Below, piece by piece: positions 1-64,000 of a stretch of 64,000 nt of DNA (positions within the stretch are counted from its first letter, which is position 1; every line of letters starts with the position of its first letter). The notes under the pieces are model-generated. The model ran no database searches, was not told where the DNA came from, and worked only from the letters and a program-made list of their open reading frames with translations. The position numbers and the translations under genes are program-made. The stretch covers positions 1-64,000 of the forward strand of contig JAHBUR010000023.1 in NCBI GenBank assembly GCA_019637975.1, read 5' to 3'. The DNA comes from Bacteroidota bacterium (GTDB taxonomy: Bacteria > Bacteroidota > Ignavibacteria > UBA10030 > UBA6906).

Positions 1-212
1 TTTTCATGAAGGAGTTTGAGAAGATTGATACCGCTGACTTCCGGCAGATTCCAATCCAAAAGCACAACATCCGGCTTCTCTTTTTCAATCAACGCCCAGC
101 CGGCCCGGCCGTCGGTCGCCGTCAGAACCCGATGACCCTCAAGCTTCAGCATCATCGTCGTCAATTCAAGGTATGCAAGATCGTCGTCAATCAGCAGAAT
201 TGTCGCTGCCAT
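1..212 (-). CDS. Response regulator receiver protein, partial
   Basis: Only the first 70 residues are inside the window; the C terminus runs off the left edge. They form the start of a CheY-like receiver fold: a hydrophobic strand (ILLI), the acidic triad D9-D11 for Mg2+ binding, and the phospho-acceptor Asp53 in LLDWNLP followed by the usual PxxxG turn. The ATG at 212 is preceded by GAGGGG at good spacing, which fixes the start. The DinB-like gene ends 14 nt upstream on the same strand, so the two may be cotranscribed. Whether an output domain follows cannot be seen. Confidence 0.85.
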   Translation of the reverse strand, partial: MAATILLIDDDLAYLELTTMMLKLEGHRVLTATDGRAGWALIEKEKPDVVLLDWNLPEVSGINLLKLLHE

Positions 213-226
213 ATTCCCCTCGTTCC

Positions 227-712
227 TCAACCCGCGTAGAGCGTTTTTGTATTTACATCAACCCCGAGTACTTTCAACGAAAGGTGGAGTTCCATGAAAT
301 GGTGAATATGATGTTCCAGTGCAAATGCACAAAAGCGCCAGTAGTACACACGGCCCAATTGCGGCGTATCAAGCATGTCGCTTTGAAACTGTTCCTCGCT
401 CAGAGAATCAACAGCCCCTTTGAATGCCCCGATCGCCTCACGCAGTGTTGATACGGCGGCTTCAACACCGAGAATGTCCTGGCGCCTGTTGTTCACAAGG
501 ATCTCCCTCATCGACTTGTAGGGCAACTCGTCCCTCCGAATCACTATCGCCAGAAATGAGAGCGAAAGTGGAATGTGAGCCAATAACTGGCCAACTGAAA
601 ACGACTTGGCCGTCAGTTGGAAGTCGAGCTTGTCGGCCGGAACACGAAGGAAAGTCGGTTCGGCTGGACGAACAACTTCGTCGAACCAGGAGAGATATTG
701 AACTTTTGTCAT
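227..712 (-). CDS. DinB-like four-helix-bundle protein
   Basis: A 161-residue protein with the look of the DinB/YfiT-like superfamily: mostly helical, the usual length, one conserved His in the second helix (H46 in LLAHIP) and a His cluster near the C terminus (H134, H135, H137, H138, H143 in ALEHHIHHFMELH). In this family three such histidines bind a divalent metal, and many members are thiol-dependent S-transferases of unknown substrate. There is no signal peptide, so it should be cytoplasmic. No strong Shine-Dalgarno is visible before the ATG. It is divergent from the FemAB-like gene. Confidence 0.72.
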   Translation of the reverse strand: MTKVQYLSWFDEVVRPAEPTFLRVPADKLDFQLTAKSFSVGQLLAHIPLSLSFLAIVIRRDELPYKSMREILVNNRRQDILGVEAAVSTLREAIGAFKGAVDSLSEEQFQSDMLDTPQLGRVYYWRFCAFALEHHIHHFMELHLSLKVLGVDVNTKTLYAG

Positions 713-1009
713 TCAGGAACAATAAAAAATCGCCGCAACTGCTCGTTGATTCACATAGAGAGTAAGAAACTGAAGAGTGAAAAGCAAACAAGGCAGGCGG
801 CACAAATGGCGGTACTATATCGGCAAACCATACATGCTTGAGCGGCAATTCATGATTCCATGCTCGCATGAACGGACATACTCCATTGTTGGTTGTCACT
901 CTTTGGAAAAGAATTTTGCGTATTTTGGTGCACAACCGCGAGCATCTCAACCAATTGCATTTCAAGTTCACTATGCGGAAGGCTGCTGCGAACACCGACT
1001 GACGTATTC
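713..1009. other. Divergent intergenic region
   Basis: About 300 bases between the divergent DinB-like and FemAB-like genes. It should hold both promoters. No convincing -35/-10 pair, hairpin or small gene was recognised by eye. Confidence 0.5.
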
Positions 1010-2050
1010 GTGAAACATCATCTTCATATTCTTGACCCCACCTCCTCCACTGAATGGATGTCGTTTGTGAATCGGCATCCCGATGCCCGTATTTTCCATC
1101 ATCCGGCATGGATGAGACTCATCCGTGATTCGTACGGCTATCCGATGTTCGCCGTATGTCTGACACTCGGTGGAGAGATTGTGGCCGGAATCCCGTTTGC
1201 GGATGTTCACAGCTCGTTCACAGGAAAACGTTGGATTTCTCTCCCGTTTTCAGACCATTGTCCGCCATTGCTTCCCCCGAATGATCCTTGCGCCTTGTCC
1301 CGACTCATCGAATTTCTGAAGCAACGATCGGGAAGCAAATCACACAGAATCGAGATCCACTCCAATGTGGCTGCTTCCGGACAGATATTTCGCGTGGGTG
1401 AATTCGTCCAACATATCCTCCAGCTGAACAGACCCGCGGACGAGTTGTTCACGAAATTCGAAAAGAGAACAACCCAACGCTCAATCCGGATTGCGGAAAA
1501 ATCACGTATAGTGGTGAGGGAATGCAAGACCTCCGAAGACTTCGAAGCCTTTTATGCATTGCACTGGAAGACGCGTCGACGACTTGGAGTTCCGGTGCAA
1601 CCAAAATCGCTATTCATCGGATTATGGCATCACGTCTTGCAGCCGGGACTCGGGTATTGCCTCGTTGCGCACAAGAACGAAAGGCCCGTTGCCGGCGGCG
1701 TATTTCTGAAGTTCAACAATACGATTGCATTCAAATACAGCGCATCCGATGATGCGTACAAAGCGTCATGCCCGTCGCACGCATTTCTCTGGGAAGGAAT
1801 CAAACGGGGCATCGCGGACGGCTGTACGACTCTTGACTTCGGAAGAACAGACAAAGGCAATTGCGGGCTGCGACGGTTCAAGAACAATTGGGGGGCAACC
1901 GAGGAAGAGCTCATCTACACGGCCATTACCGACCGTCCACCGACACACCGCTCTCCGATGTTGGACAAGATACTGAGACAAGTTATTCGGCATTCACCTC
2001 AAATAGTTTGCCGGGCGGCGGGAGAGGTCCTCTACAAGCATTTTGCATAA
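1010..2050 (+). CDS. FemAB/GNAT-fold acyl- or aminoacyltransferase-like protein
   Basis: Resembles the FemAB-like GNAT proteins often found near surface-polysaccharide genes. The N-terminal motif with HPDARIFHHPAWM and the C-terminal FGRTDKGNCGLRRFKNNWGA are both characteristic. The middle part (HWKTRRRLGVP, CLVAHKNERPVAGGVF) matches the second GNAT half. Such proteins transfer aminoacyl or acyl groups to cell-wall or polysaccharide acceptors; the substrate here is unknown. The GTG at 1010 is chosen because the family begins a few residues before the HPDARIF motif. The frame is open back to a TTG at 893, and an ATG at 1057 is also possible. No Shine-Dalgarno decides between them. It converges on the SGNH hydrolase gene with 15 nt between stops. 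Confidence 0.72.
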   Translation: MKHHLHILDPTSSTEWMSFVNRHPDARIFHHPAWMRLIRDSYGYPMFAVCLTLGGEIVAGIPFADVHSSFTGKRWISLPFSDHCPPLLPPNDPCALSRLIEFLKQRSGSKSHRIEIHSNVAASGQIFRVGEFVQHILQLNRPADELFTKFEKRTTQRSIRIAEKSRIVVRECKTSEDFEAFYALHWKTRRRLGVPVQPKSLFIGLWHHVLQPGLGYCLVAHKNERPVAGGVFLKFNNTIAFKYSASDDAYKASCPSHAFLWEGIKRGIADGCTTLDFGRTDKGNCGLRRFKNNWGATEEELIYTAITDRPPTHRSPMLDKILRQVIRHSPQIVCRAAGEVLYKHFA

Positions 2051-2065
2051 CGCCTGCTCACCAAA

Positions 2066-3082
2066 TCAATCCTCAAGAGGAAAGGTCTGGATGAGAAAGT
2101 CATACACTCGTTCTGCAACAATGTGATGTCCCGCTTCACTGAAGTGTTCGTCGATTCTGAAGAAATGCTCCTCGCGTAGAAAAGCGGTAGCATCAGTCCA
2201 GGAGATTCCCGCTTCATCGCATACCTGTTTGATGAAGGCGGTTTTCTCAAGTCTGTTCTCGCTCAACTCGTATTTGTTTGTGAAGATCACCAACGCAAAT
2301 TTCCCGCCGTGTTCTTCCACCGACCTTCTCATCTCAAGAATCAGCCTGCGAGTTATCTCAAAACTATACTCATCCGACCCCGTAGCGGCGTGCTTTGACT
2401 CATCGCCCAGATTCACCGCTGCATATGATTCAATGACATTCTTGATGTAAAAAACCAGATACGACGATTCATACAGCCAACGCTTGAAGGAGAGCAGTTG
2501 CTGCTTCATCCATGATGTCTTGTTCTCGGGAAAAATGAGCGTCCCGGCGCTGTCGAGAGAGGCGAAGTCAGGCCGAAGATTATCTTCGAAATCGTTCCCT
2601 GTATAGAAGAACAATACAACATAATCAGGCCTCAGCTCCGCGCGGTATTTCCTGAACGCCAGCAGTTCCTGTGCAGTTGAATATCCCTGCGATGAGAGCG
2701 CGACAAGATCAACGCGTGAAGCAGTGGCATCGGCAATCCTCTTCCGGACGAGCGGAACGAACATCTTCTCGTATGATACCTCGAGATTCTCCACGAAGGA
2801 ATCGCCGAGAAACAGAATCCGTTGTGCAACATTGTTGCGCGGACGAACTTCATCATCCCGAAACCCCATCGAGTTGTACTGAAAGGGGACGTAGATACTA
2901 TCTTCGTTTCGGATATACACGCCGCTGCCCCCCGGCTTTCCGCGCCAGCCAAGTTCTTTGTCATAAACGGCAAGACGCTTCGTTTCCTGTGGCACAAACA
3001 ATCTGACAATAGTCTCTGCAAAGAGAAGCGAAACCAGAATGGAAGTGAAGAAGAGTATGAAGGATTTCTTGCTGGATGACAT
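2066..3082 (-). CDS. Membrane-anchored SGNH/GDSL hydrolase
   Basis: A 338-residue protein with one N-terminal membrane segment (about residues 7-27, rich in F, L, S and V) and an SGNH-type esterase domain. Block I is FLGDSFVENLEVS (nucleophile Ser in GDS), block III is FFYTGNDFEDN, and the catalytic Asp/His pair lies in RIDEHFSEAGHH near the C terminus. These enzymes hydrolyse esters, often O-acetyl groups on surface glycans. The domain would face the periplasm. The ATG at 3082 follows GAGGGAAGC. Together with the neighbouring FemAB-like gene it suggests envelope or glycan modification, which is inference. Confidence 0.78.
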   Translation of the reverse strand: MSSSKKSFILFFTSILVSLLFAETIVRLFVPQETKRLAVYDKELGWRGKPGGSGVYIRNEDSIYVPFQYNSMGFRDDEVRPRNNVAQRILFLGDSFVENLEVSYEKMFVPLVRKRIADATASRVDLVALSSQGYSTAQELLAFRKYRAELRPDYVVLFFYTGNDFEDNLRPDFASLDSAGTLIFPENKTSWMKQQLLSFKRWLYESSYLVFYIKNVIESYAAVNLGDESKHAATGSDEYSFEITRRLILEMRRSVEEHGGKFALVIFTNKYELSENRLEKTAFIKQVCDEAGISWTDATAFLREEHFFRIDEHFSEAGHHIVAERVYDFLIQTFPLED

Positions 3083-3271
3083 GCTTCCCTCGTTTCGAAT
3101 GAGATATTAAATACGAATGTGCTCAAACAAATCTACGGAAAGATTCCCGAAAAATCGTGACGACCCATAAGGTCGGTATCACGCTCGGAATCCTCACCTC
3201 TCCCCTTGCCTCCTCGCTTTTTCATTACTATCATGTTCTACATCCAAACAACAACAATCAAGGAGTTTTCA

Positions 3272-6200
3272 TTGAAACCGACCCTCATACATCCACTCAT
3301 CGTACTCCTTTTCGTCACGACACTTTGTTTTGCACAGGAGAAAAAAGACACCGCTGCAGTTCCGTCGCAGGACAAGAAACCTGAGAAATGGGACGTCGCC
3401 GCATCGCACGGCCCGACGAAAGATATCGAGTTTGAAACCCATGAAGGAACATGGATTTCCGTTGACGTAAGTCCGGACGGGAAGAAAATTGTGTTCGACT
3501 TGCTCGGCGACATTTACATCATGCCCACTGAAGGCGGCGAGGCAACGCTGCTGAGCGGTGGAACGCCATACGAAGTACTGCCGAGATTCTCTCCCGACGG
3601 GAAGATGATCTCGTTCACCAGCGACCGGGAAGGCTGCGACAACATTTGGGTGATGAATGTAGATGGATCGAACAGGCGTTCCGTCACGAAAGAAAAAGAC
3701 CGCCAAACCAATGGCGCCGTCTGGACGCCCGACGGACAGTATCTGATTGCCCGCAAGCACTACCGCAATACACGCTCACTTGGAGCGGGCGAGATGTGGA
3801 TGTATCACGTCAGCGGCGGCGACGGCGTTCAGCTTACGAAGCGACGCAACTGGCAGCAGAATGCCAGCGACCCTGCCATCTCCCCCGACGGACGTTACGT
3901 GTACTACGACGAAGATGTCAGTCCGGGCAACGCCTTCGACTACAACCGCGATCCGTACGGCGTCATTTACGTGATCAATCGTCTCGACCGTGAAACCGGA
4001 AAGACAATCCGGTTTGTCGGCGGCAACGGTGGTTCCGTGCGACCAGAGCCTTCACGCGATGGAAAATACCTTGCGTTTGTCCGACGGGTTCGCCTGAATT
4101 CCGTTCTCTACATCCGCAACATAGAAACGGGAGAAGAATGGCCGGTGTGGGATCAGCTTTCACGTGACCAGCAGGAAGCGTGGGCAATCTTCGGCGTGTA
4201 CCCGAACTTCTCATGGACGCCGGACAACAAGTTCATTGTCATTTCCGCAAAAGGAAAAATCTGGAAGGTGAATGTCGCGACGAAGCAAGCGGCTCAAATC
4301 CCCTTCAAAGCAAAAATCAAACAGACGATCACTGATGCACTTCGCTTTAAGCAACAAGTTGCCCCGGATAAGTTTGATGTGAAGATGTTGCGCTGGGTGC
4401 AGACATCGCCCGATGGAAAGTCGGTTGTGTTTCAAGCCCTCGGGTATCTCTACATCAAACAACTTCCGAGCGGTGAGCCGAAACGACTCACGACGGATAA
4501 TCACTTTGAGTTCTATCCTTCATGGTCGCCGGACGGCAAATGGATCGTGTACACGACCTGGCTCGACAAAGACAAAGGTGCCGTGTACAAGGTGAAATCA
4601 AGCAGCGGCGCGGGAATAAGACTGACAACAGTGAAGGGCACTTACACCGAGCCGTCATTTTCGCGGGATGGAAAACGGATCGTGTTTATGAAAAACGGCG
4701 GCGATTGGCTACGCGGGCGAACGTTCACGAAAGATCCGGGCGTGTACTGGATTTCGGCTGAAGGCGGAACGCCGACACTCATCACTGAAGAAGGCTCGAG
4801 CCCGATGTTCAACAAGAAAGGCGAACGCATCTATCTTACTTCGAATGAAGGCGAAAAGGTTGCCCTCATCAGCATAAACCTGACAGGCGGTGATCGGCGG
4901 GTTCATCTTACCTCAGACAATGCACAACAGATTGTCCCATCACCGGATGAGAATTGGGTGGCATTTACCGAACGCTACAACTCATACATTGCTACCCTAC
5001 CTCTTACAGGACAAGCCATTCAGATCGGGCCAAGCACAAGTGATTTTCCTGTGAAGCGAGTGACGCGGGATGCCGGAATGTATTTGCATTGGTCGCCGGA
5101 CAGCAAAACCGTTTACTGGTCTCTCGGCCCCGAACTCTCCTCACGCTCTCTTGCCAACACATTCAAATTTGTTGAAGGCGCGCCGGACAGCATTCAGGAA
5201 AAGCCCGATACGGTCGGGATGCACATCGGCTTCAAAGCGAATTTTGATAAGCCTGCAGGAAGCGTTGCGTTGACGGGCGCAACCGTCATCACGATGAAGG
5301 GCGATGAAGTCCTGCAAAACGCAACGATTCTTGTCGAGCAGAACCGCATCAAAGCTATCAGCTCGACCGGATCTGTAAAGATCCCTGTCGGCGCGAGAAC
5401 CGTTGACGTCTCCGGCAAGTTCATTATGCCGGGAATGATTGATGTTCACGCACACGGACCGGTTGGCAGCATCGGCATCACGCCGCAGCAGAACTGGGCG
5501 TTCTACGCCAGCGCGGCGTTCGGCGTTACGACAGAGCATGATCCTTCCACCGATACAGAAGAGTTTTTCGCGGCCTCGGAGCTAGTCAAAGCGGGAACGA
5601 TTGTCGGGCCGAGAATGTACTCTACGGGAACGATTCTCTACGGCGCGGAAGGAAGCTACAAGGCGATCGTCAACAATCTTGAAGATGCAAAATCGCATCT
5701 ACGCAGACTGAAAGCAGTTGGCGCGTTCAGCGTAAAAAGCTACAACCAGCCCCGCCGCGATCAGCGGCAGCAGATTATTCAAGCCGGGCGGGAGTTGGAG
5801 ATGATGGTCGTTCCCGAAGGGGGCTCGACATTCTTCTGGAACATGACGCAAATTCTTGACGGACATACTGGCATCGAACACTCTCTCCCCATCTCCCCTC
5901 TCTACAAAGATGTCATCACTGTGTTCTCGAAGAGTCAAACATACTACACGCCGACCCTCATCGTCACGTACGGCGGAATTATGGGTGAGAATTACTGGTA
6001 CTCCAACACGAAAGTGTGGGAGAACCAGAGGCTGCTCACGTACGTACCCCGCGCCCTTGTTGACGCACGCTCCCGCCGCCGAATGAAAGTGGAAGAGGAA
6101 GATTGGGGACATATCGAGAATGCGAAAGGAGCAAAGGCCTTGCTCGACGCAGGAACAAAAGTCTGCCTCGGCGCGCACGGACAGTTGCAGGGACTCGGCC

Positions 6201-6532
6201 CGCACTGGGAACTCTGGATGTTCGTGCAAGGCGGCATGACGCCGATGGAGGCGATTCGCTCCGCAACATTGTCCGGAGCAGAATATCTGGGACTCGACGC
6301 CGATATCGGTTCGCTCGAAGTAGGCAAGCTCGCCGACCTGATTGTGATGGACAAGAATCCGTTGGAGAACATACGCAACAGCGAATCAATCAAGTACGTG
6401 ATGCTGAACGGCCGATTGTATGATGCGGCAACGATGAATGAAGTCGGCGGCAAGCAGCGCAAGCGTGAGACGTTTTATTGGGAAGGCGGGATGGATCCGG
6501 GGGCGGAGACAGTGGAAATGGAATTGGATTGA
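3272..6532 (+). CDS. Secreted TolB-propeller/amidohydrolase protein
   Basis: A protein of about 1086 residues with a signal peptide (LLFVTTLCFAQ), an N-terminal TolB/PD40 beta-propeller (repeated SPDGKKIVF, FSPDGKMISF, WSPDGKWIVYTTW motifs, roughly residues 30-630) and a C-terminal amidohydrolase domain. The metal-binding HxH is H726-A-H728 in IDVHAHGP, and the end of the domain is the typical LEVGKLADLIVMDKNPLENI. Such chimeras are annotated as amidohydrolases of unknown, possibly peptide, substrate. A TTG start at 3272 is chosen because AAGGAG lies 6 nt upstream and it gives a clean signal peptide. A second copy of the last ~45 codons lies at 7215-7353. Confidence 0.86.
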   Translation: MKPTLIHPLIVLLFVTTLCFAQEKKDTAAVPSQDKKPEKWDVAASHGPTKDIEFETHEGTWISVDVSPDGKKIVFDLLGDIYIMPTEGGEATLLSGGTPYEVLPRFSPDGKMISFTSDREGCDNIWVMNVDGSNRRSVTKEKDRQTNGAVWTPDGQYLIARKHYRNTRSLGAGEMWMYHVSGGDGVQLTKRRNWQQNASDPAISPDGRYVYYDEDVSPGNAFDYNRDPYGVIYVINRLDRETGKTIRFVGGNGGSVRPEPSRDGKYLAFVRRVRLNSVLYIRNIETGEEWPVWDQLSRDQQEAWAIFGVYPNFSWTPDNKFIVISAKGKIWKVNVATKQAAQIPFKAKIKQTITDALRFKQQVAPDKFDVKMLRWVQTSPDGKSVVFQALGYLYIKQLPSGEPKRLTTDNHFEFYPSWSPDGKWIVYTTWLDKDKGAVYKVKSSSGAGIRLTTVKGTYTEPSFSRDGKRIVFMKNGGDWLRGRTFTKDPGVYWISAEGGTPTLITEEGSSPMFNKKGERIYLTSNEGEKVALISINLTGGDRRVHLTSDNAQQIVPSPDENWVAFTERYNSYIATLPLTGQAIQIGPSTSDFPVKRVTRDAGMYLHWSPDSKTVYWSLGPELSSRSLANTFKFVEGAPDSIQEKPDTVGMHIGFKANFDKPAGSVALTGATVITMKGDEVLQNATILVEQNRIKAISSTGSVKIPVGARTVDVSGKFIMPGMIDVHAHGPVGSIGITPQQNWAFYASAAFGVTTEHDPSTDTEEFFAASELVKAGTIVGPRMYSTGTILYGAEGSYKAIVNNLEDAKSHLRRLKAVGAFSVKSYNQPRRDQRQQIIQAGRELEMMVVPEGGSTFFWNMTQILDGHTGIEHSLPISPLYKDVITVFSKSQTYYTPTLIVTYGGIMGENYWYSNTKVWENQRLLTYVPRALVDARSRRRMKVEEEDWGHIENAKGAKALLDAGTKVCLGAHGQLQGLGPHWELWMFVQGGMTPMEAIRSATLSGAEYLGLDADIGSLEVGKLADLIVMDKNPLENIRNSESIKYVMLNGRLYDAATMNEVGGKQRKRETFYWEGGMDPGAETVEMELD

Positions 6533-6579
6533 CTTTCGCCACGTAGATTTCGTGTCTTGTTTTTGCTTATCTTAGATCC

Positions 6580-7042
6580 ATGAAGACTCCAAGGGTATAT
6601 ACTGACACGTCGGTAGTCGGCGGATGCTTCGATCCTGAGTTCTCGCGTTGGTCGAATGGCCTCATTATTGATTTTCGGTTGGGAGTCTTCAGGCTAGTCC
6701 TGTCGGAGATTATCGAAGCCGAGATTGAGCCAGCACCTGATGAAGTCGTTCAAAAGTATGCAGAACTGAAATCGTACGACCCTGAATTCGTTCAAATCAC
6801 CGACGAAGCAATAGCCCTGTCGAAGGCATATCTTCTGCACAAAATCTTGGACGAGCGCTATTCGAGAGACTTGCTGCACATCGCCGTCGCGACAGTCGCT
6901 GAAGGTAGATGTGGTAACAAGTTGGAACTTCAAACATATTGTTCACTACGACAAGATACGACTGTTCAATGCAGTGAATATTGAGATGGGGTACAAACCA
7001 TTACAAATCCTCTCACCTCGGGAGCTAACAACTCATGAATAA
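6580..7042 (+). pseudogene. PIN-domain toxin-like gene with a frameshift
   Basis: The first 108 codons encode a PIN-domain protein: an early Asp in VYTDTSVVGG, a conserved Glu in SEIIEAEIE, and a third acidic site in RDLLHIAVATVAE. In the present frame it ends at 6984 with an unrelated tail. Skipping one G near 6904 restores the expected family C terminus (VVVTSWNFKHIVHYDK, then ILSPRE) and moves the stop to 7040-7042. There it overlaps the next ATG. PIN toxins of VapC type are Mg2+-dependent RNases. Either the gene is inactivated or this is a one-base sequence error. The small partner gene downstream supports a toxin-antitoxin pair in toxin-first order. Confidence 0.75.
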
Positions 7043-7208
7043 AAAGATAAAGGCAATAGAAATGGTTCGTCAAATTAGAGACGAGCATGAAAAACTGCTG
7101 ACAGGCAAATCTCCGGATGAGGTCAGGAAATTCTATCACGAGAGGGCAACCAAACTCAATGCACGCATCAAGCAATTACACGCTCAGGGAAGCTCACAAC
7201 ATCGTTAG
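7035..7208 (+). CDS. Small putative antitoxin partner of the PIN gene
   Basis: A 57-codon frame starting at ATG 7035, inside the last codons of the frame-corrected PIN gene, so the two would be translationally coupled. The product is highly charged and probably helical (MNKKIKAIEMVRQIRDEHEK, then SPDEVRKFYHERATKLNARI). Short charged proteins directly after PIN genes are common in this phylum. No DNA-binding motif is evident. The role as antitoxin is inferred from position, size and overlap only. Confidence 0.55.
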   Translation: MNKKIKAIEMVRQIRDEHEKLLTGKSPDEVRKFYHERATKLNARIKQLHAQGSSQHR

Positions 7209-7214
7209 TGTGAC

Positions 7215-7353
7215 AGTTCTTTGCGACATGCGGCGACGGTACAACGTCGAAACGATAGATGAGATTTGTGGACGAGAGCGGAAGCGCGTGCCGTTCTATT
7301 GGGAAAGCGGGATGGATCCGGGGGCAAGCACGGTGGAAATGGAGATAGACTAG
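7215..7353 (+). pseudogene. Relic of the 3' end of an amidohydrolase gene
   Basis: The frame ending at 7353 encodes RKRVPFYWESGMDPGASTVE plus MEID, which matches the end of the intact amidohydrolase at 6532 (RKRETFYWEGGMDPGAETVE plus MELD). The similarity extends back to about 7215 (CDMRRRYNVETIDEI against LNGRLYDAATMNEV). DNA identity is high around the GGGATGGATCCGGGGGC stretch. No amidohydrolase body precedes it; the PIN/antitoxin cassette lies exactly between the two copies. It is either what remains of a tandem paralogue or a duplication made when the cassette arrived. Confidence 0.8.
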
Positions 7354-7395
7354 GAGAACAATTGAAACACCAGACATTCTAGACCTAGCGATCGA

Positions 7396-8103
7396 GTGCG
7401 AATATTGGTACTAAGCGATAATCCTTTAAATCCACCGTATTGGCAGTATTTCATAGCAATTGAAGAAGACTTGGCTCGGACCAGCCGCTATGTCGAATTC
7501 TCGGAAGACAATTACAATGTCTACTCAATTGAATTCTCGAGGCTATTGCTTTCAAGTTCGTCCGAGGTCGACGTCGTCGCCAAAGAGTTTTGCAGACAGC
7601 TGTCACCCACCTCAAGCTGTGGCAACATAGGAGAATACAAAGCAGTCATAATGCGTCGATACCCAAAATTCGCTGAGGTAGAATTACATATCCCGAGATT
7701 CAATTTGAGTCGAAGGCCATGGGATAACTGGAATCATAATAGCAAACTATCCTGGTGGGAGGCTTATAACAATGTCAAGCACGAGCGTTCCGTGCATTAC
7801 AAACAAGCAACGCTTTCCACGGCGTTAGACTCGGTCGCAGCACTCTTTTCATTGCTTCTCTACTACTATCGAGAATTGGAGGGAGGTGACTCAAGACTAT
7901 TTTTGAATCCGATTCCAAGACTTTTTTTGTCAAAGAGGCTTCTTAGCCCAGATGTCCACACTCATGTGTGGGCTTACGATTTACCTGATAAGTACTTGCC
8001 GATGCCTGATGCCACAACCGAACAGAAAACTAAAATTCCCGACCCAATCCAAAGCCCTCAAAGCCCCAGTGAAGAACACCCAAACCCGAACCGAAAGATG
8101 TGA
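7396..8103 (+). CDS. Uncharacterised HEPN-like protein
   Basis: A 235-residue protein from a GTG start. I do not know a function. The core (YWQYFIAIEEDLARTSRYVE, the YSIEFSRLLL helix, then WWEAYNNVKHERSVHYKQAT followed by a hydrophobic helix) resembles a widespread family of unnamed helical proteins found in accessory regions. The NNVKHER segment recalls HEPN-type catalytic or packing motifs. The last ~40 residues are Pro/Glu/Lys-rich and probably disordered. Base composition is more AT-rich than the flanking genes, suggesting transfer. It ends by overlapping the ribosome-binding site of the lipoprotein gene. Confidence 0.5.
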   Translation: MRILVLSDNPLNPPYWQYFIAIEEDLARTSRYVEFSEDNYNVYSIEFSRLLLSSSSEVDVVAKEFCRQLSPTSSCGNIGEYKAVIMRRYPKFAEVELHIPRFNLSRRPWDNWNHNSKLSWWEAYNNVKHERSVHYKQATLSTALDSVAALFSLLLYYYRELEGGDSRLFLNPIPRLFLSKRLLSPDVHTHVWAYDLPDKYLPMPDATTEQKTKIPDPIQSPQSPSEEHPNPNRKM

Positions 8104-8113
8104 GGAATACAGC

Positions 8114-8476
8114 CTGAGCCCTCAAACCTCAAAAACAATAGCTATTTTCTGTCTCCTTTGCATTTTCGCCGCAGGCTGTGGCCAGAAAGATGTAGTAATT
8201 ATCAAAGCAGAGAACAGAACACTGCACATCTCCAACACCTCCAACGAAACAGTGTACTACATCCTCTATCCCGCTCGCGTGATGCAGTACATCACGCTTC
8301 ACCCAACCTGCACCGAACAGAACGCCATCAAACCCGGCGAAACGAAGTCGATTCCGTACGAGACAATTCTTCAAACAGGAGAAACCGACGAGGCGGTCAT
8401 TTATTGGTGGCGGTGCGAGGAAGGCAAGACGGAAGCATCCAAGAGCGACGCGCAGGCGATTCGCGTGAGCTTGTAA
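8114..8476 (+). CDS. Small lipoprotein
   Basis: About 120 residues with a lipoprotein signal (hydrophobic FCLLCIFAAG then Cys-Gly-Gln) and a mature part that looks like a small beta-sandwich (ENRTLHISNTSNETVYYILY, then PGETKSIPYE and VIYWWRCEEGK). No family is recognised. A CTG start at 8114 is proposed because GAGGAA lies 6 nt upstream and the signal peptide then has normal length. The next upstream in-frame ATG (8009) would put the lipobox Cys near residue 57, too far. The gene overlaps the preceding gene's stop region and is followed by a clear terminator. Confidence 0.6.
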   Translation: MSPQTSKTIAIFCLLCIFAAGCGQKDVVIIKAENRTLHISNTSNETVYYILYPARVMQYITLHPTCTEQNAIKPGETKSIPYETILQTGETDEAVIYWWRCEEGKTEASKSDAQAIRVSL

Positions 8477-8480
8477 TAAC

Positions 8481-8507
8481 AAAGGCCGGACTCATCATCC
8501 GGCCTTC
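8481..8507. terminator. Bidirectional hairpin terminator
   Basis: AAGGCCGG and CCGGCCTT arms (8482-8489 and 8499-8506) enclose a 9-nt loop. A short A/T flank lies on each side, between two convergent genes. Confidence 0.75.
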
Positions 8508-8519
8508 TGCTGAAATCTG

Positions 8520-9746
8520 TTACTTTGCCAAAAGTATCTTACGAGTCTGAGCGAATCCTCCTGCCCGCAACCTGTAGAGGTATATACCGCTTGCCAACCC
8601 TGTTGCATCCCACGTTACCTGATGGCTTCCCGGCGCTTTCACCTCATTCACCAGTGTTGCGACTTCGCGGCCAAGCAGGTCGTACACTCGGAGGGACGCA
8701 CGGCCGTGCGTCCCTCCAGGAATCGCGTAACGAATCGTTGTCGTCGGATTGAACGGATTGGGATAATTCTGCAACAATGCAAACTCATGCGGCGTTTGCT
8801 CTTGCACCGTGGTCGGCGGGCTGTTGTTCTTGAACATCACCTTTGTGACGAGGTTTTGCGCGTTGTCCAAGGCCACAATAGCGATGGGTTCCTTTTCCAC
8901 GTTGTTCCAAAAATTGTACGTGATGAGGGTATCAATTCCAAGGCCGCGAAAGCCGGCCTGGATTGCAACATCGGTAATGTCCAACCAACCCAGTGGCGGG
9001 ACTTTGGCATCCAGGCGGTTTTCCCGCTGCCAGGTACGTTTTTCCCGCAGCACGTTGTAGGTGCCGCCCGGTATGCTCACGGTGCCCCAGCCGTCCACCA
9101 CATCAAGACGAATAATTGTTATCCGATAGCGGAGGGAATCTACCGTAACAGGTAAGGCAGCTATTAATGCAGGCGGAAAGGCAGAGGGCGGCAATGTCTT
9201 AATTGTCTCTGACCATATTTGGTTGATGTCGAAAAAATTCAGCGGCGCACGGCGTTCCTCCATCGTGGGAATGTAATTGAACAATGAATTGCCAATGACG
9301 TCATAATAAATGCCATAATCAGCTTGTAGTTCGAACCTATTGCTTGTCACGTTGTAATACTCCTCCCAATTGGGTGAGGTGACTGCGAATAATTCGGCTC
9401 CGGGCACTTGTACGCTGCCTTGGCTGGCCGGGCGATAAACAATGTTTCGGGTTGCGTCAACCTGCAAACCGCTGAAGTTCCAGGTCTGGTTGCCGCCCGG
9501 CGGTGTGTACGGCACTATGCCGGCAGGGAAGTTGTCAATTGCCATTTTCAGTGTATCGCCTGCCACAGGGAAGCTGGCGTTCGTAATGGTGATTTGGGCG
9601 AAAGCCGTCGAGCAGAGCGCGAGCGCAAAGACGATGGCTGTTGTGACTCCGGGAAATGCTGCAAAGAGCTTAGGCGCATGGTTCACAATGCTCTTCGTGG
9701 TTGTTGCTCGCACAAGCGAGAACTTCTCCCATTGTATCCGTTGCAT
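8520..9746 (-). CDS. T9SS-secreted protein of unknown function
   Basis: A 408-residue protein with a long N-terminal export signal (core AIVFALALCSTAFAQ), a ~270-residue unrecognised beta-rich body and a type A T9SS sorting domain in the last ~90 residues ([17 protein letters not shown], then [14 protein letters not shown] and ASGIYLYRL). It should be exported by Sec and then released or anchored at the surface by T9SS. The ATG at 9746 is preceded by AGGAGG with 6-nt spacing. The sorting domain contains an in-frame insertion encoded by a perfect 28-bp palindrome (8690-8717). Confidence 0.82.
   Translation of the reverse strand: MQRIQWEKFSLVRATTTKSIVNHAPKLFAAFPGVTTAIVFALALCSTAFAQITITNASFPVAGDTLKMAIDNFPAGIVPYTPPGGNQTWNFSGLQVDATRNIVYRPASQGSVQVPGAELFAVTSPNWEEYYNVTSNRFELQADYGIYYDVIGNSLFNYIPTMEERRAPLNFFDINQIWSETIKTLPPSAFPPALIAALPVTVDSLRYRITIIRLDVVDGWGTVSIPGGTYNVLREKRTWQRENRLDAKVPPLGWLDITDVAIQAGFRGLGIDTLITYNFWNNVEKEPIAIVALDNAQNLVTKVMFKNNSPPTTVQEQTPHEFALLQNYPNPFNPTTTIRYAIPGGTHGRASLRVYDLLGREVATLVNEVKAPGSHQVTWDATGLASGIYLYRLRAGGFAQTRKILLAK
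8690..8717. repeat. Perfect 28-bp palindrome inside a T9SS sorting domain
   Basis: A perfect inverted repeat with arm GGAGGGACGCACGG. It encodes GGTHGRAS, placed between the IRYAIP strand and the LRVYD strand of the sorting domain. Related insertions sit at the same protein position in neighbouring genes. Confidence 0.85.
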
Positions 9747-10054
9747 GGTGTGCCTCCTGTGAGAGGTAAGTAGTTTGGTTGGTTGAATCCGATTCAACGT
9801 TCAGAATCTATGAAACCATTCGCCGAAAGCCATCTGTTTCGCCGACCGACAAAGAACGACCGGGTGTTTCGACAAGGTATCCTACGCGAACCTGAGAAGC
9901 AATACTCTTGGGACAAGTGGAAAAGAAATATCTGTGCTAAGGATCAGACCCGAGAAACACGCAACAAATATCTTTGCTTGTATCGAGTCCATTTCTCATT
10001 CGCAAGCTGGGTGGGCGATCACATCCCGCTGGTGCAGACGTTTGTCCGGGCTAG
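9747..10054. other. Intergenic region upstream of the T9SS gene
   Basis: About 300 bases with no convincing gene on either strand. It contains the AGGAGG ribosome-binding site of the downstream minus-strand gene and the small inverted repeat at 9782-9798. Plus-strand reading frames across it continue antisense through the next gene and look spurious. Confidence 0.5.
9782..9798. promoter_or_regulatory. Inverted repeat upstream of a T9SS gene
   Basis: GTTGAATC and GATTCAAC arms separated by one base, 36 nt upstream of the ATG at 9746. The position and symmetry suit an operator. No protein partner can be named. Confidence 0.35.
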
Positions 10055-10096
10055 ACAAACAAAAAATCCCGTCTCAACTCTTGCTAAGACGGGATT
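10055..10096 (-). terminator. Rho-independent terminator
   Basis: Arms AATCCCGTCT and AGACGGGATT (10065-10074 and 10087-10096) with a 12-nt loop, followed on the minus strand by a T-rich tract. It lies just downstream of the stop at 10128 and ends the transcript holding the two T9SS genes 11509-15021 and 10128-11477. Confidence 0.85.
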
Positions 10097-10127
10097 CATA
10101 TTTAATCCGGCAGCGACATGCATACTG

Positions 10128-11477
10128 TTACCGCAGCAGAAGAAGCCGGCGAGTTTCGGTGAATTCGCCCGCTTGCAACCGGTAGAAGTAGACGCCGCCG
10201 GCCAACCCGGTGGCATCAAACCGGATCGACTTGGGTCCGGACTCCTGCACCTCATGAACCAGCGTTCGTACTTCCCTTCCAAGATTGTCGAATACTTGAA
10301 GAGAAACGGGAAGGGAGGATGGCAAGTTGTATCGTATCGTGGTCGTCGGGTTGAACGGATTCGGATAATTCTGATACAACGCAAACTCCGTCGGGAGAAA
10401 TGGCGCGTTTCCGGCAATGCCCGTAATAGGCGTGTTGGAGACTGTGGCCAAGCCTCCGCTCGTTGCCACGACGCTTGTAAATACGGTATCAACAATCTGC
10501 CGTGCACCGACGAGTGTTGTCTCGAATTCCATTGTCGCATACGCCGACCGGATATCTGCGGTGGTCAGGGTATTGAGGTACGCGTCAGTGAGCCATGTAG
10601 TGCCGCCATTTGTGGTATTGCGAACGACGCCGTTGTTCCCCAATGCCACGCCGAAAAGTCCGTCCCGGAAATGGATGTCGTTGAGTTGCTGAGTTGTATT
10701 GCTTGTCAACGTAGTCCAGTTTGCGCCATAGTTTGACGAGTAGTAGATGGCCCCGCCTGTTCCCACCGCATACATCACGCCGCCTATGCCCATCCGTTGA
10801 TCAAACGTAATTCTGTTGATGGTAACCCCGGGAGAGCCTCCCGATGCCGCCCCCCACGTGTCTCCGCCATTGTCAGTCCGCCTGAATGTCCCCCCTGCCC
10901 CGGCGGCTATCACGATTGTACCGACGGAGTACACGGCACGAAGGTCGTTGGTTGTGCCGCTTGTCTGCGGCAACCACGTTTGTCCTTTGTTTGTCGTTTT
11001 GACGATGACGCCACCGTCTCCCACAGCCCAAGCTTCGTTCTCGTCAAACATATTGAACGAAATACCGTTGAGGTTTGCTGTTGTGGCGCTTGACCCGGCC
11101 GACCACGTTATGCCTAGATCTGTTGATCGGAGAATTGTTCCGGCATTGCCGACCACTATAACAAGTTGTGAAGTATCGTTCGAAATGTACCGATAGGGTG
11201 CAAACTGTGCATCGTTAAGGCGTTGCGTGACACCGCTGCTGCGTTGCTGCCACGTGAACGGCGGCCGGCCTTCGGCTGTGAGGATTCTACCATTATCGCT
11301 CACCGAAACAATATGATGACCTGCTGCCGCGCCTGCTTTTTGCATACTCAATAACCTTCGAGGCCGCCCCGAAACACTGTTCGAATCCTCGCCCGGGTCC
11401 GGTGTAATGAAGCACCCAAAGACCATCGAACAGAGAGGAACAAGGAAAATCATGAGCCTTGTAGTGAGCTTGTTCAT
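10128..11477 (-). CDS. T9SS-secreted YCF48-like propeller protein
   Basis: 449 residues: a signal sequence ending in MVFGC (possibly a lipobox), seven or so YCF48/BNR-like repeats of ~45 residues (GTILRSTDLGITWSAG, GVIVKTTNKGQTWLPQ, GVVRNTTNGGTTWLTD) and a C-terminal type A sorting domain ([19 protein letters not shown], then ASGVYFYRL-like residues). YCF48-type repeats form beta-propellers; the secreted members of this phylum have no known ligand. The ATG at 11477 follows AAGGAAA. It begins 31 nt after the stop of the 1170-residue T9SS gene and is probably cotranscribed with it from the 15084 region. Confidence 0.82.
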   Translation of the reverse strand: MNKLTTRLMIFLVPLCSMVFGCFITPDPGEDSNSVSGRPRRLLSMQKAGAAAGHHIVSVSDNGRILTAEGRPPFTWQQRSSGVTQRLNDAQFAPYRYISNDTSQLVIVVGNAGTILRSTDLGITWSAGSSATTANLNGISFNMFDENEAWAVGDGGVIVKTTNKGQTWLPQTSGTTNDLRAVYSVGTIVIAAGAGGTFRRTDNGGDTWGAASGGSPGVTINRITFDQRMGIGGVMYAVGTGGAIYYSSNYGANWTTLTSNTTQQLNDIHFRDGLFGVALGNNGVVRNTTNGGTTWLTDAYLNTLTTADIRSAYATMEFETTLVGARQIVDTVFTSVVATSGGLATVSNTPITGIAGNAPFLPTEFALYQNYPNPFNPTTTIRYNLPSSLPVSLQVFDNLGREVRTLVHEVQESGPKSIRFDATGLAGGVYFYRLQAGEFTETRRLLLLR

Positions 11478-11508
11478 CGGCTTTCCTTTCAGAGTGTATT
11501 GGTCGATA

Positions 11509-14500
11509 TCATCTCAATAAGAGGAGCTTCTTTGTTACTGTGAAACTACCCGAAGTCAACCGGTACAGATAGACACCACTGGCAAGCCCGGACGCATCGA
11601 ATGCCACTTCGTAATGTCCCGGCTGCTTCACTTCGTTCACCAGCGTTGCCACCTCTCGGCCAAGGAGATCGTACACGCGTAGGGACGTATGGCCATACGT
11701 TCCGGCAGGAATCTTGAATTGAATGGTTGTTGTTGGATTAAACGGGTTCGGATAATTCTGCGCGAGATGAAACTCTGTCGGAACCGCACGTCGATCAACC
11801 GGTTCATTCACATCGGTGAGAATCGTTGTTCCTGTTTCGAATTCCGTCAATGATGCCGCGGGCCCGTTCTGGTTTGCAGCGGGATCGAGGAACCCCGTAG
11901 CAGCAATCACGGCAATTTCCCCCGCCTGTCCCGATAGGTCAATCGGGAATGAGCCGATGAGCTGGTTGTTGTCCGTTCTTCTCATCTCAAAGACATAACT
12001 CCCCGGCGCCAGGCCGACGCTCGAGTCGGAGACGTCGCTGTAGCGGAGGTTCTGCACCAGCGTTCCACCTCCCTGAAGAGAGATATTGAGGGCAGGCGCA
12101 TCGGTGATGGCATGAAGGAAGATGACGCGCGCAAGATGATCGCCGCCCGCCTCGATGGGAAGCGGCAAAGCAAGAATGCGGAATTCGGTCGATCGTGCGT
12201 CCGGGTTCGGCGCAAAATCAAATGGATCATCCACGCCGAGGAGAGCAATCAGGCCGGGACTTGCTGCGCTCAGATACAAGCTATCTGTCACCAAGATCGG
12301 ATTAAACTCCTGCCCTTCACGATACACCTCGGCTCTCATGTACTCCAGAAACGGGAGGCTGTCCACCGCTACGGATTGACCGATGCCGAGACTGTCGAAG
12401 AGAACCCGCTCTTCGGTGCCTTGCGGAGAGGTAACAAGAGGGCTGCACCTTGGCAGATGGGCCACCATGCGTACCCCTCTTCCTGCATTACCGCCTCCGG
12501 ATGACCTGACGCCACTCGATGAGGCGACAACCGTAAGCCGCGGCTGCCATATGTAGCGCCAGCGGGCAATACCGTTCGCCGGAGGGACATTATGCCCCGC
12601 CCGTGTGAAGTTGCCTCCAACATACACGTTCTCGGCAGCTTCATAACATGAGGCTAATGAGAGCAGTGCATAGACAGGGCCATCGGTACCATTCAGGTTC
12701 ACATCCGGGATATCCGGCCTTCCGTTCCAATACTGACGAAGATGTTGTCCCGGGAACTGATCCGTAACGAACAATCCAACGCGATTGATGAGCCGGGTGT
12801 TGCCGTTTTCATATCTTCCGAAAGTGAAGTTTCCGCCGACGAAGGCTCCGTTGTAGTGTGTGTGGTAGATTCGTGCAATTGCATGAACCGGTCCGGTGGT
12901 GCCCCCCTGAAGGATGTTCCACTGGTTGCTCGGATCATTCCAAAAGGAAAGGTAGGGAGTGTTGACCGTTGAGCCGTCCTCGTTCGTCGAGACGGTGAAA
13001 TCGCCCCCCACCCAGACCCGCGGGAAGTGCCCCCCGATATGGTACGCGAGCGCCCGCACGGTGCCATTTACTCCTTGCCCGACAGCCGCTCCCCACGAGT
13101 TTGCCTGGATATTCCAGCGGGCAATGTTGCGAGTGGGGGTTTGCGCTCCGGATTCAGAGACTACGCCATCGAAGGAACCGCCGAGATACATATCGTACTG
13201 CGGGGTGTAGAAATATCCGTGCCTCGCGATTACGCGGACCTCCTTGTTTCCTCCATATACACCTTGGCCAACAAGACGCATATCCCAGTTCCCCACGGAA
13301 CGGTAGAATTCAACCAGAGAGTTGGCTCGTATCCTTGTCTGACCAAAGGCCGCTGTATCGAATGCACCTCCGACGAAGAGTTGCGGTATTCCTCCCAGGA
13401 CCGAATACAGTTCAAGAGCATACACCGTCCCAACGACGCCCCCATCAAACGGTTCCCATTCTTCGGTCGTGTGATCCCACTTCGCGATACTCATTGCCGG
13501 GACGGTTGTTCCATTGGCGTTGTACGCAACAGTGAAGTTCCCCCCGACAAACACACTCCCCCTGTCGGCTGCGATGGCGTACACCGGCCCGTTGACGCCT
13601 CCTCCGAGAGAAGCCCAGTTGACTCCATCGTAGAAGGCAATGTTGTTTGCCGGTATTCCGGCGACAGCATTGAACGTTCCCCCCATATACAAATACTCCC
13701 TGCGGTCGGCAAGCGGCCGCTCTGCGGTTGCGGCAAGCGCCAACACCGTTCCTGCCACCCCCGAGAAGTTGAGCAGGGGCGTCCACCCTGTACCGTGTAT
13801 CCATTGGGCATTATTGATGATGTCATGTGTTGTGTTGGAGGAGGGATCGAAAATCCTGTTATACAATCCGCCGACGTACAAACCTTCAGCGGTTCGTCCT
13901 GTTCTTCCCGCCAAAGTTCTCACAATCTCCCCCGAGAACCTCCCGATCTTTTCCCATTGTCCCGGCTGAATCCGGCGCGCAACAACGTTCCCCGGAGGGT
14001 TGTTATCGCGGTAATAGGCACAAACGATGTCGCTTCCATCAATCGTCATTTGATAGAAGTCTGTTGTTCCGGGTCCCAAGGGAAGCCCGGCGGATTCATT
14101 GAACCATTGAGTGCCATTCCAACGGACAAGCGGCCCGTTGGCGGTTGTATTATCATTGTTGCGGGCGGTCGTAAAGACGCCTCCCACGAGTAACTCATTT
14201 GCTGCATTCATTGCAAGGCTCGTGACATACGGGCCGAATATGAACGGGGCATTGGAGACTCCCTGCCCGAGCGGCTGCCACTGAGTGCCGGTCCACAATG
14301 CAATGTGGTTGACGGTTACTTGTCCGCCGCCGGTGTCTATTGCGGTGAGAAAATTCCCTCCGACATAAACACCATGAACAGAAGCCGTCATTACGCCGAC
14401 ATAGTTGAAGGCGCCGGAAACTCCTTGCCCGACAGGTTGCCACGTGTTGTTTGTGGTGCTCCAGAACCCGATTCGCGGCAAGGTAACTTGCCCGCCGCCC

Positions 14501-15021
14501 GGGTTCGTTGCAATCATTGTTCCACCGCCGACATATACATCACCGTTGAACGCGGCAATACAGTTGATTATAGCGGCGATATCGATCCCCCCGCCGAGGG
14601 CTTCCCATGCATTCGTTTGTATATTCCAACGTGCAATGCGACTAACGGGGATAGGAGGTCCACCCGGAGTATTGTACACGGTCAGGAAGGTTCCGGCGAC
14701 ATACACATTGCCCAAACCATCAACCTCGATGGCGAACGGATCAACGTTCGACGTTCCGTTCTCGAACCGGTCACCGAGTGTGACCCAGTTTCCACCGTTC
14801 CAACGAACAACGCGCATCACACGACGCCCGTCAAAGTTCACTCTTCCCGCGACATAGATTCCGCCGTTCGGGGCGACGGTGGAAACCGTTGCGCCTAAAT
14901 CAAGGGGTCCGCTCTGTTGAACCCCGATTGCCCTCCAATCCGAGGCCGCCGGCGCGGGCGGGGGCCACTGAGCATACGTGTACGAAGCGAGTAAAAAAGT
15001 AAGCGCGAATGTGTACTTCAT
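11509..15021 (-). CDS. Large T9SS-secreted propeller protein with DUF4397-like domain
   Basis: 1170 residues with a signal peptide ([15 protein letters not shown]) and more than twelve repeats of the kind VYVGGNFT...IARWN...[13 protein letters not shown], which should form one or more beta-propellers over roughly residues 25-880. A domain resembling DUF4397 follows ([20 protein letters not shown], then [10 protein letters not shown]) at about residues 960-1060, then a type A sorting domain. The ATG is preceded by AGGAGG. It is the first T9SS gene after kinase/regulator pair 1. A candidate regulator site (15084-15101) lies 62 nt upstream. The sorting domain loop carries a near-palindromic insertion (11679-11706). 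Confidence 0.85.
11679..11706. repeat. Near-palindromic insertion in a T9SS sorting domain
   Basis: GGGACGTATGG and CCATACGTTCC form an inverted repeat with one mismatch (11682-11703). It encodes GTYGHTS at the same loop position as the palindrome at 8690. Confidence 0.75.
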
Positions 15022-15083
15022 AAATCCTCCTGCACGATGTGTAGTTGCATGGCGAAAAGATAGGAAGAGAGATGAGCCATCTC

Positions 15084-15101
15084 AACACAAGAAGATGTGA
15101 T
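15084..15101. promoter_or_regulatory. Candidate regulator-1 binding site upstream of T9SS gene
   Basis: AACACA-N5-ATGTGAT, 62 nt upstream of the ATG at 15021. The same 13 defined bases with a 5-nt gap occur, in the opposite orientation, at 15859-15876 upstream of the adjacent regulator gene. Assigned as an operator by position and identity only. Confidence 0.45.
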
Positions 15102-15140
15102 TCCGCCTTGTGAAGGGATGATTCCCGTTTTTGCTGCAGA

Positions 15141-15821
15141 TTAGATTTTGGCAGGAGGGGAGATTATGCCTTGCGCCAGCCCTTTTGCAACCGCCTCGCC
15201 GCGGCTGTGCGCTTGCAGCTTTTCGTAGATCTTGCGTATGCGCGACACGACTCCATCAACCGAAAGGAAAAGTTGTTGCGCAATCGTCGCATAGGATTTC
15301 CCTTCGGCGAGGAGGATTAACACCTCGCGCTCTCTGTCGGTGAGTGTATGTTGGGGGGATTGGTGAACCGCGGGCGGTTTCTGAAACGTTGCAATGACTT
15401 TGCGGGCAATGTTGGGAGACATCGGCGAACCGCCTGCTGCCGCGTCCTTGATGGCTTTGACGAGTTCCGGCGGGCTGACTTCTTTCAGCAAATACCCTGT
15501 GGCGCCATTACACAGAGCATCGAAGATTTTCTGATCGTCTTCATAAACGGTGCAGATGATCACGGCTGCATCGGAGTTCGCTTCCTTCAGCTTCAGAACT
15601 CCTTCGATCCCCGATATGCCGGGCAAGCCGATATCCATCAGCACGACTTCGGAATCGGTGAAGGCATCGTGGGCGAACGCTTCTTCGCAGCTTTCAAATG
15701 CGCCGATGATTCTGATACCGCTGTCCGCACGAAGCGTTGCAGTCCACCCCTCGCGGACGAAGCGATTGTCTTCGACGATCGACACCCAAATCGGGTTCTG
15801 TGTAGTAGTTGGTGATTTCAT
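15141..15821 (-). CDS. NarL/LuxR-type response regulator 1
   Basis: 226 residues: receiver domain (about 12-128) with acidic pair VEDN, phospho-Asp in LMDIGLPG, the Thr of ICTVYEDD and the Lys of YLLKEV; C-terminal LuxR-type HTH (about 158-220; LTDREREVLILLAEG, then IAQQLFLSVDGVVSRI). The output domain predicts a DNA-binding transcription regulator. Its gene follows the sensor kinase gene 15954-18998 by 132 nt on the same strand, and the pair should be cognate. Regulators 2 and 3 in this window are its paralogues. Confidence 0.9.
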   Translation of the reverse strand: MKSPTTTQNPIWVSIVEDNRFVREGWTATLRADSGIRIIGAFESCEEAFAHDAFTDSEVVLMDIGLPGISGIEGVLKLKEANSDAAVIICTVYEDDQKIFDALCNGATGYLLKEVSPPELVKAIKDAAAGGSPMSPNIARKVIATFQKPPAVHQSPQHTLTDREREVLILLAEGKSYATIAQQLFLSVDGVVSRIRKIYEKLQAHSRGEAVAKGLAQGIISPPAKI

Positions 15822-15858
15822 GGCCCCTTCGATAGTAAAAACATTCCGGCTCGATTAC

Positions 15859-15876
15859 ATCACATGAATGTGTGTT
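15859..15876. promoter_or_regulatory. Candidate autoregulatory site of regulator 1
   Basis: Contains CACAT-GA-ATGTG, a perfect inverted repeat. Read on the minus strand it is AACACA-N5-ATGTGAT, as at 15084. It is 37 nt upstream of the regulator start codon, inside the kinase-regulator gap. Confidence 0.45.
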
Positions 15877-15953
15877 TCTTGTGTCGCGTTCCGGGAGAGT
15901 TTGAATACGTACTTGTTGAGACCTCATCCCCCGGCCCCTTCTGGGATACCACA

Positions 15954-18900
15954 CTAAACATCAAACGAAATCCTCCAATCCGTTCCTGTTCCGGGTGAAG
16001 TCGTGAGATTCATGACTGCCCCGAGAACCTCTCCCCGCGAACGGATGTTCTTCAGCCCGTGCCCATCTTTCGCTGACGAAGCATCGAATCCAACTCCGTT
16101 GTCTGAGATCGAAAGAGAAACGCGTCCGCCCTTCACTTCTAACCGGATTCGCGCCTCGCTGCATTGGGAATGCTTCACGGCATTCGTGACGATTTCCTTA
16201 AAGAGAAGCCAGAAATGCCTCCTGCGTTGCGGGTCAATCACTACTTCGATCTCGGAAGAGGGCATTTCAATATTGTGAGCGATGCCTTTACTCTCGAACA
16301 ACTCCGATGCATGCCGTTGCAACTTTGAAATGACGGTGTTCCAACTGTCATTTGCCGGATCAATGGACCAGATGATGTCACTCATCGCTTCACGGGCATG
16401 AGCAGAGCTTTCGGAGATGAGTGAAAGGAACTTGCCGGCGTTCTCCTTCTCTTCACCTTGTTCCATCGCTTGCGCGAAGAACGAAATACTGCTCAACGTG
16501 CTTCCCACTTCATCGTGAAGGTCGCGGGCAATTTGGACCCGTGTCTTTTGTTTTTCCAACTCGGCACGCAGCTCCGCCTCCCGCATGGCTGCTTCATGCC
16601 GCTCACGCGCTTTGATCTTGTTTATCTCATACCTTCTGAATCCGACTCCACTCAACGCCAGCACGATTCCGTAGAGGCAATACGCCCACCACGTTTGCCA
16701 CGGCGGCGGTGCGATCGTGAATGCAAAAGATGTTCCCTCCTCGTTCCACACACCGTCGTTGTTGGAGCCTTTCACGCGGAACACATAGTCTCCCGGAGAG
16801 AGGTTTGCATAGCTGACGTACCGTCGTGTTCCCGACTCCACCCAATCTCTTTCAAGACCTTCAAGCCGGTAGGCATACCGGTTCTTCCCCGGCTCAACGA
16901 AGTCGAGCGCGGCGAACTCAAATGCCAGGAAGTCCTCATCGTACGAAAGTGCGAGAGATGGATGAAGGATGTTCCTTTCGTTATCGAGCACCCGCACGCT
17001 CGTCAGCACAACCGGCGGGACATGCGTATTGACGGCGATGTGCTCCGGTCTGAAGATGTTCAGTCCGTTCACTCCTCCGACGTAGAACATGCCGCTGCGT
17101 CCTTTGTGTACGGCGCCCCGGCGAAATTCCAACGACTGGATTCCATCACCCTCATCATAAGCAATACACGAGCCGCTTTTCGGATTGAAGCGCGCAAGCC
17201 CGTATCCCGTTGTCAGCCACAGTTCACCGGTTTTGTCGTCAAGCAGTATTCCGTAGATATGGTTGTTCGGCAGCCCGTTGCTTGTCGAGTAATATGTGAT
17301 GGAATCGCCGACGGGGTCGTACCGGTTCAGTCCGTCGCCCCACGTCCCGAACCACATTGTGCCATCGGGTTCTTCAGCGATTGCCACCACGATGTTTCCG
17401 CTGATTGCCTTGCCCCCGGCGCGCGGACTCGCCCGGTTCAACACCACTGACTCGTTGGTTGCGGGATTGAAACGGATAACGCCGGCACCCCATGTTCCAA
17501 GCCAGAAATATCCTCGCCGGTCTTCATGGATCGCCCATATGTAGCTGGCAGGCAATGGCGGGTCCGTTGTCATAGAGTGATGCCGGTAGGTGTTGGCTTT
17601 TGCGTCGAACCGGCTGACTCCACCGCCACTCTGACCAATCCAGAGATAGCCATGGGAGTCAACGAAGAGACTTGTGATGAACCTGTTCGTAACGTCCTGC
17701 GGGCCCGGCGGAAGACCGAGGTTCTTTACGACGCCTTTCGTATCAAGCCGATGCAGCCCGGATTCAAGATGGCCGAACCAGATGTTTCCTTCTCCATCTT
17801 CACACACCGAATACAAAGCGCCTTTGCGCAAGGGGCGCGGAACGTGATCGAGCCGGGAGCCATCGCGATTCACATGGTGCATGCCGCTTTGCGTTGCTAT
17901 CCAAAGGTTGCCGCGCGAATCTTCATGGATGGCGTTCACGGTTGCGGCGTTCATGGAGAGGTGATGGAACTTCTTGCGATGCGGATCGACCTTGGAAAGT
18001 CCTGTCGCAACGGTGCCTAACCAGAGAATGCCCGTTCGATCTCGATGAAGAGATAGAACAGTATGCGATGAAAGAGCATTGGGGTCTTGTGGGTCCGGAA
18101 CAAACCGCGCTTGCTCACCCGTCCGGGTATTCAGCCGTACGAGGCCGTCGCCGTCCGTCGCAACCCAGAGGTTGCCCGACATATCCCCGGACAGGGCAGA
18201 TACGGGATTCCTGAGGTGAGGGATCCGGACACGCGTGAAGTCGTCGGTCGTTGAACTGTATTGGCAAATGCCCGCGTCCGTTCCGAACCACACACTCCCA
18301 TCGTGCATTTCGTAGATGGCGAAAATGTACTCGCCTGACAGCGAGTGCGTGTTCTCCGGTTCCGGTTTATAGACGCGGCTGCTTCCGGATTCTCTGTCGA
18401 AACGCGCGAGACCGCGGCGCGTTCCAACCCAGAATCGGCCGTCGGAGTCTTCATAGATCCTGTGGACATTGCTGCTCGGCAGACCATCGGCGGCTGTGTA
18501 CCGGGTAAACGTTTCCGTTGAGCGGTTGAACTTGTTGAGACCTCCATTCCACGAGGCCGCCCACACGTCATTTCTTCGATCAACATACACCCATACGACT
18601 TCATTGCCGAGCAGACTCGTCGAATCACCGGGCATACTCGTGTAGCGTACGAATCTGTCCGCGGCCCGCACATAGCGGTTCAGCCCGCGCCCTGATGTTC
18701 CAACCCACACATCGCCGCTCGAATCTTCGCAGACCGACCAGATAAAATCTCCCGAAAGTGATGTCGAGTCGGATGGGTTGTGCGCATACCGTTTGAAGGT
18801 GTAGCCGTCGTAGCGAAGAAGGCCGGTTGCCGTGCCCAGCCAGAGAAACCCCTGCTTGTCCTGAAGGATGGAGTAGATTGTTCCGCGGGACAGACCGTCG

Positions 18901-18998
18901 GCGGTGGAAAGCTGTTGGAATATGATGTTCTCCTGCTGCGCCGCAACAACGCTCGCGCCAAAAAGAGCAACAACTATCAAGGAACGGTTGGGACGCAT
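15954..18998 (-). CDS. Propeller-type sensor histidine kinase 1
   Basis: 1014 residues. A signal peptide (SLIVVALFGASVVAAQ) is followed by about 14 Reg_prop repeats (SILQDKQGFLWLGTATGLLR; VCEDSSGDVWVGTSGRGLNR) that form periplasmic propellers, then a Y_Y_Y domain (FAALDFVEPGKNRYAYRLEG, then SPGDYVFRVKGSNNDG) and one membrane helix near residue 780. A HisKA_3 dimerisation domain follows (phospho-His about 826 in ARDLHDEVGS), then a HATPase with N-box FKEIVTNAVKHS and G-box DNGVGFD. This is the hybrid-sensor layout known for polysaccharide sensing in Bacteroidota, but with the regulator encoded separately. It is transcribed toward regulator 1. The upstream T9SS gene ends 83 nt away with a hairpin between. 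Confidence 0.9.
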   Translation of the reverse strand: MRPNRSLIVVALFGASVVAAQQENIIFQQLSTADGLSRGTIYSILQDKQGFLWLGTATGLLRYDGYTFKRYAHNPSDSTSLSGDFIWSVCEDSSGDVWVGTSGRGLNRYVRAADRFVRYTSMPGDSTSLLGNEVVWVYVDRRNDVWAASWNGGLNKFNRSTETFTRYTAADGLPSSNVHRIYEDSDGRFWVGTRRGLARFDRESGSSRVYKPEPENTHSLSGEYIFAIYEMHDGSVWFGTDAGICQYSSTTDDFTRVRIPHLRNPVSALSGDMSGNLWVATDGDGLVRLNTRTGEQARFVPDPQDPNALSSHTVLSLHRDRTGILWLGTVATGLSKVDPHRKKFHHLSMNAATVNAIHEDSRGNLWIATQSGMHHVNRDGSRLDHVPRPLRKGALYSVCEDGEGNIWFGHLESGLHRLDTKGVVKNLGLPPGPQDVTNRFITSLFVDSHGYLWIGQSGGGVSRFDAKANTYRHHSMTTDPPLPASYIWAIHEDRRGYFWLGTWGAGVIRFNPATNESVVLNRASPRAGGKAISGNIVVAIAEEPDGTMWFGTWGDGLNRYDPVGDSITYYSTSNGLPNNHIYGILLDDKTGELWLTTGYGLARFNPKSGSCIAYDEGDGIQSLEFRRGAVHKGRSGMFYVGGVNGLNIFRPEHIAVNTHVPPVVLTSVRVLDNERNILHPSLALSYDEDFLAFEFAALDFVEPGKNRYAYRLEGLERDWVESGTRRYVSYANLSPGDYVFRVKGSNNDGVWNEEGTSFAFTIAPPPWQTWWAYCLYGIVLALSGVGFRRYEINKIKARERHEAAMREAELRAELEKQKTRVQIARDLHDEVGSTLSSISFFAQAMEQGEEKENAGKFLSLISESSAHAREAMSDIIWSIDPANDSWNTVISKLQRHASELFESKGIAHNIEMPSSEIEVVIDPQRRRHFWLLFKEIVTNAVKHSQCSEARIRLEVKGGRVSLSISDNGVGFDASSAKDGHGLKNIRSRGEVLGAVMNLTTSPGTGTDWRISFDV

Positions 18999-19037
18999 AA
19001 CGGTGAAATGTAGAAGAGATTGAGGAGAATCTCAACA

Positions 19038-19069
19038 GAAAGTCCCGCCCTTTTCGACCCGGGACTTTC
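19038..19069 (-). terminator. Hairpin between T9SS gene and kinase 1
   Basis: Perfect 10-bp arms GAAAGTCCCG and CGGGACTTTC with a 12-nt loop, directly after the stop of the T9SS gene at 19081. A near-identical hairpin lies at 28202-28234 in the same position relative to another T9SS gene and a kinase relic. Confidence 0.7.
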
Positions 19070-19080
19070 CAAGATGATGG

Positions 19081-21282
19081 TCAGCGAAGCAGGAGCATCC
19101 TGCGAGTCTGTGCATGATCTCCGGCCTGGATGCGGTAGAGATACACACCCGACGAGACCATCCTGTTGTTCCAGTCCCTCCCGTCCCACACAACCGAATG
19201 TCTCCCCGAGACCTGGACCTCATCCACCAGAGCGCGTATCTCCTGTCCGAGCAGCGTGTAGATCTTCAACGTTACTCTCGCACTGGTTGGCAGGTCGTAC
19301 TCAATGGTGGTGGCGGGGTTGAACGGATTGGGGTAATTCTGGTTCAGTCGAGGGTGATGCGGGATATGCGGCACACGCCCCTCTTCAACCCAAACCAACC
19401 CGCCTGTTGTCGTGCGAAGTATCGTCCTCTGGCCGACTATGATGCCATTGCTTCCACCGGAAAAATGCACGTCTTCCAGATCGTATGTGCTGAGCGGCGG
19501 GTGTTGAATCCACGTGTTGCCGAGATTTGTCGTGTACAAAATCACTCCGCTGAGGCCTACTGCCGTCGCGCTTGAATCATCCGAGAAAGCAACCGAGTTG
19601 AGCTGACGTGTGGTTCCACTATTCAACGCTTCCCAACTCAGACCGGCGTTGCTTGTACGGAGAATTCTGCCGCCAACCCCCACCGCCAATCCGGCTCCGG
19701 TACTGTTGAACGCAAGTCCCACAAGTGCTTGCGTGATGCCGGAAGGGATTGGGTCCAAAGTGTTGCCGCCGTCTGTCGTTCGGTAGATGAGGCCGGAGCC
19801 GGTTGCGCCGCCTACTATGACTCCTGTGCTGCTGTTGAAGAAGTGGACATTGAGAAGTTGGGGTGCCTGACCGGTGTGTAACGTGACCCACTCGGCGCCG
19901 CCATTTGTCGTGCGCTGCACGGTTCGGTTGTTACCTACGATCCATCCAAGGTTATCATCGAGAAAGAAGACAGCATTGTTGAAGGAAACCGCACCATTTT
20001 GAGGGAACCACGTTGTTCCACCGTCGGTGGTCCGTGTGATAACGCTGGGAGAGCCCACTGCTGTACCGATATCAGGGCTGGAGAAGTACACGTCCCAGAG
20101 GCCGGCAATAATACCGGTGCCGCTGGTCTGATTCTGCCAGATGGTGCCGCCATCGGTAGACCGAAGAATCACGCCCGGATTCTGAGTCAGTCCACCGACA
20201 ATTACGCCAGTGCTCACATCGGGAAAATGAACAGCCGCCAGCGTGGTGTTCACTGGCACGCCCTGAGTCTGCGAAACCCAGCTGGCACCTGCATTCGTCG
20301 TGCGATAGATGGCTTGATTGGTGGCGAATGAACCTCCAACGATGACGCCGGTCCCGCCGCTGCCAACCCACAAATCATTGAAATCTTCCGACGTAAAGGG
20401 AGTTTCAGATGTCCAACTCCCTCCACCATTTGTTGTTTGCAGAATCCTTCCAGTATTTCCCACCATCCATCCATTGTCAGCGTCTATGAAACGGATGGAT
20501 TCCAGTCTGGAACCAAGACCCCCGGTCACAGTGAACCACTCCGCTCCTGCGTTGGTGGTGCGCCGAATGGTGCCGCTGTTTCCAGCCACAATACCGCTGT
20601 CGGCGTTGATGAAGTATGTGCAGAGGAGAGCGTTGGTTGTACCGCTGGTTTGCGGGTTCCAAATCGCGCCACCGTCAGTGGTTCTGAGAATCGTTCCGCC
20701 TTCCCCGGTTACCGTTCCGGTGTTTGCATCGACAAAGAAAACAGATGTGAGCACACGGATGGATCCGCTAACCTGGCTGTTCCACGTAACGCCGCCGTCC
20801 GTTGTGCGGAGGATGATGCCGGTCTCGATTCCCAGGGTACCCCCGACCGCAGTCCCATTATTTGCGTCGGAAAAGTAAACACCGTTGAGCCGTCCAATGG
20901 TGCCTGTTGGCCGGACTATCCAGCTTGCGCCCCCGTTCGTCGAGTGAAGGATCGTTCCGGAGTCTCCGACCGCTACCCTGTTGGCAGCGTCAACGCAGAA
21001 CACATCCGTGAGATGACGCCACGTTGCGCCATACTGAGGCATCCAAGTGATTCCCCCGTTGTTGGTGTTGAGGATCGTGCCGAACTCTCCAACCGCTGTC
21101 CCACTGTAGGCGTCAGCAAACGAGACACCTTTGAGGACGCTTCCTGTCGGAAGCGGATTCTGCCAGAACCAGCCTGATTGGGCCATCCCGGTGCATGTGG
21201 AAATGATGAGCAAAGTTGCCGATCGAAGAATCAGAATGCACATTTTCCTATGGAAGAAAGAAGGAGGTTCGGAGTGCTGCAT
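19081..21282 (-). CDS. T9SS-secreted YCF48-like propeller protein
   Basis: 733 residues: signal peptide (hydrophobic core TLLIISTCTGMAQ), about 13 YCF48-like repeats of ~46 residues (GTILNTNNGGITWMPQ, GTILRTTDGGAIWNPQTSG) and a C-terminal type A sorting domain ([20 protein letters not shown], then a Lys-Ile-Tyr-Thr strand and SGVYLYRIQ). Start 21282 is preferred over the frame's first ATG at 21315 because a GAAAG-type site precedes it; ATG 21243 is also possible. It is driven by the strong promoter at 21356-21384 and ends at the 19038 hairpin, so it appears to be its own transcript. Confidence 0.84.
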   Translation of the reverse strand: MQHSEPPSFFHRKMCILILRSATLLIISTCTGMAQSGWFWQNPLPTGSVLKGVSFADAYSGTAVGEFGTILNTNNGGITWMPQYGATWRHLTDVFCVDAANRVAVGDSGTILHSTNGGASWIVRPTGTIGRLNGVYFSDANNGTAVGGTLGIETGIILRTTDGGVTWNSQVSGSIRVLTSVFFVDANTGTVTGEGGTILRTTDGGAIWNPQTSGTTNALLCTYFINADSGIVAGNSGTIRRTTNAGAEWFTVTGGLGSRLESIRFIDADNGWMVGNTGRILQTTNGGGSWTSETPFTSEDFNDLWVGSGGTGVIVGGSFATNQAIYRTTNAGASWVSQTQGVPVNTTLAAVHFPDVSTGVIVGGLTQNPGVILRSTDGGTIWQNQTSGTGIIAGLWDVYFSSPDIGTAVGSPSVITRTTDGGTTWFPQNGAVSFNNAVFFLDDNLGWIVGNNRTVQRTTNGGAEWVTLHTGQAPQLLNVHFFNSSTGVIVGGATGSGLIYRTTDGGNTLDPIPSGITQALVGLAFNSTGAGLAVGVGGRILRTSNAGLSWEALNSGTTRQLNSVAFSDDSSATAVGLSGVILYTTNLGNTWIQHPPLSTYDLEDVHFSGGSNGIIVGQRTILRTTTGGLVWVEEGRVPHIPHHPRLNQNYPNPFNPATTIEYDLPTSARVTLKIYTLLGQEIRALVDEVQVSGRHSVVWDGRDWNNRMVSSGVYLYRIQAGDHAQTRRMLLLR

Positions 21283-21355
21283 GGCGTTCTTTCGGATGTC
21301 TTGGAACAATACCATAATTATCGGGAATCGAAAAGTGTGCTATCGAGTTTCGGAC

Positions 21356-21384
21356 AATATAACGGCCAATGCGGGTCATGTCAA
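21356..21384 (-). promoter_or_regulatory. Sigma-70-type promoter TTGACA-17-TATATT
   Basis: On the minus strand TTGACA (21379-21384), exactly 17 nt, then TATATT (21356-21361); the predicted transcript start is about 65 nt before the ATG at 21282. A nearly identical ~45-bp copy occurs at 43312-43340 upstream of another T9SS operon. Confidence 0.85.
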
Positions 21385-21420
21385 GCAAATACGGATATAA
21401 CGGAAATCGGTCAGTAACAG

Positions 21421-21455
21421 TAAAAAAATCCCCTCCCGATGTAACGGAAAGGGGA
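21421..21455 (-). terminator. Probable Rho-independent terminator
   Basis: An imperfect GC-rich hairpin (CCCC and GGGG arms around 21430-21433 and 21450-21453) followed on the minus strand by seven T, 24 nt after the stop of the T9SS gene at 21479. Confidence 0.65.
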
Positions 21456-21478
21456 CCGGAGACGCCAAGATGGCTTTC

Positions 21479-23656
21479 TCAGCGCAGCAGAATGAGCCGC
21501 TTTGTCTGCGTGAACTCGCCTTCCTGGAAACGGTAGAAGTACACGCCGCTTGCCAACCCTCCGGCATCCCACGTCACCTCATGGCTCCCGGGTTGCATCA
21601 CCTCGTTCACCAGCGTCGTGACTTCACGGCCAAGCAGATCGTACACCCGAAGTGACACGACATGTCCCGCCCCTACGGAAGCAGGCACGGAGAATCGAAT
21701 TCTAGTGGACGGGTTGAAGGGGTTCGGATAGTTTTGCTCAAGCTTGAATTCGTCCGGGAGATCGGATGTGGTCTGCCCCACAGCGGTGATGATCGGGCTT
21801 GTTGTCCGGTAGATGCCTGCTCCCCCTGCGCCGTACAGCCTCCCATCCGGGGCAATGGCAAGGCGATCGAGGATCGTATTGAGCAAGCCGTCGCTGTGTG
21901 TGGTCCACACTCCTCCTTCATTGGTGGATTTATAGAGTCCGGACGGAGTCCCAAGCAGCAACACTCCGCCCGTTGAAACAAGAATCCTGTATTGAACTCC
22001 GACCGGAGTGCCAGCTACCACGGTCCAACTTGCGCCGTCGTCCGTAGATCGGAAGATACCGCCCAAGGTGTGCGAATAAATGGTACCATTCGTGAGCTGC
22101 ACGAACCTGCCGATAGATACGCTGCCGAAAGGAGAAGAACCGGAGTTGGCCCATGTTCCACCACTCGGCAATCTATTGACACCACTGTTGAAGGTTCCGG
22201 CCAGTACGGTCCCGGCCGATGTTACAAAAATTGATGTGATGTTTCCGCCCCCTGAAAGAGAAGTCCAGGTTTGCCCGTTGTTGACTGACCTGACAGCTCC
22301 ACCCGACCCCCCGGAGACGAAGTCGCCATTCGGAGCAACCGCAATGCCGGTGCTACCCGATGTGGAAGTCTTTGTCCAATTCGCGCCGTTGTCGGAGGAA
22401 GTGAAAAGCCCTTCTCCCATTCCCGCGACGATAATTCCGGGAGCCTTGCCGGCAATGGCATTGACAATGGCGATGGTTGCGGAACCGGTGATCGGAAGAG
22501 TTGCCCTCGTAAAGGTGGAGCCATTGTCATGAGAATAATCTATCCGGCCTCGACCAAGCCCGTTGAAAATCCCTCCGGTTGGCGTTACGGTCAATGAGTT
22601 CGAAAGCGTGTTGTTGATTCCTGTGTTGGCAGGATTCCATGTCGCCCCCGCATCGGTGGACTTCTGGATACCTCCGAATATGCCGCCGACAACGTCTGAT
22701 CCGGATGTGAGAAACGAACCGTTGGCAGTTACCATGAAGTCGGTGGCAGACCCGAATGGATTTCCGATGGATGTCCAACCCGTGCCGCCGGCGGCGGCGC
22801 GAAATGTTCCACCGGTAGTGGACGCAAGAATCTGACCTCCTGATGTTTCGGCTATGTGATTGACTGTTTGGGAAGAGGCCATGGGAATGGAATCGGTTTG
22901 CGTCCAGTTCGCCGCGCCGTCATTACTCACGTACACACGATTGCGGATCCCGACATAAATTGCCCCACCGGAGCTGACGAACACCGGCTTGACATTCGTG
23001 TTTGCCAGCAGGCCGTTGCTCATTCTCGTCCAGGAATCACCATTGTTCACTGACTTGTACACGCCGACCTCCGTATTCACGTTGCCGGAATTCACCGATG
23101 CGTACAGGTTCCCCGATGCATCGGATGAAATGGCCGACACGTTCCGAAAGTAGGTGAACGGGCCGACAACATAGCTTGGCAAACCAGTGCTTCGTTGCAG
23201 CCATGTCGCTCCCCCATCGGTCGAACGATGGACGCCGCCATCGGCAGCTTCTGCACCCACGAACAAGAGTCCGCTCGAAGCCAAATGGAAATTTGTTCTG
23301 CCGATCGGGCTTCCAGCGACCTGTTCCCAACTCTGCCCGGCGTTGCTGGAACGATACATTGCTCCGCACAATGCTATCGCAGTTCCTCCACCCACAATTA
23401 CAATGTCTGAAACCGTTGTATTCTGTGGAAGCCCGCTCCATCGAGGAACCCACGAGACCCCTTGATTTGTGGAGACGTAGATACCACCGCCATTCGGCGC
23501 TCCCGCGTACCATCTTCCGTTTGCATTGTCTTCCGCAAGGCATTGAACATAGAACGTTCCGTCCGGCCCAGGTATCCGCTCCCAAAACGGTTGGGCGTGT
23601 CCTTTGATGGAAGCGAAGGTCAGACCCAAAACAACAATTGTAGCCATTGCTTTCAT
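21479..23656 (-). CDS. T9SS-secreted BNR/sialidase-like propeller protein
   Basis: 725 residues with a signal peptide (TIVVLGLTFASIKGHAQ) and about 14 BNR-like repeats (GGIYVSTNQGVSWVPRWSG; GGVHRSTDGGATWLQRSTG). There is no complete sialidase active site, so it is a propeller of unknown ligand rather than an enzyme. The C-terminal type A sorting domain is clear ([20 protein letters not shown], then SGVYFYRFQ). GGAGAT precedes the ATG. It is the first T9SS gene after regulator 2, and a candidate regulator-2 site lies 82 nt upstream. The sorting-domain loop has an insertion at 21652-21677. Confidence 0.84.
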   Translation of the reverse strand: MKAMATIVVLGLTFASIKGHAQPFWERIPGPDGTFYVQCLAEDNANGRWYAGAPNGGGIYVSTNQGVSWVPRWSGLPQNTTVSDIVIVGGGTAIALCGAMYRSSNAGQSWEQVAGSPIGRTNFHLASSGLLFVGAEAADGGVHRSTDGGATWLQRSTGLPSYVVGPFTYFRNVSAISSDASGNLYASVNSGNVNTEVGVYKSVNNGDSWTRMSNGLLANTNVKPVFVSSGGAIYVGIRNRVYVSNDGAANWTQTDSIPMASSQTVNHIAETSGGQILASTTGGTFRAAAGGTGWTSIGNPFGSATDFMVTANGSFLTSGSDVVGGIFGGIQKSTDAGATWNPANTGINNTLSNSLTVTPTGGIFNGLGRGRIDYSHDNGSTFTRATLPITGSATIAIVNAIAGKAPGIIVAGMGEGLFTSSDNGANWTKTSTSGSTGIAVAPNGDFVSGGSGGAVRSVNNGQTWTSLSGGGNITSIFVTSAGTVLAGTFNSGVNRLPSGGTWANSGSSPFGSVSIGRFVQLTNGTIYSHTLGGIFRSTDDGASWTVVAGTPVGVQYRILVSTGGVLLLGTPSGLYKSTNEGGVWTTHSDGLLNTILDRLAIAPDGRLYGAGGAGIYRTTSPIITAVGQTTSDLPDEFKLEQNYPNPFNPSTRIRFSVPASVGAGHVVSLRVYDLLGREVTTLVNEVMQPGSHEVTWDAGGLASGVYFYRFQEGEFTQTKRLILLR
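21652..21677. repeat. Repeat insertion in a T9SS sorting domain
   Basis: Contains GACA-CGAC-ATGTC with a GCCCCTACGG end like other members of the GTAGGGRC family. It encodes part of ASVGAGHVVS, the extended loop before the LRVYD strand. Confidence 0.55.
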
Positions 23657-23738
23657 GACAATCTCCTTACTTGAACTACTTTGTTAGAAGGTGATGGGGA
23701 CAATGTTTGTGAAAACTACGGCGGAAGAAGAGGCGGTA

Positions 23739-23757
23739 CAATACCCCATGTGGGGGT
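23739..23757. promoter_or_regulatory. Candidate regulator-2 binding site upstream of T9SS gene
   Basis: CAATACCCCATGTGGGGG contains the inverted repeat CCCCA-TG-TGGGG, 82 nt upstream of the ATG at 23656. It matches the site at 24489 in 16 of 18 bases. Confidence 0.6.
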
Positions 23758-23782
23758 TTCGCCTGTCAACGAGAGGAGAGGG

Positions 23783-24454
23783 TCAGACGAGTTTTTTTTC
23801 AATTGCAACACGGACCGCCAGTGCGCGGGAGTGAACGTGAAGCTTGCGGTAGATATTTTTGATGTAGGATTTTGCGGTGTGGGGACTGATGAACATCTTT
23901 TTGGCAACGGAGGTGTAGGTCTCGCCTTCAACGAGTCCTTGCAGCAACTCAAGCTCGCGGTCTGTAAGAAGTGATTTCACATCATCAGGTGGTTCGGCAG
24001 AAGTCGTTCGATCAACATTCCTCCCCCGGATAAACGAAAGTACTGTCCGGGCAATGGACTGCGACATGGGCGCGCCGCCGTTTGCCAGCTCCTTGATTGC
24101 CTGTTCTATGTTGTTGAGGGATTCATCCTTGAGCAGATAGCCCGATGCACCGGCTTGAATAGATTGGAAAATTTTCGACTCATCCTCGAATACCGTCACC
24201 ATCATCACGTCAATGTCGGGGAAGATTTCCTTCAATTCGTTTGTCGTCTCAATTCCGGATTTTCTCGGCAGCTCGATATCCATCAGCACAATGCGGGGAA
24301 GTTTGGAGGGAGGAAGCCGTTTGAGCCGGCGCAACACTTCCTCCCCGGAAGCGCATGAGAAAGCCAAACGGATGTCCGGAAAGAGTTTGAACTGCTCTTC
24401 AAACCGCTTCCTCAGCGTCGGGTTGTCTTCGACAAGTGCAACAAGGATTGACAT
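23783..24454 (-). CDS. NarL/LuxR-type response regulator 2
   Basis: 223 residues. The receiver domain has VEDN acidic residues, phospho-Asp in IVLMDIELPRKSG, a Thr in MVTVFEDE and the Lys in YLLKDES. The LuxR HTH at the C terminus has LTDRELELLQGLVEGETYTS, then VAKKMFISPHTAKSYIKNIY. Gene order kinase 2 -> regulator 2 (64-nt gap) marks a cognate pair. The HTH recognition helix (SPHTAKSYI) differs clearly from that of regulator 1 (SVDGVVSRI), matching the different candidate operator. Confidence 0.9.
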   Translation of the reverse strand: MSILVALVEDNPTLRKRFEEQFKLFPDIRLAFSCASGEEVLRRLKRLPPSKLPRIVLMDIELPRKSGIETTNELKEIFPDIDVMMVTVFEDESKIFQSIQAGASGYLLKDESLNNIEQAIKELANGGAPMSQSIARTVLSFIRGRNVDRTTSAEPPDDVKSLLTDRELELLQGLVEGETYTSVAKKMFISPHTAKSYIKNIYRKLHVHSRALAVRVAIEKKLV

Positions 24455-24488
24455 GGCAAACTCAAATAACAGAGAACCTCTTCAACTT

Positions 24489-24507
24489 CAATACCCCATT
24501 CGGGGGG
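24489..24507. promoter_or_regulatory. Candidate autoregulatory site of regulator 2
   Basis: CAATACCCCATTCGGGGG, 34 nt upstream of the regulator start and inside the 64-nt kinase-regulator gap. It is the partner of the site at 23739. Confidence 0.6.
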
Positions 24508-24518
24508 ATGTTGGCAAC

Positions 24519-27500
24519 TCATGAGCTAACGCGCTGAACGGGTATTGTAACTTCGATGCTGGTTCCCTTTCCCGCTTCGCTTGTGAGAGCAAACTGACCT
24601 CCCACCTCTTCAGCCCTGGTCTGCATGTTCATAAGTCCCCGGCCCCTGCCCGCGCCTTCCGAGCACTTCCCATTGCCGTCGTCTCTAACGATAAGTTGTA
24701 CAGAGGCATCAATCACTGTGAGGTCAACCCATACGTTTTTTGCACGCGCATGCTTCACGCTGTTGGTTACTGCCTCCTGTGCAATCCGCAGCAGGTTCAA
24801 GGATTGAATGGGTGTAAGGACAAGTTCCGCCGCTGCGTCGGCTGTAAAGTGCAGCTTCGGCCTCTTCCGGTACTTGACGATATTGCCGACATGCTGCTCA
24901 AGCGCGGGTACGAATTTTTGCCACGGCATCTCGTTTGTCGAAAGCGCCCATATCGTTTCCCGCAACTGCCCGATGCCGGCGCGTGCATCATCGTGCAGGG
25001 AAGAGAGCAGCTTGCCGGTTTGTGTTGTGCCCGACTTTGCATACTTGCCCGCCAACTCAAGACCCGATACGAGTCCGACCAGACTTGAACCAACGCTATC
25101 GTGCAACTCTCGCGAAATCCGATCCCGTTCGCGTTGGATGGCCTTCTGGCGTTCCAGTTCTTCGACCTTCTTCTTGAGTCTTCGGATAGAAAAGAAGCGC
25201 ACCGCTCCGATTAATGTTACGGCAATCAGGATCCCCGCCAGAAATCTGAACCACGCCGTCATCCAAAACGGCGGCGCGAGTACAATCTGCAGTGCTGTTC
25301 CGTGATCATTCCATGTACCGTCGTTGTTCGATGCTTTCACCCGAAAAACATAGTCTCCCGGCTCCAGGTTGCTGAAGCTCGCGTACCTCCGGTTGCCTGT
25401 ATACACCCAGTCGGCGTGGATTCCCTCCATCATATACGCGTATCGGTTCTTCTCCGGCTCGCGGTAATCAAGAGCGGTGAATTCGAAGGAGAGGAAATTC
25501 TCATCATACCGCAGCCGCACCTGCCGCTTGAACGAAATGGACGTGTCCAGCGGGACTTCCTTCTCGAACACCTTGAAGGATGAGATGACGACGGGAGGCG
25601 GTTTCGTGTTCATCCGAATGCTGTCCGGATGAAAGTGGATGAACCCGTTCACGCCGCCGAAATACAACCGTCCGTCAGCGCCTTTCGACGCGGCGTTGAC
25701 GTTGAACTCGGTAATGGCAAGATGAGTGCCGCTGTGGAAGTTGGTAAAAGTTCGCGTCGAGGGATTGAATCGGGAAAGTCCCCCTTGCGTGCTGAGCCAT
25801 ATATCTCCGGCGTTATCCTCGACGATTGCTTGGACCACCTTGTGAAGAAGCCCCGCCTGCTCATCGAAACACTCGAACGCTCCTGTGGCGCGATTGCCGG
25901 ATGAAAGCAATGCAAGTCCACCCAACGTTCCAATCCAGATGTTGCCGGCCCGGTCTTCGAATGTAGAGGTAATGCGTTCATTGCAGGTCGCAGAGCGGAA
26001 CTGAACAAATGTGCCCGATGCGGGAATCAGTTTGTTGAGACCTGCGCCGAAGGTCCCTATCCACACTTCTTTTTGATGGCTCCGTTCGCTGATAACGAGG
26101 GAGAAGACATCTTCCTGACTCATGCTGTGAGGATCGGATAGGCCGACAGGGTACGTGTGAAATCGCCCAATGTCGAGAGAATCCAAATGGATTCGGGAGA
26201 GTCCCCCTGTCATGCCGAGCCAGAGATAGCCATCGCCGTCATCGCGGATCACACGCATGAGGTTGGACGGGAGAGTGAAAGGCCATGCCGAATCTTTGGA
26301 AAATCGCGTGAAGGATTCGCGCCTCGCGTCAGCACGAAACAGTCCGCCCGGATGTGCCCACAAACCGACCCACAACGTTCCACGCCGATCTTCATGAAGA
26401 GCTTTCACATAAGGATCAGGAAGCTTCCCGGTGTCGTTGCGGCCAACCGGATATTGGTGGAAGTGGAACAGCAATGAGTCTGCCGGTTCTCGCGAGCGAT
26501 GCAAACCTCCTTTTCTTGTGCCGACCCAAAGAGTGCGGCTGCGGTCTTCTAGGATTGCGGTAACATCGGCATCGCGCAAGCTGCTCCGATCATGCGGATC
26601 GTAGCCGACGAAACGAAATGGATAAGAGTTGCGGAGCGTCTTGTCTATGCCGCTCGTGAGAAATCCGAGCCACGTTACTCCGGAACGATCGACAAGAATC
26701 GAAGTAATCCAATTGCTTCCCGGGCCGTCGGGGTGTGCTGGATTGTGCGCATGTTGGGTGATGCGGCGGCGGTGGATATCCACCTCAAACAATCCTTTCG
26801 TTGTTGTCCCGACCCAAAGTACTCCTGGCTCCACCTCCGTCATTGTCCAGACCGGCTCTTTTTGCAGGGAAGAGTTGGACAAGAATTGCTCTCCTCCTGA
26901 AAGAAACGTGTTTCTCTCGTAATCCAGCAGTCGCACTCCTTCCTCAGTCCCCACCCACACAATCCCGGGCATACCCGTGACTTCAGCGAAGGAAAACACG
27001 GTTCCTTCAGTTCGCCACGTACCGAGGATTGTTGCCGACTCGCCAGGTCCATGTTGAGCGTGCCTCATTCGAGTGATACTCTTCGCGCCGCCTGCCCACA
27101 GGTTTCCTCGGGAATCCTCGAACAGACTCTGCACTCCTCCAGGAACAAGCATGGCGCGGTTGGCTGCATGATCAAGAAGTTGCTGTGCGGAAAGATGCAA
27201 TGAGTCGGCAGGAAGGCGGAGAAGTTTGCCGTTTTGAAATCCGATCCAGATTCCGCCACTCTGTTCACGAAGTAAAATCGCCGCAGGGGGGACTTGGGCA
27301 GATCGAAATTGCGAATCGATACGAAGGTGCTCGAAGGAATCAGTAACAGGATCGTAGACATCCACTTGACCGGGAAGGAGGCTAACCCACAACCGTTGGC
27401 GCGTGTCCTCTGCAAGGCCGACAACATAATTATCCGCGAGAGATGTTGAATCTGAAGGATCGTGGCTGTACGGGCTGAAGGAGTGCCCGTCATACCTGTT

Positions 27501-27686
27501 CAAGCCATATTGCGTTCCGATCCAGAGAAATCCTCTGCGATCTTGGAGGAGGCACAACGCACTGTTCTGTGATAACCCTTGTGCCGTGCCGAAATGATGG
27601 AACCTGAGCGGTTGCGCAGAAGCGTCGCTCGTGAAGAGGTAAACGGCACTCAGCGCGAGTACAATTCGGGAAAGGTGATCAGACAT
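24519..27686 (-). CDS. Propeller-type sensor histidine kinase 2
   Basis: About 1055 residues from the ATG at 27686, which gives a signal peptide (IVLALSAVYLFTSDASAQ). The frame is open much further upstream but that extension covers relic DNA. The body has Reg_prop repeats (LLQDRRGFLWIGTQYGLNRY and others), a Y_Y_Y domain (ALDYREPEKNRYAYMMEGI, then EPGDYVFRVKASNNDG), one membrane helix (FRFLAGILIAVTLIGAV), a HisKA_3 domain (phospho-His about 860 in SRELHDSVGS) and a HATPase (AQEAVTNSVKHARA, then DDGNGK and GRGLMNMQ). No strong Shine-Dalgarno is seen. It should phosphorylate regulator 2. Confidence 0.88.
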   Translation of the reverse strand: MSDHLSRIVLALSAVYLFTSDASAQPLRFHHFGTAQGLSQNSALCLLQDRRGFLWIGTQYGLNRYDGHSFSPYSHDPSDSTSLADNYVVGLAEDTRQRLWVSLLPGQVDVYDPVTDSFEHLRIDSQFRSAQVPPAAILLREQSGGIWIGFQNGKLLRLPADSLHLSAQQLLDHAANRAMLVPGGVQSLFEDSRGNLWAGGAKSITRMRHAQHGPGESATILGTWRTEGTVFSFAEVTGMPGIVWVGTEEGVRLLDYERNTFLSGGEQFLSNSSLQKEPVWTMTEVEPGVLWVGTTTKGLFEVDIHRRRITQHAHNPAHPDGPGSNWITSILVDRSGVTWLGFLTSGIDKTLRNSYPFRFVGYDPHDRSSLRDADVTAILEDRSRTLWVGTRKGGLHRSREPADSLLFHFHQYPVGRNDTGKLPDPYVKALHEDRRGTLWVGLWAHPGGLFRADARRESFTRFSKDSAWPFTLPSNLMRVIRDDGDGYLWLGMTGGLSRIHLDSLDIGRFHTYPVGLSDPHSMSQEDVFSLVISERSHQKEVWIGTFGAGLNKLIPASGTFVQFRSATCNERITSTFEDRAGNIWIGTLGGLALLSSGNRATGAFECFDEQAGLLHKVVQAIVEDNAGDIWLSTQGGLSRFNPSTRTFTNFHSGTHLAITEFNVNAASKGADGRLYFGGVNGFIHFHPDSIRMNTKPPPVVISSFKVFEKEVPLDTSISFKRQVRLRYDENFLSFEFTALDYREPEKNRYAYMMEGIHADWVYTGNRRYASFSNLEPGDYVFRVKASNNDGTWNDHGTALQIVLAPPFWMTAWFRFLAGILIAVTLIGAVRFFSIRRLKKKVEELERQKAIQRERDRISRELHDSVGSSLVGLVSGLELAGKYAKSGTTQTGKLLSSLHDDARAGIGQLRETIWALSTNEMPWQKFVPALEQHVGNIVKYRKRPKLHFTADAAAELVLTPIQSLNLLRIAQEAVTNSVKHARAKNVWVDLTVIDASVQLIVRDDGNGKCSEGAGRGRGLMNMQTRAEEVGGQFALTSEAGKGTSIEVTIPVQRVSS

Positions 27687-27743
27687 GGGAAAGAACAAAT
27701 CGTATGGAATTTGGATCAAGTTCGTGAGAATGGGATGAAAGTT

Positions 27744-27756
27744 CAATAGTGGGGGG
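27744..27756. promoter_or_regulatory. Possible degenerate regulator-2 half-site
   Basis: CAATA followed directly by GTGGGGGG, 57 nt upstream of kinase 2. It reads like the regulator-2 motif with the CCCCAT part deleted. Weak evidence. Confidence 0.25.
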
Positions 27757-27864
27757 AGCGCCCTTGCCGGGTCCGCTCGGCGGTTGGTTCGCAATCTCTC
27801 CCTCATTTGGGAATTTACTGCCTCCAACTGACCAGATGAAATCTCCGGATTGTGATGCTTAATC

Positions 27865-27970
27865 GGAAGGAGCCGAGCAGGGCAACAAGGATCAAGGATC
27901 GAGTGGTGGGCATGATGATGGAATGTAGAGGAGATGGGTGAGAAAATCCAACAAAAGTCCCGACAAGGGA
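27865..27970 (-). pseudogene. Relic 2: leader and first codons of a kinase paralogue
   Basis: The minus strand reads through a leader similar to that of kinase 1 (CTCTACATTCCATCATC before the ATG at 27913), then MPTTRSLILVALLGSF, matching the kinase 1 signal peptide MRPNRSLIVVALFGA. Similarity ends after ~17 codons. Confidence 0.65.
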
Positions 27971-28004
27971 TGGTTCGGATTTTTGGAAGCTCTGTTTTGG
28001 GAGC

Positions 28005-28162
28005 CAGCGAAATCCGTATTTGTCCAGGAGAAAGGAGTAGGTGGTTCCGCGTCACGAACCGTCGACCGGGGACAGCTGCTGGAATATCACGTTCTGCTGC
28101 TGCGACACAATGACGCTCGCGCCAAAAAGAGCGACAAGTGTCAAGGAACGGTGGAAACGCAT
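28005..28162 (-). pseudogene. Relic 1: truncated 5' end of a kinase paralogue
   Basis: From the ATG at 28162 the minus strand encodes MRFHRSLTLVALFGASVIVS then QQQNVIFQQLSPVDGS, a TGA stop, and RGTTYSFLLDKYGFRWL. Kinase 1 has MRPNRSLIVVALFGASVVAA, QQENIIFQQLSTADGL and SRGTIYSILQDKQGFLWL at the same place. The stop replaces one codon, and similarity is lost near 28005. No kinase body follows in frame. It lies directly after the T9SS gene 28258-30381 and its hairpin, the same junction as between the 19081 gene and kinase 1. Confidence 0.85.
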
Positions 28163-28201
28163 TGTGGTAAATTGTAGGGGAGATTAGGGAGAATCTCAAT
28201 A

Positions 28202-28234
28202 GAAAGTCCCCGGACTTTTCGACCCGGGACTTTC
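28202..28234 (-). terminator. Hairpin after T9SS gene, copy of the 19038 hairpin
   Basis: GAAAGTCCC and GGGACTTTC arms with a 15-nt loop, 24 nt after the stop at 28258. Sequence and setting match the hairpin at 19038-19069. Confidence 0.68.
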
Positions 28235-28257
28235 CAAGAACGTGTTCCTGATGATGG

Positions 28258-30381
28258 TTAGCGCAGAAGAAGAAGGCGCTTTGACTGCATGAACTCGCCC
28301 GCTTGCAAGCGGTAGAAATACACGCCACTCGCCATCCCCGTCGCATCCCACGTTACCTCGTAGCTACCCGTCCCCTTCAGTTCATTCACCAGCGTTGCGA
28401 CTTCGCGGCCGAGGATATCGTACACCTGTAGAGAGACACGACCGTGCGTCCCTACAGGAATGGAAAACCTGATGTTTGTGCTCGGGTTGAACGGGTTGGG
28501 ATAGTTCTGGTGAAGCATGAATTCCGCCGGAAATCTAGTGCCGCCGCCTTCACGGACATCAGTGATCACCTCTCCAACAGGTCGCCGCCACACGCCGTGG
28601 CCGACAGTAGCGACATACAGATGTGTCCCAGTCGAACGGACGCCTCGCAGGCGAAGCGTCGGCAATCCCGCATTCGACGCAAGCCATGTCTGCCCATTGT
28701 TCGTCGACACGTACATGCCCGAATCTCTCGACGAAGCGAAGAGCGTGGCCGTATCTTGTATCGCGATGAAATCCACTTCCACTCCCGTCATTCCCGTGTT
28801 GGATGGCGACCACGCAACGCCGAAGTTCGTTGAGCGATAGACACCATTTGTTGTCCCTGCAAACATGGTGTTGCCAATGAACCGCATGTGACGCGGGGTT
28901 ACACCGGTACCGAGAACAGTCGAAAACCAATTCGTACCGTTGTTGGTTGTTCGTAAGACGGCCCCTTCAGAAGCTCCGATGAATACTGTTCCGGCACCGC
29001 CAATGGCAACACAGGTGGCGGCAAACGTGGTGAACCCGCTCATGATCTGTGTCCAGGATTCCCCGTCGTCGGTGGATCGGTAGACACCGTCAGTTACGGC
29101 TTGCGTCATAAAGACGTCCGTTGTTCCACGGGTTGCTATGCCCGTGCAAGGAAAAGGCGGACTTCCGAACGAGCGTGACCAACTTGTGCCGTTGTTCGAG
29201 GATTTGTACAAACCATCGTCTTCAGTGCCGGCAAACCATGATGAACCTCTGGTGGCAAACTGAAGCACGCTGGGAATGGAATAGACGCTTTCAAAGCCTG
29301 AATTCCGCGCCGACCAGGTGAACCCGCTGTCGCTTGAGACGAAGAACCCTCCGCCATACGTTCCCACCTGCCACTCTGCCCCGCCGGATGTGAACGAGAG
29401 GTTTGTCACCCACGATTTTGCAAGTCCGCCGGACGACCTTATCCAGGTGGTACCGGCGTTCGACGAGCGGAAAATGCCGCCGCCCCACGTTCCCACAACA
29501 ACATCGCTGCCTGCCGTGGCAATTGATTTTGTCCATCTCGGAATGAGGCCGTCGTTGCGCAGGGTCCAGGAGGTTCCATTATTTGTCGAGACGTAGACAC
29601 CCGCAGTCCACGGCGACGTGCCCACTTGAAACACCGCGGGCACATAGAGCGCGGTTGGGGTTACCAGGAGGTCTTGAATTCCCCTTGGCAGACCGGTGAT
29701 CTGCGACGAGGTCCAACTCGTACCGTTGTCCGTGGATCGTGCAACCCGTGCCGCGCCTGCCCGTTCATACGCGGCGTACAGTGTTGTGCCGTCACTCTTA
29801 AGAATCCTGACGGACGTTGGGAGTGGTTCGGTCCATGCAAGTGACCACGTTGCACCGTTATTTGTAGAGCGGTACACAGCACTGTCATTGAGGCCGGCAA
29901 ACATCGCCCCACCGTGGGCTATTGCCACTATTGGAGAAAACGGGAGATTCCCGATGATATTCGTCCATGAAGCTCCGCCATCCGTCGTCCAGAATAGTCC
30001 GTTTGTTGATGGAGCAAACACCTGTGTGCCGCTTGCGTACACTCTGTTGAATGGTGCACTGAAGGCCTGAGTCCACGTCATTCCGTCATCGCTCGAACGA
30101 TAAATCCCGGCTGCAGAGCCTCCGCCAAAGGTAGAGGCAAACAACATCCCCTGAGCCGCGGCAAGTTGGATGGGAAACGCCGGGACTGGCCCCCGTCGGT
30201 TCCATGTCATCCCGTTGTCGGAAGAAGTTAAGATGTCGCCATCGGCTGCCGCACAAGCGATGTAACTTCCGGCATTGGTGATTGCGACAATGTCGCCCGC
30301 CTCGGGGCCTCCCATCGGAGTCCATTGGGCTTTCAGCGAAAAAGGAACAAGCAAGATGAGGATGAGTAAGATGCGTTTCAT
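28258..30381 (-). CDS. T9SS-secreted BNR-like propeller protein
   Basis: 707 residues with signal peptide ILLILILLVPFSLKAQ and about 14 BNR-type repeats (GDILTSSDNGMTWNRRG, GIYRSSDDGMTWTQAF, GGFFVSSDSGFTWSARNSG). The type A sorting domain ([20 protein letters not shown], then SGVYFYRLQ) has a repeat insertion in its loop (28425-28458). The ATG at 30381 is preceded by AGGAGA at 5 nt, which overrules a longer frame. It starts 34 nt after the upstream T9SS gene, so the two form one transcription unit downstream of regulator 3. Confidence 0.84.
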   Translation of the reverse strand: MKRILLILILLVPFSLKAQWTPMGGPEAGDIVAITNAGSYIACAAADGDILTSSDNGMTWNRRGPVPAFPIQLAAAQGMLFASTFGGGSAAGIYRSSDDGMTWTQAFSAPFNRVYASGTQVFAPSTNGLFWTTDGGASWTNIIGNLPFSPIVAIAHGGAMFAGLNDSAVYRSTNNGATWSLAWTEPLPTSVRILKSDGTTLYAAYERAGAARVARSTDNGTSWTSSQITGLPRGIQDLLVTPTALYVPAVFQVGTSPWTAGVYVSTNNGTSWTLRNDGLIPRWTKSIATAGSDVVVGTWGGGIFRSSNAGTTWIRSSGGLAKSWVTNLSFTSGGAEWQVGTYGGGFFVSSDSGFTWSARNSGFESVYSIPSVLQFATRGSSWFAGTEDDGLYKSSNNGTSWSRSFGSPPFPCTGIATRGTTDVFMTQAVTDGVYRSTDDGESWTQIMSGFTTFAATCVAIGGAGTVFIGASEGAVLRTTNNGTNWFSTVLGTGVTPRHMRFIGNTMFAGTTNGVYRSTNFGVAWSPSNTGMTGVEVDFIAIQDTATLFASSRDSGMYVSTNNGQTWLASNAGLPTLRLRGVRSTGTHLYVATVGHGVWRRPVGEVITDVREGGGTRFPAEFMLHQNYPNPFNPSTNIRFSIPVGTHGRVSLQVYDILGREVATLVNELKGTGSYEVTWDATGMASGVYFYRLQAGEFMQSKRLLLLR
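28425..28458. repeat. Repeat insertion in a T9SS sorting domain
   Basis: CCTGTAG and CTACAGG outer arms around an imperfect AGACACG...TGCGTCC core. It encodes VGTHGRVSLQ at the same loop as the palindromes at 8690 and 11679. Confidence 0.7.
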
Positions 30382-30415
30382 GGGTTCTCCTGAAATGAGA
30401 TTATTCAGACCACTC

Positions 30416-31939
30416 CTATCGGACGAGCATGAGTTTCCTGGTGGCAGAAGAAGCCCCTGTCTGCATTCGGTACAGGTACACTCCGCTCGCAAGATCACGG
30501 GCATCGAAGTCAACTGCGTGCGTGCCCGGATTCATTTGTTGAGAGACGAGCGTGCGCACTTCCATTCCGAGCAGATCGTACAGCTTAAGCGACACGAACC
30601 CGGCTTGCGGGATGGAGAATTTGATGGTGGTGCTTGGATTGAAAGGATTAGGATAGTTCTGCATTAGCAAAAACCCTTTTGGAACCTCATCAGGATTCTC
30701 CCTGACATTCAACGGCGATGCGGACTGACTATCATAGAAGACCTTGCGAGTTGCTCCATCCAAACCAACCCAAATAACTCCGACATCTCCACCGACACTC
30801 GGATACTCGATGATTCTGGGGAGATAGTATCTTGATGACCACTGAGGCGGATGGTCGCTGATACGGCGGCGACCGCGCACGGTTGTGGGCGTAGTCTGTT
30901 CAAGATAAAGATACATAAGCCGATCGTTTGCCGTGGCGGCGCTATCGGCAACGTAGATGAAATCCACGCCATCAGAATAGTGGGCAGCATCAAACCAATA
31001 CTCGCCGATACTCGTTCCAGCAAGAGTGAACGCGGGAGCAAAAGTCACACCGAGGTCCGTGCTCACGCGGCACCGGATGTTCGAGTCCTCGCCGATGAGC
31101 GGTTCCCGCTGTATGAAGAACCATACAACATTCCCCGACCGGACACATTGATGTTCCCGTCTCCTGTACGTCGTGTCCTCGTCAATAATCCTGTTATCAA
31201 TGGTTTCAAGGAGACTGTTGTTTTCGCGCAAGCGCCGCAAGGCGATCATTGAGCGGGACGTATCAGTACTAACCGGACTGTAATAACTGACGAAGAGAGT
31301 ATCCCGACGACCGAAGACAGTGTTGATGTATGCACGCGGATGGGCACCGTCTTGTGAAAATACTTGCGCGCCCCAAATGGCACCGTAGTCGGTACTGCGA
31401 AAAGTAAATATCTGGTTGGTCTCCGGATTGTGGACGAAGGCGTAGAAATTGCCGTTGGCCGATGCGACCACATCGAAATCTTGCATGGGGGGAACAACAC
31501 CCGTAACGTTTCTGATAATCGCGGTCTCCACATTCCAGCAGTACAGGTCTCCACCGCTCAGAAAGAACAGGTAGAGCGAGTCATTGGCTCCCCGTATCAT
31601 CTTGGTGTTGCTGACAAGGAGAGAAGGAGAAACAGACGATGCTGTTGACCACGTAACACCAAAATTGGTCGTACGGTAGGTGACGATCCCGCGGTTTGGA
31701 ATAAGCCCTGTATCGGGGACGGCAATGAACGCGGTCCCATTTGCCCTTGCCGCACCAGACGAGCGACCAAGGGGCTCGCGTTGAGTTATTGCGAAATCAC
31801 CCCCCCATCGCGGGCTTATTGGCGGCAGAAACTCATGCGGCTCTGGAACGACCTTGGGCTCAAGAGAAGATTCTTGTGAATGTGCTGATGCAACCAAGAC
31901 AGAAATCAGGAGGAAATGGAGACAGTAGGAGAAACGCAT
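30416..31939 (-). CDS. T9SS-secreted sialidase-like propeller protein
   Basis: 507 residues: signal peptide (HFLLISVLVASAHSQ), a six-bladed sialidase-like body with Asp-box-like motifs (TFRSTDYGAIWG, VSTDLGVTFAPAF) and a type A sorting domain ([20 protein letters not shown], then SGVYLYRMQ). The Arg triad and Tyr/Glu of true sialidases are not evident, so enzyme activity is not claimed. It is the first gene after regulator 3; the candidate regulator-3 site at 32045-32066 is 106 nt upstream of the ATG. The sorting domain loop has the ordinary short form (SIPQAGFVSLKLYD), useful as the uninserted reference. Confidence 0.82.
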   Translation of the reverse strand: MRFSYCLHFLLISVLVASAHSQESSLEPKVVPEPHEFLPPISPRWGGDFAITQREPLGRSSGAARANGTAFIAVPDTGLIPNRGIVTYRTTNFGVTWSTASSVSPSLLVSNTKMIRGANDSLYLFFLSGGDLYCWNVETAIIRNVTGVVPPMQDFDVVASANGNFYAFVHNPETNQIFTFRSTDYGAIWGAQVFSQDGAHPRAYINTVFGRRDTLFVSYYSPVSTDTSRSMIALRRLRENNSLLETIDNRIIDEDTTYRRREHQCVRSGNVVWFFIQREPLIGEDSNIRCRVSTDLGVTFAPAFTLAGTSIGEYWFDAAHYSDGVDFIYVADSAATANDRLMYLYLEQTTPTTVRGRRRISDHPPQWSSRYYLPRIIEYPSVGGDVGVIWVGLDGATRKVFYDSQSASPLNVRENPDEVPKGFLLMQNYPNPFNPSTTIKFSIPQAGFVSLKLYDLLGMEVRTLVSQQMNPGTHAVDFDARDLASGVYLYRMQTGASSATRKLMLVR

Positions 31940-32044
31940 CGACGAACCCGTAATGTTGGTTGGGAGATTCTTCCCGAGCTACTTCTATCTCATTTCAAGG
32001 AGCGCCGGGATGCCAGAAAAAATACACGACAAACGGCATCCTCA

Positions 32045-32066
32045 CAATTACGCAAATGCGTGTATT
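32045..32066. promoter_or_regulatory. Candidate regulator-3 binding site upstream of T9SS operon
   Basis: CAATTACGCAAATGCGTGTA contains ACGCA-AA-TGCGT, a perfect inverted repeat. Its first ten bases are identical to those at 32827. Confidence 0.55.
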
Positions 32067-32137
32067 GTGCGGCCGGTGAGTTTGCCACAATGACACAAAA
32101 AGAAAAAAGAGCTTGAGGTCTTTCGGGTTAGACTGGA

Positions 32138-32794
32138 TTAGAGCAGGTTCTCTTTGAGGGCTTTGGCAACGGCACCGCTGCGGGAATGGACTTGAAGTTT
32201 CGTATAGATTCCCCGCATGTGCATGTCGATGGTGTGAAAGCTGAGAAAGAGCTTGTCGGCAATTTGTTTCTTTGAGAGGCCGTCAACGAGACACTGGAGA
32301 ATCTCGCGCTCGCGTGCCGTCAGGCCATAGTTGCCTTTCGGGGCGGCAAGGCGGGAAAACATGTCTACTACTTTTGCTGCAATCTGCGCGTTCATCGGCG
32401 CCCCGCCGTTCAGGACTTCCTGCAGCGAAGTCATGATCCTGTCAGTCGACTCGCTTTTAAGCAGATAGCCGGAAGCGCCTGCGCATATCGCCCGAAAGAT
32501 CATGTCGTTTTCATCGAAGACCGTGAGCATAACGACACGCGTTTCGGGGGAAATGGCCTTCACCCGCTGCACCCCCTCAATGCCGTTCATTCCCGGCAAA
32601 CCGATGTCCATCAGTATAATATCGGGGAAGGCGGAACGATGCAATTCCTCAAGCGCCCCCTCGCACGAGGAGAACGCATGTTCAAATTGCAGCGCGGGTG
32701 TCTGGCGGACAAGCTCGGAGATGTTCTCCCGGTACGAGTCGTTGTCCTCCACGACCCACACGGTGAGCTGCGTGGTCTCGGGATTCGTCATCAT
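32138..32794 (-). CDS. NarL/LuxR-type response regulator 3
   Basis: 218 residues. The receiver domain has VEDND acidic residues, phospho-Asp in IILMDIGLPGMNG, Thr in MLTVFDEND and Lys in YLLKSES. The C-terminal LuxR HTH has LTAREREILQCLVDGLSKKQ, then IADKLFLSFHTIDMHMRGIY. It is separated from the kinase 3 stop by 43 nt. The HTH helix (SFHTIDMHM) is unlike those of regulators 1 and 2. It is probably phosphorylated by kinase 3 and acts on its own promoter and on the T9SS operon 28258-31939, inferred from the repeated motif. Confidence 0.9.
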   Translation of the reverse strand: MMTNPETTQLTVWVVEDNDSYRENISELVRQTPALQFEHAFSSCEGALEELHRSAFPDIILMDIGLPGMNGIEGVQRVKAISPETRVVMLTVFDENDMIFRAICAGASGYLLKSESTDRIMTSLQEVLNGGAPMNAQIAAKVVDMFSRLAAPKGNYGLTAREREILQCLVDGLSKKQIADKLFLSFHTIDMHMRGIYTKLQVHSRSGAVAKALKENLL

Positions 32795-32826
32795 AGCGTC
32801 AACATAGGCAACGAAGCCGACTGCGG

Positions 32827-32847
32827 CAATTACGCATTTACGTTATT
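32827..32847. promoter_or_regulatory. Candidate autoregulatory site of regulator 3
   Basis: CAATTACGCATTTACGTTAT, 32 nt upstream of the regulator start and overlapping the kinase 3 stop codon. It shares the 10-mer CAATTACGCA plus a following ACGT/GCGT half with the site at 32045. Confidence 0.5.
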
Positions 32848-35816
32848 CGTGTAGTGAGCGTGATTCTCGTCCCGCCGGCGGGAGTTGCTGCCACCGTGAA
32901 TTGCGCCTTCAGGATATCCGCCCGCTCCTGCATGTTCCTCAACCCACTGCCATTGGTTGCCGAAGCAGGATTGAAGCCTTTCCCGTCATCCTCGATGGTG
33001 ATGGCAAGATTGTCGCCTTCAACTGCAACGGCAATCGACACATTGCCGGCACGGGCATGCTTTGCGATGTTTGTCAGCGCCTCTTTGAAGATAAGATAGA
33101 CATGCTGCCGCCATTCTAAATCCACCTTCCTGCCGACTGATTCATTCGGAAAACTGAGACTGTAGCGGCATCCCTCCAACAATGTCGCCGCCGTATCTTT
33201 CATCCGGAGAAACAGATCATCGATGGAATCGTTGCCGGGCTTGATCAGCCAGACGATGTCCTTCATGTCCTTGACGGTATCCAACGCAACAGAGGAAATT
33301 TCCGAAAGTTTTCTTTGTTCCTTTTCACCGAGTCCCCGCTGCCTCTTTAACAAGTCGCTTGCCATCGCAATACTGCTGAGGTTACTGCCGATTTCGTCAT
33401 GCAGATCGCGGGCAATGCGTGAGCGGAGCCGCTCGATTTCGAGCAATCGTCGCACTCGTGCCCGAACAACCGTCGTGACAACCCCTCCTCCTGCCAACAC
33501 GACGAGTGCAATGAACCACCACGTTGCCCAGAACGCAGGGTGTACGCGGATGTGAACCGCCAACTCATTATTGTTCCAGACACCGGTAATGTGCGATGCC
33601 TTCACCCGGAAAACATACTCCCCGGATGGAACGTACGCATAGTTCACGGAACGCCTTCCTCCCGCATGGATCCAATCCTTGTCGATTCCTTCCATCATAT
33701 ACGCATACCGGTTCTTTGACGGGTTGGAGTAATTGAGAGCGGCGAATTCGAACGAAAAGACATTTTCATCATGATTCATTTCGATCGATGTGACATCAGC
33801 GATATCCTTGTCAAAAACGGTTTTCTTTCCGAGTTTGTAGAAGTCTGTCATGACTAACGGGGGGATCGTAGGATTGTCACCGACCTGTGCCGGATGAAAG
33901 CGTGTTACACCGTTCGGTCCTCCAAAGAGAAACTCTCCGTTGCGCAAACGGCAAAAGGAGCGCCTGTTGAATTCGTCTCCGGCGATTCCGTCTTCGCGGG
34001 TAAAATTCCTGAACTTCCTTCCTTCAGGTTGATTGTCATCAAAAAGCACGAGCCCGTCATTGGTGCTGAGCCAGAGCCTCCGCAGATCATCCTCCAGTAT
34101 GCCGTACACCCACGAATTCGGGAATCCCTCTTGTTCCAGATACCGTTTGCATATGCCGGTGTTGGGGTTGATCCTATTTAACCCGTTGCTGGTACCGACC
34201 CACAATGTTCCTGACGTATCACCGGGACTCTCCAGGACAGTCCAGACATTATCATTGCTCAGACTTGAAGGATTGCCGGGTTCGTGCCGGTATCGGAGAA
34301 CAGTTTCTGTTCGGGGATCAAACCGGACAAGCCCTGATCCGACAGTTCCGAGCCAGACAAGGCCGGTGAGGTCTTCATAAACGGAGGCATACTCCAATTC
34401 CGGAATCCGGTAGGAGACAACGTTGGCAGGGTTGTCGCTGCGGAGCTTCAACAACTTGCCGCGGAGCGGAAGCCAGACTGACCCATCCCGGGCCTCACAC
34501 ATGGACTCAACCCCGTTTGCCACTCCATCGTTCATCAGAATGCCGCGAACGGATGTCATGAGCTTGGTTGTCGGATCGTAGATGTTGAGTCCGCCGTGGC
34601 TACCAATCCAGACCCTACCATCCCTTGTACACACGAGAGATCGGATATTGTCGTTTCTCAGACTGCGGGGAGTTTGCGGTTCGTACCTCAAGCTCGTGAA
34701 GGTACCGGCCTTGGGGCCGTGTGTGTGCAACACGGAGACTCCTGCCGAAAACGTGCCGAACCAAATGTCTCCGGTCCCATCCTCGACAATCGGAATGACA
34801 AAGCTGTCACCGAGGTTCCTGGATTTGTCCGGTGAACTGCGATAAACGGAAAACGCGGGGGAGAATCTATCGAAAAGGTCCAAGCCCCTGTATGTCCCCA
34901 CCCAGAGCGAGCCTGAAGCATCCTCAAAGATTGTCGTAACCACATCATGGCTGAGACTTGTCGGGACCATCGGATCATGCCGAAACAGTTCCACGTTCCC
35001 CGTCCCCCGGCGCAATCGCGCCAACCCTTGGTACGTTGCTATCCAAAGGTCGCCCTGAGAGTCCTCCCTGAGCAATCGCACATCGAGATGAGCCGCGGAA
35101 GCAAAGACTCCATTCTCAATGCGAAGAAGTCCCGTCAATGTGCCTATCCACACTACTCCCTTCCTGTACCGGCTGGGCTCCACTGCGGTTACAGCTCGTC
35201 CCCCAACGTTGTACGATTCGGTAACACTCCGACTAGCAAGATTGATTTTGTAGACTGCAGAATTATCCCGGGCCCAAACATGGCCGTTGCTTTCTTCAGC
35301 AAGCACTTGAAGGGGACCCTTCAGCGTTTCTCCCGCGTGACTGACGTGAATTTCACTAACGGCACCGGTAACCGGATCGAGCAAACCGAGCGAGCTCCCC
35401 GGAACCCAGAATGTTGTCGGTTCGCCGCTCTTCGATGTGTGCATTCCTCCCGCATGAGAAATCCCCCCCAAGCGCATGAACGATTCCGAAGCCCGATCGA
35501 ACCGATCCAAACCCTTTTCCGTCTTTATCCACAGGACATGATTGCTATCTTCAAACAACGCGACAATCCAACTGCTGCTGAGAGAACGGGGATTCCCGGG
35601 GTTATGGCGGAATACTTTGAACTCGACGCCGTCGAACCGGTTAAGCCCGTCATGTGTTCCAATCCAGATGAAGCCTTTGTGATCCTGTAGAATGGCGTTA
35701 ATGGATCCTTGTGAGAGCCCGTCTTCCACACGGAAGTGCCGGAAGTTCAATTGCGCCGGTTGTTGCCCGAAAGCAACTCCGCCAAGAAGAACAAGAACCA
35801 GACTCAGAAAGAGCAT
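32838..35816 (-). CDS. Propeller-type sensor histidine kinase 3
   Basis: 992 residues: signal peptide (LFLSLVLVLLGGVAFGQ), Reg_prop repeats (ILQDHKGFIWIGTHDGLNRF and about 12 more), a Y_Y_Y domain (AALNYSNPSKNRYAYMMEGI, then PSGEYVFRVKASH), a membrane helix (WWFIALVVLAGGGVVTTVV), HisKA_3 with the phospho-His about 798 in ARDLHDEIGS, and a HATPase with FKEALTNIAKHARA and DDGKGFN. It has the same architecture as kinases 1 and 2 and lies 43 nt upstream of regulator 3. The periplasmic part predicts sensing of an extracytoplasmic ligand; none can be named. Confidence 0.9.
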   Translation of the reverse strand: MLFLSLVLVLLGGVAFGQQPAQLNFRHFRVEDGLSQGSINAILQDHKGFIWIGTHDGLNRFDGVEFKVFRHNPGNPRSLSSSWIVALFEDSNHVLWIKTEKGLDRFDRASESFMRLGGISHAGGMHTSKSGEPTTFWVPGSSLGLLDPVTGAVSEIHVSHAGETLKGPLQVLAEESNGHVWARDNSAVYKINLASRSVTESYNVGGRAVTAVEPSRYRKGVVWIGTLTGLLRIENGVFASAAHLDVRLLREDSQGDLWIATYQGLARLRRGTGNVELFRHDPMVPTSLSHDVVTTIFEDASGSLWVGTYRGLDLFDRFSPAFSVYRSSPDKSRNLGDSFVIPIVEDGTGDIWFGTFSAGVSVLHTHGPKAGTFTSLRYEPQTPRSLRNDNIRSLVCTRDGRVWIGSHGGLNIYDPTTKLMTSVRGILMNDGVANGVESMCEARDGSVWLPLRGKLLKLRSDNPANVVSYRIPELEYASVYEDLTGLVWLGTVGSGLVRFDPRTETVLRYRHEPGNPSSLSNDNVWTVLESPGDTSGTLWVGTSNGLNRINPNTGICKRYLEQEGFPNSWVYGILEDDLRRLWLSTNDGLVLFDDNQPEGRKFRNFTREDGIAGDEFNRRSFCRLRNGEFLFGGPNGVTRFHPAQVGDNPTIPPLVMTDFYKLGKKTVFDKDIADVTSIEMNHDENVFSFEFAALNYSNPSKNRYAYMMEGIDKDWIHAGGRRSVNYAYVPSGEYVFRVKASHITGVWNNNELAVHIRVHPAFWATWWFIALVVLAGGGVVTTVVRARVRRLLEIERLRSRIARDLHDEIGSNLSSIAMASDLLKRQRGLGEKEQRKLSEISSVALDTVKDMKDIVWLIKPGNDSIDDLFLRMKDTAATLLEGCRYSLSFPNESVGRKVDLEWRQHVYLIFKEALTNIAKHARAGNVSIAVAVEGDNLAITIEDDGKGFNPASATNGSGLRNMQERADILKAQFTVAATPAGGTRITLTTRIT

Positions 35817-35911
35817 GCGGTCAAAAGGGCTAGCGATAAAGGAAAGACTAAGAGAAGATAGAGAATGATGAGCGAATCGGCAAGTGAACGGCTAAGAATG
35901 CGAAACGCAAA

Positions 35912-35930
35912 GGCCGGCATTTCGCCGGCC
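35912..35930 (-). terminator. Hairpin downstream of T9SS operon
   Basis: GGCCGGC and GCCGGCC arms with a 5-nt loop, followed on the minus strand by TTTGCGTTT. It should end the T9SS transcript that starts near 43312. Confidence 0.65.
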
Positions 35931-35993
35931 CGGGTTACCCAGTGCAAAGTGATGCTACCTCAACAAAGCGACTATTCGTTCCTTGCTGCTTTC

Positions 35994-36593
35994 TCAGCGA
36001 AGGAGCACGAGTTTCCGCGTGTGTACAAATTGTCCCGACTGAAGGCGGTAGAAATACACGCCGCTTGCCAACCCTGAGGCATCAAATCGTACTGACCTGA
36101 ATCCTGCCTCCGCAAACTCGTTCAAGAGTGTCGCCACTTCCTGGCCGAGGATATTGTAGATTCTGAGGGTAACGTATGCCGGCTTTGGCAGCGAGAACCG
36201 GATGGTCGTGCTCGGGTTGAATGGGTTCGGGTAGTTCTGTCCGAGCAAGAAGCTTTGCGGAATGGCTTGTGTTTGCTCAACACCGGTGATATTCGTAGCG
36301 CGGTAGATCCCCTCGCCATTACTTCCAATAAGAAATGCAGTAGCAACTGGCAAAGCGCTCCCGGAATTAGTAACGGCCACAGTCTGCTTCTCGCGCGGTG
36401 GACCATGATAATCTTCAACAATCTCGCACCTTTCCATAATCCCAAAAATGTCAACCCCAAAAACAGAAGGGACCCCTATCACGAGTAAGACATCCGAGTC
36501 AGATATTACTTGTGCTTTTTTCCAATACCCACTGTTGGGACCGCACTGTACCCATTCGTTTCCCCCAACCTTTGCAACCGATTGCGCCGGCAC
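35994..36593 (-). CDS. C-terminal part of a frameshifted T9SS propeller protein
   Basis: The frame encodes the last repeat region and the complete type A sorting domain ([21 protein letters not shown], then YNILGQEVATLLNE and SGVYFYRLQ) of the protein begun at 38176. It has no signal peptide of its own, and its apparent start lies inside a continuing reading frame. One missing base around 36658-36664 separates the two parts: shifting frame there reads DAGDSLATRVLCGTWGSGTF, a normal propeller strand, straight into this frame. Read together the product would be about 728 residues. Confidence 0.75.
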   Translation of the reverse strand: MPAQSVAKVGGNEWVQCGPNSGYWKKAQVISDSDVLLVIGVPSVFGVDIFGIMERCEIVEDYHGPPREKQTVAVTNSGSALPVATAFLIGSNGEGIYRATNITGVEQTQAIPQSFLLGQNYPNPFNPSTTIRFSLPKPAYVTLRIYNILGQEVATLLNEFAEAGFRSVRFDASGLASGVYFYRLQSGQFVHTRKLVLLR

Positions 36594-38176
36594 TAGCTTG
36601 AATGTTCCACTGCCCCAAGTGCCGCAAAGAACTCGGGTAGCAAGGCTATCCCCCGCATCTGCAAGGCGCTATCGCGAGCGGTTATTGTTGTTACATTCAG
36701 ATTCGTCAGCCCGGTATTGAACTCCGCCCACATGCTGCCATTGTCCGTCGAGCGGTAGACGCCCCTGCTTGTCCCGAAGCCGGAACCAACGCCTGTTGCA
36801 AGGTAGACTGTGTCTCCATCGAACGCGATGTCGGCAATCTTTTGGACAGTAGGGATATTTATTTCAGTCCAAGTGTTGCCGTTGTCTGTCGAGCGGTGGA
36901 TGTATGAGCCATAATCTGCAAAGAGATGCCCCTGGTCGTTGCATGCGATAACGTTCGTGTACCATACGTCCCCGCTTTGTGTCCACGTCGCGCCCTGATC
37001 GGTTGAGCGAAATCTGCCGGAGGCTGTTCCGACAAACACAGTGCCGTTGGGACATACCGAAATAGAGTTGATGAATTGAACAGGTATGAACCCTGTTTCA
37101 CTCCATGTCAGGCCGGCATCGGTCGATCGGAACACACCGGCGTACAGCGTCGCTGCATAGAGAGCACCGTTGGGCGCTTCCGCAATAGATGTCACATGCG
37201 TATTGTTCATACCGTTCACGACCTGAGTCCATGTGTCGCCCGGACTGAGAGTGCCATTGGAGCGATACGTACCCATCCCGGCACTTCCGGCAAGAACCAC
37301 GTTTCCTGACACAATGATTCTCATGAAGCCAATGTCGGGCACACCGGTTTGCTGTGTCCACGTCGTGCCATTGTCAGTGGACTTGAAAAGACCGCCAGCC
37401 CCGGCTGCGTAGATGCCGTTGGAGGTGAAGGTGAGATCCGCATACCCCTCGCCGGGCGGCGGCATCAGGTCCGTCCAGTTGTCTCCATTGTTTGTCGAGC
37501 GGTACATGGTAAACCCATCCGATGCAAAGATGTCACCGGAGGGACTCACAGCTACCACCTCCATCTGCATGACCCCGGTGATGCCGTTGTTGATTGCCGT
37601 CCAGTTTGCGCCGTTGTCCGTTGAGCGAAACACTCCGCCGCCGTAGGTTGCCGCAAAGAGATAACCGTTGCTCAACTTTACATCAAGAGATCGAACACTC
37701 GTGTTTGTGAGCCCGTTGTTGATTGCGCTGAATGTCGTTCCGTTGTTCGTAGACTGATATACACCAAACGCAAAACCGCCCGCGAGGATATTACCGTTGG
37801 AAAGTACGAGCAACACATCGACAGTTCTGTTGTTCAAGGAGTTGACGATCTTTTGCCACGTCGCCCCGCCATCCGTTGAGCGGAGAAATCCGGGGCTTGC
37901 GCCGACGAAGATATCACCCGCGGAGTTGAGAGCAACCGACCGCGGGTCAATGATAAGCGTGTCATTGTAGATCTGTACCCATGCGTCGCCGTTGTTGGTT
38001 GTCTTGAAGATGCCTCCAAGGTACGTCCCGGCATAGATGTTTCCACTTGCATCTTTGGCCAGATCATTGATCCACCCGCCGTAGGGCCCGACGGCAGTCC
38101 ACTGCTGACCAAAAGCAACGCTCGCTGATGAAAACATGAGCAACACAAAGTAGAACACCCTGTGAATCGCATTCAT
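36593..38176 (-). CDS. N-terminal part of a frameshifted T9SS propeller protein
   Basis: 527 codons with signal peptide (FYFVLLMFSSASVAFGQ) and about ten BNR-like repeats (GGIFKTTNNGDAWVQIYND, GVFRSTDAGLTWSETG). The frame ends in LPEFFAALGAVEHSS, which is out of phase; the true continuation is in the next frame (see 35994-36593). Without the C-terminal sorting domain this product would be exported to the periplasm but not recognised by T9SS. This is either a recent inactivating mutation or a base-calling error in a GGGGG-containing stretch. Confidence 0.78.
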   Translation of the reverse strand: MNAIHRVFYFVLLMFSSASVAFGQQWTAVGPYGGWINDLAKDASGNIYAGTYLGGIFKTTNNGDAWVQIYNDTLIIDPRSVALNSAGDIFVGASPGFLRSTDGGATWQKIVNSLNNRTVDVLLVLSNGNILAGGFAFGVYQSTNNGTTFSAINNGLTNTSVRSLDVKLSNGYLFAATYGGGVFRSTDNGANWTAINNGITGVMQMEVVAVSPSGDIFASDGFTMYRSTNNGDNWTDLMPPPGEGYADLTFTSNGIYAAGAGGLFKSTDNGTTWTQQTGVPDIGFMRIIVSGNVVLAGSAGMGTYRSNGTLSPGDTWTQVVNGMNNTHVTSIAEAPNGALYAATLYAGVFRSTDAGLTWSETGFIPVQFINSISVCPNGTVFVGTASGRFRSTDQGATWTQSGDVWYTNVIACNDQGHLFADYGSYIHRSTDNGNTWTEINIPTVQKIADIAFDGDTVYLATGVGSGFGTSRGVYRSTDNGSMWAEFNTGLTNLNVTTITARDSALQMRGIALLPEFFAALGAVEHSS

Positions 38177-38252
38177 GGTTGGCTCCTATGAGGTTGTGTA
38201 CAAAACGTTAGGCTGAAGATCTCGTCGTTTCATGAGCAAGCCCCCCCGAGAA

Positions 38253-38939
38253 TTACTTTACCAACAGCATCTTTTTGACATCAACAAACAGAGCGCCGGC
38301 ATCGTCAGCCCGAGCCTCCAAACGGTAGAAATACACGCCGCTTGCCAACGCCGAAGCATCAAACCTGACAGACTTGAACCCAGCATCCACGATCTCGTTC
38401 AAGAGGATCGCCACTTCCTGACCGAGAATGTTGTACACCTTCAGCGAAACGAAGGATACTCGCGGAATTCCAACACGTATCGTTGTTGAAGCGTTGAACG
38501 GATTGGGATAGTTCTGCGCAAGAGTGAACTCCGCCGGCATGCCCGGTTCATTCGGCTCGTGCACATCGACGGTGTTCTGTACGAATATCGAATCGTCGAT
38601 CGTTCCATTATTTCCGTGGTCAATGTAGATTCTGACGGGCTCAGCCAGATTGTTCCAGTTCGGAACGATGATGTGTGAGGACGTCGCGCTGAGGTTTACT
38701 GTCGGTTGAATGAAGAGTCTGCCAACCGCAACCGAGCCGTACTCAATCCGAAGCCCGTACGTTTTTGCCGGGCCGACGTTCACGACCTTGTAATCATCGT
38801 CCCCTTCCTTGCCGAATTGCATCGAGTCGTTCTGCGCCAGAGCGCAGTCGGAGATTGTATACGTCTTCTCGGCTGTCGAGTCAATGATGAAGATGGTCCC
38901 GACGGTGACGCTCTTCGACTGCGGGTCCAGGTTGCGCAT
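38253..38939 (-). CDS. C-terminal part of a frameshifted T9SS protease-like protein
   Basis: 228 codons with a beta-sandwich-like region (SVTVGTIFIIDS, then WNNLAEPVRIYID) and a type A sorting domain ([20 protein letters not shown], then YNILGQEVAILLNE and SGVYFYRLE, with an extra RADDAGALF before the end). The frame is open upstream of the ATG (ESGATLSQTDGFAFDGKLS), showing that it continues the protein encoded at 38978-41881. Confidence 0.75.
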   Translation of the reverse strand: MRNLDPQSKSVTVGTIFIIDSTAEKTYTISDCALAQNDSMQFGKEGDDDYKVVNVGPAKTYGLRIEYGSVAVGRLFIQPTVNLSATSSHIIVPNWNNLAEPVRIYIDHGNNGTIDDSIFVQNTVDVHEPNEPGMPAEFTLAQNYPNPFNASTTIRVGIPRVSFVSLKVYNILGQEVAILLNEIVDAGFKSVRFDASALASGVYFYRLEARADDAGALFVDVKKMLLVK

Positions 38940-38977
38940 GGAAAGCTTGCCGTCGAAGGCAAAGCCATCGGTTTGAC

Positions 38978-41881
38978 TCAGCGTAGCGCCTGACTCTTCG
39001 ATACGTGAAGACAGTAGAGTCCGTCACGATGGAGTTGAGAGACGGAATCGGAGAAGTCACTCATCATGATCGTGTAGGACGTCTCCGGCAGGTGGTAAAA
39101 GTAGGGAGGTGTCAAGCTTCCTGTCGCAGGAATATAGGGAACTGCTCCCGGCATTGCATCAATCAACACGCTATCCGAGTACCCTATTTGGTTCCCATTG
39201 GCATTGGTAATGATGATGGATGCGTTTAGAGGCGGATACAGTTGAAGAAAGACTGTACCTGAAATGCGGGAGAACCTCGAAGGACCAAGGCTCGGAGGAT
39301 CAAGGTATGTGCTTACCCTATCGGTCAAGAAGAGCTTCTTGTTGCCTCCCCAACCGGGGTAAAGAGAATACGTCCACGCTCCAAGATTCCCGTTAGCCGA
39401 TGTGTCAACCCTGATTTTTGCAGTGTCTGTATTATGGAAACTGTTGTCATACACATAAATCCAATACACGGCCGGGTTTATGGAATCCTTTGCAATTCCA
39501 TATGGCACTATGGCGTGACCACCACTTTCAGGACCGTTGTGGTTGAAAAGGAGACCTGCGTGGTCAGCTTCATCGCTCCACAATATCTGCTTCAATTCGT
39601 TTACTGTTTGGTTCGGGGTCTTCGTGTGCCATAATGGCATCACTTCCCGCCGATGTACCTCCCCCGTTTGGTGAAGCCACAACTCATTGATGATCTTTCG
39701 TGTCGAATCATTCAAGGCCACACTCACCAGACTTTCAAACATTGGCATGGACGGAAACCTGACCCGGAAAGCCACACTGTCTTCGAACGCAAGTAGTGTC
39801 GAGATTGCGAACCCAAAACATGAACCTGCCCAAGGTCCTTTCCACGTATTCCACTTGAATTCATCTCTGTATCTTGCTTCAACGGTGCTCCAATAGGTTC
39901 GCTTAATCCCGAACGTCTGAACAAAGAGCGGCCAGTCAACAAAATCTTCAGACGCCGCTGTATTGAATGGGTAGATATTTGGGTATTGACGACCGGTATA
40001 TGGATCACTGCCGTTCCGGTAATCAAACTGCGTATACCACGCGGGCGGCCACATGTTGGCTTCCTCGTTGCCAAAATTCCACCTGTCGCGTTCAAAACGA
40101 AATCGCTCGTAGTTGCCATCCGCATTCAGGCGGTGAAGCACGTAGCCCTTTATTGTGAAGTCGTAACTTGTATCAACGATGCTTGCGTTTGAACTTTGTT
40201 GAATCCGGATCGCACACTTGCGCGAGAGGATTGTATCGGGCACAGACCAAACATAACGCCCTGAAGCAGCTGGATAGTTAGTAACAATTGATCGAAACAG
40301 CGCTCCACCACCGGTGGTGTCTGTCCTAAACTCGATACTCACAAAATCGAGGCCCGGGAATCCATTCCAGATGATTGCGGTATCTGTGCCTGCTACCCAC
40401 TCAGCACCCGCTCGTGGATTTACGAGTGTCAGAACGTCTCCACCAAGTGTACCGCCTGCCCGGACGCGTTGGGCATAGATGTCGCTCCCGGGAGAATTGC
40501 GGAAATCATTCCAAGCCATAATTGCCCCGCTACGACTACTCACAATGAGCGGACCACTTTGAATTTGAGGGGCTGTGGAAATAGCAACCCCTTCTGCCGC
40601 CCATTGTGTGTTGCCCATAGCATCTATCCGGTGCGCATAGACATTGTAATTTCCCAGGCCCGCACGAACATCCGACCAACCGATGATACCGCCCCCTGCG
40701 CCATCACCTGCTATCGATGGGTTGATTTGTGTAAATGCTGATGGCGAGAGCGGAACTCCGTCAATTGCCCAATGAGTCCCTGCGTCACTAACACGTTGGG
40801 CATAGACCTGATATCTCGTTCCGATTCTGAAATCCATCCATGTAATGATAGCACCGCCCGCACCATCGTAGGCGAGTTTCGGAAACGTCTGCAGGTTGGA
40901 AGCGGTGCAAACCGCAATTCCATTCGTCGTCCATTGAGTTGATCCGGCCGAATTTACGCGTTGTGCATAGATGTCAGATGTCCCCCCGCGCTCGTCTTGC
41001 CACGCTATGATAGCTCCTCCAAGACCATCGCTTACTATGGCAATATTGTATTGCAGTCCGGCGGCCGTACAAATCGCAACACCGTTGGCACTCCACTGAC
41101 GGACACCAGCTGCGTTCAAACGTTGGATATAGACATCATCAGCACCACTGCGTTGATCCCGCCACGCAACAATTGCGCCGCCTGCGCCGTCGCTCATGAT
41201 AACCGGATGGGATTGTGTTCCTGCTGCCACCACGACTGTATCGCTATTCACCGGCCACAGAAGTGCGCCGCTTTGATTGACCCGTTGGGCATAGATATCA
41301 CCATCGGTTCGAGTATCTTGATACACAATAATTGCACCGCCGGCATCATCACTGGCAATTGCAGCCATCGCATGTTCGGCCAAATTCGTCGAGAGAGCCA
41401 CCCCATTCGTCGTCCATCGGACAACGCCTGCACTGCTTACTGATTGTGCATAGATTTGGCTGTAATCAACTCGTCGGTCTTGCCAGGTCACAATAGCGCC
41501 GCCATCACCATCCGTCGTTGCTTGGGAGAACCCCGCGCCGAATCCTGTTCCGATCGCAACCGGTACCCCATTGGTCGTCCATCTCACAAGGCCAGAGACG
41601 TCGATTCGTTGACCGTAAACGTCCGTAAGACCCGAGCCTCTTCGGGAGTCATCCCAAACCATGATCGCGCCTCCTGAACCGTCACTGACCATTGAGCGTA
41701 TGATTTGATCGGCCGGCGCTGTCGATATCGGATTGTTTTGATTCGAGTCGGTGGACCACTGGGCGGGAGAGGTGTTGTAAATAAGGAAAACAGTGCAACA
41801 TAGGATGGCTCTACGTGTTAGGACTTGCGTACCCTTCTGAATGTCAGGGAACAAGGCAGGCGTGGCGACGGAAAGTCTCAT
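38978..41881 (-). CDS. T9SS protein, repeat propeller plus papain-like cysteine peptidase domain (frameshifted 3')
   Basis: 967 codons. After a signal sequence (ILCCTVFLIYNTSPAQ) come about ten ~45-residue repeats of the form DGAGGAIITWMDFR...YAQRV...G.WTTNGVAVCTA, probably a propeller. From about residue 640 there is a domain with GPWAGSCFGFAIS (Cys688), GGHAIVPYGIA (His789) and YVYDNSFHN (Asp812/Asn813), the order and spacing of a papain-like cysteine peptidase. The frame ends out of phase at 38978; the sorting domain continues at 38253-38939 after one or two base shifts between 38985 and 39032. It lies in one operon with the genes on either side. Confidence 0.68.
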   Translation of the reverse strand: MRLSVATPALFPDIQKGTQVLTRRAILCCTVFLIYNTSPAQWSTDSNQNNPISTAPADQIIRSMVSDGSGGAIMVWDDSRRGSGLTDVYGQRIDVSGLVRWTTNGVPVAIGTGFGAGFSQATTDGDGGAIVTWQDRRVDYSQIYAQSVSSAGVVRWTTNGVALSTNLAEHAMAAIASDDAGGAIIVYQDTRTDGDIYAQRVNQSGALLWPVNSDTVVVAAGTQSHPVIMSDGAGGAIVAWRDQRSGADDVYIQRLNAAGVRQWSANGVAICTAAGLQYNIAIVSDGLGGAIIAWQDERGGTSDIYAQRVNSAGSTQWTTNGIAVCTASNLQTFPKLAYDGAGGAIITWMDFRIGTRYQVYAQRVSDAGTHWAIDGVPLSPSAFTQINPSIAGDGAGGGIIGWSDVRAGLGNYNVYAHRIDAMGNTQWAAEGVAISTAPQIQSGPLIVSSRSGAIMAWNDFRNSPGSDIYAQRVRAGGTLGGDVLTLVNPRAGAEWVAGTDTAIIWNGFPGLDFVSIEFRTDTTGGGALFRSIVTNYPAASGRYVWSVPDTILSRKCAIRIQQSSNASIVDTSYDFTIKGYVLHRLNADGNYERFRFERDRWNFGNEEANMWPPAWYTQFDYRNGSDPYTGRQYPNIYPFNTAASEDFVDWPLFVQTFGIKRTYWSTVEARYRDEFKWNTWKGPWAGSCFGFAISTLLAFEDSVAFRVRFPSMPMFESLVSVALNDSTRKIINELWLHQTGEVHRREVMPLWHTKTPNQTVNELKQILWSDEADHAGLLFNHNGPESGGHAIVPYGIAKDSINPAVYWIYVYDNSFHNTDTAKIRVDTSANGNLGAWTYSLYPGWGGNKKLFLTDRVSTYLDPPSLGPSRFSRISGTVFLQLYPPLNASIIITNANGNQIGYSDSVLIDAMPGAVPYIPATGSLTPPYFYHLPETSYTIMMSDFSDSVSQLHRDGLYCLHVSKSQALR

Positions 41882-41948
41882 AGAGCCGCTCCGATAAAAT
41901 TTTTAAAAGAACGCAGTTAGCTCGTTCAGCTAATTGGATTTACCAAGT

Positions 41949-43208
41949 TTACTTGATCAATACAAGCTTCTTCGTTTGCACAAGACTCCCTGAACGGAGT
42001 TGGTAGAGATACACGCCACTTGGAAAGCCGCTTGCATTCCAAGTGACCCCGTAGATGCCCGGTGCTTTCACCTCGTTCACCAGCGTTGCCACCTCCCGAC
42101 CCAACACATCAAACACCTTGAGCGAGACAAATCCGAAATTGGCCCCGCCTGCCGGACGGGCAGGAATTCGGAATTCGATATGCGTCGCCGGGTTGAACGG
42201 GTTGGGATAGTTTTGTTCGAGTTCGAAGACATGAGGACGTTCGGTCTCTCCTACGCTCAATGTGGGGCCGCCACCATTTGTCGTTCTGAGAATAACTCCC
42301 GTATCACCAACTGCAAATCCGGAATCGGAATTTGTGAAGTACACTCCCCAAAGCATCGCGTTTAATCCGCTCGGTTGATTCAACCATGTCTCACCACAGT
42401 TCGTTGTCTTGAGGATAGTTCCTGCGCCCCCTACTGCCCAGCCTGTACGGGAGTCGGTAAAATGCACAGAGTTAAGACTAATCTGGCCAATATTGCTCGT
42501 CTGCCAAGTGGTTCCACCATTTGTCGTTTTCATGATGATACCACTGCCAACAGCAAAGCCTGTGTCTTGATTGGCAAAAAAAACGTCATGCAGCTGAGCC
42601 GACGTCAGGTCAACCTGATTTACCCAAGTACCGCCGTTGGTTGTCTTGAGGATCCGCTCAGGCATGCCGAGGTTGCGGTTTACAGCCCATCCCGTATCAG
42701 CATTGATGAAGAAAATAGATGACCACCACGGACCAAGCCCGGATGTTTGGTTCGTCCAAGATGAACCGCCGTTGACTGTTTTTCTTATGATGTTCGTTTG
42801 ACCGGTAATCCATCCTGTAGAGGGACTCACAAAGAACACCGATGTGAAGTTATTGTTGACTCCGCCTACTGATAGGTCTTCCCAACTCACTCCGCTATCA
42901 CCGGTTCTGAATATTTTACCGTTGACCCCAACAATCCAAGCATGATGACGATCCACAAAGTGAGCGCCAGTAAAGATTGTATTGAACACACTGTCGAACG
43001 CCGTCCAATTTTGTCCTGCATCAGTGGTTCTCACGATTGTGCCATAGCCTCCTCCCCTTATAACTCCGACGGCAACTCCCGTATCCGAGTCAGCGAACGA
43101 CACCGAATAATAGGGCCCCCGCGAGGGTGAGGGCATACGAGACCACTGGGAAAGAGTCACGTCCATGTTCAGGAAAAGCAGGATTGAAGTAGCGCAAATC
43201 CATCTCAT
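41949..43208 (-). CDS. T9SS-secreted YCF48-like propeller protein
   Basis: 419 residues with signal peptide (SILLFLNMDVTLSQ), seven YCF48-like repeats (GTIVRTTDAGQNWTAFDS, GTILKTTNCGETWLNQPSG), enough for one seven-bladed propeller, and a type A sorting domain ([20 protein letters not shown], then SGVYLYQLR). GGGAGGAG precedes the ATG. It is the first gene of the operon started by the promoter at 43312-43340. The sorting-domain loop is lengthened to ARPAGGANFGFVS by a CCTGCC...GGCAGG repeat (42148-42164). Confidence 0.84.
   Translation of the reverse strand: MRWICATSILLFLNMDVTLSQWSRMPSPSRGPYYSVSFADSDTGVAVGVIRGGGYGTIVRTTDAGQNWTAFDSVFNTIFTGAHFVDRHHAWIVGVNGKIFRTGDSGVSWEDLSVGGVNNNFTSVFFVSPSTGWITGQTNIIRKTVNGGSSWTNQTSGLGPWWSSIFFINADTGWAVNRNLGMPERILKTTNGGTWVNQVDLTSAQLHDVFFANQDTGFAVGSGIIMKTTNGGTTWQTSNIGQISLNSVHFTDSRTGWAVGGAGTILKTTNCGETWLNQPSGLNAMLWGVYFTNSDSGFAVGDTGVILRTTNGGGPTLSVGETERPHVFELEQNYPNPFNPATHIEFRIPARPAGGANFGFVSLKVFDVLGREVATLVNEVKAPGIYGVTWNASGFPSGVYLYQLRSGSLVQTKKLVLIK
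42148..42164. repeat. Short inverted repeat inserted in a T9SS sorting domain
   Basis: CCTGCC and GGCAGG arms with a 5-nt loop. The same CCGCCTGC/GGGCAGGC core occurs in the element at 56391-56477. Confidence 0.6.
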
Positions 43209-43311
43209 AACTCCTCCCTCTTATTTAGTAAGGAAAAAGAACGAACTATCCCTGATGGAAAGCCAATACAACTGATCTGCAGATTGAGAAGTATAGTGCG
43301 GGGTTTCGGAC

Positions 43312-43340
43312 AATATAACTGCCGGTGCGGGTCATGTCAA
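43312..43340 (-). promoter_or_regulatory. Sigma-70-type promoter TTGACA-17-TATATT
   Basis: Minus strand TTGACA (43335-43340), 17 nt, TATATT (43312-43317), about 100 nt upstream of the ATG at 43208. The flanks (GTATTTGC before, GTCCGAAAC after) are identical to the promoter at 21356-21384. Confidence 0.85.
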
Positions 43341-43348
43341 GCAAATAC

Positions 43349-43376
43349 AAAAAAAAGCCGGACTTACAATCCGGCC
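43349..43376 (-). terminator. Rho-independent terminator
   Basis: GCCGGA and TCCGGC arms with a 7-nt loop, then eight T on the minus strand, 33 nt after the stop of the YciI-like gene. It sits directly next to the following promoter. Confidence 0.85.
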
Positions 43377-43408
43377 TGTGATCAGAAACAAGATATACGC
43401 GCCAGAAC

Positions 43409-43906
43409 TCAATCGCTCACACTCTTTTTAAGAAGCCGCCTGCTGAGTGCGGTGATTTCCTGTACCGCAGCGGAGCCGTACCAGGGATGCAGTTCCATAA
43501 CAAGTCGTCCCGCTTGAATCGCGGGGTCGGTTTCGGTGAGAGCTTTTGCTTCTTCCACCGTCTCGACGTTGAAGATGTAAATGCCGCGGATCTCGCCGTT
43601 GTCAAGAAACGGGCCGGCAAGAATGAGTGTGCCTTCGTTCGCCATCCGTTCGATGTTCTTGAGATGAGCACGCTGGAGATTTGCAGCCGTCACGGAATCC
43701 TGACTCCGGTTGGGGCCGCGCTTCAGGAATGCCATCACGTACTTCTTCATCCCGTATTGATCGGCGTTGAGACGGCGGGCAAGCACGGAGTCGTACTGCA
43801 CTGTCTCCTGCGTTTGCGCCTGACCGGAATGAAGATAAAACAAAGTCGCAAGCATCAAAGTACAACCAAGCAGAGTCTTAATTCTTTCCTCCAAGTATTG
43901 ATTCAT
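43409..43906 (-). CDS. Exported YciI-like protein
   Basis: 165 residues: a signal peptide (LLGCTLMLATLFYLHSGQAQ) precedes a YCII-type ferredoxin-like domain (about residues 52-150: KKYVMAFLKRGPNRSQ, RAHLKNIERMANEG, LAGPFLDNGEIRGIYIF). The His of RAHLKN and the Asp of PFLDNG match the pair conserved in YciI proteins, a family with mostly unknown catalytic roles. Export is uncommon for the small cytoplasmic members. The start codon lies one base after the stop of the M28 peptidase gene, so translation is probably coupled. Confidence 0.78.
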   Translation of the reverse strand: MNQYLEERIKTLLGCTLMLATLFYLHSGQAQTQETVQYDSVLARRLNADQYGMKKYVMAFLKRGPNRSQDSVTAANLQRAHLKNIERMANEGTLILAGPFLDNGEIRGIYIFNVETVEEAKALTETDPAIQAGRLVMELHPWYGSAAVQEITALSRRLLKKSVSD

Positions 43907-43907
43907 G

Positions 43908-45350
43908 CTACAACCCTTCTTCCGAAATCAAATAGCTCAGCAACGCCGCAACAATCGCCCCCATCTCAAGCTCTCTCGGATTTATCTTGTCTATCGTATC
44001 GTTGTCGGAATGATGATAATCGAAGTAGCGGTGATTTTCCGGCACAAGCCCGAAGCCTGGGACACCGGTATTCACCAGCGGATCGATGTCAACTCCGGCA
44101 TACCCGATGTTGATCTTTCCGGCATCGAGCATATCGAAGAGAGGTTTCCAACGAAGGATTTTGGCAAGCAACGTTGAGTCCCATTTCACGTTGAACCCCC
44201 GCGGCGCATGTCCGCCTGCATCGGATTCAAATGCGGCGATATGTGTCTCGCCTATTCGTTCCGGCGCAACGGGATACGCATTGCCTCCGCGTGTTCCGTT
44301 CTCTTCATTCATAAACATCACGGCACGGATGGTTCTCTTCGGCTTCACGCCGATTTTCTTGAGAAGATTCAACGCCTCGATCGCCTGCATGCAACCGGCA
44401 CCATCATCATGCGCACCGTGTCCCTTGTCCCACGCATCAAGATGCCCGCCAAGGACGATAATCTCATTTGGTTTTTCAGAACCTGTTATCTGCCCGACAA
44501 CATTTGCAGATTCCGCATCGGGATGTGTTTTTGGTGTGAGTTTGAGATGAACTTTTACGGATTTCTGTTTCGACAGCAGGTCACTCAGGTAATTCGCGTG
44601 CAACGTACTAATAGCGGCTGCGGGGATTTTTTTGATTGTATCGGCATAATGCATGACGCCCGTATGAGGAACATCGTCGATGCGTAGCGTCATTGAACGG
44701 ACAAGCACTGCCACGGCGCCCACCTTCGCAGCTTCCATCGCCCCCCGTCCCCGCTGATCAACCGCCCCACCGTATGCTTCAAATGTGTTGAACTTTGTCG
44801 GATCCATCGGACGGTTGAAGAAGACGATCTTGCCTTTTGCCTTGTCGCCGAGGGAACGCAATTGTTCGAAGTTCTTTACTTCAATCACCTCCGCCTGAAC
44901 CCCCTCTTCCGGCGTGGCAATGCTGCCGCCGAGCGCACACACGGCAAGCGTGTGCAATTTCATCGTCTGCGGTATACTTGATGCAGCGGGAATAATCCAG
45001 CATTCCTCTTCTCCCCTCTCCCAATGCGGTACCATCACTTTTTCAAGATGGACATTGTCAAAGCCGAGATCAACCATCATCTTCCGGGTCAGGTCAACGG
45101 CTTTTGCAGCACCTTCGGAACCACTGAGACGATGCGGCGCCTTTTCGCAGAGTTCCGTTAGAAACTTGTGCGCATCGCAATCTCGCAGGCCTGTCTGAAG
45201 AAGCTGTTTTGCAATATCGCCATACCTCGCTGTGAAGGTTTCGGGAGAAGTGTCGGAAGCAGACGTTTGCATGATCGTACTTGACGGTGATTGGGCGCAT
45301 GATACGTTGAAGACCATGATTATGCCTGCAAAAAGGAGAATCTCTTTCAT
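43908..45350 (-). CDS. Exported M28-family metallopeptidase
   Basis: 480 residues with a signal peptide (LFAGIIMVFNVSCAQ) and an M28 zinc aminopeptidase/carboxypeptidase-type domain. The zinc ligands and catalytic residues follow the family pattern: His and Asp in LGGHLDAWDKGHGAHDDGAG, the Glu pair in FMNEENGTRGG, Asp in ESDAGGHAPRG and the last His in YHHSDNDTIDKI. A PA-like insert lies before it (residues about 130-260). It should cleave peptides in the periplasm or outside. The ATG at 45350 follows a GAGG site; an earlier in-frame ATG at 45386 would hide the signal peptide. It heads an operon with the YciI-like gene. Confidence 0.86.
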   Translation of the reverse strand: MKEILLFAGIIMVFNVSCAQSPSSTIMQTSASDTSPETFTARYGDIAKQLLQTGLRDCDAHKFLTELCEKAPHRLSGSEGAAKAVDLTRKMMVDLGFDNVHLEKVMVPHWERGEEECWIIPAASSIPQTMKLHTLAVCALGGSIATPEEGVQAEVIEVKNFEQLRSLGDKAKGKIVFFNRPMDPTKFNTFEAYGGAVDQRGRGAMEAAKVGAVAVLVRSMTLRIDDVPHTGVMHYADTIKKIPAAAISTLHANYLSDLLSKQKSVKVHLKLTPKTHPDAESANVVGQITGSEKPNEIIVLGGHLDAWDKGHGAHDDGAGCMQAIEALNLLKKIGVKPKRTIRAVMFMNEENGTRGGNAYPVAPERIGETHIAAFESDAGGHAPRGFNVKWDSTLLAKILRWKPLFDMLDAGKINIGYAGVDIDPLVNTGVPGFGLVPENHRYFDYHHSDNDTIDKINPRELEMGAIVAALLSYLISEEGL

Positions 45351-45409
45351 AACCTCAAGCTCGATGTTTGGTTTTACAAAGAACAAATAATGCGTCGCTG
45401 GCGAAAGTA

Positions 45410-46438
45410 TTATGCGTAGCGTTTTCTGATTACGGGAATCAAATACTCGTTGAATGCACGTGCTTCGTCGAATTCAGGCCGCCAACCCCAGTCGTTCCGT
45501 GCGACAGAATCATCGACATCTTCAGGCCATGTGTCCACAATCGCTTGGCGCTTGTCGTCGGGTGAGAAGCGGATTTCGGCATCCGGAAATTCCTTCTTCA
45601 CAATCTCGAAAATGCGTCCCGCCGAGGGACTGAAACTGCCGATGTTGTAAACGTTAGTCGAGAGTTTGTTTTTCGGGGCGTCATGCAGTTTGAGAAGAGC
45701 TGTGATGGCATCAGGCATCGCCATGAAAGGAATGCGGACATCCTCCCGGACGAAACACGAATATGCTTTCCCCTGCGCTGCCGCGTGCAACATTTCGGGG
45801 GCATAGTCGCTTGTACCGCCGCTCGGCACGGTAACGGCGCTGATCAATCCCGGAAACCGGATCGAGCGGAAATCCACGCCGCTTCCGGCATTATCCGACG
45901 CAAGCTGCCGGTAATGTTTCTCGTAATAGCGGCCGAGATGCTCGCAATACAACTTGTTGACACCGTACATCGTTGCCGGATAATTCCAATCTGATTCCTT
46001 CACCTTTCCTGCTTTCCTCTTCACTTCCTTGCTCGGCAATCCATACACCGCAATCGAGCTGGGGAACATGAACTTCACCGGCTGGCCGTGCCAGCGGGCT
46101 TGTTCGATGGCAAGCTTCAGCAGATTCAATGTCCCTTCAACATTTACACGGTGAGCCGCCTCCGGCGTAAACTCCGCACGCGTTGAGAGAAGCGCCGCGA
46201 GATGATAAATGCTGTGTACTTCGTACTCGCTTTGCATGCGCTCGAGCAGACGGGTTTCGAGAATATCGCCGACGATGACGTCGCTGCATTTGTGTTTCAT
46301 TGATTCATCAATGGGACGTACATCGAGGGCGATAATGCTGTAGTTGCCGATTTTGGCCAGAGCGTCAATAAGGCCGTGCCCCATTTCGCCGTTGGCACCT
46401 GTGACAAGTACCGCAGGCTTGCGAATAGTTTCACTCAT
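45410..46438 (-). CDS. NAD-dependent epimerase/L-threonine dehydrogenase-like SDR
   Basis: 342 residues of an extended short-chain dehydrogenase: nucleotide-binding VTGANGEMGHG (GxxGxxG) near residue 13, SSIAVYG, and the catalytic YGVNKLYCEHLGRYY (YxxxK). The C-terminal part (MYGVNKLYCE, VYNIGSFSPSAGRI) is close to the epimerase-type L-threonine 3-dehydrogenases, which oxidise threonine to 2-amino-3-ketobutyrate with NAD. A sugar-nucleotide epimerase is the alternative. It is cytoplasmic. The ATG at 46438 is preceded by GGAAT. Confidence 0.78.
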   Translation of the reverse strand: MSETIRKPAVLVTGANGEMGHGLIDALAKIGNYSIIALDVRPIDESMKHKCSDVIVGDILETRLLERMQSEYEVHSIYHLAALLSTRAEFTPEAAHRVNVEGTLNLLKLAIEQARWHGQPVKFMFPSSIAVYGLPSKEVKRKAGKVKESDWNYPATMYGVNKLYCEHLGRYYEKHYRQLASDNAGSGVDFRSIRFPGLISAVTVPSGGTSDYAPEMLHAAAQGKAYSCFVREDVRIPFMAMPDAITALLKLHDAPKNKLSTNVYNIGSFSPSAGRIFEIVKKEFPDAEIRFSPDDKRQAIVDTWPEDVDDSVARNDWGWRPEFDEARAFNEYLIPVIRKRYA

Positions 46439-46510
46439 AGTGCATTCCGTTGCGAGAATTATAGCAAATGAAGGGTGATGCGAAGTAAAGAACGAGAAGG
46501 TGCAGAAGCA

Positions 46511-46527
46511 GAAAGCGACCCGCTTTC
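46511..46527 (-). terminator. Weak hairpin downstream of response regulator
   Basis: GAAAGC and GCTTTC arms with a 5-nt loop, 15 nt after the stop at 46542. The T-tract is poor. Confidence 0.35.
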
Positions 46528-46541
46528 CAGGGCATTGCAAT

Positions 46542-46952
46542 TCAGTTCATGGGCCCGGAGTGGCCCGGCAGAAACCGCGAGCGCTTGCCTTCGGGAGTCG
46601 TGAGATATTTGATCCATTTCTTCAGTTCGTCTGCCGGGCCTCCCTTGCTTACGAAGCCGTCATAGCGGGGATCACGGACGCTCTGCATTGTATGAGCATC
46701 GTTGTATCCGGACACGAACAGGAACGGCAACTTCTCGTATCGAGGATTAGCCCGCACGCAACGATGCAACTTTGCCCCGTCCATTACCGGCATATACACA
46801 TCCGATACAATAATATCGGGATGAATTACCGACAGCTTTCGAAGCGCCTCGTCGCCGTTTTCCGCTGTAAGCACATCACAACCATCTTCGATCAGCAATT
46901 CGCGTACAAGCATTCTATACGCAGGCTCGTCATCAACAACTAAAACAGTCAT
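46542..46952 (-). CDS. Single-domain response regulator
   Basis: 136 residues that consist of a receiver domain only: VVDDEP acidic residues near the N terminus, phospho-Asp in IIVSDVYMPVMDG, a Ser in FLFVSGYND and a Lys in GFVSKGGP. There is no output domain, so it may work by protein-protein contact like CheY or Spo0F, or in a phosphorelay. The ATG at 46952 is chosen because GGGGGAG lies 5 nt upstream; an in-frame ATG at 46973 lies before that site. No kinase gene is adjacent. Confidence 0.85.
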   Translation of the reverse strand: MTVLVVDDEPAYRMLVRELLIEDGCDVLTAENGDEALRKLSVIHPDIIVSDVYMPVMDGAKLHRCVRANPRYEKLPFLFVSGYNDAHTMQSVRDPRYDGFVSKGGPADELKKWIKYLTTPEGKRSRFLPGHSGPMN

Positions 46953-47026
46953 TTCGTCTCCCCCAAGACTCATTGAACTCTCATTGAAACCGGATCGGAC
47001 AACAAGTCCGTTCCTTCACGGCAACC

Positions 47027-47302
47027 TTATTTCGCTTCCCCTTCTTTCTTCACCTCTGCTTTTGCATCGGCTGATTTCTTCGCCGACTTCCCGGCCTTTG
47101 CTTCTGCCGGATCGCAATCCATCGCCGCCTTGTCGGAGCAATCGTTCTCAGCTTTCGCTGCCTTGCCGGTCATGCAGCAGCCCTGTGTTTCCTTCTTGGC
47201 TTCGGACTTCTTTGCAGTCTTTTCCCCTTTGTCGGAGGCGATAGCAAAGGAAATTGCAATGGCGAGAACGAAGGCAAAGATGGAGAGCAGTCTGGTTTTC
47301 AT
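47027..47302 (-). CDS. Small exported Lys/Ala-rich protein with Cys cluster
   Basis: 91 residues: signal peptide (IFAFVLAIAISFAIAS), then a low-complexity body rich in Lys, Ala and Glu, with four Cys in the middle (TQGCCMTGK, ENDCSDKAAMDCD). It could bind metal, but no family is recognised. A good AAGGAAC site precedes the ATG. A TATATT -10-like element lies about 50 nt upstream, without a clear -35. Confidence 0.6.
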   Translation of the reverse strand: MKTRLLSIFAFVLAIAISFAIASDKGEKTAKKSEAKKETQGCCMTGKAAKAENDCSDKAAMDCDPAEAKAGKSAKKSADAKAEVKKEGEAK

Positions 47303-47455
47303 ACGGTTGTTCCTTTTTTTGAATGAGGTGACGGTTTACAGATTGGTTTCAATATAACATAATTGTTTGAAGATTTCGACTGTTTTTTCAGATCAGATTC
47401 GGCAGACGTTACACGCGTCACGCTGCACCGGATTTCCGTTGAGATCCGGGCTGTC

Positions 47456-48022
47456 TCACACAGCCTCGGCGTGCGGAGTTTTGTTGCCGGGCCTGTCCGT
47501 TGCGACCGCCAGGACGGCAAAGGCACCGTCGTTCGGGAGAGTTGCAGTTGCGGTGTATTTCCAAAGCTCCGGGTGGGTGGTTGACCTGACTCCAGGGCCG
47601 CTCTCAATGGTTTCTCCGTTGCTGTTGAGTATGGCAACTTCGACTTGAGTGACTTCGACATCGTCCGTTGCGTGGATGAGGATGAGATCTCCGGGGTGAC
47701 GGTGGTAGCCGCCTAAGTCTATATCGCGGATTTCAGGAGGGTTCAGGAAATCCCGAATGGCGACGCTGACGGTGGGCATCCCTTGTGCATCTGCGATATG
47801 CTTGTAGAGCGCACGCAGTTCCGGCACCTTGAGGGCTGCTTTGGCATATTGGGTTGCGCCGTGGAACCTGCCGTTTTGCGCCCGCTGCTTGGCGCTCAGC
47901 TTGCGCCTGCTCATATCCGGCCGCCTTGCGATGTAGGGCTTGCCTTTGAAGCTCTTCACCACAACGTTGCCAAGTTTGCCGCTCAAAGCATCCAGCAACG
48001 GACTGAATTGCTTTGCGAGCAC
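47456..48022 (-). CDS. Hypothetical protein with SGKLGNVV N-terminal motif
   Basis: About 188 residues. The N-terminal part (LDALSGKLGNVVVKSFKGKP then IARRPDMS and KLSAKQRAQNGRF) resembles a group of unnamed Bacteroidota proteins that start with a similar Gly-Lys-Leu-Gly-Asn motif. The C-terminal ~80 residues look like a small Ig-like beta-sandwich (LILIHATDDVEVTQVEVAIL, WKYTATATL). Function is unknown. A GTG start at 48022 with CCGGAAG upstream is proposed; that site lies inside the truncated propeller gene relic, so the present start may be a product of the deletion. Confidence 0.55.
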   Translation of the reverse strand: MLAKQFSPLLDALSGKLGNVVVKSFKGKPYIARRPDMSRRKLSAKQRAQNGRFHGATQYAKAALKVPELRALYKHIADAQGMPTVSVAIRDFLNPPEIRDIDLGGYHRHPGDLILIHATDDVEVTQVEVAILNSNGETIESGPGVRSTTHPELWKYTATATLPNDGAFAVLAVATDRPGNKTPHAEAV

Positions 48023-48029
48023 AGCCGAT

Positions 48030-48188
48030 GCTTCCGGCAATACAGCCGTGCAGCGAGTCTGCAAATGAAATTCTAAAGAGAGTGGTATTGGTGACAGGAA
48101 GCGGGACTTCAATCCAGCGTCCTTGTGAAAAGGCGGGTTCGGGGATGAAAAAGAACAGGGAAAACAGAATTGAACATGCGCGTGCCAC
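48030..48188 (-). pseudogene. Truncated YCF48-type T9SS gene (5' end only)
   Basis: From the ATG at 48188: a signal peptide (SILFSLFFFIPEPAFSQ), then GRWIEVPLPVTNTTLFRISF and ADSLHGCIAGSIG, which is the first blade of a YCF48 propeller as in the intact genes (SFADSDTGVAVGV). After about 53 codons the frame runs into the following hypothetical gene in the wrong phase (GCARKAIQSVAGCF) and stays open to 47733. The rest of the propeller and the sorting domain are missing. A deletion appears to have fused its 5' end to the next gene. Confidence 0.7.
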
Positions 48189-48248
48189 GGTTGCGCTCCT
48201 CTCAGAGGAAGATGTTCATCCTTCGATTGTCGGGCGAAAAGAGTCGGG

Positions 48249-50822
48249 CTACCGAAGCAAAAGTAGTTTCATTGTTTGGATAAAGTTGTTCGTTGATAGT
48301 TGATAGAAATATGCGCCGCTTGCCACTTCACTCCCCTTCTCATTCCTGCCGTCCCATCGGGCAACGAAGTTGCCGGCGGGAACGCTTTCATCCACCAGGA
48401 CTTTCACACGCCTTCCTTGAATGTCAAATATCGCCAACTCAACATGTGCGTTGTCGAACGCAGGGGGAATAGTAAACGAAATGAATGTTGACGGGTTGAA
48501 TGGATTGGGATAATTTCGATACAGCACAGGCGCAGCCGGATACACCTTGGCGGTTTTCTTTCCGTCATCAATGCCTGTCAGAAGATTGATTCCAGCGCCG
48601 CGGGAATTTCCCGTGCTGTCCGCCAAGTACAAGTTCACATACGACGGACGGAATGTCGGCGGAAGATTGTACGCCGTTCTCCATTCTTCATCCGTCAGGC
48701 GATGGAAGTTCGTGCTGACATGCTCGTAGTAGCTCAACACGGGACCGACATACGCGTGAGCACCGCCGCCGGGCTTGTTCGCAATCCAGACTCCCATGTT
48801 AAGCGGGCCGGTTCCGCCGTGCAGAATCCAACCAACAATCCCACCGTTTTCATCCGCCGGAGCCGTGTGAACATCAGCAACGACAAGGTCAACTTCTTTG
48901 ATGCCGCCTTCTCCTCCTAAATCAGCATAGAACATCTTGGCGTACCAACCATCGAATGAACTGTCCGGCGTGCAACCGAACTGCACCTTGTGCAACATAC
49001 GCTGCAAGAAGCTGCGCTCTTCATTCGTCAGAGGGGTGTTTGAAAGTTCCTTCCTGCTGATCTCGCCGAGCGTGTCAACAGTTGAACGCACGCCGTTGAA
49101 GTACGCTGCTATCCACTGGTTGTTGAATGGCGGTTGCTGAAACCGCTGCGCGCCGAGCGTCGCGAACGTCTTGATGGCATCATAGAATTGCGGAACCGGT
49201 TCGACATAGCTTTCGGGGAACGAACAGATGGGAATGCCGGTGTATGATTGCTTCGCATACAGCAGATTGTCGTGGCGAAGCTGCGCCCAGGTCGCCTGTT
49301 GCGTGTTGATTTTTTCCTGCCACCATGCCGCGGTTCTCATGAACATCGGCAATGAGTCTCTCACCGCAGGCGGATTGAGTGTGCGTATTGCATTCAGCCA
49401 ACTGTTGTAGAGTGTGCCGTTCCAGAATTCGTTTCCATACGAATCAATAAGATAGCGAAGCGCGGCAAGATTCTGGCCGTAATGATACTGGTTGATTCCC
49501 TCCTGCAAGAGCTGAGCGGTTGCAGAATTCCCCAGCGCAAACAGAATATCCATCGTCGCCGGCAGCATGCGTTTGACGCGAACGTTTTGATATTTGATCC
49601 GATCGTACACCACCGAGCCTGTCACATACGAATCAATCACAAACCGCTGGCCGAGCAGCAAGAATGACGAAGCCGGCGTGATCGAATCCGCCGACATCGG
49701 ATCGCCACGCAACAACTGCGACATGATGAGTTGGAATGCATACGACTGTCGTCGGAGCGTATCTTGAAGTGCTGCAAACCGCTGAACATCAAGTAGCTGA
49801 CTTGCGGAATCAATCTGCGTCATCTGCAACAATGATCGAACATTCGGCAACGTCACGTTATCCGACTCTCCGACGAAAAAGCGGATGATGTCGTCCATCT
49901 CTTGCAGCAATGGATAAACATTGGCAAGCTGTGCAGCCTCGGCAACGAGTGCTGCATCAATCACCTGCCGTTGAACGTCGGCGTGCGGAACCGGGGGATC
50001 GGCCGTGATTGGTGCAATCAAATAGATCTCCATCCTGCCCAACCACATCATCGCTCTGAAGTACCAGGAGAATTCGATAGGCACCGTCGGCCCGATGTAG
50101 TGTCCCCGCGGCCTGAACTGACTGAAGTCTATGAGCCGGTTTGCGGACGAAAAGAGCGGGTACTCCACGTAGCCATGTTCGGCATACACAAGCTGAAGCA
50201 GAGTGTCCACGACCGGAATATTGTCGGAAAAGTACGGCGCAACGGAGTTGCCCAACAACTTCCTCGGAACTGTGAGGTACACATCAAGGTCTTTCAGTGA
50301 TGTTCGCATCGCGGGAACGTTTGCATACCGGGACGCAAGCGCCGGCACTTGCGCATGCAACGACGAGAGCAACGCGTTGAGCTTCGCCATCAGAAACGTG
50401 TATTCCACTTCCTTCAGGATGCGATCATACGACATGTGAATGGCATGAAGGATGGCATCCGTCGAGACGAACACGGGAAGATCTTTTTTGTAGACATCAT
50501 CGAAGGCTTTGGCAAACGATTCATACTTCAACCGTTCCGTCACAGCAAAGTTGTGCTGCTGCAACAATTGCTTCTCGTAGTTTGTCAGTTGATAGTGACT
50601 GTCAATGGAATCGAAGTACGCAATGCCGCCCAATGCAGTGTTGGTATTGGCAAGAAAATATCCGGCGGGATACATGCCCCGGAGTTCCGCAGCCGAGACG
50701 ACTTGGTGTTGTTGGAGGAATTGGCGGTACGCTTCGATACTAAAGGGAAGACTCTGTGCAACAGCAAAGCTTGTAGAGACAAGAAAGATGGGGAGAGTAA
50801 AACGGAGTCTACGCGTCTTCAT
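48249..50822 (-). CDS. T9SS-secreted DUF3160 protein
   Basis: 857 residues: signal peptide (TLPIFLVSTSFAVAQ), a long helical domain matching DUF3160 proteins (VFVSTDAILHAIHMSYDRIL; later MFYADLGGEGGIKEVDLVVA and DVHTAPADENGG) and a type A sorting domain ([20 protein letters not shown], then FDIQGRRVKVLVDE and SGAYFYQL). DUF3160 has no established function. The ATG at 50822 has GGGGG upstream. The frame could extend to 50906 but the signal peptide argues against it. It seems to be transcribed alone. Confidence 0.84.
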   Translation of the reverse strand: MKTRRLRFTLPIFLVSTSFAVAQSLPFSIEAYRQFLQQHQVVSAAELRGMYPAGYFLANTNTALGGIAYFDSIDSHYQLTNYEKQLLQQHNFAVTERLKYESFAKAFDDVYKKDLPVFVSTDAILHAIHMSYDRILKEVEYTFLMAKLNALLSSLHAQVPALASRYANVPAMRTSLKDLDVYLTVPRKLLGNSVAPYFSDNIPVVDTLLQLVYAEHGYVEYPLFSSANRLIDFSQFRPRGHYIGPTVPIEFSWYFRAMMWLGRMEIYLIAPITADPPVPHADVQRQVIDAALVAEAAQLANVYPLLQEMDDIIRFFVGESDNVTLPNVRSLLQMTQIDSASQLLDVQRFAALQDTLRRQSYAFQLIMSQLLRGDPMSADSITPASSFLLLGQRFVIDSYVTGSVVYDRIKYQNVRVKRMLPATMDILFALGNSATAQLLQEGINQYHYGQNLAALRYLIDSYGNEFWNGTLYNSWLNAIRTLNPPAVRDSLPMFMRTAAWWQEKINTQQATWAQLRHDNLLYAKQSYTGIPICSFPESYVEPVPQFYDAIKTFATLGAQRFQQPPFNNQWIAAYFNGVRSTVDTLGEISRKELSNTPLTNEERSFLQRMLHKVQFGCTPDSSFDGWYAKMFYADLGGEGGIKEVDLVVADVHTAPADENGGIVGWILHGGTGPLNMGVWIANKPGGGAHAYVGPVLSYYEHVSTNFHRLTDEEWRTAYNLPPTFRPSYVNLYLADSTGNSRGAGINLLTGIDDGKKTAKVYPAAPVLYRNYPNPFNPSTFISFTIPPAFDNAHVELAIFDIQGRRVKVLVDESVPAGNFVARWDGRNEKGSEVASGAYFYQLSTNNFIQTMKLLLLR

Positions 50823-51059
50823 GACGACCCCCAAGTATGTGAGACAGGAAAGGAACTGGCGTAATGTACTTATGCCGGAAGCGAAAAGCAATAGTGAGGA
50901 ATTCAACAGTTACTGCCGCGACGCCTCTTCCGACCTTTCTTGGACTCACCCATCACAACCAATCGCACAGACGAAGGCAAATTGCCCGGTGGGGAGAACA
51001 TTTGTCCGTTCGCCCCGCCAATATGAAGTCAGGTCATTTTGAGAACGCCACCAGCGTCC

Positions 51060-51401
51060 CTACTGACAACATTTGGGAAGGGTACGGTACACCTCCTCGT
51101 TGCGCTTCGTTTCGTTTGCGTCATAACCAGCCTCGGCGATTGTATGTTCGAGAACTGCAAGTGCAAGCTTCGACGGAAGGTATTGAACGGAGGCGACCTT
51201 CTTCTTCAAATCAACATTCGCTTTGGTGACTCCTTCAACCGCTTCCAACGCCTTCGTAATATTGTCAACACACATCTCGCACTTCACCGTTTTCACTTCG
51301 ATGGAAGTTGTCACAACGCCATCCGACTGCTTGTCGCTTTCCGGTTTCTGACAACCGACAAGGATGAAGATGGTGAGAAACAACAGTGACTTGTTGAACA
51401 T
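51060..51401 (-). CDS. HMA-domain heavy-metal-binding lipoprotein
   Basis: 113 residues with a lipobox (FILVGC) and a heavy-metal-associated ferredoxin-like domain: VKTVKCEMCVDNITKALEAV carries the CxxC metal site (variant CEMC), then GVTKANVDLKKKVASVQY and the closing IAEAGYDA. The last residues KCCQ add two Cys. It should be a membrane-anchored periplasmic metal chaperone or buffer, by analogy with MerP- or CusF-like helpers. It follows the efflux permease gene by 75 nt and is probably the last gene of the metal operon; the gap contains an ATTACTGATT-type repeat. Confidence 0.83.
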   Translation of the reverse strand: MFNKSLLFLTIFILVGCQKPESDKQSDGVVTTSIEVKTVKCEMCVDNITKALEAVEGVTKANVDLKKKVASVQYLPSKLALAVLEHTIAEAGYDANETKRNEEVYRTLPKCCQ

Positions 51402-51425
51402 GGTGAACTCCTTCTCTATTCTGAC

Positions 51426-51472
51426 TATTGATGATTAGTGACTGATTACTGATTGCTGATTGCCAACAGCCA
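51426..51472. repeat. ATTACTGATTGCTGATT-type intergenic repeat
   Basis: A run of degenerate units GATTAGTGACTGATTACTG / GATTGCTGATTGCC between the permease and HMA genes. The same kind of sequence occurs at 58044-58073 at the other end of the operon. Confidence 0.6.
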
Positions 51473-51476
51473 ACTG

Positions 51477-54400
51477 CTATTCCTTCATCCAGTTTGCCAT
51501 CTTTGAGATTTCCAGCGTTCCTTTTCGCAACGCCCGTACTTTCATGATATAAAACAGAACCGGCGTGACGACAAGAACGTGAACAGTCGATGTCACCAAC
51601 CCCCCGATCATGGGGGCAACAAGCGGCTGCATAACATCCGCCCCGACTCCCGTACTCCACATGATGGGAATCAGCGCAATCATGCTCGTCCCCACCGTCA
51701 TGATCTTCGGACGAAGGCGCAACACCGAGCCTTCGATTGTAGCATCGAGAATGTCATGTTGGGTGACTGCTCCCCGCTGGCCAGACTTGTGTGCATGAAT
51801 CCTTCTGTCAAGCGCTTCATGCAAGTACACGACCATCACCACACCCGTCTCAACGGCAAGGCCGTACAATGCGATGAACCCGACCCACACCGCGACTGAG
51901 AAGTTGTACCCGAGAATGTAGACAAGATAGACTCCGCCGATGAGCGCAAAAGGAACCGAGAGCATCACCACCAACGCTTCGGTAAAATCTTTCGTAACAA
52001 GATACAACATCACAAAAATGATGAAGAAGACAATCGGCATGAGAACCGTAAGACGTTCCTTTGCTCGAATCTGATTCTCCCACTGTCCGCTCCACTCAAC
52101 GTTGTATCCTTGCGGTAGCTTCAATTCGTTCGCGAGAACCTCTTTCGCTTCATTCACAAAACTCCCCATGTCTCTCCCTCTCACATTCAGAAAGACAATC
52201 GAACGAAGCTGGGCGTTCTCGCTGGAAATCATCGGTGGACCCGGGACCATTTCGATTGATGCAAGCTGGCCGAGCGGCACGTACTTTCCCGTTGAAACTT
52301 CACTGCGGAGAAACCGCGTCTCCGTCGTCGGCACAAGTGCGAGCTGCGGCTGTGAAATGCGCACTGCTGTCTTTCCCCACACACCTTCACTCGCGCCTCC
52401 CATTCCTTCCGCTTCCGCCATCGGTTGGCCGCCTTTAGAAGGTTCGGTCATTCCTCCGCCGGAGCCGCCCACCGCAACAAGCAGGCTCTTCAATTCATCA
52501 ACACTGTTCCTCATCTCTCGCGCATAGCGGACACGAATCGGAAAGCGTTGACGTCCCTCGATCACCGTCCCGATATTCTCGCCGCCAACCGCCGTCTCAA
52601 TAATATCCTGCACCGCGCCGATGTTGATACCGTAGCGCGCAACCGCTTCACGATTGATGTTGATGTCGAGAAAGAGTCCGCCTTGTGTCCGCTCGGCGTA
52701 CAGGTCTGCCGCGCCGGGCACCTTCCTCAGAATCTGCTCGGACTGAATCGCAAGCCGCTCAAGCGTATCGAGATTCGTTCCGAAAATCTTCACGCCCAAA
52801 TCCGTCCGCACGCCGGTCGAAAGCATGTTGATGCGGTTGATGATAGGCTGAGTCCAGCCGTTGCGCACGCCGGGGATTTGCAGCTTGGCATCAAGCTCGG
52901 CGATGATATCGTCCTTCGTGATGCCGGGACGCCATTCCGATTTTGGTTTGAGAAGAATGATGGACTCGATCATGCTGACGGGCGCCGGATCGGTTGACGT
53001 TTCGGCCTTGCCTGCTTTGCCGAGAACAAGCTCGACTTCAGGAACAGACTTGATGATTGCATCCTGTACTTGCATGATGCGATTCACCTCCGTGATGGAA
53101 GCCGACGGCAACGTGACCGGCATGAACAACAGGCTGCCTTCATCCAACGGTGGCATGAACTCCGATCCGATACTCATGATCATCGGAATCGTTATGATGA
53201 GAGCGAGAACGTTCAGCGCAATGGTTGTCTTTCTATTCTTCAACACCCAACGTATGATCGGAGCGTAGAGTTTGTTGAGGATTTTTGTGATGGGATTCTG
53301 ATTCTCCGTTCTGAACTTCCCGCGTGTCAACATCGTCATCAGAACAGGAACAAGCGTAATGGCGATAAACGCTGAGCCGAGCAGGACGAATGTTTTCGTA
53401 AACGCAAGCGGCCGGAACAGCTTTCCCTCCTGCCCTTCCAAAAAAAAGACAGGGAGAAATGACACAACCATAATCATAACCGAGAAAAAGATCGCCGGCC
53501 CGACTTGCCTTGCTGATTGAATGGAGATGTTGATGAAGTCTTGCTTCGTCAACTCCTCTTTCGTTTCCTGCGCCCGCGCCACATTGCGGTACGCATTCTC
53601 CACCAGCACAATCGAGGCATCCACAATCACGCCGATGGCAAGCGCAATTCCTCCCAGCGACATGATGTTGGACGTGATGTTGAAGACTTTCATGAAGATA
53701 AACGCAATCAGCACGGCAACTGGTATTTCGATGATCACCCGAAGCACGCTTCGGAAGTGGAGAAGGAAAATCATCACCATGATGCTGACGACGAGCGCCT
53801 CCTCCAGCAAAGCGCGATTGAGCGTTCCGACGGAGGCAGTAATCAAATCGCTTCTGTCATACGCCATCTTAATTTCGACGCCGGGAGGAAGTCCGGGAGT
53901 AATCTCGTGAATCTTCTTCTTCACTCTATCAATCACATCTTTGGCATTCTCGCCGTAGCGCATCACCACGATGCCGCCGACCACCTGTCCTTTGCCGTCC
54001 TTCTCCAACGAGCCGCGTCGAATATCGCCGCCCAACTGCACCGTGCCGATGTTGTGAACGTACACCGGCGTTCCGGCAGAACCTCTTCCGACAATGATAT
54101 TCTCGACATCTTTCACCGACTGAATATATCCCTGTCCACGAACAAAATACTCGGCATCCGAGACTTCAAGAATTTTCCCGCCGACATCGTTGTTGGAACG
54201 CATCACGGCGGTTCGAATATCATCGAGCCCGATGCCGTACGCCTTCATCTTGTTCGGGTCAACATCAACTTGATACTGCTTCACGTAGCCGCCGATGGAA
54301 GCGACTTCGGCAACGCCCTGCACACCTTGCAGGTTCAGTTTCACATACCAATCCTGAATTGCGCGCAGCGTGCCGAGATCGTACTTGCCCTCGACAGTGT

Positions 54401-54824
54401 ACCAATAGACGTGGCCGACACCCGTTCCATCGGGACCGAGTTGGGTCTTTGCTCCCTGCGGCAACGACGATTGAATCGTCGCGAGCTTTTCAAGCACACG
54501 GCTCCTCGCCCAGTACAAATCTGTTGACTCGTTGAAGATGATGTAGACGAACGACATGCCGAACATTGATTGCGCACGGATGGCGTGAACCTCGGGCACT
54601 CCCTGCAACGCAGTCACGAGCGGGAACGTGATTTGATCTTCGATCAATTGAGGCGAGCGCCCCATCCATTCGGTGAAGACAATGACTTGGTTCTCCGACA
54701 AGTCCGGAATCGCATCAAGCGGCGTGTTGCGCACCGCCCAAATGCCCGTGCCGATCACCAACAAGTACGCAACGATGATGATGAAGCGGTTGCGGGCGGA
54801 GAAGTCTATGATTCTTTCTATCAT
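51477..54824 (-). CDS. Heavy-metal efflux RND permease (CusA/CzcA family)
   Basis: 1115 residues, typical length for an HME-RND inner-membrane pump. It starts IERIIDFSARNRFIIIVAYL and has the porter-domain features ENQVIVFTEWMGRSP and LGPDGTGVGHVYWYTVEGKY. TM4 carries GGIALAIGVIVDASIVLVEN, and a second set of helices follows (MVVYLHEALDRR near TM10). It exports metal ions by proton antiport through the CusCBA-type tripartite channel. The CusA-like body suggests Cu(I)/Ag(I) but divalent metals cannot be excluded. A Gly/Met-rich insert (GGSGGGMTEPSKGGQPMAEA) lies in the second periplasmic loop. It begins 3 nt after the adaptor stop. Confidence 0.93.
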   Translation of the reverse strand: MIERIIDFSARNRFIIIVAYLLVIGTGIWAVRNTPLDAIPDLSENQVIVFTEWMGRSPQLIEDQITFPLVTALQGVPEVHAIRAQSMFGMSFVYIIFNESTDLYWARSRVLEKLATIQSSLPQGAKTQLGPDGTGVGHVYWYTVEGKYDLGTLRAIQDWYVKLNLQGVQGVAEVASIGGYVKQYQVDVDPNKMKAYGIGLDDIRTAVMRSNNDVGGKILEVSDAEYFVRGQGYIQSVKDVENIIVGRGSAGTPVYVHNIGTVQLGGDIRRGSLEKDGKGQVVGGIVVMRYGENAKDVIDRVKKKIHEITPGLPPGVEIKMAYDRSDLITASVGTLNRALLEEALVVSIMVMIFLLHFRSVLRVIIEIPVAVLIAFIFMKVFNITSNIMSLGGIALAIGVIVDASIVLVENAYRNVARAQETKEELTKQDFINISIQSARQVGPAIFFSVMIMVVSFLPVFFLEGQEGKLFRPLAFTKTFVLLGSAFIAITLVPVLMTMLTRGKFRTENQNPITKILNKLYAPIIRWVLKNRKTTIALNVLALIITIPMIMSIGSEFMPPLDEGSLLFMPVTLPSASITEVNRIMQVQDAIIKSVPEVELVLGKAGKAETSTDPAPVSMIESIILLKPKSEWRPGITKDDIIAELDAKLQIPGVRNGWTQPIINRINMLSTGVRTDLGVKIFGTNLDTLERLAIQSEQILRKVPGAADLYAERTQGGLFLDININREAVARYGINIGAVQDIIETAVGGENIGTVIEGRQRFPIRVRYAREMRNSVDELKSLLVAVGGSGGGMTEPSKGGQPMAEAEGMGGASEGVWGKTAVRISQPQLALVPTTETRFLRSEVSTGKYVPLGQLASIEMVPGPPMISSENAQLRSIVFLNVRGRDMGSFVNEAKEVLANELKLPQGYNVEWSGQWENQIRAKERLTVLMPIVFFIIFVMLYLVTKDFTEALVVMLSVPFALIGGVYLVYILGYNFSVAVWVGFIALYGLAVETGVVMVVYLHEALDRRIHAHKSGQRGAVTQHDILDATIEGSVLRLRPKIMTVGTSMIALIPIMWSTGVGADVMQPLVAPMIGGLVTSTVHVLVVTPVLFYIMKVRALRKGTLEISKMANWMKE

Positions 54825-54827
54825 GGC

Positions 54828-56510
54828 TTACCTCGCCTCAACCAGAATCTTCCCGTGCAGCATCTTCATCCCGCACGTGAAGGGAATCTCGCCTGCTTCC
54901 TTCGGCGTGAACTCGATTACAGTCGTCGCAAATGGACGAAGCGTACGATGAATGCCATACGTCTCAATCACAAATTCATCGCTGCACGCGGAACGCTCAT
55001 CCCGTTGCAGCAGAAGCTTAACGGGAACTCCCGCTTTCACCTTCACGACATCCGGCGTGTAGCCATCCTTCACGCGAATCTTGATTTCTTGAATGTTGGA
55101 AGGATGAGACGAATGATCCTTGTCTGCCGGCTTCGGTTCATGACCTGCATGAGGATTGGCGGAAGCGGGCTGCTGCAATGCGCTTTCGGAATCCAGCAGA
55201 TAGCCGCCTGATTCGACGACATGATCGCCTTCTTCAAGGCCGTTGAGAATCGCCGTTAAACCATTCCGCGATGCGCCTACGACAACATCCCTCGGTTCAA
55301 AGCTGTTTTCCATCACCTCAACCCACACAACATTCCGCTTGCCGGTTGAGATGACGGCAGTTGATGGAACAACAATGGCCTCGGCCTTCGGGACGTTGAT
55401 TGTTGCGGTCGCATACATATTGGGCTTCAGCTTGAATTGAGGATTCGGAAACTCCGTGCGGACACGGATGGTTCTCGTTTCAGGGTTCACCACCGGGTCA
55501 ATGAAAATGACTTTGCCGTTGAACTTCTCGGTCGGATATGCTTCAGTTGTGATCTGCACTGATTGGCCCGCGGCAACAAACCGGATATCCCTCTCATACA
55601 CATCAAGATAAATCCACACAGTCGAGAGATCGGCAATGTCGAACATATCCTCGCCCGTCGCAGCATAATGCTGCGGGTCAACGCTCTTCTTCACAACTGT
55701 TCCGCTCACTTGAGAGTACACGGTCACAATATGATTGACTTTGCGAGTCTCCTTCAGCCGGGAGACTTGACGCGGCGAGAATCCCCACTGAAGAAGTTTC
55801 TGCTCCGCTTGTTCCAGAAGTTGTTCAGCAGACGATGCAAACGATTGCATGCCTTTCGATGCTTGCTCGTACGAATTGAGCGCGAGAAGATATTCTTGTT
55901 GCGCGGAAATTGCTTCGGGACTGTACACATCGGCAACAGGATCGCCCTTGCGGACTTGCTGGCCTGTGTATGAGATGTAGAGTTTCTCCAACCGGCCCGG
56001 GAAACGCATGCTGATGTGCTTGTAGTTCGGCTCCGCGTAACTGATGATGCCGACTGCCTGGATATCTCTGCTTACCGCTTGCCGCTTCGCCATCACGACC
56101 GAGACGTTTGCCATAACACGTTGTGTTGGCGAGAGGCTCACTGCCTGGAGGTTCGCTGTTTCATCAGCAGACAAATCCTGCTGGGCCGTCTTCTTCACGA
56201 GTGCCATGTTGCACACGGGACACGCGCCCGGCCTGTCCGAGCGAACGGAGGGATGCATCGGGCAGGTGTAGTATTCTTCGGCTTTCTGAGGCTGGTGTGC
56301 ATGCGTGTCGGATGAGCTTTTCCCCGGTTCGGGGTTCGAACAAGCCAGAATAGTAAACGCAAGCACAAGCGCTGCCAGTGCCGACCTCACCCCCGCCTGC
56401 GGGCCGAACCGCCCTACGGCGGGCAGGCCCGTCCCTACGAAATATTTGTGTAGTAGGGACACGACTCCGTCGTGTCCTTGCCAGGCTTTCTTGAAATTCA
56501 TCATCATCAT
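54828..56510 (-). CDS. Efflux RND adaptor (CusB-like) with metal-binding and cupredoxin-like domains
   Basis: About 560 residues. A lipoprotein signal (ALVLAFTILACSN) is followed by a heavy-metal-binding domain (YYTCPMHPSVRSDRPGACPV then CNMALVKK) and a membrane-fusion core with barrel-sandwich and helical hairpin (LEKLYISYTGQQVRKGDPVA). The C-terminal ~100 residues form a cupredoxin-like domain (GYTPDVVKVKAGVPV, then CGMKMLHGKILVEAR) with Cys, Met and His as likely copper ligands. ATG 56510 follows AAAGGTGA. The region between the start and the lipobox is largely encoded by an inserted repeat; a GTG at 56390 would give a normal short signal peptide instead. Confidence 0.88.
   Translation of the reverse strand: MMMMNFKKAWQGHDGVVSLLHKYFVGTGLPAVGRFGPQAGVRSALAALVLAFTILACSNPEPGKSSSDTHAHQPQKAEEYYTCPMHPSVRSDRPGACPVCNMALVKKTAQQDLSADETANLQAVSLSPTQRVMANVSVVMAKRQAVSRDIQAVGIISYAEPNYKHISMRFPGRLEKLYISYTGQQVRKGDPVADVYSPEAISAQQEYLLALNSYEQASKGMQSFASSAEQLLEQAEQKLLQWGFSPRQVSRLKETRKVNHIVTVYSQVSGTVVKKSVDPQHYAATGEDMFDIADLSTVWIYLDVYERDIRFVAAGQSVQITTEAYPTEKFNGKVIFIDPVVNPETRTIRVRTEFPNPQFKLKPNMYATATINVPKAEAIVVPSTAVISTGKRNVVWVEVMENSFEPRDVVVGASRNGLTAILNGLEEGDHVVESGGYLLDSESALQQPASANPHAGHEPKPADKDHSSHPSNIQEIKIRVKDGYTPDVVKVKAGVPVKLLLQRDERSACSDEFVIETYGIHRTLRPFATTVIEFTPKEAGEIPFTCGMKMLHGKILVEAR
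56391..56477. repeat. Composite palindromic element inside the adaptor gene
   Basis: Three nested inverted repeats: a GCCTGC/GGCAGG-type pair (56394-56428), GTCCCTAC with GTAGGGAC (56431-56438 and 56453-56460), and GGACACGA with TCGTGTCC (56457-56464 and 56470-56477). Together they encode ~30 residues (WQGHDGVVSLLHKYFVGTG and on) with no counterpart in normal signal peptides. Confidence 0.8.
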
Positions 56511-56521
56511 GGTTTCACCTT

Positions 56522-57769
56522 TCAATCTCGTTTCTCAAAAATTCCGGCGTAGCCAACCTCACGCTTCAACTCGGCGACGGCTTGTTCACGCTGCATCCGC
56601 AACATCAACTTTTCCATCGTCACGTCAACCAGCATGCGGTAGGAATCGATCAACATCAGGAAATCCGTTTTGCCCGTTTGATACGCCATCATGCTGGCCT
56701 GCAACGCCTGTTCCGTTTGCGGCACAATGACCGCTGTGTAGTTTTCTAACTGTCTCGCAAACGATTCAGCCCTGAAGTACAAGTCGCTGATGTTTGCGCG
56801 AATCATATTGCGAGAATTGTTCAAGTTCTCCCGCGCCTTGACTATGCCGATGCTCGCTTCTTCCACCTTTGCGCTTGTTCTGCCAAGACTCCACGGCGCA
56901 AACGGAAGCGTGATGCCGGCGGAAACAGACCACGCACGATAGCCCGGATTGTCCGGCATTCTCAGATACTCGATGCCGAGTCTGAAGTCAGGCAAATACT
57001 CTTTCTTCGCCAACGATTTCATCTTCTCCCCTTCTTCAACGGAAAGAGAATCGTGCAGCAACATGCCGCGATAGCGGTACGCCGTCTGATGCAGCGTATC
57101 AAGTGTCGGCAAAGAACGTATGTCCGGCGGTACCGCCGCGACGCCGAGGGTATCCAACGGTGACCGGCCAAGCAACGACATGAGCATGGCTTTCGCACTG
57201 AGTTCTTGTTGTCGCAACGTCATGAGTTGGTTTTCGAGTTTTGCCATTTCCACGAAGGCCTTCAGCACATCTTGTTGAGGTGACTGGCCAACACCGTACC
57301 GCGTTTGCGCTATCTTCGTGAACTGTTCAAGCAGCCGAGCATTTTCGCGGTTCAGCGCAATGGATTGCTGCACGAACCATAATTCGAAGTACATTGAACG
57401 GAGTTTTGCCAGAACCTCGTTTGCCCTCTCCATGTGTTCATGATGCGCGTGTTCTGCGCGAATCTCCGCAATCTCGGTTTCGGTGGAAAGTTTTCCCGGA
57501 AACGGGAGCGTCTGCAGCAGCCCGAACTTCTCCATCATTGCCGCATTCCAACGGAAGCGCGGCATTTCCTCGCGCATGTATGTGAATTCGGGATCGGGAA
57601 GCGTGCCTTCACTTTCCGTCCGCAGTTCCATCATGTCACGGTTGTACTCGAAGGCTTTGAGTTCAGGATTGTTCCGCAATGCTTCACGGACAAGCTCACT
57701 AAGATTGAGTGTATCATTCCCTTGAGCAAGAAGTTGCAGTGGAAGAAGAAACGTCAATATGCATTTCAT
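56522..57769 (-). CDS. TolC-family outer-membrane efflux protein (CusC-like)
   Basis: 415 residues with a short signal peptide (ILTFLLPLQLLAQ) and the TolC fold: two long coiled-coil halves (LSELVREALRNNPELKAFEY; FELWFVQQSIALNRENARLL; LPDFRLGIEYLRMPDNPGYR; NLNNSRNMIRANISDLYFRA). It should form the trimeric outer-membrane channel of the metal pump. Its stop lies 11 nt before the adaptor ATG, so channel, adaptor, permease and HMA lipoprotein are one operon in that order. The helical tips contain HAHHEHMERAN, a His cluster that might bind metal. Confidence 0.88.
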   Translation of the reverse strand: MKCILTFLLPLQLLAQGNDTLNLSELVREALRNNPELKAFEYNRDMMELRTESEGTLPDPEFTYMREEMPRFRWNAAMMEKFGLLQTLPFPGKLSTETEIAEIRAEHAHHEHMERANEVLAKLRSMYFELWFVQQSIALNRENARLLEQFTKIAQTRYGVGQSPQQDVLKAFVEMAKLENQLMTLRQQELSAKAMLMSLLGRSPLDTLGVAAVPPDIRSLPTLDTLHQTAYRYRGMLLHDSLSVEEGEKMKSLAKKEYLPDFRLGIEYLRMPDNPGYRAWSVSAGITLPFAPWSLGRTSAKVEEASIGIVKARENLNNSRNMIRANISDLYFRAESFARQLENYTAVIVPQTEQALQASMMAYQTGKTDFLMLIDSYRMLVDVTMEKLMLRMQREQAVAELKREVGYAGIFEKRD

Positions 57770-57851
57770 AGAATTTCCTCGGTGAATTGAACGAACAACT
57801 TGTGATGGTTGTCCGAAACTAATCTGAGTCTACGCAAGCCCTAATTGGTTG

Positions 57852-57963
57852 GCCACGGAGCCGCGGAGACACAGAGAATTTCTTTTGGGAAGAATCGCCT
57901 TGACGATCTCGTCGTGGCAATGATTTTCAAAAGGACAACTCTGTGGCTCTGTGCCTCTGTGGC
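57852..57963. repeat. Inverted-repeat intergenic element (CTCTGTG...CACAGAG type)
   Basis: The left arm (57852-57876, GCCACGGAGCCGCGGAGACA...) and the right arm (57939-57963, CTCTGTGGCTCTGTGCCTCT...) are imperfect reverse complements around a 62-nt spacer. This CTCTGTGGC pattern is a known kind of dispersed non-coding element in many environmental genomes. Confidence 0.7.
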
Positions 57964-57978
57964 ACGGGCGAGGAAATT

Positions 57979-58380
57979 CTAAATCAGAAGAGATGAAACG
58001 AGAATGGGAATATCGGCGCTGCGAGGCGGCGAAGCGTTCGGTGTGATTGCTGATTGGGGATTACTGATTACTGTTGCAGGAACGAAATCCGACTCTACTG
58101 CAAGAAGAAGCTTTGCAAACTCAAGCAGGTGCTTGTTGGCTTGCAGAAACTCCATCTTGTTCCTATCTGCCGCAAAAACGGTGAGGCAACAGGAAGTATC
58201 AAGGGCACGCGTAACCTGAACACCCGATGACGGGCCTTCGTTGCACATGATGCACGAACGGGAGTTCTCAAACTTCATCATCGGACAAGAAGCGACAACA
58301 ATCGGCAAGCCGACGCTGAACAGCGCAAAAACTGCGGCGAGCGTCAGTCCGGTGATTCTATATTTGAGAGAGGAATGCAT
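57979..58380 (-). CDS. Small exported Cys-containing protein at head of metal operon
   Basis: 133 residues from the ATG at 58380: signal peptide (GLTLAAVFALFSVGLPIVVA), then SCPMMKFENSRSCIMCNEGP and a further TSCCLTVFAADRN, five Cys in the mature part plus several Met, as in small copper-handling proteins. The C terminus (VISNPQSAITPNAS) is translated from the ATTACTGATT-type repeat at 58044-58073, so the original end has probably been replaced. It lies upstream of the TolC-like gene with the inverted-repeat element in between, and may share its promoter. The role in metal handling is inferred from context. Confidence 0.58.
   Translation of the reverse strand: MHSSLKYRITGLTLAAVFALFSVGLPIVVASCPMMKFENSRSCIMCNEGPSSGVQVTRALDTSCCLTVFAADRNKMEFLQANKHLLEFAKLLLAVESDFVPATVISNPQSAITPNASPPRSADIPILVSSLLI
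58044..58073. repeat. ATTACTGATTACTG repeat within a gene end
   Basis: GATTGCTGATTGGGGATTAC then TGATTACTG, the same repeat type as at 51426-51472, here forming the last codons of the small Cys protein. Confidence 0.6.
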
Positions 58381-58705
58381 TTGATGATGATAACGGAGAA
58401 CCTGTTGTACAACGTTCTTGCGATTTTTGTGCCAGATGAATCTATTTGAAATCCGGCCTATTTTCAACACTCTGCTTCCCAAGATTGCGAAAAAATCTGT
58501 CAATCTTCCAACCCTTGGGAAGGGTGGCTCCAATATACGGATCAACTGTTCGCTGAGATGTACAGAATCTTCAGATGTTTTTGCAGCATTTTTCAGTCAA
58601 CGGTTTGAGGTTCATTGCAAATCCCTCTTGATTTTGGTAGCTTCTTGTAGAGAAGTTCCGGCTGAACGCCCCCCTATTCCCGCACGAACGAAGAAAGGGC
58701 TAACA
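58381..58705. other. Divergent regulatory region between metal operon and T9SS operon
   Basis: 325 bases between divergent starts at 58380 and 58706. It contains the inverted repeat at 58475-58522 and no convincing gene. Promoters for both directions must lie here, but no clear -35/-10 pair was recognised. Confidence 0.5.
58475..58522. promoter_or_regulatory. Long inverted repeat, possible operator or attenuator
   Basis: CTTCCCAAG (58475-58483) and CTTGGGAAG (58514-58522) are perfect arms. Inside them GATTG (58483-58487) pairs with CAATC (58501-58505). It lies about 95 nt upstream of the metal operon start. Confidence 0.45.
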
Positions 58706-60808
58706 ATGAAAACAAAGTTCGTTCTTCTCGCATTCCTCATGCTTTTCCCCTGTGGCGCGACTTATGCTCAAACGCAGTTCTGGGAACCAACCACCGGACC
58801 TCGTGGAGGGAAGGTTTACTCGCTCGCTCCCGGCATACAAGGTAGTCTGTTTTGCGGCACCCTCGATGGCGTATTCCTCTCTACAAACTCTGGCCAGACA
58901 TGGACTAGAAGAAGCAGCGGACTGAGCAATCGCTATATTCGCGCTTTGTGTGCTAGTCCCAACGATTTCGTGTTTGCCGGTACAGATTACTATGGCGGTG
59001 GTGGCATCTTCCGTTCAACTGACAACGGTCTGAATTGGAACCAAGCAAACAATGGTTTGTCAACCTATCCAATCATTAATTGTCTAGTCGCTGATGCTGA
59101 GGGCAAGATATTCGCAGGCACACAGGGTGATGGCGTGTTCAAGACGACAACGAATGGCGACTCATGGTTTGCCATCAATTCAAACTTGTCAAACATGTAT
59201 GTGTATTCGATTGCGTTGTCCGGATCGAACGATATCTACATCGGGACATATGCAGGAGTATTCTCTTCTACAAATCGGGGAGAAAGCTGGTCGCAGACAT
59301 CACTCACAACGAACTACGTTGTCGCTCTAGTGACCAACACCGACGGACACGTGTTCGCGGGGATCCACAATGGAGGATTGTTCAGATCCACGGACCGTGG
59401 TATGACCTGGACACAACTCTCCAACGGATTGACAACCGTCCAAATGCGTGCACTTACAATTGACTCTGCCAACACTCTGTTTTTGGGCACAACGGCGGGA
59501 GTATTTCGATCAAGCGACAATGGAGAGAATTGGGCGGCAATCAATGCAGGTTTGGAAGACACGGTTGTCACTTGTATTACCAGTGTACGAGGCAGTCACC
59601 TCATTGCTGGGACCGGGACAACAGTATTTCGTATGGCACACGCCGTCACCTCTTGGGAAAGAAGTGATGACGGTCTTGTTGCAACACGCATCCCAGCCCT
59701 TTCTGCCTCGGCCGACGGATTTCTCTACGCCGGATCATGGGGAGGCGTTTTTCGTTCGGCAAATAGGGGACAAAGTTGGACAAGGTCCAGCGACGGTGTG
59801 CCTTCCGGGACAGTCCTTTCAACGGCAGTGGACTCTCGCGGATATGTTTATGCATCAACATCAGTCGGGGTCTACCGCTCCACAGATACCGGTGTGCACT
59901 GGCAACAAATTCGCGACGGTGCCAGCTGCCTTGCTGTCAATCGCGACAACCACATTTTTGCAGGTACCATGATTGGTGCCTATAGATCCACAGATGGCGG
60001 AGCCACTTGGTCTCATCTTACAACCGGAACCATTCACTCGGACTTTCATGCGATATGCATATCAGCCGAGGGAACAATCTATGCGAGCGTGGGTGACATC
60101 ATCGGGCACAACCTTTCGGCACTCTTTATTTCAACGGACAATGGTGAAAGTTGGACTATCACGTCGTTACAATTTCTGTCCATCTTTTCCATCGCAGTGA
60201 ATGGCCAAGGAACAATCTTTGCAGGAACCAGCTCTATCTACCGATCAACAGACAGAGGCCTGACGTGGACACAGACTAGCCTTGGGACGTCGGCTTCGTG
60301 GATTTCTGCCCTCCAAGTTAATGCTCTTGGTCATATTTTTGCCGTGACGGATGGAGCTGGCGTTTTTCGTTCAACGAATAACGGCGAGTCGTGGAGCGAA
60401 GTTAGTCAAGGACTCGATAACATGCGGCTCCAATCTCTCGCGATTGATTCGAGCGGATTCCTTTATGTCGGAAGCGGCGGGTATGGCGTATTTCGCAGCA
60501 GAGAATCGACCACGGCGATAGACTTGCCTGAGACAGAACTACCGAGAGAAGTCGTTCTCCACCACAACTACCCAAACCCCTTCAACCCGACAACAGCAAT
60601 TCGTTTTGAGTTGCCAACCTCGAGTTTCGTTTCGCTGAAGGTGTTCGATGTGTTGGGGCGGGAAGTTGCCACTCTGGTGTCAGGCAGACTTGAGGCGGGT
60701 AGGCATTCAAGCAGTTGGAATGCAGGGGCCTTTTCGAGCGGGATGTATTTCTACAGGATTGTTGCCGACGGATATGTCGCAACGAAACGGATGCTTTTGC
60801 TCAAATAG
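58706..60808 (+). CDS. T9SS-secreted BNR-like propeller protein
   Basis: 700 residues: signal peptide (VLLAFLMLFPCGATYAQ), about 14 repeats (GVFLSTNSGQTWTRRSSGL; GVYRSTDTGVHWQQIRDG; SIYRSTDRGLTWTQTSLG) and a type A sorting domain ([20 protein letters not shown], then [14 protein letters not shown] and SGMYFYRIV). ATG 58706 has GAAAGGG upstream; the frame is open to 58418 but the signal peptide fixes the start. It is the first gene of a plus-strand T9SS operon. Its sorting-domain loop (LPTSSFVSLKVFD) has no inserted repeat. Confidence 0.84.
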   Translation: MKTKFVLLAFLMLFPCGATYAQTQFWEPTTGPRGGKVYSLAPGIQGSLFCGTLDGVFLSTNSGQTWTRRSSGLSNRYIRALCASPNDFVFAGTDYYGGGGIFRSTDNGLNWNQANNGLSTYPIINCLVADAEGKIFAGTQGDGVFKTTTNGDSWFAINSNLSNMYVYSIALSGSNDIYIGTYAGVFSSTNRGESWSQTSLTTNYVVALVTNTDGHVFAGIHNGGLFRSTDRGMTWTQLSNGLTTVQMRALTIDSANTLFLGTTAGVFRSSDNGENWAAINAGLEDTVVTCITSVRGSHLIAGTGTTVFRMAHAVTSWERSDDGLVATRIPALSASADGFLYAGSWGGVFRSANRGQSWTRSSDGVPSGTVLSTAVDSRGYVYASTSVGVYRSTDTGVHWQQIRDGASCLAVNRDNHIFAGTMIGAYRSTDGGATWSHLTTGTIHSDFHAICISAEGTIYASVGDIIGHNLSALFISTDNGESWTITSLQFLSIFSIAVNGQGTIFAGTSSIYRSTDRGLTWTQTSLGTSASWISALQVNALGHIFAVTDGAGVFRSTNNGESWSEVSQGLDNMRLQSLAIDSSGFLYVGSGGYGVFRSRESTTAIDLPETELPREVVLHHNYPNPFNPTTAIRFELPTSSFVSLKVFDVLGREVATLVSGRLEAGRHSSSWNAGAFSSGMYFYRIVADGYVATKRMLLLK

Positions 60809-60836
60809 AATTTGAATAGATTGATCAAGGCGAACT

Positions 60837-61679
60837 ATGCACAGCTACATCAGGTTCTTCGTCGTTGCCGCAGCATTTGCGGGCTTGCTTACAGCAACAG
60901 CCCAGCCTGCGGTGTATCCTCTCCACAAAGGAGATCGGTGGCAGTACACTCTTGTCCCAATGACAGCACGTATTGACAAAGATTCGTTGATGCCAAACGG
61001 ACAACGGTACGCGCTCATTAAATATGAGTTCAGCAGAGCCGATCGGTGGGAGCGAACAAGCGGAAACCGGGTCTATTGGTACAACCCGCAGACAAATGAA
61101 GAACATGTGTGGTACGATTTCTCGCTCGCTCCCGGCGACACGGTAACCATCATTCCGAGGACGAATGATTCCACAATTATCTACTTCGTCAGCACGGGTA
61201 CATACGATCTTTTTGGCGCTGCGCGCAGGTGGTGGTCATTCTGGGTTGACCATGTTACCTCCATAATCGACGAAGAAGAGTGGATTACTATCACTGACAG
61301 CATTGGTATGACTCACATCTCAGCAATGTGGTATACCAGCTCGATAATGGGGGCCATCATCAATGGAATGCAATACGGAACAATCGTTCATGCCGGTGAG
61401 CATTCCGTCATTCCACGCGGGTTTCACCTCCACCAAAATTTCCCCAACCCGTTCAACCCAGGAACAGAGATCAGATATCAGATGCCAGAGGTCAGACATG
61501 TAACGCTGAAGGTGTTTGATGTGTTGGGTCGGGAAGTGGCGACGCTGGTGAATGAAGTGAAACCGCCGGGCGAGTACTCAGTCCAGTTCGATGGCAGCAA
61601 CCTTTCCAGCGGCGTGTACTTCTACAGGCTTCAAACGGAATCGTTTGAGGAAACGAAGAAACTGTTGCTGGCGAGATGA
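60837..61679 (+). CDS. Small T9SS-secreted protein of unknown function
   Basis: 280 residues: signal peptide (FFVVAAAFAGLLTATAQ), a ~170-residue beta-rich body (YPLHKGDRWQYTLVPMTARI, then WYDFSLAPGDTVTIIPR) and a type A sorting domain (LHQNFPNPFNPGTEIRYQMP, then [15 protein letters not shown] and SGVYFYRLQ). The body looks like a small lipocalin- or LolA-like barrel, but no family is claimed. It starts 28 nt after the previous stop. The sorting domain DNA is nearly identical to that of the next gene, including a GAGATCAGATATCAGATGCC stretch in the loop. Confidence 0.8.
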   Translation: MHSYIRFFVVAAAFAGLLTATAQPAVYPLHKGDRWQYTLVPMTARIDKDSLMPNGQRYALIKYEFSRADRWERTSGNRVYWYNPQTNEEHVWYDFSLAPGDTVTIIPRTNDSTIIYFVSTGTYDLFGAARRWWSFWVDHVTSIIDEEEWITITDSIGMTHISAMWYTSSIMGAIINGMQYGTIVHAGEHSVIPRGFHLHQNFPNPFNPGTEIRYQMPEVRHVTLKVFDVLGREVATLVNEVKPPGEYSVQFDGSNLSSGVYFYRLQTESFEETKKLLLAR

Positions 61680-61722
61680 GCTGCCAACCATTGCGTTTTC
61701 ACTGATCAAATAGGAAACCTCC

Positions 61723-63837
61723 ATGAAGAACTCTCTCAAATACACATGCCTCCCATTCATCACATCTCTCTTAGCGGCGTTGATGTGCGTGACCAAGACC
61801 TACGCGCAATCAGGTTGGTACTGGCAAAATCCGTTACCCCAAGGCAACCCGCTTAATGACGTATTCTTCACTGATGCCAACACCGGAACGGCCGTGGGAA
61901 GCACAGGAACAATTCTTCGCACGACCAACGGTGGCGCAAACTGGATAGCGCAATCAAGTGGAACGACGAGCGTACTCCATGGGGTCTCCTTCACCGATGC
62001 AAACACCGGAACAGTCGTGGGCGACGTCGGAACAATCCTTCGCACGACCAACGGTGGCACAAATTGGGTAGCTCAGGTAAGCGGAACAACGAACCAACTC
62101 CTTGGCGTTTCCTTCACCGATGCAAACATCGGAACGGCCGTCGGATACCCCGGAACAATACTTCGCACGACCAACGGCGGGGAAACCTGGGTAGCCCAGG
62201 CAAGCGGGACATTAGACTATGTATGGGGCATATATTTCACCGATGCCGATATTGGAACCGCAGTGGGAGGCGGTGGGAAAATCCTTCGCACGACCAACGG
62301 AGGCACAAGTTGGGTACCCCAGTCAAGCGGTACCACGAACACTCTTTATGGCATCTCCTTTATCGATGCTAACACAGGAACAGCGGTAGGGGAATTTGGC
62401 AAAGTTCTTCGTACGACCAACGGCGGCGAAAGTTGGATACCGCAGTCCAGTGGAACGGGAGAGCGGCTTTGGGCGGTTACCCTCACTGATACCCATACGG
62501 GAACGGCTGTGGGGAACCGAGGCACAATTCTTCGGACATCCAACGGCGGTGAAAGCTGGATACCGCAGTCAAGCGGAACGCTTGACCAGCTTTATGGGGT
62601 CTCTTTCACCGATGCTAACTATGGAACGGCGGTAGGATTTGCTGGAGTCGTTCTTCACACGGCAAACGGTGGTGAAAATTGGGTAGCCTGGGTAAGCGGA
62701 ACGACGAACACGCTCTGGGGGGTCTCCTTCACGAATACCAACACGGGCACGGCAGTGGGCAACGCTGGAAAAATTCTAAGGACAACCGACGGCGGTGCGA
62801 ACTGGATAGCGCAATCAAGTGGAACAACGAACGCACTCCGTGCGGTTTCCTTCACAGATATCGACATCGGTACGGCCGTGGGCGACGTTGGGACAATCAT
62901 TCGTACAACCAACGGCGGTGAAAGCTGGGTGGCTCAGACAAGCGGAACGGCGCCAGGACTTCTTGGCCTTACCTTCACCGATGCCAACACCGGAACGGCA
63001 GTGGGATCAGCTGGAAGAATTCTCCGGACAACAAACGGGGGCGCAAACTGGATAACACAATCAAGTGGAACGACGAGCGCACTCAATAGAATCTTCTTCA
63101 CCGATGCTAACACCGGAACGGCGGTGGGCGCCGTTGGAACAATTCTCCGTACGACCAACGCCGGCGCAAACTGGATTGCACAATCGAGTGGAACAACGAA
63201 CGCCCTCTACGGGGTCTACTTTTCCGATGCCAACAACGGAACGGCCGTAGGCGACGCTGGAACGATTCTTCGCACGACCAACGGCGGCGCAAACTGGGAA
63301 GCTCAGGCGAGCGGAGCGACGCAGGGACTCCATGACCTCGCCTTCATCGATGCCAACACAGGAACGGCCGTGGGAGTGGGTGGAGGTATACTACGCACGA
63401 CCGACGGCGGGGAAAGTTGGATATCGCAGTGGAGTGGCACGTCGAATTCACTCTATAGCATACAATTCACAGACGCCAACACTGGAACGGCCGTGGGAGC
63501 AGGTGGAACAATTCTTCGCACAACAACAGGCGGCGTGGTTTGGGTGAAGGACGACCGTCAATCAGTAGTGCCCCGGGGCTTTATGCTGGAGCAGAACTAT
63601 CCGAACCCCTTCAATCCGAGTACAGAGATCAGATATCAGATGCCAGAGGTCGGACATGTCACACTCAAGGTGTTTGATGTGTTAGGTCGGGAAGTGGCAA
63701 CGTTGGTGAATGAAGTGAAGCCGCCGGGCGAGTACACAGTACAGTTCGATGGCAGCAACCTTTCCAGTGGCGTGTACTTCTACAGACTTCAGACTCCGAG
63801 GTTTGTGGCCACAATGCGGATGGCGGTTGTGAAATGA
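61723..63837 (+). CDS. T9SS-secreted YCF48-like protein with 14 near-identical repeats
   Basis: 704 residues: signal peptide (LLAALMCVTKTYAQ), 14 tandem repeats of 41 residues with consensus GVSFTDANTGTAVG..GTILRTTNGG.NW.AQSSGTTN, then a type A sorting domain ([20 protein letters not shown] and so on). The repeats are regular at DNA level too (123-bp period). YCF48 proteins form seven-bladed propellers, so 14 units fit two full propellers. It starts 43 nt after the previous gene, and its stop overlaps the next start (ATGA). Confidence 0.87.
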   Translation: MKNSLKYTCLPFITSLLAALMCVTKTYAQSGWYWQNPLPQGNPLNDVFFTDANTGTAVGSTGTILRTTNGGANWIAQSSGTTSVLHGVSFTDANTGTVVGDVGTILRTTNGGTNWVAQVSGTTNQLLGVSFTDANIGTAVGYPGTILRTTNGGETWVAQASGTLDYVWGIYFTDADIGTAVGGGGKILRTTNGGTSWVPQSSGTTNTLYGISFIDANTGTAVGEFGKVLRTTNGGESWIPQSSGTGERLWAVTLTDTHTGTAVGNRGTILRTSNGGESWIPQSSGTLDQLYGVSFTDANYGTAVGFAGVVLHTANGGENWVAWVSGTTNTLWGVSFTNTNTGTAVGNAGKILRTTDGGANWIAQSSGTTNALRAVSFTDIDIGTAVGDVGTIIRTTNGGESWVAQTSGTAPGLLGLTFTDANTGTAVGSAGRILRTTNGGANWITQSSGTTSALNRIFFTDANTGTAVGAVGTILRTTNAGANWIAQSSGTTNALYGVYFSDANNGTAVGDAGTILRTTNGGANWEAQASGATQGLHDLAFIDANTGTAVGVGGGILRTTDGGESWISQWSGTSNSLYSIQFTDANTGTAVGAGGTILRTTTGGVVWVKDDRQSVVPRGFMLEQNYPNPFNPSTEIRYQMPEVGHVTLKVFDVLGREVATLVNEVKPPGEYTVQFDGSNLSSGVYFYRLQTPRFVATMRMAVVK
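61843..63560 (+). repeat. 14 tandem 123-bp repeats
   Basis: Units are marked by ACCGGAACGGCCGTGGG-like and CTTCGCACGACCAACGG-like sequences at exactly 123-bp spacing (for example 61881 and 62004). Interior units are more alike than the first and last. Confidence 0.85.
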
Positions 63838-64000
63838 GTTTGAACGTGAAAACAAAAAGGGCGTTCACTTTCGTCTTGTGCTTTCATTCTGTGCAGCTTG
63901 CTGCTTCCGCTCAAGACAAACCTGCCACACAATCGAAGGACACTACAAGATCTGAAGTCAGCATCCTCGATCCGGGAATTTCGTTCGGGAAGCCGACCTT
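63834..64000 (+). CDS. Exported protein, partial
   Basis: The ATG at 63834 overlaps the TGA of the preceding gene (ATGA), a typical coupled start. The 55 visible codons give a signal peptide (FTFVLCFHSVQLAASAQ) and the start of a polar mature region (DKPATQSKDTTRSEVSILDP). The gene runs off the right edge and its family cannot be told. It belongs to the T9SS operon by position. Confidence 0.7.
   Translation, partial: MSLNVKTKRAFTFVLCFHSVQLAASAQDKPATQSKDTTRSEVSILDPGISFGKPT

Follow-up and report, generated by a model that had tools for sequence, protein, structure and literature searches.

The gene of regulator 2, a response regulator encoded in the 64,000-nucleotide stretch of Bacteroidota DNA analysed here (the window), is flanked by two copies of a short motif, one before its own start codon and one before the adjacent gene for a propeller protein that is a substrate of the type IX secretion system (T9SS). 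The locus raises the question of what these boxes do and which protein reads them. With a probability of about 0.83, we take them to be operators of regulator 2, which on a signal from its partner kinase would activate both its own gene and the adjacent T9SS propeller gene. The preliminary description had predicted that the regulator acts on its own gene as well as on the secreted propeller, and at the level of sequence this prediction is well supported by conservation, promoter geometry, and covariation with the recognition helix.

The paired boxes and their relatives

The motif has two exact matches on the + strand, CAATACCCCATGTGGGGG before the T9SS gene and CAATACCCCATTCGGGGG before regulator 2 (Table 1). 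The copies share 16 of their 18 bases; they lie 34 nt before the ATG of regulator 2 (24454) and 82 nt before that of the T9SS gene (23656), just as first described. The core had been called an inverted repeat; it is one, but an imperfect one in the window copies (CCCCCnnATGGGGT), the fuller palindrome TACCYCnnnnGGGGTA being found in homologues. A degenerate half copy claimed upstream of kinase 2 (27744) proved to be a partial string match only: GCGCTCCCCCCACT plus ATTG has no palindromic core, the -7 candidate GAACTTGA is poor (3/6 positions), and we rejected it.

Since the module genes are all on the - strand and the boxes were read out on the + strand, the reverse complement is the biologically useful reading. 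On the coding strand, regulator 2 is preceded by CCCCC-GAAT-GGGGT-ATTG and the T9SS gene by CCCCC-ACAT-GGGGT-ATTG. Each box has a palindromic core of 14 bp; next to it stands ATTG, and approximately 20 nt on there is a TAnnTTTG-like element. TA is kept in the proximal heptamer only, the distal TA of the homologues being absent.

Table 1. Features of the modules and related loci, with the proposed assignments.
Feature	Position	Strand	Description
Proposed operator, regulator-2 promoter	24489..24506	-	Core CCCCCGAATGGGGT 24493-24506 + ATTG 24489-24492 (putative -33); conserved in homologues
Putative -7 element, regulator 2	24461..24468	-	TATTTGAG, 20 nt past ATTG; weak, 4/6 positions
Proposed operator, T9SS-gene promoter	23739..23756	-	Core CCCCCACATGGGGT 23743-23756 + ATTG 23739-23742
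Putative -7 element, T9SS gene	23711..23718	-	TAGTTTTC, 20 nt past ATTG; 5/6 positions
Regulator 2, NarL-type response regulator	23783..24454	-	Pfam Response_reg (PF00072) + GerE/LuxR HTH (PF00196)
Kinase 2	24519..27685	-	Pfam Reg_prop propeller + Y_Y_Y + HisKA_3 + HATPase
Proposed target, secreted BNR/Vps10-type propeller, T9SS substrate	21479..23656	-	Pfam, Por_Secre_tail
Second T9SS-tail propeller gene	19081..21315	-	Pfam; without own box
Proposed private operator of module 3, before T9SS gene 30416-31939	32045..32062	-	CACGCATTTGCGTA + ATTG, N20, TATTTTTT
Related box of module 3, 50 nt before regulator 3	~32827-32844		AACGTAAATGCGTA + ATTG
Lipoprotein-gene boxes	L097 7333-7351 (G000:C25:47332); L176; L177		RR2-type box

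The second T9SS-tail propeller gene is possibly co-transcribed with the target. The longest open reading frame of kinase 2 extends to 28346 and overlaps the upstream T9SS gene (27685-28346); translation more likely starts at the ATG near 27685.

When up to three mismatches were allowed, the window contained four matches against 0.54 expected, a number reached in none of 100 shuffles. In a scan of the whole genome (4.25 Mb), the 17-base form had no exact match other than the window pair. Most of the weak matches were inside genes or without a -7 element, and we therefore claim no large regulon.

The proposal had been made to depend on conservation of the motif upstream of related regulator genes, and such conservation was found among orthologous and paralogous regulators of the regulator 2 (RR2) type. 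The box stands 50-63 nt upstream of the regulator in RR2 and in all six of its closest homologues, which come from the same genome and from related ones (58-66% identity), and in the homologues it takes the form (A/T)TACCYCnnnnGGGGTATTG or a near variant. In three other loci (G002, G028, and G032; the G002 genome belongs to the same genus), a box precedes the adjacent gene too. An RR2-type box was also present in three species before a gene that is not linked to the module and encodes a 258-residue lipoprotein without a Pfam match, the proteins of G000 and G002 being only 42% identical. This box, TACCnC-GGAT/CTTT-GGGGTATTG, has A at base pair 1 and is followed after 19 nt by a strong -7 element (TAAATTTG or TAGATTTA); an RR2-type regulator probably controls the lipoprotein gene in trans.

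Promoter geometry and the direction of control

Bacteroides promoters of the sigma-ABfr type have a -7 element TAnnTTTG and a -33 element TTTG (PMC7366714). By sequence, the module promoters appear to have this same -7/-33 pattern, with a -33 TTG and a -7 TAnnTTTG at fixed spacing. They differ in the sharp 20-nt spacing after TTG and in that the -33 element abuts the operator.

The survey covered the stretches around 83 regulators of G000 and its relatives. In the surveyed promoters, ATTG comes after the box and, approximately 20 nt on, TAnnTT(T/C/G). A box-plus-promoter score of at least 7 was found for 45% of the 83 regulator promoters and 32% of the following genes, compared with 5% for other genes and 2% for shuffled sequences. 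When boxes were chosen on palindrome and ATTG alone, with the -7 element ignored, the TA of the -7 element had a spacing of exactly 20 nt in 61% of the regulator promoters and 57% of the next-gene promoters, other spacings mostly giving 0-17%. Among the non-module genes of the surveyed loci, TTG-N20-TAnnTT occurred at 6.2% with a spacing of 20 and at approximately 0.8% with others; it appears to be the general promoter of the lineage.

Because the module promoters equal the Bacteroides -7/-33 pattern, the palindrome adjoins the -33 element and is centred near -43, which we infer to be a class II activator position. The same operators could instead serve regulator 2 as a repressor, with negative autoregulation and a propeller gene silenced until a signal brings relief; many promoter-near NarL sites repress, and activation is not provable from position alone. 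Across the modules, however, the palindrome is immediately upstream of -33 and clear of the -7 element and the start site, where a class II activator typically sits, and we consider repression unlikely. Both effects are known from 7-2-7 sites of NarL in E. coli: frdA is repressed, and napF and yeaR, whose sites are in the region from -38 to -49, are activated (PMC4549865).

Private operators and regulator residue 196

The layout of module 2 recurs: a kinase was directly upstream in 67 of 77 regulators, and a T9SS-tail gene was within the next two genes in 49 of 77. In these sister modules the layout is common and the core differs (GACTCAnnTGAGTC, CACGCATTTGCGTA, and AGAACATTTGTTCT are examples). 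For 26 modules, both boxes were scored independently over 10 outer positions. The regulator box and the neighbour box of the same module agreed in 8.2 of 10 positions, as compared with 4.4 when the pairing was shuffled (z 10.8, 0/10,000), and there was no such agreement for the upstream flanks (0.32), the spacers (0.25), or the central four bases (0.42). That the core agrees while flanks and spacers differ indicates that the operator itself has been kept, rather than a duplicated stretch. The window pair is a selected one. Its motif is not peculiar to module 2 but belongs to a family of private operators, as one address among many. A chance pair, or the copying of an intergenic stretch as can happen to neighbouring intergenic regions, is refuted by the unlike flanks around like cores, the shuffle counts, and the conservation across genera, and its probability is negligible.

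By the criteria used, module 1 (15141-15821, 11509-15021) lacked a clear ATTG-type box at regulator 1; upstream of this regulator there is a CACAT/ATGTG-like repeat, and before the next gene a candidate, TCACATCTTCTTGTgttg. Just downstream of another NarL-type regulator (L091, G000:C10:105225), there is a palindrome, CCACCCCCAAGGGTGGTATTG, with ATTG on the strand opposite the regulator.

A recognisable box was found for 71 of 138 surveyed regulators, about half, and every variable residue of these 71 was scanned for covariation with the operator base pairs. Residue 196 (regulator 2 numbering) ranked first, with z values of 15.0 for base pair 1 and 12.1 for base pair 2, the next value being 9.9. 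By alignment it corresponds to V189, a DNA-contacting position in the recognition helix of NarL; the recognition helix of regulator 2, compared with the NarL, VraR, and DevR structures, is HTAKSYIK. At equal overall identity, a comparison that controls phylogenetic dependence in part only, the match at base pair 1 was 51-80% with the same residue 196 and 16-26% with a different one. Asparagine goes with G:C at base pair 1 (13/16), threonine with A:T (20/25), and phenylalanine with T:A (4/4); serine leans to C:G (C at position 1 in 9/15), and alanine is mixed. A rule for alanine set in advance failed out of sample; exact predictions of base pair 1 were correct overall in 8 of 18 cases out of sample, 3.7 being expected (p 0.009). 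Regulator 2 has serine in place of the threonine of its homologues, and both of its boxes show C instead of the A in the homologues' boxes, a single case that fits the serine tendency.

As the operator covaries with the recognition helix, the box is tied to the regulator rather than to another factor, and regulator 2 very probably binds both boxes. The actual or shared binder could be another factor or the C5 regulator, which is a close paralogue (64% identity); its own box (ACCGCCTTTGGGGT) has the same proximal half, and its threonine at residue 196 suits the A of the lipoprotein box better than the serine of regulator 2. Against this, both window boxes depart alike, with C at base pair 1, in step with the T-to-S change in regulator 2 and with the general S-to-C tendency, and matching within the module is the rule; this alternative, like repression, appears unlikely. 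The lipoprotein box may belong to the C5 paralogue.

The coding strand could form a CCCC/GGGG stem, and the boxes lie between genes of an apparent operon, as would suit an RNA hairpin acting as attenuator, terminator, or processing site. Yet there is no T run, the constant ATTG and the -7 element follow at a fixed 20 nt, the box covaries with DNA-contacting regulator residues, and it is present also before the unlinked lipoprotein gene. On the fixed promoter spacing and the regulator covariation we rejected the hairpin, which is very improbable.

We return to control by regulator 2, a NarL-type protein paired with the adjacent Reg_prop histidine kinase. A dimer of the regulator, as predicted from the inverted repeat and the covariation with the recognition helix, would bind the 14-16-bp palindrome, whose heptamers would stand in the 7-2-7 arrangement of NarL and which immediately adjoins the -33 ATTG of a promoter of the Bacteroidota type (ATTG-N20-TAnnTTTG). 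Bound regulator 2, presumably in a phosphorylation-dependent manner, would most likely contact sigma or RNA polymerase as a class II activator, so that the signal of kinase 2 would turn on the regulator's own gene (positive autoregulation) and the adjacent gene for the T9SS-secreted propeller.

Many sister modules in related bacteria have the same layout and a different address that tracks one regulator residue. Regulators sampled outside the order were mostly without a box, with a few clear exceptions (L261, L263, and L268); among the sampled top hits the arrangement is rare there, yet present. It is likely that sense-and-secrete modules, which join a Reg_prop kinase, a NarL-type regulator, and a T9SS propeller, form a series across the order. 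Each module would be insulated through an operator of its own, the promoter being otherwise fixed, and residue 196 would largely set the outermost base pair (N for G:C, T for A:T, S towards C:G, F for T:A).

Known systems and implications

With its N-terminal receiver and C-terminal GerE HTH, regulator 2 has the build of the NarL/FixJ (LuxR-type) family. Inverted heptamers like TACYYMT-N2-AKRRGTA are found in its homologues (TACCCCCAATGGGGTA and others), the window copies keeping the proximal TA only, and the RR2-family box equals the engineered high-affinity 7-2-7 site of E. coli NarL, TACCCCTAAAGGGGTA (PMC4549865), so that the DNA-reading step would be ordinary NarL biochemistry. Unlike NarL, a global regulator with many site arrangements, the modules have a Reg_prop propeller sensor kinase, a Bacteroidota-type promoter, and a local T9SS-substrate target.

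The hybrid two-component systems (HTCS) of Bacteroides are local regulators of polysaccharide-utilisation loci, each with a private motif (PMC3878776). Like the modules, they have a propeller-type sensor, occur as many paralogues, and each act on a local target. HTCS, however, is one polypeptide with an AraC-type HTH that uses direct repeats, whereas module 2 has no single protein joining kinase, receiver, and AraC HTH: the modules have a separate histidine kinase and GerE-type regulator, an inverted repeat, and T9SS propellers as targets. PorX/PorY/SigP similarly links two-component control to type IX secretion (PMC4800418). That system acts on secretion machinery genes via an ECF sigma factor, whereas the modules are predicted to put single substrates under local NarL-type regulators; regulator 2 is not of the PorX type but has a GerE HTH, and its proposed target is a secreted substrate. 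We found no description of the module and operator arrangement in the open-access literature.

The results provide an operator model and a promoter model for a poorly studied lineage, whose nearest named relatives are Ignavibacteriae groundwater MAGs, and would link individual secreted T9SS propellers to dedicated sensors. They bear on how cross-talk at the DNA level is avoided in bacteria that have dozens of paralogous two-component systems, a matter usually studied system by system. Tens of sister modules with a fixed layout and changing operators form a natural data set for predicting regulator-promoter pairs and, if the order-wide series is as proposed, would be a natural orthogonal set for reading the DNA recognition code of the NarL family.
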